Assembly (NCBI GenBank): GCA_016932695.1
Contig: JAFGCH010000094.1
Location: 1-37,159 of the forward strand
Direction: 5' to 3'
Length of the DNA stretch: 37,159 bases
Origin: Acidimicrobiia bacterium
GTDB taxonomy: Bacteria; Actinomycetota; Acidimicrobiia; Spongiisociales; UBA11373
A program made the position numbers and the translations under genes. Each line of letters begins with the position of its first letter. Position 1 is the first letter of the stretch. The notes beneath the pieces are model-generated. The model searched no databases, had not been told where the DNA came from, and worked only from the letters and a program-made list of their open reading frames with translations. Below are positions 1-37,159 of this stretch, in pieces.

Positions 1-38
1 CAAGCCGGGAGAGGGGGCATCACGCGACCAACCCCTCA

Positions 39-44
39 TACACT
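39..44 (+). promoter_or_regulatory. Candidate leaderless -10 element of the DUF6159-like gene
   Basis: The hexamer TACACT (pattern TANNNT) ends 6 nt before the ATG at 51, and no purine-rich ribosome-binding site lies between them. In actinobacteria a -10 at this spacing places the transcript start on the start codon, giving a leaderless mRNA. Only the -10 pattern supports this; the window is too short upstream to judge a -35. Confidence 0.4.
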
Positions 45-50
45 CCCCCC

Positions 51-902
51 ATGGGACGCATCTCTAGAACCATGCAGCTGGCCCGGGCCTCCTGGGAAGT
101 GCTCAAAGCCGACAAGGAACTGATCGCCCTGCCGGTGATCTCGCTCCTCTCCACCCTGGTGGTGGCCGCCTCGTTCCTCGTCCCCATGGCGTGGGTGGGG
201 CGCTCGGAGACCGACCAGAACCCGGCGTGGGTGATCCTCCCGCTGGCGTTCGCCGCCTACCTGGTGCTGGCCTACATCACCATCTTCTTCAACGCCGCCC
301 TGATCCACGCCGCCAACGAGCGGCTGGAAGGAGGGGACCCCACCGTGGGCAGTGCCCTGCGCGGGGCGGCCTCCCGGGCGGGCCGGCTGTTCCCCTGGGC
401 CCTGCTCTCGGCCACCGTCTCCGCCCTGCTGCGCGCCGTGGAGGAGCGCGCCGGCGTCGTGGGCAAGGTGATCTCCGGCATCGCCGGCATGGCCTGGTCG
501 TTGGTGACCTTCCTGGTGCTCCCCATCCTGGTGATGGAAGACCTACGGGTGGGGGACGCCCTGAAGCGCTCGGCAAACCTCTTCAAAGGCACCTGGGGCG
601 AGAACATCGCCGCCCGGGCGGGCTTCGGCCTGCTCGGCTTCGTCGCCGTCTTGCCGGGGATCGCCGCCATCGCCGGGGCCTTCGCCCTGGGATCCTCCAC
701 CGACACCGTCACCGGCGCCATGAACGTCGCCGTCAATCCCCTGCTGCTCACCGTCGGCGTGATCTGGATCCTGGCGGTGGCCATGGTGCTGGCGGCCCTG
801 AGCGGCATCTTCCAGACCGCCCTGTACCGCTACGCCGCCGGCAAGCCCTCCCAGGGAGCCTTCTCCTCGGACACCCTCCAGGGGGCCTTTGGGGCGAAGT
901 AG
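51..902 (+). CDS. Multi-pass membrane protein, DUF6159-like
   Basis: A 283-residue integral membrane protein. It opens with a short cytoplasmic segment (MGRISRTMQLARASWEVLK) and then has about six hydrophobic stretches, near residues 25-48, 60-85, 115-130, 150-172, 198-222 and 235-262. The start resembles the DUF6159 family (SWEVLKADKELIALPVIS), whose function is unknown; I place it there from memory of the family pattern only. A hydrophilic loop around residues 172-192 (EDLRVGDALKRSANLFKGTWGEN) resembles the amphipathic segment that follows a membrane helix in this family. The ATG is preceded by a TANNNT hexamer and no Shine-Dalgarno, so it may be leaderless. It is followed at once by a strong hairpin terminator, so it looks monocistronic. 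No catalytic motif is visible. Confidence 0.8.
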   Translation: MGRISRTMQLARASWEVLKADKELIALPVISLLSTLVVAASFLVPMAWVGRSETDQNPAWVILPLAFAAYLVLAYITIFFNAALIHAANERLEGGDPTVGSALRGAASRAGRLFPWALLSATVSALLRAVEERAGVVGKVISGIAGMAWSLVTFLVLPILVMEDLRVGDALKRSANLFKGTWGENIAARAGFGLLGFVAVLPGIAAIAGAFALGSSTDTVTGAMNVAVNPLLLTVGVIWILAVAMVLAALSGIFQTALYRYAAGKPSQGAFSSDTLQGAFGAK

Positions 903-906
903 ACCG

Positions 907-939
907 ACTCCCCCTCCCGGCTTCGCCGGGAGGGGGAGT
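907..939 (+). terminator. Hairpin terminator after the DUF6159-like gene
   Basis: A perfect 15-bp stem (907-921 with 925-939) closes on a TTC loop, 5 nt after the stop codon. There is no T-run behind it, as is common in high-GC actinobacteria. The same sequence is also one half of the inverted repeat pair at 907-1027. Confidence 0.65.
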
Positions 940-1027
940 TGGGGGAGGGCAAGAGCGTGACTGAGGTCTTCTTGCAGTCTGCCCTCACCCCGCCCTCTCC
1001 CGCCCGAAGCGGCCGGGAGAGGGAGTG
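907..1027. repeat. Pair of inverted copies of a hairpin-forming intergenic repeat
   Basis: Copy A (about 907-957) reads ACTCCC..TCCCGGC..TTCG..CGGGAG..GGGGGAGGGCAAG. The reverse complement of 969-1027 reads ACTCCCTCTCCCGGCCGCTTCGGGCGGGAGAGGG..GTGAGGGCAGA, clearly the same element with small changes. The two copies face each other across about 11 nt, so the whole stretch could form a large cruciform. The first bases of the window (4-18, GCCGGGAGAGGGGGC) look like part of a third copy. This pattern suits a dispersed palindromic repeat family. Confidence 0.6.
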
Positions 1028-1054
1028 AACCCCCAGCCCACCCCCCAACGAACT

Positions 1055-1083
1055 GAGGGGCGGCCCCTGGGGGGCCGCCCCTC
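1055..1083 (-). terminator. Terminator of the liv operon
   Basis: A perfect 13-bp GC-rich stem (1055-1067 with 1071-1083) with a 3-nt loop starts 25 nt beyond the livK stop codon. It has no T-run on either strand and could stop transcription from both sides. Confidence 0.65.
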
Positions 1084-1107
1084 ACGCTAGGTAGTCCGAA
1101 CGGCTGC

Positions 1108-2571
1108 TTACCCGCCCAAGATGGCGCACGGCGCGTCGAAGGGGTGCGCCGCCGCCGTGGGGCCGACGAACATCGGGGCCGCGATGGCCAGGCCGTCGGA
1201 GGCCGCCGGGTCGATCCGGTGCACCACCGAGGCCCGCTCCATCACTTCGGCCGGAGTGCCCACGAAGGTCTTGACGGGCGACATGCCCTCGTAGTCCACC
1301 GCGGTCAGCGACTGGGCCGCCGCCAGGATGCCGGCGCGGGTCAGGTCGCCGTTGGCGATGGCCTGCTCCAGGGCTGCCTTGATGTTGTACTGCATGTCCC
1401 AGCCGGCGATGTAGCCCAGGTTCTTGTAGGCCGCATCGCGCCCGGCGGCTTCGAAGGCCGCCCGCATGGCCGCATGGCCCGGGGTGTCGGTATCCCAGCC
1501 GCCCGCCGGTGAGGTGTGGAAGAACACCCCCGCCTCGAAGAGCGGCCCCGCCGCGGTGCCCAGCAGGGCCGGGTTCCACGACGGGCCGACGCCCACGTAC
1601 AGAGCGGTCTGATGCCCGGCGCCGTACACGCCGCCGATCAGGGTGGCCAGCTCCTGCGGGCCGGTGACCACGAAGATCACATCCGGCTTGGTGCCGGCCA
1701 TAGCGATCACCGCGTCGTCGAGGGTGCCGCCGGCCGACATCGGGATCTGCAGTTGCTCGGCGAGCGGATCGCCGAGGCCGTAGGCCGCCGCGGCCAACTT
1801 GACACCGGCGGCATAGTCCTCGCCGTAGTCGCCGGGGAACTTGACGATGCCGTAGGTGAAGCCCTCCTTACCGAACTGCTGCGCCATCAGGCCGACCATG
1901 AAGTCGAAGCCGTTCATGGCCTCGGCGCAGTAGCTCGCCCCGGTCTCCATGATCAGGCCGCCGTCGATGTCGGTGAAGCTCCAACCGGAGTACCAGGTCG
2001 ACACCGAGGCAATCGTGTTGTCCGCGACGTACAGGGGCAGCGCCGCCAGGGTCTGCAGCGTGCCCAGGGTCTCCGCCAGGGCCGCCACACTCCCCCGGAT
2101 CTGCTCGTATCCGGCCACGTGCTGCTCCGCCACATAGCCGGCGTCGATGGTGTAGTCCTCCGGGACCACCACATCGAACTTCTTGCCGTCATCGGAGCCG
2201 ATGCCGCCCTCGGCGTTCACCCGGTTCCAGAAGTCGATGTGGCCGGCCGCCAGCGGCCCGCCGAACCCGGCGAAGGGGCCGGAGAAGTCCGAGATGTTGC
2301 CCAGGTAGATGCACCCGTTCTCCGGGTTGGCCGAACCGGGGCACGGCTCCATGGTGACGCCCACATCGAAGAGGATCTCCTCGGGCGCCTCGGTGGTGGT
2401 CGTGGGGGCGGCCGTCGTCGTAGGGGCGGCCGTCGTCGTAGGAGCGGCCGTCGTCGTAGGAGCGGCCGTCGTGGTGGTGGTCTCGGCGTCGTCGTCGCCG
2501 CAAGCCGCGGCTACCAACGAGAGGACCGCCAGCACGGCGAGCGCCGCAAACCAGGGTCGCCGTCTGATCAT
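1108..2571 (-). CDS. livK: ABC transporter substrate-binding lipoprotein, branched-chain amino acid (LivK) type
   Basis: The extracytoplasmic solute-binding component of the LivFGHMK-type importer. Translation most likely starts at the ATG at 2571, not at the longer track ORF, because GGGAGGAAACGAGAC precedes it. The 487-residue product has a charged N-terminus, a hydrophobic core and a lipobox ending LVAAAC, so Cys24 should carry the lipid anchor. An Asp/Thr/Ala/Pro linker follows (AAPTTT repeated four times), encoded by near-identical 12-bp units. The rest reads as a periplasmic-binding type I fold (YLGNISDFSGPFAG, then GIVKFPGDYGEDYA and VIFVVTGPQELATLIGG). Its own substrate is unknown. 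The fadD in the operon suggests a carboxylate rather than an amino acid, which is inference. It is the last gene of the operon, 103 nt after livM. Confidence 0.88.
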   Translation of the reverse strand: MIRRRPWFAALAVLAVLSLVAAACGDDDAETTTTTAAPTTTAAPTTTAAPTTTAAPTTTTEAPEEILFDVGVTMEPCPGSANPENGCIYLGNISDFSGPFAGFGGPLAAGHIDFWNRVNAEGGIGSDDGKKFDVVVPEDYTIDAGYVAEQHVAGYEQIRGSVAALAETLGTLQTLAALPLYVADNTIASVSTWYSGWSFTDIDGGLIMETGASYCAEAMNGFDFMVGLMAQQFGKEGFTYGIVKFPGDYGEDYAAGVKLAAAAYGLGDPLAEQLQIPMSAGGTLDDAVIAMAGTKPDVIFVVTGPQELATLIGGVYGAGHQTALYVGVGPSWNPALLGTAAGPLFEAGVFFHTSPAGGWDTDTPGHAAMRAAFEAAGRDAAYKNLGYIAGWDMQYNIKAALEQAIANGDLTRAGILAAAQSLTAVDYEGMSPVKTFVGTPAEVMERASVVHRIDPAASDGLAIAAPMFVGPTAAAHPFDAPCAILGG

Positions 2572-2656
2572 GTCTCGTTTCCTCCCTCTTCCCTCTCCTC
2601 TGTGTCTCACTTAGTGAGAGAGCCCCGCTGGGCCCCCTCGCCAATCTATCCGATCG

Positions 2657-2674
2657 GCCCGGCTCCTGCCGGGC
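2657..2674 (-). terminator. Small hairpin between livM and livK
   Basis: A 7-bp stem GCCCGGC/GCCGGGC with a 4-nt loop abuts the livM stop codon. It lacks a T-run. It could be a partial terminator or an mRNA-processing stem that sets the ratio of binding protein to permease; this is inference. Confidence 0.4.
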
Positions 2675-3859
2675 TCAGTAGCTGAAAGGCCAGCCCTTCC
2701 AGTAGTTCCGTACCCGGATCCAGATCCCGTAGAGCCCCATAGGCTCGAGGATGAGGAAGCCCACGATGAACAGGCCGAACAGGATCTGCTCGAACTGGAA
2801 GGTGTTGATCATCCCCGCCGGGTCCTTGGAGATGATGTGGGAGAGGCCGGGCAGGCCCGCCAGCCCCTCCACCACCTTGGGGAGGAAGGTGATGAAGAAG
2901 GCCCCCATGATCGACCCGGAGACCGTGGCCACCCCCCCGATGAGGATCATGGCGATGTATTTGATCGACAGCAGGAAGTTGAACCCCTCGGCGGTCAGCC
3001 GCCCCACCACCGCCCAGAACAGGGCCCCGGCGATGCCGGCATAGAACGAGGAAATAGTGAAGGCGATCAGCTTGTAGCGGCCCAGAGGGATGCCCATCAT
3101 CTCGGCGGCGATGTCGCGGTCCCGGATGGCGGCCAGGGCCCGGCCCACCCGGGAACGAAATAGGTTCTTGGCCGCCAGGCCCATGACGAGCAGCAAGATC
3201 AGGCCCAGGAAGAACAGCTTCTGCTGCTTGCTCATCCAGATACCGAAGACCTCGCCGTCCTGGTCGAAGCGGAACCCGAACAGCCGGTACTCGGCGGTGG
3301 GCCGCCCGTTGCCCGCCCCTCCGGTGAGCGTCCTGGCCTCGCGGAAGATGTGCTCCCCGAGGAACACCAGGCCCAGGGTCACGAACGCCAAGTACAGGCC
3401 GCGCAGCCGGGTGGCCACCGGGGCCACGATCAGCCCGGCCAGGGCGGCGATGATGCCCGCCAGCGGCAGCCAGATGATCATGTCGAGGCCGTAGCCCCGC
3501 AGCACCACTTCGGTGACCTGCTGGCCGGTGACGGGATCCATCGCCTGGCGGGTCTGTTCCACCCCGCCGAGGATGGCGGCGGTGTATGCCCCCAGGCCCA
3601 GGAAGAAGGCGTGGCCTAGGGACACCTGGCCGGCCATCCCGGTGACGATGTTCAGGCCCAGCGCCCCGATCGAGGCGAACATGGCGTAGGCCAGCAGCAC
3701 CATGATGTCCGACGAGATGCGGATGGGCCCGATGGCCCCGCCGGCGCCCAGGAAGACGGCGGCCGCCAGCAGTAGACCGAACCAGATGCGCTGGGTGACG
3801 CTCTTGAAGATGCCGGCGTCGGCGCGGTAGTCGGTGACCAGGCCGGGGCGCAGCCTCAT
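2675..3859 (-). CDS. livM: Branched-chain amino acid-type ABC transporter permease LivM
   Basis: One of the two membrane permeases of the importer, 394 residues from the ATG at 3859, which overlaps the livH stop as ATGA. The track ORF runs upstream in frame through livH, but that part is a shadow. The protein carries about ten hydrophobic segments. The family core is clear: ALGLNIVTGMAGQVSLGHAFFLGLGAYTAA near residues 66-95, and the EAA-like cytoplasmic loop RALAAIRDRDIAAEMMGIPLGRYKLIAFTISSFYAGIAGAL that docks on the ATPases. It is longer than a typical LivM core because of an extra loop around residues 105-130 (GVEQTRQAMDPVTGQQVTEV) and another near 170-205. It pairs with LivH to form the channel. 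Confidence 0.9.
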   Translation of the reverse strand: MRLRPGLVTDYRADAGIFKSVTQRIWFGLLLAAAVFLGAGGAIGPIRISSDIMVLLAYAMFASIGALGLNIVTGMAGQVSLGHAFFLGLGAYTAAILGGVEQTRQAMDPVTGQQVTEVVLRGYGLDMIIWLPLAGIIAALAGLIVAPVATRLRGLYLAFVTLGLVFLGEHIFREARTLTGGAGNGRPTAEYRLFGFRFDQDGEVFGIWMSKQQKLFFLGLILLLVMGLAAKNLFRSRVGRALAAIRDRDIAAEMMGIPLGRYKLIAFTISSFYAGIAGALFWAVVGRLTAEGFNFLLSIKYIAMILIGGVATVSGSIMGAFFITFLPKVVEGLAGLPGLSHIISKDPAGMINTFQFEQILFGLFIVGFLILEPMGLYGIWIRVRNYWKGWPFSY

Positions 3860-4749
3860 ACCCGCTCCACCTCCCTGGTGCCGAACAGGCCGTAGGGCCG
3901 CACCAGCAGCACCACGAACATCACCAGGTAGGGCACGACCTGGGAGAAGTTCTGCCCGATGTAGGGGGTCAGGTGCATCTGATAGGTGCCGGTGAGCGCC
4001 TCGGCGATGCCCACCATGAGCGCCGCCACCAGGGTGCCCCCGATGGAGTCCAGGCCCCCGATGACCACCACCGGCAAGGCCTTGAGGGCCAGGGTGTAGC
4101 TGGCCGGCCCCAGCGAGCCCAGGTCGGGGTTGATGAACAGGCTGGCCAGAGTGGCCAGCACCGAGGCCAGGGCCCAGGAAATGGCGAACACCGCCGCCAC
4201 CGAGACCCCCTGGATGAGGGCCACCTCCTGGTCGAAAGCCGCGGCCCGCATCGCCAAGCCCATGCGCGAGAAGCGGAAGAAAGCAAGCAGAGCCAGGAGC
4301 ACCACCACCGACACCACGATGGCCGCCACCCGGCGATGGCCGATGATGAGGCGGCCCACGTTGAAGGTGCTCAGCCCCCAAGGGTCCCCGGTGGAGCGCG
4401 GGCTCACGTCGTAGAAGTTGCCGGCGATGATCCGTATGGCCAGGTCCAGCCCGATGGTCATGATGGCTACGGCGAAGACCGGCTTGCCCACCATGGGGCG
4501 AAGGAACACCCGCTCGATGAACAGGCCGCTGATCACGGCGATGGCGATGGCGATGAGCACCGCGACGTAGAAGTTGAGGTGCACCAGGGTAGCGAAGTAG
4601 ACCACCCACCACCCGCCGAAGAGCATCAGGGCCGGCTGGGCGAAGCTGAGCACCTGCATCGACTTGTAGATGATCACGAAGCCCATGCCCAGCAGGGAGT
4701 AGACCGCCGCCAGGGCGATCCCGTTGATGAGGGCTTGGAGGAAGCTCAT
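3856..4749 (-). CDS. livH: Branched-chain amino acid-type ABC transporter permease LivH
   Basis: The second permease of the importer, 297 residues, about eight membrane segments. The N-terminus FLQALINGIALAAVYSLLGMGFVIIYKSMQVLSFAQPALMLFGGW is the classic LivH opening. The central loop MGLAMRAAAFDQEVALIQGVSVAAVFAISWALASVLATLASLF is the EAA-type ATPase contact. The motif KALPVVVIGGLDSIGGTLVAAL matches the conserved LivH C-terminal half. The ATG at 4749 overlaps the fadD stop as ATGA, and the stop overlaps the livM start, so translation of the three genes is probably coupled. Function follows from family knowledge; the transported substrate is not visible. Confidence 0.92.
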   Translation of the reverse strand: MSFLQALINGIALAAVYSLLGMGFVIIYKSMQVLSFAQPALMLFGGWWVVYFATLVHLNFYVAVLIAIAIAVISGLFIERVFLRPMVGKPVFAVAIMTIGLDLAIRIIAGNFYDVSPRSTGDPWGLSTFNVGRLIIGHRRVAAIVVSVVVLLALLAFFRFSRMGLAMRAAAFDQEVALIQGVSVAAVFAISWALASVLATLASLFINPDLGSLGPASYTLALKALPVVVIGGLDSIGGTLVAALMVGIAEALTGTYQMHLTPYIGQNFSQVVPYLVMFVVLLVRPYGLFGTREVERV

Positions 4750-6611
4750 CGGTACATCGCCTCGATCAGGTGGCCGAAGCGCTTCTCGATCTCGGAGCGC
4801 TTCACCTTCTGGGTGGCAGTGAGCTCGCCGGTCTCGTGGTCGAGCTCCTTGGGCAACAAAGTGAACCTCTTGATCTGCTCCACCGAGGCGAACTTGGCGT
4901 TGGTCTCATCCACCACCTTCTGGATCAGCTTGATGACTTCGGGTTTCTCCGACAGGTCGCGGTAAGTGGTGTGACCGATCTTGTGGCGCTGGGCCCACTC
5001 GCTGACCACATCGAATTCGATGCCGATCAGCGCGGTGAGGTACTTGCGCCGGTCCCCGATGACGATCGCCTCCTTGACGAAGGGCGAGGTCTTCAGGCTG
5101 TTCTCGATCTCCGAGGGGGAGATGTTCTTGCCGCCCGAAGTGATGATGATGTCCTTGATGCGGTCGACGATGCGGATGTGGGTGCCGTCCACCCACTCGC
5201 CCACATCGCCGGTGTGCAGCCAGCCCTCGGCGTCCAGGGTGCGGGCGGTAGCCTCGGGCATCTCCCAGTAGCCGACGAAGGATCCGGGGTGCCGGGTGAG
5301 GATCTCCCCGGTCTGCTCGTCGATCTTCACCTCGATCTGGCGGTAGGGCTCCCCCACCGTTCCCAGGCGCACCCGGCGGGGGCGGTTGGTGGTGGCAATG
5401 GCAGCGTTCTCCGTCATGCCGTACGCCTCATAGATGGGGACCCCGAGCGACATGAAGTACTCCAGGATCTCCGGGGCAATGGGCGCCGCCGCCGATACCC
5501 CGAACCGGCAGCGCCGCAGGCCGACCCGCTCCTTGAGCGCCCGGTACAGGAGCAGGTTGCCCAGCCAGTAGGCAACCGCGCTCAGCGGGGTATGCCGGCC
5601 GCCGGTGCGGACCAGAGTGCGGCCCAGCCAGCGCGCCACCCGCAACCACACCGCAGCGTTGACCTTCTTGAGCCGGGAGGCCGAGGCCAGCTTCACCTGG
5701 ATGCCGGCGTGGATGCGCTCCCAGATGCGAGGCACCCCCTGGAACACCGTCGGCTGGATGTCCCGGATGTCGGTCATCAGGGTCTCCAGGGACTCCCCGA
5801 AGTTGACCACGGCACCCGTCCACAGCGGCAGCCACACCGCGATGGCCTTCTCGTACACGTGGCACAGCGGCAGATAGGAGAGCACGAAGTCGTCGGGCCC
5901 CGGCGGCGGGTTGATGAGGCCCTCGCCGCTGGCCAGGATGCCCCCGGCGAAGTCGCAGTTGCCCACGGTGAGCATCGAGCCCTTGGGCGGGCCGGTGGTG
6001 CCGGAGGTGTAGATGAGATAGGCCAGGTCGTCGGTCTGGGCGGCGGCCATGCGTTCCTCCACCGCCCCGGGGTAAGCCCGCCGGTGAGCCCGGCCCTCCT
6101 CCATGAAGTCGTCCCACGAGACCAGGCGGGGATCCTGGTAGCGGTCGATCCCCCGCTGCTCGACGTAGACGATGCGCTCGAGCGCGGGGAGTTCCTCGGC
6201 GGGGATATCGAGCACCTTGTCGGCCTGCTCCTGATCCTCCACTACCAGCAGACGCGACCCGGAGTTCTGCAGCAGGTAGCGCACCTCGGTGGTGGGATTG
6301 GTGGGATACAGGCCCATGCACACCGCCCGCACCGAGATGGTGCCCACGTCGGTGAACAGCCACTCGGGGCGGTTCTCCGAATGGATGGCGACGCGGTCGC
6401 GGGGCCGGATCCCCAGAGCCAGCAGGGCGTGACCGAAGGTCTCCACCTGGTCCCAGTACTCCGCCCAGGAGATCTCCCGCCAGATGCCCCGGTTCTTCAC
6501 CCGGAGGGCGGCGTCCGTGGGGCGCTCGCGGGCCACCTGGCGCAAGCGGCTGGCGGCGGTGACGGCGGGGGTGGTGGCGGGGGGGGCGGGGGCGTCGGCC
6601 AGGGTGGTCAC
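4746..6611 (-). CDS. fadD: Long-chain fatty acid/carboxylate-CoA ligase (AMP-forming), FadD type
   Basis: An ANL-superfamily synthetase of 621 residues that activates a carboxylic acid to its acyl-CoA via an acyl-adenylate. The phosphate-binding loop is YTSGTTGPPKG (201-211). The A5 motif is YEAYGMTENA, the A7 motif GWLHTGDVGEW, and the hinge region DRIKDIIITSGGKNISPSEIEN. A C-terminal Lys sits in LTATQKVKR. All core motifs are intact. Length and sequence are closest to the FadD15/bubblegum long-chain type. The start is GTG at 6611, overlapping the livG stop as GTGA; the stop overlaps the livH ATG. Its place inside the importer operon suggests that the imported compound is an acid activated on entry; this is inference. 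The chain length of the substrate cannot be read from the sequence. Confidence 0.92.
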   Translation of the reverse strand: MTTLADAPAPPATTPAVTAASRLRQVARERPTDAALRVKNRGIWREISWAEYWDQVETFGHALLALGIRPRDRVAIHSENRPEWLFTDVGTISVRAVCMGLYPTNPTTEVRYLLQNSGSRLLVVEDQEQADKVLDIPAEELPALERIVYVEQRGIDRYQDPRLVSWDDFMEEGRAHRRAYPGAVEERMAAAQTDDLAYLIYTSGTTGPPKGSMLTVGNCDFAGGILASGEGLINPPPGPDDFVLSYLPLCHVYEKAIAVWLPLWTGAVVNFGESLETLMTDIRDIQPTVFQGVPRIWERIHAGIQVKLASASRLKKVNAAVWLRVARWLGRTLVRTGGRHTPLSAVAYWLGNLLLYRALKERVGLRRCRFGVSAAAPIAPEILEYFMSLGVPIYEAYGMTENAAIATTNRPRRVRLGTVGEPYRQIEVKIDEQTGEILTRHPGSFVGYWEMPEATARTLDAEGWLHTGDVGEWVDGTHIRIVDRIKDIIITSGGKNISPSEIENSLKTSPFVKEAIVIGDRRKYLTALIGIEFDVVSEWAQRHKIGHTTYRDLSEKPEVIKLIQKVVDETNAKFASVEQIKRFTLLPKELDHETGELTATQKVKRSEIEKRFGHLIEAMYR

Positions 6612-7453
6612 TCGGCACCTCCTCCGGCGGGGGCCGTGCCGTGCTCCTCGCCCAGGTAGGCGCGGATCACGTCGGGGTTGTTCTGTATCTCGGCGGGAGT
6701 GCCCACGGCGATGGGCCGGCCGAAATCGACGGCGAGCACGGTGTCGGCCAGGTCCATGACCATGCGCATCTCGTGTTCCACCAGGATGATCCCGATGCCC
6801 AGTTCCCAGCGGATGTCGTTGATGAAACGCGCCATGTCCTCGGTCTCTTCGAGGTTCATGCCCGCTACCGGCTCGTCGAGCATCAGCAGGCGCGGCGCCA
6901 TGGCCAGGGCCCGGCCCAGCTCCACCCGCTTCTGCAGGCCGTAGGGGAGCATGGCCACATAGGACTTGCGCACCGGCTGCAGCCCGAGGAACTCCACCAG
7001 GCCCTCCACCACTTCGCGGTTGCGGGCCTCTTCGCGGCTGGCCCGGCCGGCGCGCACCAGGGCGGCCAGGGTGCCGTACTTCAGGTGCTGGTGACGGCCC
7101 AGCATCAGGTTGTCCAGCACCGTCATCTGGGGGAACAGCTCGATGTTCTGGAAGGTGCGGGCGATCCCCAGGTCGGCGATGCGGTCGGGGCGCATGCCCA
7201 GGAGCTCCCGGCCCTCGTAGCGCACGGATCCCCGCTGAGGGTGATAGAAGCCGGACACGCAGTTGAAGATCGAGGTCTTCCCGGCCCCGTTGGGGCCGAT
7301 GATGGCGAACAACTCGTTGGTGTGGACCTTGAAGGAGATCCCGTCCACCGCCTTGACCCCGGCGAAGGACAGGTGGATGTCATCGACTTCGAGGATCACG
7401 TTCCCCGGCTCGCCGCCGTGGGGCAGGACTTCGTGCAGCCGACGTGCCCTCAC
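6608..7453 (-). CDS. livG: Branched-chain amino acid-type ABC transporter ATPase LivG
   Basis: One of the two ATPases that power the LivHM permeases. The motifs are Walker A GPNGAGKTS, the LivG-type signature LPYGLQKRVELGRALA, Walker B LLMLDEPVAGMN and the switch His in LVEHEMRMV. The track ORF extends far upstream through livF in another gene's shadow. Two starts are possible: a GTG at 7453 that overlaps the livF stop as GTGA, like the other junctions in this operon, or a GTG 18 codons later at MILEVDDIHLSF. I chose the first because of the uniform overlap pattern; it gives 281 residues. The domain proper begins at the second. LivG forms a heterodimer with LivF at the inner face of the membrane. 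Confidence 0.88.
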   Translation of the reverse strand: MRARRLHEVLPHGGEPGNVILEVDDIHLSFAGVKAVDGISFKVHTNELFAIIGPNGAGKTSIFNCVSGFYHPQRGSVRYEGRELLGMRPDRIADLGIARTFQNIELFPQMTVLDNLMLGRHQHLKYGTLAALVRAGRASREEARNREVVEGLVEFLGLQPVRKSYVAMLPYGLQKRVELGRALAMAPRLLMLDEPVAGMNLEETEDMARFINDIRWELGIGIILVEHEMRMVMDLADTVLAVDFGRPIAVGTPAEIQNNPDVIRAYLGEEHGTAPAGGGAE

Positions 7454-8238
7454 GACAGCCACCTCTTCTTGCGGCGGTACTGCTTGACGTTGGCAAAGGA
7501 ACGGATCTCGTCGCCGCCCGAGTGCAGGCCGAGATAGAACTCGCGCACGTCCTCGTCCTTCAACAGTTCGGCCGACGGCTTGTCCATGACCATCTTCCCG
7601 GTCTCGAGGATGTAGCCGTGGGAGGAGATGGTCAGGGCCATGCCGGCGTTCTGCTCCACCAGGAGCACCCCGGTGCCCTGGCGGTTGATCTCCACGATGA
7701 TGTCGCGGATCTCCTGGACCAGCATGGGGGCCAGGCCCAGGCTGGGCTCGTCCAGCAGCAGGTAGCGCGGCGCCGACATCAGGGCCCGGCCGATGGCCAG
7801 CATCTGCTGCTGGCCGCCGGAGAGGTACCCGGCGATGAACTTGGGCCGCTGCTTGAGGTCGGGGAACAAGCCGTAGACCCGGTCCATGTTCTCGTTGAGC
7901 TTGCGGCGGTTGGTGTGGGCCCCGAGCCGGAGGTTCTCTTCCACCGTCAGCTCGGCCAGCACTCGCCGTCCCTCCAGGGCCTGGCTGACTCCGAGCTTCA
8001 CGATCTTGGAGGCGGAGAGATGGTCGATGCGCTGGCCGTCGAGGGTGATCTCCCCCTTGGTGATCTCCCCGTTCTGCACGTCGAGGATGCCGCTGATGGC
8101 CCGCAGGGTGGTGGTCTTGCCCGCCCCGTTGGCGCCGAGCAAGGCGACGATGGTGCCGTCGGGGACCTGGAGGGAGATGCCCCGCAGGACCAGGATCACA
8201 TCGTGGTACACCACCTCGACGTTCTTCAGAGCGAGCAC
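7450..8238 (-). CDS. livF: Branched-chain amino acid-type ABC transporter ATPase LivF
   Basis: The second ATPase of the importer and the first gene of the operon, 262 residues from GTG 8238 with a GGGGAGGG stretch upstream. Walker A is GANGAGKTT, the signature LSGGQQQMLAIGRAL, Walker B YLLLDEPSLGL and the switch region LVEQNAG. The upstream part has the LivF hallmark ALEGRRVLAELTVEENLRLGAH. It is about 20 residues longer than usual LivF because of a basic C-terminal tail (SFANVKQYRRKKRWLS). The promoter candidate lies at 8284-8313. Confidence 0.9.
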   Translation of the reverse strand: MLALKNVEVVYHDVILVLRGISLQVPDGTIVALLGANGAGKTTTLRAISGILDVQNGEITKGEITLDGQRIDHLSASKIVKLGVSQALEGRRVLAELTVEENLRLGAHTNRRKLNENMDRVYGLFPDLKQRPKFIAGYLSGGQQQMLAIGRALMSAPRYLLLDEPSLGLAPMLVQEIRDIIVEINRQGTGVLLVEQNAGMALTISSHGYILETGKMVMDKPSAELLKDEDVREFYLGLHSGGDEIRSFANVKQYRRKKRWLS

Positions 8239-8283
8239 CGCACCCGGCCCTCCCCGGCCATGTCCTCGATCCCGGCCGCCGCC

Positions 8284-8313
8284 AGGCTAACAACTGCTAA
8301 CACAGCCTGTCGA
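8284..8313 (-). promoter_or_regulatory. Candidate promoter and operator of the liv-fadD operon
   Basis: On the minus strand a TCGACA hexamer (8313-8308) and a TAGCCT hexamer (8289-8284) are 18 nt apart. The spacer holds a direct repeat, GCTAACA-ACT-GCTAACA on the plus strand (8286-8302), with a 10-bp period, which is one helical turn. A repressor binding there would block the promoter. Which regulator is not visible in the window. Confidence 0.45.
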
Positions 8314-8326
8314 GCAGTCCCGGGGG

Positions 8327-8782
8327 TCAATCGCCGCCCTCGGCGCCGACCCATTCCGCCCCTCCGGCCCAGTGCTCCTTCTTCCAGATCGGAGCCCGTT
8401 CCTTGAGCTGGTCGATGAGGTAGCGGGCCGCTTCCAGCCCGTCAGCGCGGTGGGCGCTCGACACCGCGATGCCCACCGACGGCTCCCCCACCTCCAGCCG
8501 GCCGACCCGGTGCTCCACCGCCACCGACAGCAGGTCCCAGCGCTCCCGGGCCTCGGCCACGATGGCGGCGATCTTCTCCTCGGCCACCCGGGGGTACGCC
8601 TCGTACTCCAGGTGGGTGACGCCCGGGCGGCCCGCCGAGTGGTCGCGCACCGTGCCCAGGAACAACGAGATCGCTCCCGCCCCCGGCGCGGCCACCCGAG
8701 TGATCAGGGCGACGGCTTCAATAGGCTCGGGGGATACCCTCACCCAAGTGATCTCGGGGGCGGGTTGGCGGGGCCCTTCCAT
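8327..8782 (-). CDS. moaE: Molybdopterin synthase catalytic subunit MoaE
   Basis: MoaE transfers sulfur, carried by the MoaD C-terminal thiocarboxylate, to precursor Z to make molybdopterin in the cytoplasm. The 151-residue product shows the family signatures GAISLFLGTVRDHSAGRPGVTHLEYEAYP, VEHRVGRLEVGEPSVGIAVSSAHR and LKERAPIWKKEHW, with the conserved Lys pair. The ATG at 8782 has GAGGACGATTCT in front; the upstream part of the track ORF is a shadow of the htrA gene. Its start codon is only 12 nt from that of the divergent htrA. No moaD is adjacent, so the small subunit must be encoded elsewhere or supplied by another ThiS-like protein. Confidence 0.92.
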   Translation of the reverse strand: MEGPRQPAPEITWVRVSPEPIEAVALITRVAAPGAGAISLFLGTVRDHSAGRPGVTHLEYEAYPRVAEEKIAAIVAEARERWDLLSVAVEHRVGRLEVGEPSVGIAVSSAHRADGLEAARYLIDQLKERAPIWKKEHWAGGAEWVGAEGGD

Positions 8783-8787
8783 AGAAT
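8782..8787 (+). promoter_or_regulatory. Candidate leaderless -10 element of htrA
   Basis: TAGAAT ends 7 nt before the htrA ATG at 8795, the spacing expected when transcription starts on the start codon. No Shine-Dalgarno is present in those 7 nt. The hexamer overlaps the first base of the divergent moaE start codon, so the two genes would compete for this 12-nt gap. Confidence 0.5.
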
Positions 8788-8794
8788 CGTCCTC

Positions 8795-10183
8795 ATGAGC
8801 GACACTACCCCGGGCTCGCGAGACGTGCCGCTCGAGGCCGCCCTGCCCTCTGCCGAGATCCCGCCCGCCCTGCCGAAGGCCGCTTCGGGCGAACCCGCCC
8901 TTGCGACGCCGACGCCGCTCGAGCCCGGACTGCCCTCCGCGCCTCCCGAGGAGACACCCGCTCTGGAGTCGGCCGCAGCCGACGAGCCGGCTCCCCCCAC
9001 GTCCCCCTCCTACTACGGCTTGCAGGACTTCTGGCCGGCCGCCGGCACCTTGCCGCCCACGGGCCCTCCCCAGCCCGTGGCGCGCCGGGAGCAGAAGTCG
9101 CGCCGCGGGAGGTGGTACGCCCTGGTGGGGCTGCTGGCCGGGGCCCTGGGAGCGGCGCTCACCGCCGGGGCGCTCCTTCTCTGGTTCGACCGCGGGCCGA
9201 CGACCGAGGTGATCCGCCAGGTGGAGACCCGCATCATCGGCATCGGCGGCGACGTCCCTGCCTCCGAGGTGGCCCGGGCGGTGCTCCCTTCCATCGTCAC
9301 CGTCGAGGTGAGCGCCGGCGTCGCCGATCTCACCGCCGACTTCGCCGCCGACGGCTCCGGCTCCGGCGTGGTGCTGACCTCCGACGGCTTGCTGGTGACC
9401 AACGAGCACGTCGTGTCCGGCGCCGCCGCAGTGCGGGTCATCTTCGCCGGCGGACGTGCCTATCCCGCCGAGGTGGTAGGGCAGGACGCGGTGACCGACC
9501 TGGCGGTGCTCCGCATCGCCGCCGACGACCTCACCCCGATCGCCCTGGGATCTTCAAAGGACCTGGAGATCGGTGATACCGCCATCGCGGTGGGAAGCCC
9601 GCTGGGCCTGGAGGGAGGCCCCTCGGTCACTGTGGGGGTGATCTCCGCCTTCGACCGGCAGCTGCGCACCGGAGTGAACGAGTACCTGTTCGGCCTCATC
9701 CAGACCGATGCCCCCATCACCCGGGGCTCCAGCGGCGGGGCGCTGGTGGATGCCCAAGGCCGCCTCATCGGGATCACCGCCGCCATCGGCATCAGCGACG
9801 TGGGTGCCGAAGGCCTCGGCTTCGCCATCCCCGTGGAGCTGATGCAGGTGATCACCGAGCAACTCATCGCCCGCGGGGCCGCCGACCATCCCTTCCTCGG
9901 AATCGAGGGGGTCACCTACTTCCGCCAGGAGCCCGACGGTTCCTCGGTGCCCGCCGGGGTATACGTGAGCCGGATCCTCGCCGACACCGCCGCCGCCGAA
10001 GCTGCGGTGCGTGAGGGCGACGTCATCCAATCGGTGGGCGGCGAGCCGCTGGCCACCATGGAGCAGCTGGTGGTGCTGCTGCGCTTCTACCGGGTGGGCG
10101 AGGTGGTGGATCTGCAGATCGACCGGGGAGGAACCCTGCAGACCATCCCGGTGACCCTCATGGAGCGCCCGGAGGGGACGTGA
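8795..10183 (+). CDS. htrA: HtrA/DegP-type membrane-anchored serine protease with PDZ domain
   Basis: An envelope quality-control protease of 462 residues. Residues 1-105 are a Pro/Ala/Glu-rich cytoplasmic region, followed by one membrane helix (about 108-130), a trypsin-like domain and a C-terminal PDZ domain (about 365-455). The triad is visible: His205 in VTNEHVV, Asp235 in VTDLAVL and Ser313 in GSSGGAL, where GSSGG replaces the usual GNSGG. The PDZ core is YVSRILADTAAAEAAVREGDVIQSVGGEPL. The track ORF starts earlier, but that part shadows moaE. The ATG at 8795 lacks a Shine-Dalgarno and is probably leaderless. The stop overlaps the next gene as GTGA. It resembles mycobacterial PepD/HtrA in architecture. 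Confidence 0.9.
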   Translation: MSDTTPGSRDVPLEAALPSAEIPPALPKAASGEPALATPTPLEPGLPSAPPEETPALESAAADEPAPPTSPSYYGLQDFWPAAGTLPPTGPPQPVARREQKSRRGRWYALVGLLAGALGAALTAGALLLWFDRGPTTEVIRQVETRIIGIGGDVPASEVARAVLPSIVTVEVSAGVADLTADFAADGSGSGVVLTSDGLLVTNEHVVSGAAAVRVIFAGGRAYPAEVVGQDAVTDLAVLRIAADDLTPIALGSSKDLEIGDTAIAVGSPLGLEGGPSVTVGVISAFDRQLRTGVNEYLFGLIQTDAPITRGSSGGALVDAQGRLIGITAAIGISDVGAEGLGFAIPVELMQVITEQLIARGAADHPFLGIEGVTYFRQEPDGSSVPAGVYVSRILADTAAAEAAVREGDVIQSVGGEPLATMEQLVVLLRFYRVGEVVDLQIDRGGTLQTIPVTLMERPEGT

Positions 10184-11250
10184 CCGACAACCTGTTCGAC
10201 CGGCTGCGCCGCCTCCTGGAAGCCCGGGGGCCGGTCAACTGGGGACTGGCCCGGGAGATCGCCGAGAGCGTCGCCGGCCCCGCCGAGCCGGTGGAGCCCT
10301 GGCTGGCCGAGGAGTTCGTGGATCTCACCCACGCCGCGGCGCGGCGGGTGGCGGCCGCCTCGCCGCTGGACCCCGTCGCCGGGGAGGTGCGGGCCCTGGA
10401 TCGGCGCACTTGGGCGGCGCAGAGCGTGGCGGGCTTCACCTACCTGGCCGAGCCGCTGGCCGCCAAGATGGCCGGAGGCCTGGAGGGCGAAGCCGACCCC
10501 TTCCTCCAGCAGTTGGGACCGGCACTAGTGGGCATGCAGATGGGCTCGATGGCCGGCTTCCTCAGCCATCGGGTGCTGGCCGGTTTCGATGTCGGCCTTC
10601 CCGTAGACGGGGCGCCGCCCAGCTTCGTGGTGCCCAACGTCGCCGCTTTCATCGCCGACCACGACCTCGACCCGCAGCAGTCCCGGCTGTGGCTGGCGCT
10701 GCACGAGGCGGCCCACCGGGCCGAGGTGGCCCTCCCCTGGGTGCGCCGCCACCTCGCCGACCTCACCGGGGCTTTCGTGGACGGCCTCCGCCCCGACCCC
10801 TCCGGCCTGCAGGAGCGACTCGAAGCACTGCAGGACCCGGAGCATCTCGAAGGGTTGCTTGCCGATCCCTCCGCCCTGAGCGGCCTGGTGCCCGGGCCTG
10901 AGTCCGAGCAAGCCCTGCGCCGCCTTCAGGCCTTCATGGCCCTGCTGGAGGGATACGCCGAGTGGCTGGTGGGGCGAGCCGCCCCCGGCCTGATCCCCGA
11001 AGCGCCCCGTTTGCGCGAGGCCATCGACCGCCGCCGTGCCGAGCCTTCCCCCGGCGAGCAGATGCTGCAGCGCATGCTGGGCCTCGACCTGCAGCACCAC
11101 CGCTACCGGCGCGGTACCACCTTCTGCGAGGAGGTGGCCCGCCGTTGGGGAGAGCAGGCACTCTCCCGGCTTTGGGAAGGGCCCGAGGCCCTCCCCACGT
11201 CGGCCGAACTCGACGACCCGGTGGGCTGGGCGGCCCGCATCCTGCTCTAG
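10180..11250 (+). CDS. DUF2342 zincin-like metalloprotease family protein
   Basis: A 356-residue protein of the actinobacterial DUF2342 / zincin_2 family, sometimes labelled F420-biosynthesis associated. The metal-binding motif HEAAHRAE lies at 175-182, in the context LWLALHEAAHRAEVALPWVR, which fits the HExxH signature of zincins. A later conserved segment is LMALLEGYAEWLVGRA (about 245-261). The family is thought to be a metal-dependent hydrolase, but no substrate is known. The start is GTG at 10180, overlapping the htrA stop as GTGA, with GGAGGGGAC just upstream, so it is translationally coupled to the protease. The C-terminal half ends in GLDLQHHRYRRGTTFCEEVARRWG, typical of the family. 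Confidence 0.87.
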   Translation: MTDNLFDRLRRLLEARGPVNWGLAREIAESVAGPAEPVEPWLAEEFVDLTHAAARRVAAASPLDPVAGEVRALDRRTWAAQSVAGFTYLAEPLAAKMAGGLEGEADPFLQQLGPALVGMQMGSMAGFLSHRVLAGFDVGLPVDGAPPSFVVPNVAAFIADHDLDPQQSRLWLALHEAAHRAEVALPWVRRHLADLTGAFVDGLRPDPSGLQERLEALQDPEHLEGLLADPSALSGLVPGPESEQALRRLQAFMALLEGYAEWLVGRAAPGLIPEAPRLREAIDRRRAEPSPGEQMLQRMLGLDLQHHRYRRGTTFCEEVARRWGEQALSRLWEGPEALPTSAELDDPVGWAARILL

Positions 11251-11281
11251 AACACCCCCTTCGTTGGGACGGCCGGCGGCG

Positions 11282-11287
11282 TACGAT
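11282..11287 (+). promoter_or_regulatory. Candidate -10 element of the AhpE-like gene
   Basis: TACGAT lies 33 nt before the ATG at 11321, which would give a leader of about 26 nt containing GAGAGG. No convincing -35 is seen, so the gene may also be read from upstream. Confidence 0.3.
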
Positions 11288-11320
11288 GCGCCCACTCAGC
11301 GAACGAGAGGCCGTGAGAAC

Positions 11321-11779
11321 ATGTCCGTTTCCGTCGGCACCCCCGCCCCCGGGTTCACCCTGCCCAACATCGACAACAGCCCCTTCAGCCTGGAGCAGGC
11401 CAAGGGCCACAAGACGCTGCTCGTCTTCATCCCCTTCCCCTGGACCGGCCTCTGTGACGGCGAAGCCTGCACACTGCGCGACCACTTCGCCGACCTGAAT
11501 GCCCTCGACGCCAACGTCGTGATGGTGACCACCTACCCCCGGCCCGCCCTGGCCAAGTGGGCAGCGGAGAACGGCTTCACTTTCCCGGTCCTGTCGGACT
11601 TCTGGCCACACGGCGAGGTCGCCCGCCGCTACGGCGTGTTCAACGACGAGAAGGGTTGCGCCAACCGGGCCACCTTCGTTCTCGACGCCGAGGGCGTGGT
11701 GCGCGAGGTCATCGCCACCGAATCGCTGGGGACCCCGCGGGAGTACGACTCGTACGTGAAGGCGCTGGGCAAGTTCTAG
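11321..11779 (+). CDS. AhpE-like 1-Cys peroxiredoxin
   Basis: A cytoplasmic thiol peroxidase of 152 residues that reduces hydroperoxides. The catalytic centre is FPFPWTGLCDGEACTLRDH (39-57), with the peroxidatic Cys at residue 45, the same number as in M. tuberculosis AhpE, and a conserved Pro and Thr ahead of it. Further Cys residues at 49 and in EKGCANRATFVLD could serve as resolving residues, though the family usually uses an outside thiol. The redoxin N-terminus (VGTPAPGFTLPNIDN) is typical. The track ORF begins upstream in the zincin gene; the ATG at 11321 is the only start that fits the domain. The gene is convergent with the IS110 transposase. Confidence 0.88.
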   Translation: MSVSVGTPAPGFTLPNIDNSPFSLEQAKGHKTLLVFIPFPWTGLCDGEACTLRDHFADLNALDANVVMVTTYPRPALAKWAAENGFTFPVLSDFWPHGEVARRYGVFNDEKGCANRATFVLDAEGVVREVIATESLGTPREYDSYVKALGKF

Positions 11780-11916
11780 ACAGGCCCGTTCCTGCCCCTC
11801 TCTATGAAGGAGGGTGGTGAGTCAAGTTGTGGGGGTGGGTTCTCATCTCTCTATTGCCGTCTGTGGGTGGATTAGGTGGTTGGAGGTTGCCGGTGGCCCA
11901 TCTCAGGGGTGGGTCG

Positions 11917-12951
11917 TCAGGCGACCAGAGGGGAGGCGGGGCTTGCCGGCTGGAAGGGTTGTTGGCGGGTGAGCATCCACCAGATGGCGGTGGCGAGTTG
12001 GCGGGCGCAGTCGACGCGGGCGACAGCGGGTCCACGCTGGCGGCCGAGCCGGCGGGTGGTGGTCTGATACCGCTGGGAGTAGGCGGGGTGTTGGGAGGCC
12101 CAGGTGACCGCTTCGATGAGGGCCCAGCGGAGCCAGCGGGGCCCGTGTTTGGCTAAGGGTCCTCGCCAGTCGGAGTCTCCGGACTGGTGGACTCGGGGAC
12201 ACAGTCCGGTGTAGCCGACGAGATGCTTGGGGTTGGGGAAGCGGCCGATGTCGCCGATCTCCGCGGCGATGGTGAACCCGAGGATGGGTCCGATCCCGGG
12301 GGCGGTCTGCAGCAGCCTGACGGTCGGGTCCGCCTGGCCGGCGTGACGGAGTTGCCGGTCACAGTCGGCGATCTGCTCGTCGAGATGGTCGATGGTCTCC
12401 AACGCAGCCTGGGTGGTGTCCCGCCACGCCGGGGGCAGCTCCAAACGGGCCAGGAGGTTCCGGCCGCCCACCCCGAACAGGTCCGAGACCGGCACCCCGA
12501 TCCCCCAGCTGATCAAAGACGAGTGGATCCGGTTCTTCAAGGCGGTGCGGTGTTTGACCAGATGCAGACGGAAACGGGCCAGCTCCCGCATCCCCCGCAC
12601 CTCCGGCGGCGGCAGCCACACCGCTGGGATCAGATCCCGGAAAGACAAGTCGGCCAACACCCGGGCGTCGATCCGATCAGTCTTCGCCGTCAAAGGAGCC
12701 AGCGCTTTTACCCGGGCAGCGTCGGCGACCTCGACCACCCAGCCGCAACCCTCCAAAACGTCATGCACGAACCGGGCGCCCGTCATCGACTCCACCACCC
12801 CCCGCACCTGACTCCCCTCGAACCGGGCTGCCAGTCCCCGCAGCCCGTCCGCATCAGGCGGCGCCGGCAGCCGGCAACGCAGAACCCCGTCCGGGTCCAA
12901 CACGCACACATCCAAACGCTTCCTCGACAAGTCCAGACCAACATGCACCAT
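11917..12951 (-). CDS. IS110-family transposase (DEDD recombinase)
   Basis: A 344-residue transposase with two domains. The N-terminal RuvC-like domain has all four acidic residues: Asp7 in VGLDLS, Glu54 in VVESMTG, and Asp92 and Asp95 in KTDRIDA. A coiled-coil-like linker covers about 125-205. The C-terminal transposase_20 domain includes LLQTAPGIGPILGFTIAAEIGD, FPNPKHLVGYTGLCP, the conserved Ser near 257 in HQSGDSDWRG and LAKHGPRWLRWALIEA. No frameshift or stop interrupts it, so it may be active. The ATG at 12951 has AAGGAGG in front; the track ORF begins further upstream in the non-coding region. That ribosome-binding site is inside a stable stem-loop (12952-13011), which should hold expression low. 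Confidence 0.92.
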   Translation of the reverse strand: MVHVGLDLSRKRLDVCVLDPDGVLRCRLPAPPDADGLRGLAARFEGSQVRGVVESMTGARFVHDVLEGCGWVVEVADAARVKALAPLTAKTDRIDARVLADLSFRDLIPAVWLPPPEVRGMRELARFRLHLVKHRTALKNRIHSSLISWGIGVPVSDLFGVGGRNLLARLELPPAWRDTTQAALETIDHLDEQIADCDRQLRHAGQADPTVRLLQTAPGIGPILGFTIAAEIGDIGRFPNPKHLVGYTGLCPRVHQSGDSDWRGPLAKHGPRWLRWALIEAVTWASQHPAYSQRYQTTTRRLGRQRGPAVARVDCARQLATAIWWMLTRQQPFQPASPASPLVA

Positions 12952-13011
12952 GAGGGCCTCCTTGGGAGCCTCGAGATGGCAACCCGAAGGCTGCCACCCG
13001 AGGAGGCCCTC
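12952..13011 (-). promoter_or_regulatory. Stem-loop that buries the transposase ribosome-binding site
   Basis: GAGGGCCTCCT (13011-13001 on the minus strand) pairs perfectly with AGGAGGCCCTC (12962-12952), directly before the ATG. The second arm contains the Shine-Dalgarno AAGGAGG. Inside, GGTGGCAGCC and GGTTGCCATC form a 10-bp stem around a TTCG tetraloop. Translation should be blocked when this RNA is folded. Confidence 0.7.
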
Positions 13012-13077
13012 CTTCATCACATTCAGGGGGAGGTGGACCGGCCCGCAGGGCCGGGACGAAGGGGGTCCGTCCCAAAG
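12952..13077 (-). ncRNA. Candidate IS110 bridge RNA region
   Basis: This stretch upstream of the transposase folds on the minus strand into two modules. The proximal one (13011-12952) has an 11-bp stem, an asymmetric internal loop and a 10-bp upper stem (two G-U pairs) capped by TTCG. The distal one (about 13077-13036) can form GGGACG/CGTCCC or GGACC/GGTCC stacked on GGCCC-TGC-GGGCC with an 11-nt internal loop. Two stem-internal-loop-stem modules in the long non-coding end are what is known for IS110 bridge RNAs, which carry target and donor guides. Guide sequences were not identified, and RNA ends are guesses. Confidence 0.4.
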
Positions 13078-13159
13078 ACATAACGGCTCGGGCTGCGTTG
13101 CCTCTGGGCACACGGGTTCGAGGCGGGTGAAGCACCCCCCTCGCCTCGAGGACTCGGCA

Positions 13160-13178
13160 CTCCCCCCTGCGGGGGGAG
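13160..13178 (-). terminator. Terminator of the senX3-regX3 operon
   Basis: An 8-bp perfect stem CTCCCCCC/GGGGGGAG with a 3-nt loop begins 22 nt beyond the regX3 stop. It also separates the two-component operon from the IS110 element, so the insertion seems to lie outside the operon. Confidence 0.6.
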
Positions 13179-13199
13179 AACAGTGCGCCCCGCCCCGCC

Positions 13200-13871
13200 T
13201 CAGACCACCAGCCGGTACCCCACCCCGCGCACCGCTTCGATCGCCGGCGCCTCCGGGTCGGCCTCCAGCCGACGGCGAAGGCGCCGCACGTGCTGGTCGA
13301 GGCTGCGGGTGTCGCCCGCCCAGGCGAAGCCCCAGACCTCGTCGAGGAACTCCTCCCGGGGCACCACCCGGCCGGGTCGCTGCATAAGCAACTGCAGCAC
13401 CTCGAACTCCTTCTTGGGGAGGTCCTGCTCGCCGGAGGGCAGCCGGAGGCGCCGCGAAGCCAGGTCGAGAATGGCCGCCCCGGCGGTGAGCACCTCGGGA
13501 GTAACCAGCGCCCCGGTGCGCCGGGCGGCGGCGCGGATGCGGGCCACCAGTTCCCGCACCGAGTAGGGCTTGGTGACGTAGTCGTCGGCCCCCAACTCCA
13601 GGGCCGAGACGATGTCGGCTTCGGCTCCCTTGGCGCTGACCACGATCACCGGCACCTCGGAATCCCGGCGGATGGCACGCAGCACGTCGAGGCCCGGCAG
13701 GACGGGCAGCATCAGGTCGAGCAGCACCACCTCGGGCCGGAACGAGCGGAAGCGCTCCAGGCCCGCCTTGCCGTCGAGGGCCGCCTCCACCTCGAAGCCC
13801 TCGGCGCCCAGCGATACCTGCAGGGCCTCCACGTAAGAAGGCTCGTCCTCCACGATCAGCACTCTGGTCAT
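13200..13871 (-). CDS. regX3: OmpR/PhoB-family response regulator, RegX3-like
   Basis: The DNA-binding regulator of the phosphate regulon. The receiver domain (1-115) holds the acidic pair Glu8-Asp9 (IVEDEP), the phosphorylation site Asp52 (VLLDLMLP), the switch Ser79 and Lys101 (TKPYS). The C-terminal winged helix (about 130-223) ends in DTRSLDQHVRRLRRRLEADPEAPAIEAVRGVGYRLVV, with the recognition helix around DQHVRRLRRRL. The 223-residue length is usual. The start is ATG 13871, which overlaps the senX3 stop as ATGA and has GGAGGGAGCC upstream; the eight extra track residues are read-through. The gene order next to pst genes, plus a PHO box, supports a RegX3/PhoP role, which is inference from context. 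Confidence 0.9.
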   Translation of the reverse strand: MTRVLIVEDEPSYVEALQVSLGAEGFEVEAALDGKAGLERFRSFRPEVVLLDLMLPVLPGLDVLRAIRRDSEVPVIVVSAKGAEADIVSALELGADDYVTKPYSVRELVARIRAAARRTGALVTPEVLTAGAAILDLASRRLRLPSGEQDLPKKEFEVLQLLMQRPGRVVPREEFLDEVWGFAWAGDTRSLDQHVRRLRRRLEADPEAPAIEAVRGVGYRLVV

Positions 13872-15097
13872 GGCTCCCTCCACTTGGGCAGGCACACCCG
13901 GAAGAGACTCCCTTCGCCCAGGTGCGACTCGACTCCCACCTGTCCCCCGTGGTTCAGGACCACATGGCGCACGATGGAGAGCCCCAGGCCGGTCCCGCCG
14001 GTGGCCCGGCTGCGCGCCCGATCCACCCGGTAGAAGCGCTCGAAGATGCGCCCTAAGTGGGCTTCGGGGATCCCGATGCCCTCATCTTGCACCTCGAGCA
14101 CCACCCGCTCGCCTTCTGCTCGGACCCGCAGCCATACCCGCGGCGCCGGGCGGCCGGGGCGAGGGTCGCTGTACTTGACGGCGTTGTCGAGGAGGTTCCC
14201 GAGCATGGTCCGCAGCTGCCGTTCGTCCCCGGCGACGACGGCTTCGGCCGGCACCCCCTCGACGATCAGCTCCACCCCCGCCTGCGCCGCCGTCTCGCCC
14301 AGCGCCCCGGCCACCTCGGCCACCAGCCCGGCCAGGGACACGGGCAGGCCCGGGTCGGCCGCCGCCTCCGCCTGCGACAGGTCGAGCATGTCATCGAGCA
14401 GCCGCGCCAGGCGCGACGCCTCCGCCTGCAGGCGGCCGGCCAGGCGCTCGGCCACGGTGGCGTCGCCGGCGTTGGCCGAGAGCGTCTCAGCCAACACCGA
14501 CATAGCGCCCAGCGGGGTCTTCAGCTCGTGCCCTACGTTGGCCACGAAGTCCCGCCGCATAGCCTCCACTCGCCGTTCTTCGGTCACGTCGGCCAGGTAG
14601 GCCACAGCCCCCAAGCGCCTCCCCCCCGCGTCGTCCAGGGGGGTCACCTCGAGACGCACCACACGACGGCGCGGGGTATACAACTCCAGCTCCCGGCTGA
14701 AGGACTCCCCGTGGTCCAGGGCGGCGCCGATGGCCTCGCTGACCCGCCCCTCGACCGCCGCCTCCCCGGGACGGCCGCTGAGGTAGGGCAGGGCGGCCCG
14801 GTTGGCCAGCACCACCCCCCCCGACGAGTCGGTGATCAGCACCCCGATGCCGGCGGCGTCGAGGGCCTCCCGCAGGCGCGCCCGATCACGGCGCTCGGCA
14901 TCCGTTGCCGCCTCGCGACGGTCCAGGGCGGCGGCAATCGCGGCGAGGTCGACCCGGACCTCGGGGTGGTTCACCCCGAGGCGGGCGGCGACCAGCCTCA
15001 GATCGGCGGCTAGGGCGGCGGCGCGCCGAGCGAGGAGCACCAAGGCGATGAGCAGCAAGAGCCCCGCCGCGGCGAGGGCGGCGACGACAGCGGTCAC
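13868..15097 (-). CDS. senX3: Sensor histidine kinase, SenX3/PhoR-like
   Basis: The membrane sensor partner of the regulator, 409 residues. It has one N-terminal membrane helix (about 3-23), a linker, a PAS-like domain (about 75-172, LDAAGIGVLITDSSGGVVLANRAALPYL) and the kinase core. The phosphorylated residue is His190 in FVANVGHELKTPLGAM. The N box is MLGNLLDNAVKYSDP, the G1 box VQDEGIGIPEAHLGRIFERFYR and the G2 box GGTGLGLSIVRHV. All motifs are intact. There is only one membrane helix and no extracellular sensor domain, so as in M. tuberculosis SenX3 the signal probably comes from the Pst transporter and PhoU and not from direct phosphate binding. The start is GTG; a TATAGT hexamer ends 9 nt upstream. 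Confidence 0.9.
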   Translation of the reverse strand: MTAVVAALAAAGLLLLIALVLLARRAAALAADLRLVAARLGVNHPEVRVDLAAIAAALDRREAATDAERRDRARLREALDAAGIGVLITDSSGGVVLANRAALPYLSGRPGEAAVEGRVSEAIGAALDHGESFSRELELYTPRRRVVRLEVTPLDDAGGRRLGAVAYLADVTEERRVEAMRRDFVANVGHELKTPLGAMSVLAETLSANAGDATVAERLAGRLQAEASRLARLLDDMLDLSQAEAAADPGLPVSLAGLVAEVAGALGETAAQAGVELIVEGVPAEAVVAGDERQLRTMLGNLLDNAVKYSDPRPGRPAPRVWLRVRAEGERVVLEVQDEGIGIPEAHLGRIFERFYRVDRARSRATGGTGLGLSIVRHVVLNHGGQVGVESHLGEGSLFRVCLPKWREP

Positions 15098-15106
15098 GAC
15101 TCGCCG

Positions 15107-15112
15107 ACTATA
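15107..15112 (-). promoter_or_regulatory. Candidate -10 element of senX3-regX3
   Basis: On the minus strand TATAGT ends 9 nt before the GTG start of senX3. Transcription would begin within a few bases of the start codon, so the mRNA is leaderless or nearly so. No Shine-Dalgarno is present. Confidence 0.45.
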
Positions 15113-15149
15113 GGCCCCCGTTCTCCGGCCCTTGCTAGACCTCCCAAAG

Positions 15150-15193
15150 ATTCACCCCCAGTTCACACGGCGGCCCCGAGGCCGTCACCTGTG
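15150..15193 (+). promoter_or_regulatory. PHO box of 11-bp direct repeats upstream of pstS
   Basis: The units ATTCACCCCCA (15150-15160) and GTTCACACGGC (15161-15171) lie head to tail with an 11-bp period. After one degenerate unit, a fourth in-phase unit contains TCACC (15185-15189). The actinobacterial PHO box is built from 11-nt GTTCACC-type repeats, so this is the likely binding site of the RegX3/PhoP-like regulator. It sits between senX3 and pstS and may control both. A TACCGT hexamer (15200-15205) could be the pstS -10. Confidence 0.7.
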
Positions 15194-15270
15194 CCGGCGT
15201 ACCGTTTGGCGCGATGGCCGGCAGCCCTGCCGCCGGCCGGACTTGACCCAACCAGGAGGAACACAAGATC

Positions 15271-16329
15271 ATGTCCCGCAAGCTGGGCCTCATTGCCCTG
15301 TTGCTGGCGCTGGCGCTGATCGCCGCCGCCTGCGGCGACGACGACGCGACTACGACGAGCGCGGCGCCCACTACGACCGCGGCGCCCACTACGACCGCGG
15401 CCGGCCAGTCCACGACGACGGCCGCCGCCCTTACGGGCAGCATCGACATCTCCGGCTCCTCGACGGTCGAGCCGATCAGCGCCGGCGTGGCCGAGATGTT
15501 CAACGCCATGTACCCCGGCGTGGCCATCAAGGTCGAAGGCCCGGGCACCGGCGACGGCGCCCAGCTCTTCTGCTCCGGCCAGATCGACATCGGCGATGCC
15601 TCCCGCGCTTACAAGGATTCCGAGAAGGAACTGTGCGCCGAGAACGGCATCGAGTTCATCGAACTGGTGGTGGCCATCGACGGCCTGTCGGTGCTGACCA
15701 GCACCCAGAACGATGCCTTCGCCTGCCTGGCGACCTCCGACCTGTACGCCGTCCTCGGCCCGGAGTCGATCGGCTTTGGCTCGTGGGCGGATGCCAACGC
15801 CCTCGCCGCCGAGATCGGGGCCCCCAACGCCCCCTATCCGGATGCCGACTTGGTGATCACCGCTCCCGGTGAGGAATCGGGGACCTTCGACACCTTCGTC
15901 GAGTTCCTCATCGACGGCGTGGCCGGGGGTGAGGACTACGCCGAGACGCGGGGGGCCGAATCGGTCCGCCCGGACTACGTGGCCTCGCCCAACGACAACG
16001 TGATCATCGAGGGCGTCGCCGGCAGCCAGTACTCCCTCGGCTGGGTCGGCTACGCCTTCTACCTGGCCAACCAGGATCGGGTGAAGGCTCTGGCCATCGA
16101 CGCCGGTGAAGGCTGCGTGGCCCCGTCCGCCGAGACCATCGCCAACGGCAGCTACCCCTTCTCCCGGCCGCTCTACATCTACGTGAACAAGGCGTCGGCT
16201 GCCCGTCCCGAAGTCGCCGCCTACGTGGACCTCTACCTCTCCGAGCAGGGACTCAGCGTCATCGACCAGACCGGCTACGTCCGCCTGGCCGACTACGCCC
16301 CCACCCTGGAGGCCTGGCAGAACCGGTAA
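15271..16329 (+). CDS. pstS: Phosphate ABC transporter substrate-binding lipoprotein PstS
   Basis: The high-affinity phosphate-binding protein of the Pst importer, 352 residues. It starts at ATG 15271 with AGGAGGAACACAAGATC before it. A signal peptide ends in the lipobox ALIAAAC, so Cys21 should be lipidated; CGDDDATTTSAAPTTTAAPTTTAA follows as an extracellular linker, as in LivK. Phosphate-binding segments are ISGSSTVEPIS (about 61-71) and GEESGTFDTFVEF. The end of the protein (YVDLYLSEQGLSVIDQTGYVRL) is typical of PstS of this type. It is first in the pst cluster, directly behind a PHO box, and separated from pstC by a strong hairpin, which should make PstS more abundant than the membrane parts. 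Confidence 0.93.
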   Translation: MSRKLGLIALLLALALIAAACGDDDATTTSAAPTTTAAPTTTAAGQSTTTAAALTGSIDISGSSTVEPISAGVAEMFNAMYPGVAIKVEGPGTGDGAQLFCSGQIDIGDASRAYKDSEKELCAENGIEFIELVVAIDGLSVLTSTQNDAFACLATSDLYAVLGPESIGFGSWADANALAAEIGAPNAPYPDADLVITAPGEESGTFDTFVEFLIDGVAGGEDYAETRGAESVRPDYVASPNDNVIIEGVAGSQYSLGWVGYAFYLANQDRVKALAIDAGEGCVAPSAETIANGSYPFSRPLYIYVNKASAARPEVAAYVDLYLSEQGLSVIDQTGYVRLADYAPTLEAWQNR

Positions 16330-16375
16330 CCCCGGCACTGCCCGGAGCGATCCTCCCGATCCGCTCCTCCCCACA

Positions 16376-16409
16376 GAGACGGGGGGCCGGCCCACCGGCC
16401 CCCCGTCTC
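16376..16409 (+). terminator. Strong hairpin between pstS and pstC (attenuator)
   Basis: A perfect 15-bp GC-rich stem (16376-16390 with 16395-16409) with a CCCA loop is followed by a pyrimidine-rich tail CTCCCCCTTCTC. It lies inside the pst gene cluster and no new promoter is obvious behind it, so a partial terminator is likely. Confidence 0.65.
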
Positions 16410-16431
16410 CTCCCCCTTCTCTGCCTGGTAT

Positions 16432-16453
16432 CCGCCGGCCCGGGTGCCGGCGG
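16432..16453 (+). terminator. Second hairpin in the pstS-pstC gap
   Basis: An 8-bp perfect stem CCGCCGGC/GCCGGCGG with a 6-nt loop lies 22 nt behind the first hairpin. Another imperfect stem, GGAGCGATC/GATCCGCTCC, precedes both at about 16344-16369. The gap thus holds three stacked structures. Confidence 0.4.
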
Positions 16454-16484
16454 GACCACAGACTGCTAGAAACGGGATCGCGGC

Positions 16485-17408
16485 GTGACCACCGAAGCCC
16501 CCACCATCGATCTCACCGGCTCCCGCCCCCGGCTGCGCCGGGAGCGCCGGGTCCGGCGCCTGTTCCTCGGCGCCGCGGTGACCTCGATCCTCATCAGCCT
16601 GCTGATCGTCGGGTCCCTGGCCGGCGAAGCCTGGAGCTTCATCAGCAAGGTGGACCTCTCCAGCCTCTGGGACCTGGGCTGGTTTCCCCGCCGCGACATG
16701 TTCGACATCAAGACGGTGGTGACGGGCACCCTGCTCATCTCCTTGATCGCCATGGTGGTGGCCACCCCCCTGGGCTTGGGAGCGGCCATTTACCTCTCCG
16801 AGTACGCCCGGCCCCGGGCCCGGCGCTGGCTCAAGCCCATCCTCGAGGTCCTCGCCGGCGTCCCCAGCGTGGTGCTGGGCTACTTTGCCCTCACCTGGAT
16901 CAGCCCCAACATCGTCATGCGCCTCAACCCCCATGCCGGGGTGTTCAGCATGGCCGCTGCCGGCATCGGCGTGGGCATCCTGGTCACCCCCCTGGTCGCT
17001 TCGGTATCGGAGGACGCCATGCGGGCCGTGCCGCACGCCCTGCGTGAGGCCTCCTACGGGCTGGGGGCCAAGAAGGCCACCACGGTGACCCGGGTGGTGT
17101 TCCCCGCCGCGGCCTCCGGCATCATGGCCTCCCTGATCCTGGGCCTCTCCCGAGCCATCGGCGAGACCATGGTCGTGGCCATGGCCGCCGGGGCGGTGGG
17201 CGGTTCCCTTTTCGAACTGAACGTGTTCGAGCCCGGGCAGACCATGACCGCCGCCATGACCGCCCTGGCCATCGGCTCCGACCAGGTGGCCGGTTCCAAC
17301 AATGCCTTCCAGAGCCTCTTCTTCGTGGGCCTGTTGCTCTTCCTGATGACTCTGACCCTGAACCTGATCAGCGACCGGTTCGTGCGCAAGGTGCGGGAGA
17401 AGTACTGA
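16485..17408 (+). CDS. pstC: Phosphate ABC transporter permease PstC
   Basis: A membrane permease of the Pst importer, 307 residues with six predicted helices. It begins with a basic cytoplasmic stretch (RPRLRRERRVRRL). Family hallmarks are VVATPLGLGAAIYLSEYARPRARRWLKPILEVLAGVPSVVLGYFAL and the ATPase-contact loop AVPHALREASYGLGAKKATTVTRVVFPAAASGIMASLILGLSRAIGETMVV. The GTG start has only a weak purine stretch upstream; no better in-frame start exists because a stop lies just before it. The stop and the pstA start overlap as TGATG. Length and topology are normal for PstC. Confidence 0.92.
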   Translation: MTTEAPTIDLTGSRPRLRRERRVRRLFLGAAVTSILISLLIVGSLAGEAWSFISKVDLSSLWDLGWFPRRDMFDIKTVVTGTLLISLIAMVVATPLGLGAAIYLSEYARPRARRWLKPILEVLAGVPSVVLGYFALTWISPNIVMRLNPHAGVFSMAAAGIGVGILVTPLVASVSEDAMRAVPHALREASYGLGAKKATTVTRVVFPAAASGIMASLILGLSRAIGETMVVAMAAGAVGGSLFELNVFEPGQTMTAAMTALAIGSDQVAGSNNAFQSLFFVGLLLFLMTLTLNLISDRFVRKVREKY

Positions 17409-18355
17409 TGGCCACCCGCGCCGCCGCCCCCTCCACCACCGACCTGGTACGCCAGTCCATCCAAGGCCGACGCCTGGGCTTCGGCGATATCGCCTTCCCC
17501 GCCGCCCTGCTGCTCGCCCTGCTGCTCGCCCTGCTCTTCCTGGCCACGCTGCTGATCGACGTCTTCGTGCGCGCCTGGGATGCCTTCGCCGGCCGGGGCT
17601 TCTCAGTGGTCACCAGCCCGCTGTCGCTCAACGCCGGCACCGCCGGGCTGTGGCAGAGCATCATGGGTTCACTGGCTCTGACTGCGGTAGTGGCCGCCCT
17701 CGCCTTCCCCATCGGAGTCGGGGCCGCCATCTACCTCGAGGAGTACGCCCCGGACAACCGCTTCACCCGCTTCATCAGCACCAACATCCGCAACCTGGCC
17801 GGAGTCCCCTCGATCGTCTACGGCATTCTGGGCCTGACCATCTTCGTGCGTTTCGTGCGCGCCGTGGGAGCGGGCGGGGGCGTCTACGGCAAGAACCTGC
17901 TCGCCGGCGGCCTCACTCTGGCCGCCCTCGTGCTGCCCATCGTGATCATCACCACCGCCGAAGCCCTGCGGGCGGTGCCCTCCGCCATTCGCGAGGCCGG
18001 CTTCGGCGTGGGAGCCACCCGGTGGGAAGTCATTCGCTACCACGTGATCCCCTACGCCGCCCCGGGCATCCTCACCGGCACGGTGCTCACCCTGGCCCGG
18101 GCCTTCGGCGAGACCGCTCCTCTCCTGCTCGTGGGAGCGGCCACCGGCTTCTTCAGCATGGGCAGCGCGGGGTTCATCGACAGGGCCGTCGGGCCGTATA
18201 CCGCCCTCCCGGTGACCATCTTCTCCTGGGCCCGCCAGCCCGGGGCCGATTTCCGATCGCTGACCGCGGCCGCCATCGTGGTGTTGCTGGTGCTGCTGCT
18301 CACCGCCAACGCCGCGGCCATCATCCTGCGCAACCGTTACGAGCGGAAGTGGTGA
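17408..18355 (+). CDS. pstA: Phosphate ABC transporter permease PstA
   Basis: The second permease of the importer, 315 residues. It shows [45 protein letters not shown] and the EAA-type loop [60 protein letters not shown], both diagnostic of PstA. Hydrophobic segments predict six helices, with the first at about 28-53. The ATG overlaps the pstC stop (TGATG) and the next gene begins 1 nt after its stop, so pstCAB is tightly coupled. It forms the channel with PstC. Confidence 0.92.
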
Positions 18356-18356
18356 C

Positions 18357-19274
18357 ATGGAGCAAGCCAATTTGACCCAACCGGCCGGGCCTGCCCCCGG
18401 CGCGCCGACGCCGGATCTGCCGGTCCGCTCCGGCGGGCGTGCCGTGTCCGTGGGCGGGGTGCTGCGCAAGAACGGGCCGGGAGAGGCACCCGGCACGCAA
18501 AACAGCATCTTCGACGTCTCCGGCCTCAAGGTGTTCTACGGGTCCTTCCAAGCGGTGGCCGAGACCACTATGCAGATCCGGGAACATGAGATCACCGCCC
18601 TGATCGGACCTTCGGGATGCGGCAAGACCACCGTTCTGCGCTGCTTCAACCGCATGAACGACCTCATCGAGTCGGCCCGGGTCGAGGGCACCATCCGCTA
18701 TCACGGGGTGGACATCTACGGCGACCAGGTGGATCCCGTCGAGGTGCGCCGGCGCATCGGCATGGTCTTCCAGAAGCCCAACCCGTTCCCCAAGTCGATC
18801 TACGACAACATCGCCTTCGGGCCCCGCATCGCCGGGTTCAAGGGGAACATGGACGACCTGGTCGAGGAATCCCTGACCCGGGCCGCCCTCTGGGACGAGG
18901 TGCGGGACAAGCTCAAGGAATCGGCCTACGCACTATCGGGGGGCCAGCAGCAGCGCCTGTGCATCGCCCGGGCCATCGCCACCAGCCCCGACGTACTGCT
19001 CATGGACGAACCTTGCTCCTCGCTGGACCCCATCGCCACCTTGCGCATCGAGGAGTTGATGATCGAACTGAAGCGGGACTACTCGATCATCATCGTCACC
19101 CACAACATGCAGCAGGCAGCCCGGGTCAGCGACCGCACGGCGTTCTTCACCGTCGACGTCAAAGAGACCGGCATGCGCACCGGCCGCCTCGTAGAGTTCG
19201 ACACCACCGACGTGATCTTCACCCGGCCCCACCAGAAGCAGACCGAGGACTACATCACCGGCCGGTTCGGCTAG
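18357..19274 (+). CDS. pstB: Phosphate ABC transporter ATPase PstB, with N-terminal extension
   Basis: The ATPase that drives phosphate import, 305 residues. Walker A is GPSGCGKTT (84-92), followed by [16 protein letters not shown], a PstB hallmark, then the signature [16 protein letters not shown], Walker [14 protein letters not shown] and the switch His in VTHNMQQA. Standard PstB has about 255 residues; here some 48 Pro/Gly-rich residues precede the domain ([20 protein letters not shown]). They could be real or result from a later start; an in-frame GTG lies near residue 30. The ATG chosen is 1 nt behind the pstA stop. Confidence 0.93.
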
Positions 19275-19296
19275 CCGGACCCGAGAACGAGGCGCC

Positions 19297-19989
19297 ATGA
19301 CCGACGACCGCAGTCCCCATTCCGAGATCCGCCATCGCTTCGAGACTGAGTTGGAGGAGATCAAGCGGCTCGCCGTGGGCCTGGGCTCTCTGGTGCTGGA
19401 GAATGCCGGGCGACTGAACGAGGCTCTCCTCGAAAACCGCCTCGACCTGGCGCAGCAGGTCATCGACGCCGACGACCAGGTCGATCGGGCCTACATCGAC
19501 CTGGAGCGCCGGGTCTTCCGGGTCATCGCCCTGCAGCAGCCGGTCGCGGGTGACCTGCGCTTCCTGATCTCGATCATCCGCGTGGCGCACGAGATCGAGC
19601 GCAGCGGGGACCTGGTGGTGAACTGCGCCAAAGGGATCTTGCGCCAGCACGGCTTCCATCTGAGCAACCAGATCCAGGGGGTGCTCGCCCGCCTCTGCCG
19701 GTCGGCGCTGGATCTCTTCGGCAGCAGCATCGAGAGCCTCGCAGAAATGGACCCCGAGGCCGGGCGCCGGCTCGATGAAGAAGACGACGTGGTGGACGAC
19801 CTGGTCGGCGAGTTCTACACCCTGCTGGCTACCGAGACCGAGAGCATGGACGTGGACACGGCCATCGAACTGTCCCGGGTGGGCCGCTACATGGAGCGCA
19901 TCGCCGACCACGCGGTGAATATCGGGGAGCACATCGGCTTCGCCGTCACCGGGATCTTCCCCCGCCACGGGGAGATCGACGAGGGCTAG
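19297..19989 (+). CDS. phoU: Phosphate signalling protein PhoU
   Basis: The cytoplasmic adaptor that restrains the sensor kinase and Pst importer when phosphate is plentiful, 230 residues. It is all-helical with the two repeated three-helix PhoU units. The conserved metal-binding-type motifs are DDQVDRAYIDLERRVFRVIALQQPVAGDLRFL with RVAHEIERSGDLVVNCAKGI in the first unit and LSRVGRYMERIADHAVNIGEHI in the second. The ATG is preceded by GAGGCGCC. It closes the pst cluster, 22 nt behind pstB. Its stop codon TAG shares the palindrome CTAG with the stop of convergent whiB, leaving no intergenic space for a terminator. Confidence 0.93.
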   Translation: MTDDRSPHSEIRHRFETELEEIKRLAVGLGSLVLENAGRLNEALLENRLDLAQQVIDADDQVDRAYIDLERRVFRVIALQQPVAGDLRFLISIIRVAHEIERSGDLVVNCAKGILRQHGFHLSNQIQGVLARLCRSALDLFGSSIESLAEMDPEAGRRLDEEDDVVDDLVGEFYTLLATETESMDVDTAIELSRVGRYMERIADHAVNIGEHIGFAVTGIFPRHGEIDEG

Positions 19990-20288
19990 GAGGCCCTTCT
20001 GGCCGCGGCCACCTGTCGCTCGCGACGCACCCGGCGGCGCTCCCGCTCGGAGAGGCCGCCCCATATGCCGAACTTCTCGCCGCTGCGCAGGGCGAACTCC
20101 AGACACTCGCCCCGCACCTGGCACTCCCGGCAAATGGCCTTGGCAGACCGGGTGGAAGCCCCGCGTTCGGGAAAGAACAGGTCGGCGTTGGCCCCCTTGC
20201 AGTTGGCCCGATCGTGCCAGGCGAGGTCGTCGAACGCCAGCGCGCTCCGCAGTTCCTCGAGATCGATAGCCCGGACGATGAATGACAT
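19986..20288 (-). CDS. whiB: WhiB-family iron-sulfur transcription regulator
   Basis: A 100-residue WhiB-like protein, found only in actinobacteria and their phages. The four cluster ligands are Cys30, Cys53, Cys56 and Cys62 (ANCKGAN and AICRECQVRGEC), which bind a redox-sensitive [4Fe-4S] cluster. The turn GIWGGLSERERRR and a basic tail (RRVRRERQVAAARR) follow, the latter being the DNA contact. Such proteins act by binding region 4 of the main sigma factor. The subfamily cannot be told with certainty. The ATG at 20288 sits about 21 nt behind a GATAAT -10, with only a weak AGG upstream. It is convergent with phoU. Confidence 0.93.
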   Translation of the reverse strand: MSFIVRAIDLEELRSALAFDDLAWHDRANCKGANADLFFPERGASTRSAKAICRECQVRGECLEFALRSGEKFGIWGGLSERERRRVRRERQVAAARRAS

Positions 20289-20309
20289 AGTCGTAGTTAC
20301 CTAAGTGTC

Positions 20310-20338
20310 ATTATCTCGCGCGGAGCGCGCGCAGTCAA
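20310..20338 (-). promoter_or_regulatory. Promoter of whiB
   Basis: On the minus strand TTGACT (20338-20333) and GATAAT (20315-20310) stand exactly 17 nt apart, close to the vegetative consensus and the best promoter in the window. The spacer is almost filled by the palindrome CGCGCGGAGCGCGCG (20317-20331), so a bound regulator would cover the promoter. Start of transcription is expected near 20303. Confidence 0.75.
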
Positions 20339-20378
20339 AGGGTATGTCGTTGTTCTACAAGGAACACGTCTTCACAGA

Positions 20379-20387
20379 TTGTCCACA
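20379..20387 (+). promoter_or_regulatory. Single DnaA-box-like nonamer
   Basis: TTGTCCACA matches the actinobacterial DnaA-box consensus exactly. It stands alone in the sdhB-whiB gap, so an origin is not indicated. It may be a regulatory DnaA site or chance. Confidence 0.35.
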
Positions 20388-20390
20388 CCA

Positions 20391-20405
20391 CGCGCGGTCC
20401 GCGCG
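20391..20405. promoter_or_regulatory. Palindrome resembling the one in the whiB promoter
   Basis: CGCGCGGTCCGCGCG differs from the promoter-spacer palindrome CGCGCGGAGCGCGCG in two bases; the two are 74 bp apart, about seven helical turns. Together they look like an operator pair. The regulator is unknown. Confidence 0.4.
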
Positions 20406-20411
20406 ATCCAG

Positions 20412-20429
20412 CCCGTCAGATCCGACGGG
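20412..20429 (-). terminator. Possible terminator of the sdh operon
   Basis: A 6-bp stem CCCGTC/GACGGG with a 6-nt loop lies about 75 nt behind the sdhB stop. It is the best hairpin in the gap, but short and without a T-run. Confidence 0.3.
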
Positions 20430-20503
20430 GATGGCTCCGGAGAGACGACCTGAGCCGGGCGAGGGAGCACGCCGCAACGGCGAGCGCCTGCCGCAAGCGG
20501 GGT

Positions 20504-21253
20504 TCAGGCCCCGAAGATGTCGCGGAGGATCTGCGCGGTGGTCTGACGGCCCAGCATGCCGATCGCGGTGGTCAGGGGCACGTGCTTGGGACAGACCTGG
20601 ATGCAGTTCTGGGAGTTGCCGCAGTCGGTGAGGCCGCCGTCGCCCATGATGGCGTGGAGACGGTCGGCTCGGGAGAACTTCCCGGTGGGGTGATTGTTCA
20701 TCAACAGCACCTGGGCCAGCGGAGCCGGGCCCAGGAAGTCCCGATCCGGGGCGAACATGGGGCAAGCGTCCATGCAGCAACCACACGTCATGCAGCGGCT
20801 CAACGCGTAATTGAGATCCCACTCCTGCGGCGAGATGCGGGGCGCGCCGGTGTGGACGTCCCAAGAGCCGTCGATGTCGATCCACGCTTTCACCCGGCGC
20901 AGGTTGTCGAACATCACCGAGCGGTCCACCACCAAGTCGCGAATCACCGGGAACTTCGCCAGAGGCTCGAGCACGATGGGCTGGGAGAGCGAATCGACCA
21001 GCGCCGAGCAGGCCTGCCGGGCCCGTCCGTTGATGCGCATGGAGCAGGACCCGCACTGCTCCTCCATGCAGTTGGACTCCCAGGCCGGCGGCACCACCCG
21101 CTCGCCCTGAGCGGTGATCGGGTTCTCTCGAATGGCCATCAGGGCCGAAACCACGTTGTGCCCCGCCCGGTAGGGCATGGCAAACTCCTGCCAGTAGGGA
21201 GTGCTGTCGGGGCGGTCCTGGCGGCGGATCTTGAAGCGGATGGTGTCTGCCAT
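20504..21253 (-). CDS. sdhB: Succinate dehydrogenase iron-sulfur subunit SdhB (menaquinone type)
   Basis: The electron-transfer subunit of complex II, 249 residues from ATG 21253 with GAGGGCGCC upstream; the longer track start lies inside sdhA. Three clusters are visible. Cys ligands of the [2Fe-2S] centre are in NCMEEQCGSCSMRINGRARQAC, those of the [4Fe-4S] centre in CMTCGCCMDACP, and those of the [3Fe-4S] centre in CGNSQNCIQVCPKHVPL together with the preceding elements. The form CGNSQNCIQVCPK is that of the Bacillus-type enzymes, which reduce menaquinone. It is the last gene of sdhCAB, 8 nt behind sdhA. Confidence 0.93.
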   Translation of the reverse strand: MADTIRFKIRRQDRPDSTPYWQEFAMPYRAGHNVVSALMAIRENPITAQGERVVPPAWESNCMEEQCGSCSMRINGRARQACSALVDSLSQPIVLEPLAKFPVIRDLVVDRSVMFDNLRRVKAWIDIDGSWDVHTGAPRISPQEWDLNYALSRCMTCGCCMDACPMFAPDRDFLGPAPLAQVLLMNNHPTGKFSRADRLHAIMGDGGLTDCGNSQNCIQVCPKHVPLTTAIGMLGRQTTAQILRDIFGA

Positions 21254-21261
21254 GGCGCCCT

Positions 21262-23151
21262 CTACCGGTAGTCCCGCGGTGTCTCGGGAGGCAGCACGGA
21301 GGTGTCCACGGGGTGGTACTCGATCTCCGGGCCCTCCGGCGCATAACGGGCCACCGTCGTCTTCAACCAGCGCTCGTTCTTCTCTTTCCAGCGGGTCAGG
21401 TACTCCTCCCACTCGGGGTCGCCGGGGAACTTGCCTTCGGGGATCTTCAGTTCGAACTCCGCCTTGTAGTGCGAGCCGCGGCACTCATCCCGAAGGCGGG
21501 CGCCGGCGGCGATCACCTGCCCCAGCACGATCATGTCGTGGACCTGGCGCGCGTAGGGCAACGACGAATTCACCCAGGGGCCCCGGTCGTCGAGGGAGAT
21601 GTGGCGGAAACGCTCCCGAAGCTCTTGCAGGGCACCGATGGCCTCATCCAGCGAGCGGTTGTCGCGCTCCACCCCCACCTTGTCGGTCATCACCTTGCCC
21701 AGCTCGCGGTGCAGGGCGAAGGGGTTCTCAGAGCCCTCCGAGGTCAGGATGGCGCGGTTGATCTCCTCCTGGCGATCGCGCTCCGCATCGAAGGCATTCC
21801 CCAGATCTGCCCGAGCCACGCGCGCCAGGCCTTTCACATAGGCGGCGGCCGACTCGCCGGCCACTCTCCCGCTGAAGGAAGCGCTGAGCATGGAGTTCGC
21901 CCCCAGCCGGTTGGCTCCGTGGTAAGCGCCGTCGCACTCCCCGCAGGCGAAGAGGCCGGCGATGTTGGTCTGGTGGTTGCGCGGGCTGCCGTGCTTCATG
22001 CCGCCGGTAGCCGGGTCCGCCTCCCAATCGACCCACAGCCCTCCCATGCTGTAGTGCGGGGCGGGGAAGATCTCCATGGGCACCTGGGTGGGGTCTGCTC
22101 CGGTGTAGTCCTCGTAGATCTCGATGATGGATCCCAGACGGCGGCGCACGAAGTCGGCCGGCAGATGGGTCAGGTCCAGGAAAACCCGATCCTCGCCGCG
22201 CACCCCCAGGCCCAGGTGCTTGACCACCCGCCAGATGGCGCGGGCCGCCACGTCGCGCGGGACGGTGTTGCCGTAGGTGGGATACCACTCCTCGAGGAAG
22301 TAGAAGCGCTCGTCCTCCGGGATGGAGCGGGGATCTCGCGAGTCACCCGGCAGGCGCGGCGTCCAGATGCGACCCCCTTCACCGCGAGAGGCCTCGCTCA
22401 TCAGCCGCAGCTTGTCGTCGCCGATCATCCCCGTGGGGTGATACTGGATGAACTCGCCGTTCATGAACCAGGCGCCCTGTTGATAGACGCGGCTGGCGGC
22501 GGCCCCGGTGGAGTTGGACGAGTTGGTGGACTTGCCGTAGATCAGCCCGATGCCCCCGGTGGCCAGGATGACCGCATCGGCAGGGAAGGCCTGGACCTGC
22601 TGGCTGCGCAGGTCGAGCGCGGTAATCCCGCGGCAGCGGCCTTCGGAGTCGGTGACGATGGAGAGCATCTCCCACCACTCGTGCTTCTCCACCAGGCCGC
22701 GGTCCTCGTAGCGCCGCACCTGCTCGTCCACCCCGTAGAGGAGTTGCTGGCCGGTGCTGGAACCGGCGAACGCCGTCCGCTTGTACTTGACCCCGCCGAA
22801 GAGGCGGAGGTCGAGGAGGCCCTCCGGGGTGCGGGAGAAGGTGACCCCCATGCGCTCGAAGGTGTGGATGAGCCCGGGGGCCTCCTCGCACATGGTCTTG
22901 ATGGGCGGCTGGTCCGCCAGGTACGCCCCTCCCTTGATGGTGTCCACGATGTGCTGCCAGACGCTGTCGCCCTGGCCCTTGGTGTCGAGCGCGGCGTTGA
23001 TGCCCCCCTGGGCGCAAGCCGAGTGGGAACGCTTCACCTCGAACAAGGAGAAGAGCTTCACCGGGATGCCGGCTTCGACCAGGCGCAGCGTGGCCCACAG
23101 CCCCCCAAGGCCCCCACCCACCACGATGGTCGTCGGTTTCGCCGTGCTCAT
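21262..23151 (-). CDS. sdhA: Succinate dehydrogenase flavoprotein subunit SdhA
   Basis: The catalytic subunit of complex II, 629 residues, oxidising succinate to fumarate or running in reverse. The FAD fold begins with VVGGGLGGLWA. His43 in KRSHSACAQGGINA is the usual site of covalent FAD attachment. The substrate site includes QYHPTGM and HGANRLGANSM with nearby Arg residues, and the Arg-rich stretch PEDERFYFLEEWYPTYGNTVPRDVAARAI. The order C-A-B and the sequence style (WYPTYGNTVPRDVAARAI) are those of Bacillus/actinobacterial type-B enzymes. GGGAGTGAC precedes the ATG, which is 13 nt behind sdhC. Confidence 0.93.
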   Translation of the reverse strand: MSTAKPTTIVVGGGLGGLWATLRLVEAGIPVKLFSLFEVKRSHSACAQGGINAALDTKGQGDSVWQHIVDTIKGGAYLADQPPIKTMCEEAPGLIHTFERMGVTFSRTPEGLLDLRLFGGVKYKRTAFAGSSTGQQLLYGVDEQVRRYEDRGLVEKHEWWEMLSIVTDSEGRCRGITALDLRSQQVQAFPADAVILATGGIGLIYGKSTNSSNSTGAAASRVYQQGAWFMNGEFIQYHPTGMIGDDKLRLMSEASRGEGGRIWTPRLPGDSRDPRSIPEDERFYFLEEWYPTYGNTVPRDVAARAIWRVVKHLGLGVRGEDRVFLDLTHLPADFVRRRLGSIIEIYEDYTGADPTQVPMEIFPAPHYSMGGLWVDWEADPATGGMKHGSPRNHQTNIAGLFACGECDGAYHGANRLGANSMLSASFSGRVAGESAAAYVKGLARVARADLGNAFDAERDRQEEINRAILTSEGSENPFALHRELGKVMTDKVGVERDNRSLDEAIGALQELRERFRHISLDDRGPWVNSSLPYARQVHDMIVLGQVIAAGARLRDECRGSHYKAEFELKIPEGKFPGDPEWEEYLTRWKEKNERWLKTTVARYAPEGPEIEYHPVDTSVLPPETPRDYR

Positions 23152-23164
23152 GTCACTCCCGGGC

Positions 23165-23833
23165 CTAGGTCGCGAGAAAGAAACCCAGCATGCCGTGGAT
23201 GCCGAGGGCGGTGACCACCACGAACGCCACCCCGGAGGCCACCTGCATGATCTTCTGCGCCCGGGGAGTGGTGGCCAGGCCCCAAACGATGGAGGCCGAC
23301 CACAGCCCGTTGCAGAAGTGGAAAGTGGTAAGCACCAAGCCGAGGAGATAGGGCACCAGGAAGTAGGGCTCCGACAGCAGGTTCTTCATGTGGGAGAACA
23401 TGTCCTGGCGCACGGCCTCGTTCCAGATGGCGAGGATCCGGGTGCCGATGACGTGCATCAGCAGGAAGAGCAAGACCCCCAGGCCCGAGATTCGCTGCGC
23501 CAGCCACATCCAGTTGCGGAAGTAGCCGTAGTGGGTGACGTTCTGCTTCCCCATCCAGAACACCACCAGGCCGTAGATGCCGTGGAAGAGGATGGGCAAG
23601 GCAATGAGGAAGATCTCCAACAGCCGGACGTAGTTGAGGTTCTGGATCTTCTCGACGACGTAGGTGTTGTAGTGCTCCTGCCCGAAGCGCGACTGGGAGT
23701 TCTCCCACAGGTGGAACAGGAGGAACGCTCCCACGGGGACGAGGCCCACCAGAGAGTGGACGCGCCGCAGCAGAAAGTGGGGGTTCTGCACCGAGGCGCT
23801 GGCCGCACGGCGAGACTGGCGGGTTGCCGTCAC
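23165..23833 (-). CDS. sdhC: Succinate dehydrogenase cytochrome b subunit SdhC (b558 type)
   Basis: The membrane anchor of complex II, 222 residues with five predicted helices and no separate SdhD, so this is a type-B anchor that binds two b haems. Candidate haem His residues lie in LFHLWENSQ, LFHGIYG, LMHVIGTR and TTFHFCNG, one per helix. The start is GTG at 23833 with AAGAGGAGAG directly before it; the track ORF starts far upstream in non-coding sequence. It leads the operon sdhCAB. A CATAAT -10 candidate is about 28 nt ahead. Confidence 0.9.
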   Translation of the reverse strand: MTATRQSRRAASASVQNPHFLLRRVHSLVGLVPVGAFLLFHLWENSQSRFGQEHYNTYVVEKIQNLNYVRLLEIFLIALPILFHGIYGLVVFWMGKQNVTHYGYFRNWMWLAQRISGLGVLLFLLMHVIGTRILAIWNEAVRQDMFSHMKNLLSEPYFLVPYLLGLVLTTFHFCNGLWSASIVWGLATTPRAQKIMQVASGVAFVVVTALGIHGMLGFFLAT

Positions 23834-23860
23834 CTCTCCTCTTGGTCGGGCAGGAGGCAC

Positions 23861-23866
23861 ATTATG
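23861..23866 (-). promoter_or_regulatory. Candidate -10 element of the sdh operon
   Basis: CATAAT on the minus strand, 27 nt before the sdhC start, would give a leader of about 20 nt that holds the AGAGGAG ribosome-binding site. No clear -35 is seen at 17 nt. Confidence 0.45.
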
Positions 23867-23901
23867 GCGCGTCCATAACCGATCTCGTCCGGTTCCGGCG
23901 C

Positions 23902-23907
23902 TAGCGT
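23902..23907 (+). promoter_or_regulatory. Candidate leaderless -10 element of the aldolase gene
   Basis: TAGCGT ends 8 nt before the GTG at 23916 and no Shine-Dalgarno lies between. The gene is divergent from sdhCAB, with about 80 nt between the start codons. Confidence 0.4.
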
Positions 23908-23915
23908 CCCCGGGC

Positions 23916-24797
23916 GTGCTCTCCCCACCTCGCGCTCTCCCCGCCCTGATCACCCCGTTCGACGAGGCCGGCGACCTGGACCTGAAGGCGCACCGGCACA
24001 ACCTGAGCCTGTTGTGGAGTCGGGGGGTGCGCGGGTTCCTGGTGGGCGGGTCCAACGGCGAAGGCCCTTACCTGGAGGCCGGGGAGCGGCGCGCTCTGAT
24101 AGCCGCCGCCCGGGCCACCGTGCCGGACGCCTTCCTGCTCGCCGGCCTGGCGGCAGAGTCCGTCCGCCTCGCCCTGGAACAGGCCGCCGAGGCGGCCGCC
24201 GCGGGCGCCGACGCCCTGCTGGTACTGTGCCCTACCACCCTGGCCCGGGGCGACGCCGCCGCGGTGGAGCGCTACTACACCGCCCTGGCGCATGAGGCTC
24301 CCCTTCCCGTGCTGCTCTACTCCATGCCGCGCTACACGGCGTACGAGATTCCCCCCGAGGTGGTCGCGGCGACGGCAGCGCGACCCGGCATCGTCGGCAT
24401 GAAGGACTCCGGCGGCGACGTGACGCGCCTGGGCGCCCTGGCGGCGGCCCTTCCCCGGGGTTTCCTGCTCTTCGCCGGACGGGCCGCGGTGCTGGCCGCA
24501 GCATGTCGCGTCGGCGCCTACGGAGGAGTGTGCGCCGCGGCCAACTACGCCCCGGGACTGGTGCAGCGCACCGTGGCGTCGGGCCGGGGGGACGAGGCCG
24601 CTCAGGCGGTGCTGGCCGCACTGGCGGCAGCCGTGGAGTGCCACGGCATCGCCGGGGTGAAGGCGGCGGCCGAGGCGGCCGGTCTGCGCGCCGGGCCGCC
24701 GCGCCGACCCCTGCTCCCGGTAGGCCCCGCGGAGCGGGCGGCCATCGCCGCCGCGCTCGCCATCGCCGCAGTGGAGCCACCCGGCCCCGCTGAGTGA
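23916..24797 (+). CDS. DapA-family class I aldolase, closest to 4-hydroxy-2-oxoglutarate aldolase type
   Basis: A TIM-barrel enzyme of 293 residues that forms a Schiff base with a 2-oxo acid. The Schiff-base Lys is Lys163 in GMKDSGGD, and Tyr135 in VLLYSMPRYT is the proton-relay Tyr. True dihydrodipicolinate synthases carry GTTGE in the substrate loop; here the loop is GGSNGEGPYL, like the GSNGEFPFL of 4-hydroxy-2-oxoglutarate aldolases. LYSMPRYTAYEIPPEVV also follows that branch. I therefore doubt a role in lysine synthesis. Whether it cleaves hydroxyoxoglutarate, a sugar acid or something else cannot be settled here. The GTG start lacks a ribosome-binding site and may be leaderless. Confidence 0.8.
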   Translation: MLSPPRALPALITPFDEAGDLDLKAHRHNLSLLWSRGVRGFLVGGSNGEGPYLEAGERRALIAAARATVPDAFLLAGLAAESVRLALEQAAEAAAAGADALLVLCPTTLARGDAAAVERYYTALAHEAPLPVLLYSMPRYTAYEIPPEVVAATAARPGIVGMKDSGGDVTRLGALAAALPRGFLLFAGRAAVLAAACRVGAYGGVCAAANYAPGLVQRTVASGRGDEAAQAVLAALAAAVECHGIAGVKAAAEAAGLRAGPPRRPLLPVGPAERAAIAAALAIAAVEPPGPAE

Positions 24798-24837
24798 ACC
24801 GCTGCTAGCCTCGGCCGAGACGACGGAAGGAGCCGCT

Positions 24838-25224
24838 TTGGTGAAGTTCCTGACCAAGGAGTGGCTGGAGGCTCTCACAGCCGCCCTCGAAGGCCACGAG
24901 GGTTTCAAGAGCGCCATCGCCAGCACCGAGTTGACCCTGCAGTTCGAGGTCCCCGACGCGCCGGAGGGCACCGAGGGCACCTATCTGATCACCATCTCCG
25001 GAGGCAGCGTCCGGGCCACACCCGGGCCCGGGGAGAACCCCGAAGTCACCATCATCAACAACTACGAGACCGCGGTGGCCATCTCCAAGGGCGAGCTGGA
25101 CACCCAGCAAGCCTTCTTCGCCAACAAGATCAAGATCAGCGGCTCGATGGCCGCCCTGATGCGGAACATGGCCGCACTCGGCCAGTTCGCCAAAGCCACG
25201 GCCGGGATGGAAGTGGAGTACTAG
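24838..25224 (+). CDS. SCP2 sterol-carrier family protein
   Basis: A small single-domain protein (128 residues) of the SCP-2 fold, which binds lipids or fatty acyl-CoA in a hydrophobic tunnel. Family features are LTLQFEVPDAPEG at the first strands, YLITISGGSVRATPGPGENPEVTI in the middle and the closing helix segment GELDTQQAFFANKIKISGSMAALMRNMAAL. GGAAGGAG lies upstream of two possible starts, TTG 24838 and GTG 24841; they differ by one residue. It may be read together with the aldolase 40 nt upstream, but a TAGCCT hexamer (24806-24811) could be its own -10. Ligand unknown. Confidence 0.85.
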   Translation: MVKFLTKEWLEALTAALEGHEGFKSAIASTELTLQFEVPDAPEGTEGTYLITISGGSVRATPGPGENPEVTIINNYETAVAISKGELDTQQAFFANKIKISGSMAALMRNMAALGQFAKATAGMEVEY

Positions 25225-25264
25225 CCGGGTTTCCGGCCCGCCCGACGCGACGGGCCTCAAATGC

Positions 25265-25292
25265 CGAGGGCGCACCCCAGGGTGCGCCCTCG
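25265..25292. terminator. Bidirectional terminator between the SCP2 gene and hup
   Basis: A perfect 12-bp stem CGAGGGCGCACC/GGTGCGCCCTCG with a 4-nt loop lies between two convergent genes, 40 nt from one stop and 24 nt from the other. It can serve both strands. Confidence 0.75.
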
Positions 25293-25316
25293 CTGTTGAT
25301 GGGTCTCTCGGGGGAA

Positions 25317-25592
25317 CTAGCCGCCGAGGGTGCTCTTGAGGTTGCGGCTGGGCTTGAACCGGGCCTTGGTGTGCGCCGCCACCGTCACCGTTTCGCCGGT
25401 GCGCGGGTTGCGGGCCATCCGCTCGGCCACCTGGCGGGCGTCGAAGTTGCCGAACCCGCTGATGGCGACCTTCTCACCACGCGACAGCGCCCCGGAGATC
25501 AGATCGAAGACGGCGTCGACGGTGGATGCCACCTCGGCCCGCGGCCGGCCGACCTGAGCGGCGACGGCATCGACGAGATCCCGCTTGTTCAT
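25317..25592 (-). CDS. hup: HU-family DNA-binding protein
   Basis: A small nucleoid protein of 91 residues that bends DNA as a dimer. The start MNKRDLVDAVAAQVG and the core GEKVAISGFGNFDARQVAERMARNPRTGETVTVAAHTKARFKPSRNLKSTL match HU; the Pro of NPRTG is the residue that inserts into DNA. Unlike mycobacterial HupB it has no Lys-rich C-terminal tail. ATG 25592 has GGGGAG 6 nt upstream; the 21 extra track residues are 5' leader. A TAGAAT -10 lies at 25636-25631. Confidence 0.93.
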   Translation of the reverse strand: MNKRDLVDAVAAQVGRPRAEVASTVDAVFDLISGALSRGEKVAISGFGNFDARQVAERMARNPRTGETVTVAAHTKARFKPSRNLKSTLGG

Positions 25593-25630
25593 GTGTTGCT
25601 CCCCTCTGGTAGCTGAGTCACAACCTAGGG

Positions 25631-25636
25631 ATTCTA
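25631..25636 (-). promoter_or_regulatory. Candidate -10 element of hup
   Basis: TAGAAT on the minus strand, 38 nt before the start, implies a leader of about 30 nt with the GGGGAG site. The -35 (TCAAGT at 17 nt) is weak. Confidence 0.5.
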
Positions 25637-25685
25637 CCCGAATGCGTTGTCTCACTTGAGATTTCGCCCCTCGCGGTGGAGGGTG

Positions 25686-25705
25686 CCCGCTGCAGCGGGT
25701 AGAGT
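25686..25705 (+). promoter_or_regulatory. Palindrome abutting a -10 element before the unknown membrane gene
   Basis: The perfect 14-bp palindrome CCCGCTGCAGCGGG (25686-25699) touches a TAGAGT hexamer (25700-25705). Its place between -35 and -10 is typical for a repressor site. The binding protein is unknown. Confidence 0.4.
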
Positions 25706-25732
25706 TGCCCCCGCTCCCAGGCAGGAGGGTCC

Positions 25733-26614
25733 TTGGGCTTCTACAAGCGAAACAGGTCGCTTTTCTTGATACTCCTCGGAACCGGCCTCATGGCTGCCTC
25801 CGTGTGCTGGGAGTACGTCCGCATGAAGCCGGACTACCGGTACCTCATTCAGCCCTGGTCGATCCGCGGCTTCGAGACCCCCCAGGGCTGGGTGATCATG
25901 GCCTCCGCTCTGGCCGTGCTGGCTTTGGCCGTGCCCCTGAGCCTCCGCCTGCTCAAAGGCAAGCTGCTCGACTCGCTCATCGTGGCCGCGGTCATCACGC
26001 TGTTCGCCACTCTGCTGCCCGTCGTGGCCGGCGCCCCCGATCAGGAACCAGGCGGGGTCGTGGTCTGGGGCCTGGCTCTCCTCCTCGCGCTGGCCGTCGT
26101 CGCCGTGGTGAGCCGCTTCCTGCCCGAGGGGTTCAGCGGCGCCCGGCGCCGCCTGTCCCTCATCGGGGTGTTCGCCGCCATCCTGGTCCTCGCCGGGCTG
26201 CTGCTCTACGGGCAGATCCTGGGCACTCGCACCGTGCCTCTCTGGGTGCTGGTCCTGATCCTGATGCTCACCCTCGACGTGCTCATGCTCGCCCGCCCCC
26301 CCCGGGAACTGGCTTCGTATCGTCTGCTGCTCATCGGCGTAGTCCTCACCTGGGTGGTGGCGCTGGTGTGCGCCGGGTCGCTGCGCTCGACGCTGCTGCG
26401 GCTGCAACTGGAGAACATGGGGATCGCCGCCGAGTACCGCGACATCCAGATCACCTCGGGCATCCTGCTCTCCTGGGCGGGCGGCCTGCTCGCCTTCGCC
26501 GGCACGGTGGCCCTATGGGCCCGGCGCCGTGACGAGTTGGAGGAGCACAGCCGGGCCGGCGAGCAGCTCGCCGTGGCCCGGGCCAGCGCCATAGAGCTGG
26601 AACAGGCCGTCTAG
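25733..26614 (+). CDS. Membrane protein of unknown function
   Basis: I do not recognise a family. The 293-residue product has about eight hydrophobic segments, near residues 9-25, 53-72, 80-100, 108-126, 142-162, 165-183, 196-215 and 240-262. The N-terminus is cytoplasmic (MGFYKRNRSLF). The C-terminus is a charged, helical tail (RRRDELEEHSRAGEQLAVARASAIELEQAV) that could form a coiled coil. There is no catalytic motif. The start is TTG at 25733 with GGAGGGT right before it, an unusual but well-placed start; no ATG or GTG in frame upstream is suitable. The gene is convergent with mdh. A palindrome at the promoter suggests regulation. Confidence 0.7.
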   Translation: MGFYKRNRSLFLILLGTGLMAASVCWEYVRMKPDYRYLIQPWSIRGFETPQGWVIMASALAVLALAVPLSLRLLKGKLLDSLIVAAVITLFATLLPVVAGAPDQEPGGVVVWGLALLLALAVVAVVSRFLPEGFSGARRRLSLIGVFAAILVLAGLLLYGQILGTRTVPLWVLVLILMLTLDVLMLARPPRELASYRLLLIGVVLTWVVALVCAGSLRSTLLRLQLENMGIAAEYRDIQITSGILLSWAGGLLAFAGTVALWARRRDELEEHSRAGEQLAVARASAIELEQAV

Positions 26615-26632
26615 ACGGCCGGCACCGACGCG

Positions 26633-26648
26633 GGCCCGGACCCGGGCC
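26633..26648. terminator. Hairpin between the membrane gene and mdh
   Basis: A 6-bp stem GGCCCG/CGGGCC with a GACC loop lies between convergent genes. The palindrome GGCCGTCTAGACGGCC (26605-26620), which includes the upstream stop codon, adds a second small stem. Confidence 0.4.
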
Positions 26649-26669
26649 GCCCGTTGCCGGAGAAGGTGA

Positions 26670-27620
26670 TCACCCCGCGGCAGCTCCCTCCGGAGCCAGC
26701 GAGTGCAGCTCATCGGCAAAGCGGCGCACCGAAGCCGCCGCCGCCTGCAGCTCGGCGGCCTCGGCCGCGGTGAGCGGGAGTTCGAGGATCTCCTCCACTC
26801 CCCCGCGCCCGATCCAGGCCGGCACCCCCAGGTACACCCCGGAGACGCCGTACTGCCCTGCAGTCCAGGCGCACACCGGCATCATCTGCCCGCGCTCGAG
26901 GACGGCACGGATCATCTTCACCGCCGCCGACGAGGGGGCGTAGAAGGCACTGCCGGTCTTGAGCAGCCCGACGATCTCGGCTCCGCCCTCCCGGGTGCGC
27001 CGTACCACCTCGGCGATGGTGGCCGCGTCGAGCACCTGGGGCAGGGGGCGGCCCCGCACCCGGCATAGCGAGGGCACGGGGACCATCGTCTCCCCGTGGC
27101 TCCCCAGGGTGATCGCCTCGACCTCGAGGATGTCCACGCCCGCCGCCTCGGCGATGAAGTGAGCAAAGCGGGCGCTGTCGAGGTTCCCCGCCTGGCCCAT
27201 CACCCGCTCCCGGGGAAAGCCCGAAACCTCGGCGGCCAAGGTGGTCATGTGATCGAGGGGGTTGGTGACCACGATCAGCACGGCGTCCGGGGAAGTCTCG
27301 GCCACCCGCCGGGTCACCGCGGTCACGATGCGGGCGTTGGCCTCCAGCAGATCCATACGGCTCATCCCCGGCTTGCGCGGCAGGCCGGCGGTGAGCAGCA
27401 CTACGTCGCTGCCTTCGGTCTCCTCGTAGCCATTGGTGCCGGTCACCCGGGTGGGGTGGCGCTCGAGATAGCGAGACTGGTTCATATCGAGGGCCAGGCC
27501 CTGGGGCAGGCCCTCCACCACGTCGGTGATGACTACCTCATCGACGAGGCCCAACTCGGCGAGACGCTGGGCGGCGGTGGATCCGTACCGCCCGGCGCCG
27601 ACCACGGTGACCTTGGACAT
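26670..27620 (-). CDS. mdh: Malate dehydrogenase (LDH-like type)
   Basis: NAD-dependent malate dehydrogenase of the lactate-dehydrogenase-like branch, 316 residues, making oxaloacetate for the TCA cycle. The dinucleotide fold begins VTVVGAGRYGSTAA, and Asp in VITDVVEG fits NAD. Substrate residues are Arg in GLPRKPGMSR, Asn in TNPLDHM, Asp/Arg in GNLDSARF and the catalytic His in LGSHGETMVP. The LPRKPGMSR loop with Arg speaks for malate rather than lactate. GGAGGGAAGCAC precedes the ATG. It follows icd after a hairpin, and a TACCCT hexamer at 27656-27651 could be its own -10. Confidence 0.93.
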   Translation of the reverse strand: MSKVTVVGAGRYGSTAAQRLAELGLVDEVVITDVVEGLPQGLALDMNQSRYLERHPTRVTGTNGYEETEGSDVVLLTAGLPRKPGMSRMDLLEANARIVTAVTRRVAETSPDAVLIVVTNPLDHMTTLAAEVSGFPRERVMGQAGNLDSARFAHFIAEAAGVDILEVEAITLGSHGETMVPVPSLCRVRGRPLPQVLDAATIAEVVRRTREGGAEIVGLLKTGSAFYAPSSAAVKMIRAVLERGQMMPVCAWTAGQYGVSGVYLGVPAWIGRGGVEEILELPLTAAEAAELQAAAASVRRFADELHSLAPEGAAAG

Positions 27621-27661
27621 GTGCTTCCCTCCGCCCGATTGCGGGCCGCGAGGGTAGACAA

Positions 27662-27683
27662 CGCCCCGGCCTAAGCCGGGGCG
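27662..27683 (-). terminator. Hairpin between icd and mdh
   Basis: A perfect 9-bp stem CGCCCCGGC/GCCGGGGCG with a CTAA loop starts 2 nt behind the icd stop. It should separate the two genes at least partly. Confidence 0.6.
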
Positions 27684-27685
27684 CC

Positions 27686-28888
<1,203 letters not shown>

Positions 28889-28919
28889 GGCATTCCCTTC
28901 CGGTGCGCGGCAGGCGGGG

Positions 28920-28925
28920 ATTATG
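28920..28925 (-). promoter_or_regulatory. Candidate -10 element of icd
   Basis: CATAAT on the minus strand lies 31 nt before the icd ATG, the same hexamer and about the same distance as at sdhC. It gives a leader of about 24 nt with the AAGGG site. Confidence 0.45.
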
Positions 28926-28958
28926 GCCGCGGCGGGCGCCAAGAGAGGCGGCGCTGAG

Positions 28959-28964
28959 TAGGTT
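28959..28964 (+). promoter_or_regulatory. Candidate leaderless -10 element of the thioesterase gene
   Basis: TAGGTT ends 7 nt before the GTG at 28972, the same hexamer and spacing as upstream of uridine kinase. No clear Shine-Dalgarno. Confidence 0.5.
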
Positions 28965-28971
28965 GCAGGCT

Positions 28972-29343
28972 GTGACCCTCCGGCCCGGCCTCACCGCCAC
29001 CGTCTCCCTCGTGATCGGCTCCGCCGACCTCGCTCCCGCCTTGGGCTCGGGCGACGTTCCCGTGCTGGCCACCCCCCGGCTGCTGGCCCTGTGCGAAGCG
29101 GCCACGGTGGCCGCCGTCGCCCCCCACCTGGCCCCGGGCGAGACCACCGTGGGGGCCCGGGTGGAACTGGACCACCTCGCCCCCTCACCGAGAGGTTCGA
29201 TAGTGGCGGCTGCCGCCGTCCTGGAGGAGGTGGACGGCCGCCGCCTCACCTTCGGGGTCACCGCCCACCAAGATGGGCGCGAGGTCGCCCGAGGCCGGGT
29301 GATACGGGTGATGGTGGACCGGACTCGCTTCCCGACGGCCTAG
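28972..29343 (+). CDS. FlK-like hotdog-fold acyl-CoA thioesterase
   Basis: A 123-residue hotdog protein similar to the fluoroacetyl-CoA thioesterase FlK. The three residues that act in FlK are in place: Thr34 and Glu42 in [13 protein letters not shown] and His68 in [10 protein letters not shown]. The chosen GTG gives the usual family start ([13 protein letters not shown]) and length; the track ORF adds 23 residues of intergenic sequence. FlK relatives without a fluoroacetate context probably hydrolyse other short acyl-CoAs, so the substrate is open. The GTG is probably leaderless. Confidence 0.83.
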
Positions 29344-29356
29344 GCGCCAAGGCTGC

Positions 29357-30499
29357 TCAGGGCAGCTCCTGCGGCCGGGTGGGCACCTCCCGGTCGCGCC
29401 ACACTACCGAGCGATGGGTGGCGGAGAGCATCGCCGACCAGGCGAGGGCCAGGCCCCAGAAAGCCACCATCACCGGGTGGAAGAGGGTGGACCACAGCGG
29501 GTCGCGGCCCAGGTGGGAGGTGAGCAAGCGGTTCGCCAGCAGCAGGGCCACCTGCCAGAGGACGGCGGCCGGGATGTCCCCGCCGACGATGCCCAGGCCC
29601 AGGCGGAAGAAGGGGAGGAGCAGCACCGGCATCAACCCCAGGACCACCACTGCCGCCATCCACGGGTTGTAGCCCACCCCGCCGTAGGCGTTCTTCGAGA
29701 ACCCCCGCCAGATGTCGCCCAGGCTCTCGTACCAGCGGGTCTCCACCAGATCGGAGCCGTTGGCCAGCCGCACCGGGTAGCCGGCGGCCTTCACCGCCCG
29801 GCTCAGTTCCACGTCGTCCACGATCGAGTGGGCGCGGGCGGCATGGCCCCCGGCCGCGTCGTAGGCCTCCCGAACGAGCAGCAGGAAGGGCCCGAATGCC
29901 ACCGCGATCCCCGGGTGGGTGGGGCGATGCACCAGTGCCATAGGGAACAGGGCGAACATGGCGTGGGGCACCATGGGCAGCAGCACCGACCCGCCGACCG
30001 ACCCCCGGCGGGCGCGCGGCACCAGCGACACCAAGCCGGCCCCCTCTTCCTCCATCATGCCGACGGCGGCCGATACCGTGCCCCGGGCCAGCGTGGTGTC
30101 GGAATCCACGAAGCACAGGAGCTCACCCTGCGCCGCCTGCGAGAGCTGGTGGCAGGCCCAGTTCTTCCCGGTCCATCCCGGGGGGAGCGGCGCCCCGGTG
30201 AGCACGCGCACCCGAGGGCCGGCCACCTGCCGTACTTCGGCGACGGTCCCGTCGCTCGACCCGTCGTCGAGCACCAGGACCTCCAGGTTGGGGTAGTCCT
30301 GCGCCAGCAGGCTGCGCAGGCAGCCGCCGATGATCCCCTCCTCGTTGCGGGCGGGCACGAGCAGGCTCACCAGCGGAGCATCCTTCCTCCAGAGGCGGGG
30401 CGTGGGTCGCCCCAGCGCGCGCTCGTTCCACAGGATCAGGAGCAGCTGGCCCAGGAACAGCCAGATCAAGCCCCAGTCCATGAGGAAGTCGAGGCTCAT
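29357..30499 (-). CDS. Membrane-bound family 2 glycosyltransferase
   Basis: A 380-residue GT-A glycosyltransferase. One N-terminal helix (about 9-24) anchors it; the catalytic domain has VSLLVPARNEEGIIGGCLRSLLAQDYPNLEVLVLDDGSSDGT (nucleotide-sugar site), the DxD motif in CFVDSDTTL, and the acceptor-side VDDVELSRAVKAAGYPV followed by RWYESLGDIWRGFSKN. Three C-terminal helices follow (about 255-275, 283-305, 325-345). The segment LPPGWTGKNWACHQL is shared with HpnB and carotenoid-glycosylating enzymes, so a lipid acceptor is likely, but this is inference. ATG 30499 overlaps the plsY-like stop as ATGA, suggesting a membrane-lipid operon. Confidence 0.85.
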   Translation of the reverse strand: MSLDFLMDWGLIWLFLGQLLLILWNERALGRPTPRLWRKDAPLVSLLVPARNEEGIIGGCLRSLLAQDYPNLEVLVLDDGSSDGTVAEVRQVAGPRVRVLTGAPLPPGWTGKNWACHQLSQAAQGELLCFVDSDTTLARGTVSAAVGMMEEEGAGLVSLVPRARRGSVGGSVLLPMVPHAMFALFPMALVHRPTHPGIAVAFGPFLLLVREAYDAAGGHAARAHSIVDDVELSRAVKAAGYPVRLANGSDLVETRWYESLGDIWRGFSKNAYGGVGYNPWMAAVVVLGLMPVLLLPFFRLGLGIVGGDIPAAVLWQVALLLANRLLTSHLGRDPLWSTLFHPVMVAFWGLALAWSAMLSATHRSVVWRDREVPTRPQELP

Positions 30500-31117
30500 A
30501 CCCGGGTCCCCCCGCGCGCCCGGTCCCAGCCGGTCTCAGCCTCGATGCGACGCATACGCGGCTCGTCGATCACCCGCTTCACCGCCACCAAGGCGAAGGC
30601 CCCGAAGGCAACCCCCATGACGGGCCACTGGTAGCCGAACAGCGGCGCCAGGGCGAAGGTGAGCACGCACATGGTGACCAGGGTGGGAAGGAAGCGCCTG
30701 GTGAGCAGCCAAGCGATCCCGCTGGCTCCCGCCCCCACCAATGCCGACCAGGGGAAGAGCGCCGCGGACAAGCCGCCGGCGCAGGCCACTCCTTTCCCAC
30801 CGACGAAGCGCAGCCACACCGGATAAGCGTGGCCGATCACCAGGAAGGCGGCCCCGACACTCAGCTGCCACAAAGGGGACCGCCCGTAGAGCAACGCCAC
30901 CGCCGCGCCTTTGCCTATGTCCACCGCGGTGACGGCGATACCCCACCAGGGGCCCACCTCGTGGAAGGCATTGCGGGCGCCTACGTTGCCCTCCCCTGCC
31001 TCTCGTAGGTCGATCCCCCGGGTGAACCGACCGACCAGATAGGCGGTGGGGAAAGAGCCGAGGGCGTAGGCCACCAGGGCCGTGCTCAGCATCGTCCAGG
31101 TTGTGTCCACGCCCGGC
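30496..31117 (-). CDS. plsY: PlsY-like glycerol-3-phosphate acyltransferase
   Basis: A small integral acyltransferase that uses acyl-phosphate to acylate glycerol-3-phosphate, the first step of phospholipid synthesis. The three PlsY motifs are present: ALGSFPTAYLVGRF, GEGNVGARNAFHEVG (usually GSGNxGATNxxR) and GHAYPVWLRFVGGKGVACAGG. It has five helices and about 207 residues. The second motif is slightly altered (GEGNVGARNA), so a divergent paralogue is possible. The track start is a GTG whose first base is 31119, with poor ribosome-binding context; a GTG 3 codons and an ATG 9 codons later are alternatives, so the start is uncertain within 30 nt. A TAGAGT hexamer lies at 31148-31143. Confidence 0.78.
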
Positions 31118-31160
31118 ACCCCGAGAAGTTGGCTCCCGAGAGGACTCTAGAGGGTCGCGG

Positions 31161-31211
31161 CCTCCCGGGTCGAAGCGCCTCCCGGGCCCATGCGCTTCCC
31201 GGGCCCCGACC
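31161..31211. repeat. Three tandem copies of a 17-bp repeat
   Basis: CCTCCCGGGTCGAAGCG, CCTCCCGGGCCCATGCG and CTTCCCGGGCCCCGACC follow one another without gaps between folD and plsY. Each carries the palindrome TCCCGGG(A). They could be binding sites or a small expansion; nothing else marks them. Confidence 0.55.
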
Positions 31212-31305
31212 GGCTGCTCGGGTAGGGACCGCTTACTGGGAGCCCCGGGAGACCACCCGGAGCATCGCCGACTCACGTCCCGTTCCGAACACAGGAGGTC
31301 CCGCC

Positions 31306-31347
31306 GTGCGGAAGCAACGAGCCCGCCGGGCGAACTCAGGCGCGTGA
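31306..31347 (+). CDS. Possible 13-residue basic peptide with strong ribosome-binding site
   Basis: AGGAGGT stands 6 nt before a GTG that opens [13 protein letters not shown] and then a stop. The Shine-Dalgarno is one of the best in the window, yet no annotated gene follows. The peptide is basic, a little like the ends of tiny actinobacterial ribosomal proteins, but far too short to assign. It lies in the folD-plsY gap on the opposite strand. It could be a leader peptide, a broken gene or chance. Confidence 0.25.
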
Positions 31348-31356
31348 CGGCTCGGC

Positions 31357-32214
31357 CTACCGCCCGGCGTGGGCCTCGGCGGCCGCCACTGTGTTCTCCA
31401 GCAGGCCGGCGATGGTCATCGGGCCTACCCCGCCGGGGACCGGAGTGATGGCCCCGGCCACCTCGGCGACGGCGGCGAAGTCCACATCGCCCGCCAGGCC
31501 CTCGGGGGTGCGGTTGATGCCCACATCGATCACCACCGCCCCCGGCCGCACATGCTCGGGGCCGATGAGGCCCTGCCGGCCCGCCGCCACCACCAGGATG
31601 TCTGCCTGCCGGGTCAGGCGGGCCAGGTTCGCGGTGGCGGTGTGAGCCACGGCGACGGTGGCATCACGGCCCTTGAGGCCCAGTAGCACCGCCAGCGGAC
31701 GGCCCACCAGGAAGGAGCGGCCCACCACCACCACGAACGCCCCCCGGGTGTCGACGGCGTAGTGGTCGAGGAGGCGCAGGACGCCCGACGGGGTGGCCGG
31801 CCGCAACCCGGGTCGGCCCAGCAGCAGACGGCCCAGGTTCACCGGGTGCAGGCCGTCGGCATCCTTACCGGGGTCGAGGCGCTCCACGAAAGGCAGCGGG
31901 TCGATCCCGCCCGGCAGGGGGATCTGCAGCAGGACGGCGTCCACCGCCGGGTCGGCGTTCAGTTCGTCGATGAGCCGCGCCACCTCGGCCGGCGGCGTCT
32001 CGGCCGCAAGGACGTGGTCGAAGGACCGCATGCCCGTTCGGGTGGCTGCCCGGTGCTTACCCCGCACGTAGACCTGGGAGGCGGGGTCCTCGCCCACCAG
32101 TATCGTGGCTAGGCCCACCGTCTTGCCCCTAGCGGCCAGGGCGGCCACCCGTTCGGCCACCTCGGCTTCGACGGCCGCGGCCGCCTCCTTGCCGGAGAGG
32201 ACACGGGCGGTCAT
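31357..32214 (-). CDS. folD: Bifunctional methylenetetrahydrofolate dehydrogenase/cyclohydrolase FolD
   Basis: A cytoplasmic one-carbon enzyme of 285 residues that interconverts methylene- and formyl-tetrahydrofolate. The catalytic motif is [13 protein letters not shown], with Tyr49 and Lys53. The second signature [32 protein letters not shown] and the NADP-binding part [18 protein letters not shown] follow; the end shows [21 protein letters not shown]. All are typical. The ATG overlaps the uridine kinase stop as ATGA, so both are co-translated. Confidence 0.94.
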
Positions 32215-32873
32215 CTCTGCCGCAGCACCTCGCGAATCATCGAGATCACCGTGCCCACCGCCCCCATGTTGTAGCCCTCGGGGATCACCATGTCGGCGTA
32301 GCGCTTCGAGGGCTCCACGAACTGCAGGTGCATGGGACGCACCGTGGCCAGGTACTGATCGTGCACCGAGTCGAAGGAGCGCCCCCGCTCCTTCAGGTCG
32401 CGCTCCAGGCGCCGCATGATGCGCAGGTCGGGGTCGGTGTCCACGTAGATCTTCAGGTCCATCAACTCGCGCAGTTCGGGCTCGTAGAGCACCAAGATGC
32501 CCTCCACGATCACCACCGGCTTGGGCTCCACCCGAACCGTCTCGGGGAGGCGGTTGTAAACGGTGAAGTCGTAGATGGGCCGCTCTATCGCCCGCCCCGC
32601 CCGCAGCTCACGCAGGTGCTCCACCAACAGGCTGGTCTCGAAGGAGTCGGGGTGGTCGTAGTTGACTTTGACCCGCTCCTCCATAGGCAGGTCGGTCTGG
32701 TCGTGGTAGTAGGCGTCGTGCTGGATGAGGGCCACGTTGTCCGGCCCGATGGCTTCCACGATGGAGCGGGCGATGGTGGTCTTCCCCGAGCCCGAGCCGC
32801 CACCCAGTCCGATGATCAAGGGACCGGGGATGGGCCAGTGGTGCTTGCGGGGTGGCGGGTTGCCGTTGCTCAC
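32211..32873 (-). CDS. udk: Uridine kinase
   Basis: Phosphorylates uridine and cytidine in nucleotide salvage. The P-loop is GGGSGSGKTT (about 23-32), then HDAYYHDQTDLPMEERVKVNYDHPDSFE, the uridine-binding segment of the family, PIYDFTVYNR and VVIVEGILVLYEPELRELMDLKIYVDTDPDLRIMRRLERDLKERGRS. I chose the GTG at 32873 over the track TTG three codons upstream because TAGGTT ends 7 nt before it, the leaderless pattern, whereas the TTG would fall upstream of the predicted transcript start. That gives 220 residues. It leads a two-gene operon with folD. Confidence 0.9.
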   Translation of the reverse strand: MSNGNPPPRKHHWPIPGPLIIGLGGGSGSGKTTIARSIVEAIGPDNVALIQHDAYYHDQTDLPMEERVKVNYDHPDSFETSLLVEHLRELRAGRAIERPIYDFTVYNRLPETVRVEPKPVVIVEGILVLYEPELRELMDLKIYVDTDPDLRIMRRLERDLKERGRSFDSVHDQYLATVRPMHLQFVEPSKRYADMVIPEGYNMGAVGTVISMIREVLRQR

Positions 32874-32880
32874 GAGGAGC

Positions 32881-32886
32881 AACCTA
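32881..32886 (-). promoter_or_regulatory. Candidate leaderless -10 element of udk-folD
   Basis: TAGGTT on the minus strand with a 7-nt gap (GCTCCTC) to the GTG at 32873. It lies just behind the sucD stop codon, so the -35 region overlaps sucD coding sequence. Confidence 0.45.
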
Positions 32887-32891
32887 GTCGT

Positions 32892-33761
32892 TCAGAGCGC
32901 CGCTACCGCCTCGCCGATCTCGGTGGGGTAGGTGACCACCACCGCGCCCGCGGCTTCCAGAGCTTCCTTCTTGGCGGCGGCGGTGCCGGAGGAGCCGCTG
33001 ATGATGGCCCCGGCGTGGCCCATCTTCTTTCCCGGCGGGGCGGTGAAGCCGGCGATGTAGGCCACCACCGGCTTGGTCATGTGGGCTTTGATGAAGGCGG
33101 CGGCCTGCTCCTCGGCTTCGCCGCCGATCTCCCCGATGAGCACCACCGCCTCGGTCTCCGGGTCGGCTTCGAAGCGGGAGAGCACGTCGACGAAGGAGGT
33201 GCCCGGCACCGGGTCGCCGCCGATGCCCACGCAGGTGGACTGGCCGATGCCCCGCGTGGTGAGTTCGTGGACCGCCTGGTAAGTCAGGGTGCCGGAGCGA
33301 GAAACCACCCCGACCCGGCCGGGCAGGCAGATCTCGTGCGGCATGATCCCCACGTTGGCCTTCCCGGGGGAGATCACGCCCGGGCAGTTGGGGCCGATGA
33401 GGGGGACCCCGGTCGTCTGGCGCAGGTAGTTGACCACCCGGGCCTCGTCGTGGGCGGGGATGCCCTCGGTGATGCACACGATGAGGCGCATGCCGGGGGA
33501 CGCCGCCGCTTCCAGGATGGCGTCGGAGGCGAAAGGCGCCGGCACGAAGCACAGGGTGGTGTTGGCCCCGGTGGCCTCCACTGCCGCGGACACGGTGTCG
33601 AAGACCGGCACCCCCTGCACCTCCTGCCCGCCCCGGCCGGGGCTGACCCCGGCCACCACGTTGGTGCCGTAGGCCCGATTGCGCATGGCGTGAAAGGAGC
33701 CCTCCCGGCCCGTCAGGTTCTGCACCAGCAGGCGGGTGGTCCCATCCACGTAGACGGCCAT
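32892..33761 (-). CDS. sucD: Succinyl-CoA synthetase alpha subunit
   Basis: The CoA-binding subunit of succinyl-CoA synthetase, 289 residues. The N-terminal CoA fold contains [31 protein letters not shown]. The active-site His that becomes phosphorylated is in [12 protein letters not shown], and [19 protein letters not shown] together with [17 protein letters not shown] are family signatures. ATG 33761 shares one base with the sucC stop (TGATG). It makes ATP or GTP from succinyl-CoA together with SucC. Confidence 0.94.
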
Positions 33762-34906
33762 CAGCGCCCTCCCGCCAGGTCCACCGCTCGCTGCGCCGCC
33801 TCGAGCATGGTGGCCGCCGGAATCACCCGCTCCGACGCCGCCTCCGCCAGGATGGCCCGGCCCTCCGGGGCGTTGGTGCCGTCGAGGCGCACCACTATCG
33901 GCCAGGGCAGATCCCGGCTGCCGATGGCATCGACGATGCCCTGGGCCACCAGGTCGCAGCGGGTGATCCCCCCGAAGATGTTCACCAGCACCGCCCGCAC
34001 CGCCGGGTCCCGGGTCAGCACCTCCAGAGCGTCGGAGATCGTCTCCGCCCCGGCCCCGCCGCCCACGTCCAGGAAGTTGGCCGCCGCTCCACCCACCAGC
34101 GACACCACATCCAGGGTGGACATCACCAGGCCGGCCCCATTGCCGATGATCCCCACCGACCCGTCCAGCTTGATGAACCCCAGGCCTTTCTCCCGGGCGA
34201 GGCGCTCGAGGGGATCCTCGGCGAACGCCTCCCGGAACGCCTCGAAGTCGGGATGGCGGAAGAAGGCGTTGGAGTCCAGAGTCACCTTGGCATCCAGAGC
34301 CACCACCTCACCGGCGGCGGTCAGCACCAGGGGATTCACCTCCACCAGGTCGCAGTCCAGGTCCACGAACGCCCGGTAGAGGCGGCGCAGCGTGGCCGCC
34401 GCCGGCCGGGCCGCCGCCCGCTCCAGGCCGGCCCGATAGACCAGGTCGGTGGCCTGCCACTCGGCCAGGCCCACCACCGGATCGATGTGCCGACGCACCA
34501 CCGCCGCCGGGTCGGAAGCCGCCACCGCCTCGATATCCATGCCGCCCCGGGCCGACACCATCGCCAGATGCCGACCCACCCCCCGGTCGAGGGTGAAAGA
34601 CACGTACCACTCGGCGGCGATCTCCGTCGCCCGCTCCACCCACACCAGGTTCACCCGGTGGCCCTTGATGTCCATGCCCACGATGGCGGCCGCCGCTTCC
34701 TCGGCCGCCTGCGGCTCGTCGGCCACCTTGATGCCCCCCGCCTTGCCCCGCCCCCCGATACGCACCTGGGCCTTGACCACCACCTTGCCGCCGAGTTCCT
34801 CCGCCGCCCGCCGGGCCTCCGCCGGGGTGGCCGCCACCCGGCCCTCCGGCACGGGTACGCCCACCCGGGCGAACAACTGCTTGCCCTGGAACTCGAGGAG
34901 GTTCAC
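33761..34906 (-). CDS. sucC: Succinyl-CoA synthetase beta subunit
   Basis: The nucleotide-binding subunit, 381 residues, with an ATP-grasp domain followed by the CoA-ligase domain. It starts GTG-encoded [22 protein letters not shown]. Further marks are [22 protein letters not shown] (nucleotide site), [31 protein letters not shown] (metal ligands) and [20 protein letters not shown] with [17 protein letters not shown]. It lies 4 nt behind the B12-domain gene and leads directly into sucD. Length is normal (about 385). Confidence 0.94.
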
Positions 34907-34910
34907 GCCG

Positions 34911-35300
34911 CTACCCCGGGATGTGCGCTTCCACCCAGCGCACGATCTCCGTCAGCGAGGCGCCCGGGGTGAAGATCTCCGCCAGGCCCTTCGCCTTCAG
35001 GGCGGCGATGTCGTCCTCCGGGACGATGCCCCCGCCGAACACCACGATGTCGGCGGCATCGCGCTCCCGCAGCAGTTCCACCACCCGGGGGAAGAGGGTC
35101 ATGTGGGAGCCCGACAACAGGGAGAGGCCGATGCCGCCCACGTCCTCCTGAAGGGCGGTCTCCACGATCTGCTCCGGCGTCTGGAAGAGGCCGGAGTAGA
35201 TGATCTCGCAGCCGGCGTCGCGCAGCGCCCGGGCGATCACCTTGGCACCCCGGTCGTGCCCGTCGAGGCCGGGTTTGGCGATGAGGATGCGGCGGGGCAT
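34911..35300 (-). CDS. Stand-alone cobalamin-binding domain of methylmalonyl-CoA mutase type
   Basis: A 129-residue B12-binding flavodoxin-like domain, as found at the C-terminus of methylmalonyl-CoA mutase or as the small subunit of split mutases. The base-off/His-on motif is complete: DGHDRG at 13-18 with His15, then SLLSGSH and [10 protein letters not shown]. The N-terminal start [29 protein letters not shown] is typical of the split forms. No catalytic mutase subunit is in the window, so the partner is elsewhere. Its place before sucCD fits a route from methylmalonyl-CoA to succinate, which is inference. ATG 35300 has no clear ribosome-binding site; a TAACCT hexamer ends 10 nt upstream. 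Confidence 0.9.
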
Positions 35301-35351
35301 GACGGCGCAGAGGTTAGCCGGGGGCCGTCGCGTGGGACGGGGCGGGACCGT

Positions 35352-37159
35352 TCAATGCTCGGGCCGGAACACCCAGATGAGCAGGCGGTCGTCGACATCT
35401 TCGAGCACCAGGACCACCCGGTCGAGGCTCGCTGCAGCCATGTAGACCACGCCGGCCGGGGGATCCAGCCCAGGCGCGCCTTCCGCCCAGCGCCAGGTCC
35501 CATCGGGCTCGCGGAGCCAGACCACCGGGTCGGAGCGGTTGTAGACCTCTCCGGCAGGCACGTAGGCCTCCCCACCGGCCACTACGAGGACCTCGCCCAT
35601 GCCTGCCAGTGCCTGCGGAATGAGGACCCCGCCGGGCTGCACCGCGAGGCCTCCGAGCGGGGTCGACAGCCAGGACTCCCCATCGGCCGTCGACCACAGG
35701 ATCTGGTCCGGGCTATCGACGGCCGCCAGGTACCGGTGGACCAGGGCAGTGGCGTCAAACTGGAAGGCGGAGAGGCTCGCCGGAGTGAGCATCTCCCAGG
35801 AACCCCAACGATCGGAGGCCGCCGCCAGCCATTGGCGGTCGAGTGGGCTCGGCGTGGCGAAGGAAGAGCCGACGGCCACCATCCGCCCATCCAGCTGGTA
35901 CACGTCGTAGAACTCGCTGTACACCAGCAGGCGCCCGAGGTCCTCCGCCTGCCACGTCAGGCCGTCGGCCGAGGACCACACCATGCCCACGCCGGTGAAC
36001 TCCCCGGTCTGCCAATCGACTGCGGTGGGCCGGTGAGATGTCCCCACCGCTACCAGGCCCGCCGGGGTCACGGCCACATCGCGTACCCGGCCCGAGCCGA
36101 GGGTCACCTGCGTCCAGGCCGTCCCGTCGGAGGAGTACCAGACGGTCGCCTGGTCCCCCACCGATCCCCCTGCCAGGTAGCCCGCTTCGCCGTGGTCGAG
36201 CGACCCCGGCCCTTCCGGAGTGGTGAAGTCGCCCAGGTAGGCGACCTCTGCCCAAGTGAGGCCGTCCTCGGATCGCCAGACCGACGCATCCCCGGGATGG
36301 CGCGCCAGGGCCAGGAACTGCTCACCGTCCCAGAGCAAGTCGCGCACCAATCCCGAACGGCCGCAGCAGGGTAGAGACGACTCGAACCACTCCCCCAAGA
36401 TCGGTTCGGCGAGGGCGAAGGTGGTCACCGTCGCCGTGGGCCCAGCCGTCTCGTCACCTGGGCCCGGAGCCACCCGGCCGGAGAACTCGATCTCCCCGAG
36501 CGCCAACTCGAGGAACGGCTCGCGATCGCCCCAGCGCTCGCCGGGGTAGGCGCCGGTCACCCGGATCATGAGATAGGTGGTCTGCAGGCTCGGCACCATG
36601 AAGCCCTGCGGCTCGCGAGAGTCGAGCAGCTGGAGAAACACCGGCTCCGGGGCGTCATCGAGTCGGACCTCGACCGACTCGATGCGGGCGTTGCGGTGGA
36701 ACAGTTCCTCATTGCCCAGGTTGCGGAAGGCGAGGTCCACCAGCTGCACCGGAGGATCGAAGCGGACCAGGATCTCGGCCCCCACCCCTCCGGCCGGGGC
36801 GTTCCAGGCCGTTTCGGAGTCTCCGTCGATGAGCGCCGCGCACGGGGATGAGGCCAGCTCGCCGCTGCAGTCGATAGTCGCTGGTGTCAGGCGTTCAGGC
36901 GCAAACCCCTCCGGTGCGCCCGCTGCACCGGCGGCCGTCGTCGACGAGTCTGCCGGGATGCTGGTACCGGCCGGCGGCATGGTTGCCGCCGGGGGCGATC
37001 CGCCCCGCAGGAACAGCAGCCACCCACCGCCGGCGAGCAGCACGACCGCAGCCGCCACCACCGCGACCACCCAGCCTCGCCTCGGCCGGGACGCTGCCTG
37101 TTCCCCCTTGGTGATCGCTCTCAGGTCGAGGGGCGGGGCGATCTCCTCGAACAGCGCCC
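35352..37159 (-). CDS. Membrane-anchored protein with NADase-type glycan-binding domain and Asp-box repeats, 5' end outside the window
   Basis: A partial gene. The track starts it at a GTG (37070), but the frame stays open through all 89 nt to the edge and reads as sensible protein (LFEEIAPPLDLRAITKGEQ), so the start lies beyond the window. Order: a cytoplasmic part, one membrane helix (VVAVVAAAVVLLAGGGWLLFL), a Pro/Ser/Thr linker, a discoidin-like NADase-type glycan-binding domain (LIDGDSETAWNAP, FRNLGNEELFHRNARIESVEV, GYPG-like AYPGERWGDRE, ending LGEIEF), and a C-terminal region with four Asp-boxes of the form S-x-D-G-x-x-W (SEDGLTW, SSDGTAW, SADGLTW, TADGESW). Asp-boxes mark beta-propellers such as sialidases, but no catalytic residues were identified. 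A surface binding role is likely; the ligand is unknown. Confidence 0.82.
   Translation of the reverse strand, partial: ALFEEIAPPLDLRAITKGEQAASRPRRGWVVAVVAAAVVLLAGGGWLLFLRGGSPPAATMPPAGTSIPADSSTTAAGAAGAPEGFAPERLTPATIDCSGELASSPCAALIDGDSETAWNAPAGGVGAEILVRFDPPVQLVDLAFRNLGNEELFHRNARIESVEVRLDDAPEPVFLQLLDSREPQGFMVPSLQTTYLMIRVTGAYPGERWGDREPFLELALGEIEFSGRVAPGPGDETAGPTATVTTFALAEPILGEWFESSLPCCGRSGLVRDLLWDGEQFLALARHPGDASVWRSEDGLTWAEVAYLGDFTTPEGPGSLDHGEAGYLAGGSVGDQATVWYSSDGTAWTQVTLGSGRVRDVAVTPAGLVAVGTSHRPTAVDWQTGEFTGVGMVWSSADGLTWQAEDLGRLLVYSEFYDVYQLDGRMVAVGSSFATPSPLDRQWLAAASDRWGSWEMLTPASLSAFQFDATALVHRYLAAVDSPDQILWSTADGESWLSTPLGGLAVQPGGVLIPQALAGMGEVLVVAGGEAYVPAGEVYNRSDPVVWLREPDGTWRWAEGAPGLDPPAGVVYMAAASLDRVVLVLEDVDDRLLIWVFRPEH

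Follow-up and report, generated by a model that had tools for sequence, protein, structure and literature searches.

INTRODUCTION

In Clostridium thermocellum, the gene for a SigI sigma factor is followed by that for the membrane regulator RsgI, which sequesters the sigma factor with its intracellular part and senses carbohydrates through exchangeable modules outside the cytoplasm, with several paralogues per genome (PMC6056542). The ECF52 proteins of Streptomyces, represented by SCO4117, are actinobacterial ECF sigma factors that carry a zinc-finger anti-sigma domain, a membrane helix and an extracellular carbohydrate-binding domain in one polypeptide (PMC8999054, PMC5826349), and in ECF57 WD40-like propeller repeats form a C-terminal extension of the sigma factor itself (PMC8999054). 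Class I (ASDI) anti-sigma domains measure ~100 amino acids and often contain H-x3-C-x2-C (PMC7406223), while the class II domains of CnrY and others consist of two short helices wrapping the sigma factor (PMC7406223, PMC8103513). The anti-sigma factor RsiV doubles as the receptor of a protein from outside the cell, lysozyme (PMC4183432, PMC5014341). Sialidases and sortilin/Vps10 contain the S-x-D-G-x-x-W (Asp-box) blades that recur in the protein described here.

The window analysed in this study, a 37,159-nucleotide stretch forming an entire contig (G000:C90) of an Acidimicrobiia genome, ends in a gene whose product shares known or predicted features with each of these systems. As with SigI/RsgI, its relatives consist of a sigma-factor gene followed by a gene for a membrane protein with exchangeable outer parts, in several paralogues per genome; however, SigI falls outside the present ECF family, RsgI sensors are carbohydrate-binding or glycoside-hydrolase modules, and we found no sequence relation between the window system and SigI/RsgI. 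Unlike in ECF52 and ECF57, the sigma factor and the membrane-bound sensor are encoded by two genes, and no zinc motif was seen in the short cytoplasmic tag of the window family. That tag is comparable to the class II anti-sigma segments in length, without shown sequence similarity, and is joined to a different sensor; RsiV differs in both sensor domain and host group. The outer region matches sialidases and sortilins in profile searches but differs from them in blade number. We consider it quite probable that the window protein partners an ECF sigma factor as its membrane sensor, most likely as its anti-sigma factor.

RESULTS

The window gene is cut by the contig end

The open frame occupies positions 35352..37157 of the minus strand and encodes 601 amino acids; its stop codon lies at 35352-35354 and its 5' end is open. 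Because the window is a whole contig, of a genome assembled into 161 contigs and 95.5% complete, the N-terminus was lost at an assembly break. An internal GTG at 37070 is not the true start, in agreement with a sequence-only reading of the same DNA, which had called the annotated start wrong and the frame open beyond the window edge. A homologue on contig C36 of the same genome starts with MSETGDRLR-ALFEEIAPPLD, indicating that ~9 N-terminal residues are absent from the window protein.

From N- to C-terminus the protein contains a short charged segment, a membrane helix, a Pro/Ala/Thr-rich linker, a discoidin domain and a propeller. The helix, also expected from the sequence-only reading, is a hydrophobic segment at residues ~28-50 (37008..37076, minus strand). 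A full-length structure model built from two sequences likewise placed a helix at 27-47, although at a pLDDT of 43 this model was otherwise useless and the propeller modelled alone gave a better result. The linker, rich in Pro, Ala, Thr and Ser, spans residues ~51-88 (36894..37007, minus strand).

A NADase-type discoidin (F5/8 C-like) domain follows at residues ~93-230 (36468..36881, minus strand). The NCBIfam model NF047619 recognised it with 51.5 bits against a curated cut-off of 38 (E = 1e-13), as the sequence-only reading had anticipated; Pfam PF25302 scored slightly below its cut-off (E = 6e-6) and PF00754 gave E = 1e-4. The nearest paralogue at the DNA level, on contig C94, was rejected as a relative of the whole protein, the discoidin domain being all that they have in common. 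It is a different protein with a zinc ribbon, a membrane helix and a discoidin domain sharing 49% identity with the one described here (G000:C94 ~10183-10620, L002 and L053; also L076-L080, L084 and L085). In many genomes of the order its gene adjoins radA (in several also disA) and sugar/nucleoside-type permease genes.

The outer region is predicted to form an Asp-box propeller

Residues ~250-598 (35364..36410, minus strand) form a predicted Asp-box beta-propeller. Four S-x-D-G-x-x-W boxes had been claimed for this region. Three are exact, namely SEDGLTW (residues 296-302, 36252..36272), SSDGTAW (342-348, 36114..36134) and SADGLTW (396-402, 35952..35972), compared with a mean of 0.012 in shuffled versions of the protein; the fourth, TADGESW (490-496, 35670..35690; all minus strand), counts only if Thr is allowed at the first position. 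Repeats ending in Trp (W257, 302, 348, 402, 454, 496 and 555) are spaced by 42-59 residues, which fits ~7 blades.

No Pfam model for Asp-box or sialidase domains matched the window protein alone. A profile of the propellers from 12 relatives returned Asp-box proteins from the PDB, with a DUF6242 protein as best match (E = 1.5e-6), followed by sialidases and sortilins (~1e-6 to 3e-3); a scan of the collection with the propeller profile returned a single locus. A model of the propeller alone, built from two sequences (pLDDT 65, pTM 0.70), resembled PDB beta-propellers (best E = 2e-8, TM ~0.57, 567 matches at E ≤ 1e-3). These models and the S/T-x-D-G-x-x-W repeats support, with moderate confidence, a propeller fold for the outer region, the point on which the sequence-only reading had asked for a structure.

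Sialidases carry the motif F/Y-R-I/V-P. The sequence-only reading had also raised a search for the sialidase Arg triad, and here the outcome was negative: the motif is absent from the window protein and from all 28 surveyed partners (see below) with at least two Asp boxes, and a catalytic role is therefore unlikely. The absence of the motif, together with the lack of any Pfam or NCBIfam sialidase match, led us to reject a sialidase assignment.

Synteny suggests a place for the gene behind a sigma-factor gene

The window contig contains no sigma gene of this system. However, a DNA search of the same genome located a second copy of the window N-terminus, MSETGDRLRALFEEIAPPLDVRAV..., at the end of contig C36 and directly after a sigma-factor gene. 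The two N-termini share 33 of 35 bases, with ALFEEIAPPLD identical, and the C36 partner is a paralogue (62% over 37 amino acids).

The neighbouring genes, whose names (pcrA, sucC, radA, B12-binding protein) were assigned by eye from sequence, served as synteny markers. Downstream of the window gene, and outside the system, lies a gene for a small B12-binding protein of the methylmalonyl-CoA mutase C-terminal type (34911..35300, minus strand). In 10 genomes of the family, pcrA/uvrD is followed, directly or after one small gene, by the B12-binding gene and sucC. In the source genome the B12-binding gene follows the window gene, while pcrA (64-71% identical to the copies of relatives) is found on C36, where it precedes the sigma gene and points towards the contig end. 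The gene order in relatives thus suggests that the ends of C36 and the window contig most probably face each other, which would put the window gene a short way after the sigma gene of C36.

Since the partner that begins on C36 is a paralogue and not the window gene itself, partner genes or whole cassettes may stand in tandem at the junction (cassettes do so in L141 and L145), or the assembly may be at fault; an operon spanning the junction is putative. A stretch of 28 identical bases is common to the right end of the window (37132-37159) and to G000:C36 20407-20434, which would explain the assembly break and is its likely cause. In G001, another genome of the same genus, the B12-binding gene is preceded by a different gene and the window protein is absent.

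The N-terminal tag is common to sigma-linked membrane proteins

The N-terminal segment preceding the helix, ALFEEIAPPLDLRAITKGEQAASRPRR (37077..37157, minus strand), is a putative cytoplasmic tag common to sigma-linked partners, as judged from alignments with the C36 and L034 partners and from a family alignment. At L034, a gene for a 152-amino-acid ECF-type sigma factor overlaps the start of a gene for a 768-amino-acid partner. Residues 2-583 of the window protein are homologous to this partner (28% identity, E = 6e-28), covering the FEEIAP tag, helix, discoidin domain and propeller; the tag aligns with LFEEIAP of L034. A further complete pair of sigma factor and Asp-box partner is present on contig C91 of the source genome.

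Across the family, the N-terminal 25-30 residues follow the loose consensus M-x-D-L-x-x-Q-L-R-x-Y-x-D...P/E-x-V/I-D. Against the cut window N-terminus the broad class-wide tag profile scored ~5 bits, no better than chance, and the tag assignment therefore relies on the closer relatives.

The window protein has the layout of a transmembrane anti-sigma factor, with an N-terminal cytoplasmic segment, one helix and an outer C-terminal sensor. It does not fall into class I, since the tag has ~30-50 amino acids before the helix and lacks H-x3-C-x2-C. Nor does it fall into the RsgI group: RsgI families were absent among the Pfam/NCBIfam matches listed and the partner sigma factor is SigE/ECF-like. 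An NCBIfam anti-sigma model matched 6 of 37 domain-scanned members weakly, far below its cut-off.

A class-restricted sigma family is invariably paired with such partners

We built a profile from 7 sigma factors and searched genomes of the order (138), class (198) and phylum (297), taken as one per species and many of them fragmented. The family is restricted to one class: at E ≤ 1e-35 it was found in 37 of the 198 class genomes and in 4 of the 297 phylum genomes, all 4 from that same class. Its members resemble the SigE-family model TIGR02983 below the curated cut-off (E ~1e-16) and Pfam Sigma70_r4_2 (E ~1e-13 to 1e-15), and match ECF sigma factors in the PDB over most of their length; the family may already carry an ECF group number.

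We examined 93 sigma loci, 89 of them with sufficient sequence downstream. In every one of the 89, the sigma gene overlaps a following gene whose product is a membrane protein with a short cytoplasmic N-terminus and a helix near the same position as that of the window protein (median start at residue 50). The overlap, typically 4, 8, 11 or 14 bases, is partly built in, as partners were chosen by a script on position, length and codon composition. Membrane helices played no part in this choice, and the helix test passed by all 89 partners was passed by 29% of 536 control genes. An adjacent co-oriented ECF sigma gene thus accompanies all 89 relatives, and for the window gene it is suggested by the synteny with C36.

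The outer parts are diverse. At least two Asp boxes occur in 28 of the 89 partners, and a domain scan of 37 proteins (the window protein, L041 and 35 sigma-linked partners) identified PASTA, BamB/PQQ, Kelch, thioredoxin-like, Reg_prop, SnoaL, germane and discoidin domains. L041 (G006:C28, 2142-3482) is a propeller partner that has the tag, without a discoidin domain or an adjacent sigma gene.

Other ECF systems show comparable arrangements. At L044, L049, L051 and L073 (G000:C53), distinct ECF sigma genes precede genes for Asp-box membrane proteins, which suggests that the Asp-box sensor was recruited repeatedly by distinct ECF sigma systems. At L038 (G000:C35, 103-2609) another ECF sigma gene is followed by one for a membrane protein whose outer part appears germane-like (spore germination) by eye; a relative lies in G001:C75.

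Sigma factor and tag stay together as outer domains change

Among 87 pairs, similarity between sigma factors correlated with similarity between tags (Spearman 0.39, permutation maximum 0.14) and less with that between outer parts (0.19); the sigma-tag correlation partly reflects shared ancestry and is no proof of contact. Closely similar sigma factors and tags can bear unrelated outer domains. L120 and L081, from genomes of different families, have a sigma score ratio of 0.87 and partners 58% identical over residues 1-99, beyond which there is no similarity. Tandem sigma-partner cassettes occur at L141 (G053:C19), L145 (G034:C18) and L185 (G075:C32); in L141 two adjacent partners have unrelated outer parts beside similar sigma factors and tags.

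Upstream of the sigma gene, TGTC[GA] fell within one 25-base bin at 27 of 51 loci, compared with 1-6 in the other bins, a peak that fits an autoregulated ECF promoter. In the source genome the strict local promoter pattern occurs once, before the C36 sigma gene, and hence identifies no regulon beyond that operon.

DISCUSSION

The domain content of the window protein, the invariant sigma pairing of its relatives, the persistence of the tag as outer domains are swapped and the contig synteny are direct observations, and we infer that the tag binds the sigma factor and inhibits it, as well as the class of ligand and proteolytic release. The short cytoplasmic tag would tether the sigma factor to the membrane, and the single helix would connect it to the discoidin domain and Asp-box propeller outside. 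These would bind a ligand, for which a glycan or some other polymer of the envelope or extracellular space is plausible. Release of the sigma factor would follow from ligand binding or from proteolysis that this sets off, and the freed factor would then transcribe its own operon and further targets. The protein would probably convert an outside signal into a change of gene activity, rather than cut sugars. Glycan or polymer recognition, proposed in the sequence-only reading, is possible; as the protein is of a type that partners an ECF sigma factor, the part outside the cell most likely acts as a signalling sensor rather than as a lectin or enzyme that works on its own at the surface.

The same domains would also suit a surface lectin or adhesin, in which discoidin and propeller bind an extracellular polymer, the helix is an anchor and the tag a relic or chance resemblance. 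Such domains often bind glycans or proteins, L041 has tag and propeller with no sigma gene beside it, and the cut window N-terminus matches the class-wide profile poorly. We regard this as unlikely, however, given that the closest full-length homologue is coupled to a sigma factor, that no sigma locus of the 89 lacks such a partner, and that synteny points to a sigma gene beside the window gene. A membrane-anchored, sialidase-like glycoside hydrolase is very improbable; the Asp-box propeller and its profile matches to PDB sialidases are what it would predict, but sortilins and other non-enzymes have Asp boxes too, and neither the sialidase motif nor a sialidase family match was found.

Overlapping pairs of sigma-factor and membrane-protein genes are usually sigma/anti-sigma pairs. 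This argues against the alternative that the partner does not inhibit the sigma factor but assists it as a positive co-regulator or scaffolds it at the membrane, which we consider quite unlikely. A tag of ~30 amino acids is indeed unlike the ~100-amino-acid class I domains (PMC7406223), and the NCBIfam anti-sigma matches are weak, yet short class II domains such as that of CnrY do inhibit (PMC7406223, PMC8103513).

Returning to the sensor-partner interpretation, we advance a broader proposal more tentatively, at somewhat below even confidence: that this ECF sigma family, restricted to one class, relies on a minimal anti-sigma tag not described before (~D-L-x-x-Q-L-R-x-Y-x-D, ~30 residues), which serves as a universal plug for exchangeable outer sensors, Asp-box propellers being common among them, and that the discoidin domain and propeller of the window protein let it read a glycan or polymer. 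Our literature search returned no report joining Asp-box with sigma and anti-sigma, and none joining ECF sigma factor, anti-sigma factor, beta-propeller and Actinobacteria.

If this proposal holds, an uncultured actinobacterial class would possess a plug-in form of signalling, in which one sigma/tag pair serves many outer sensors. Pairs such as L120 and L081 would provide naturally exchanged sensors on a similar sigma factor and tag for probing the mechanisms of sigma release. The many membrane proteins with Asp boxes or discoidin domains that are labelled "hypothetical" would thereby gain a function.
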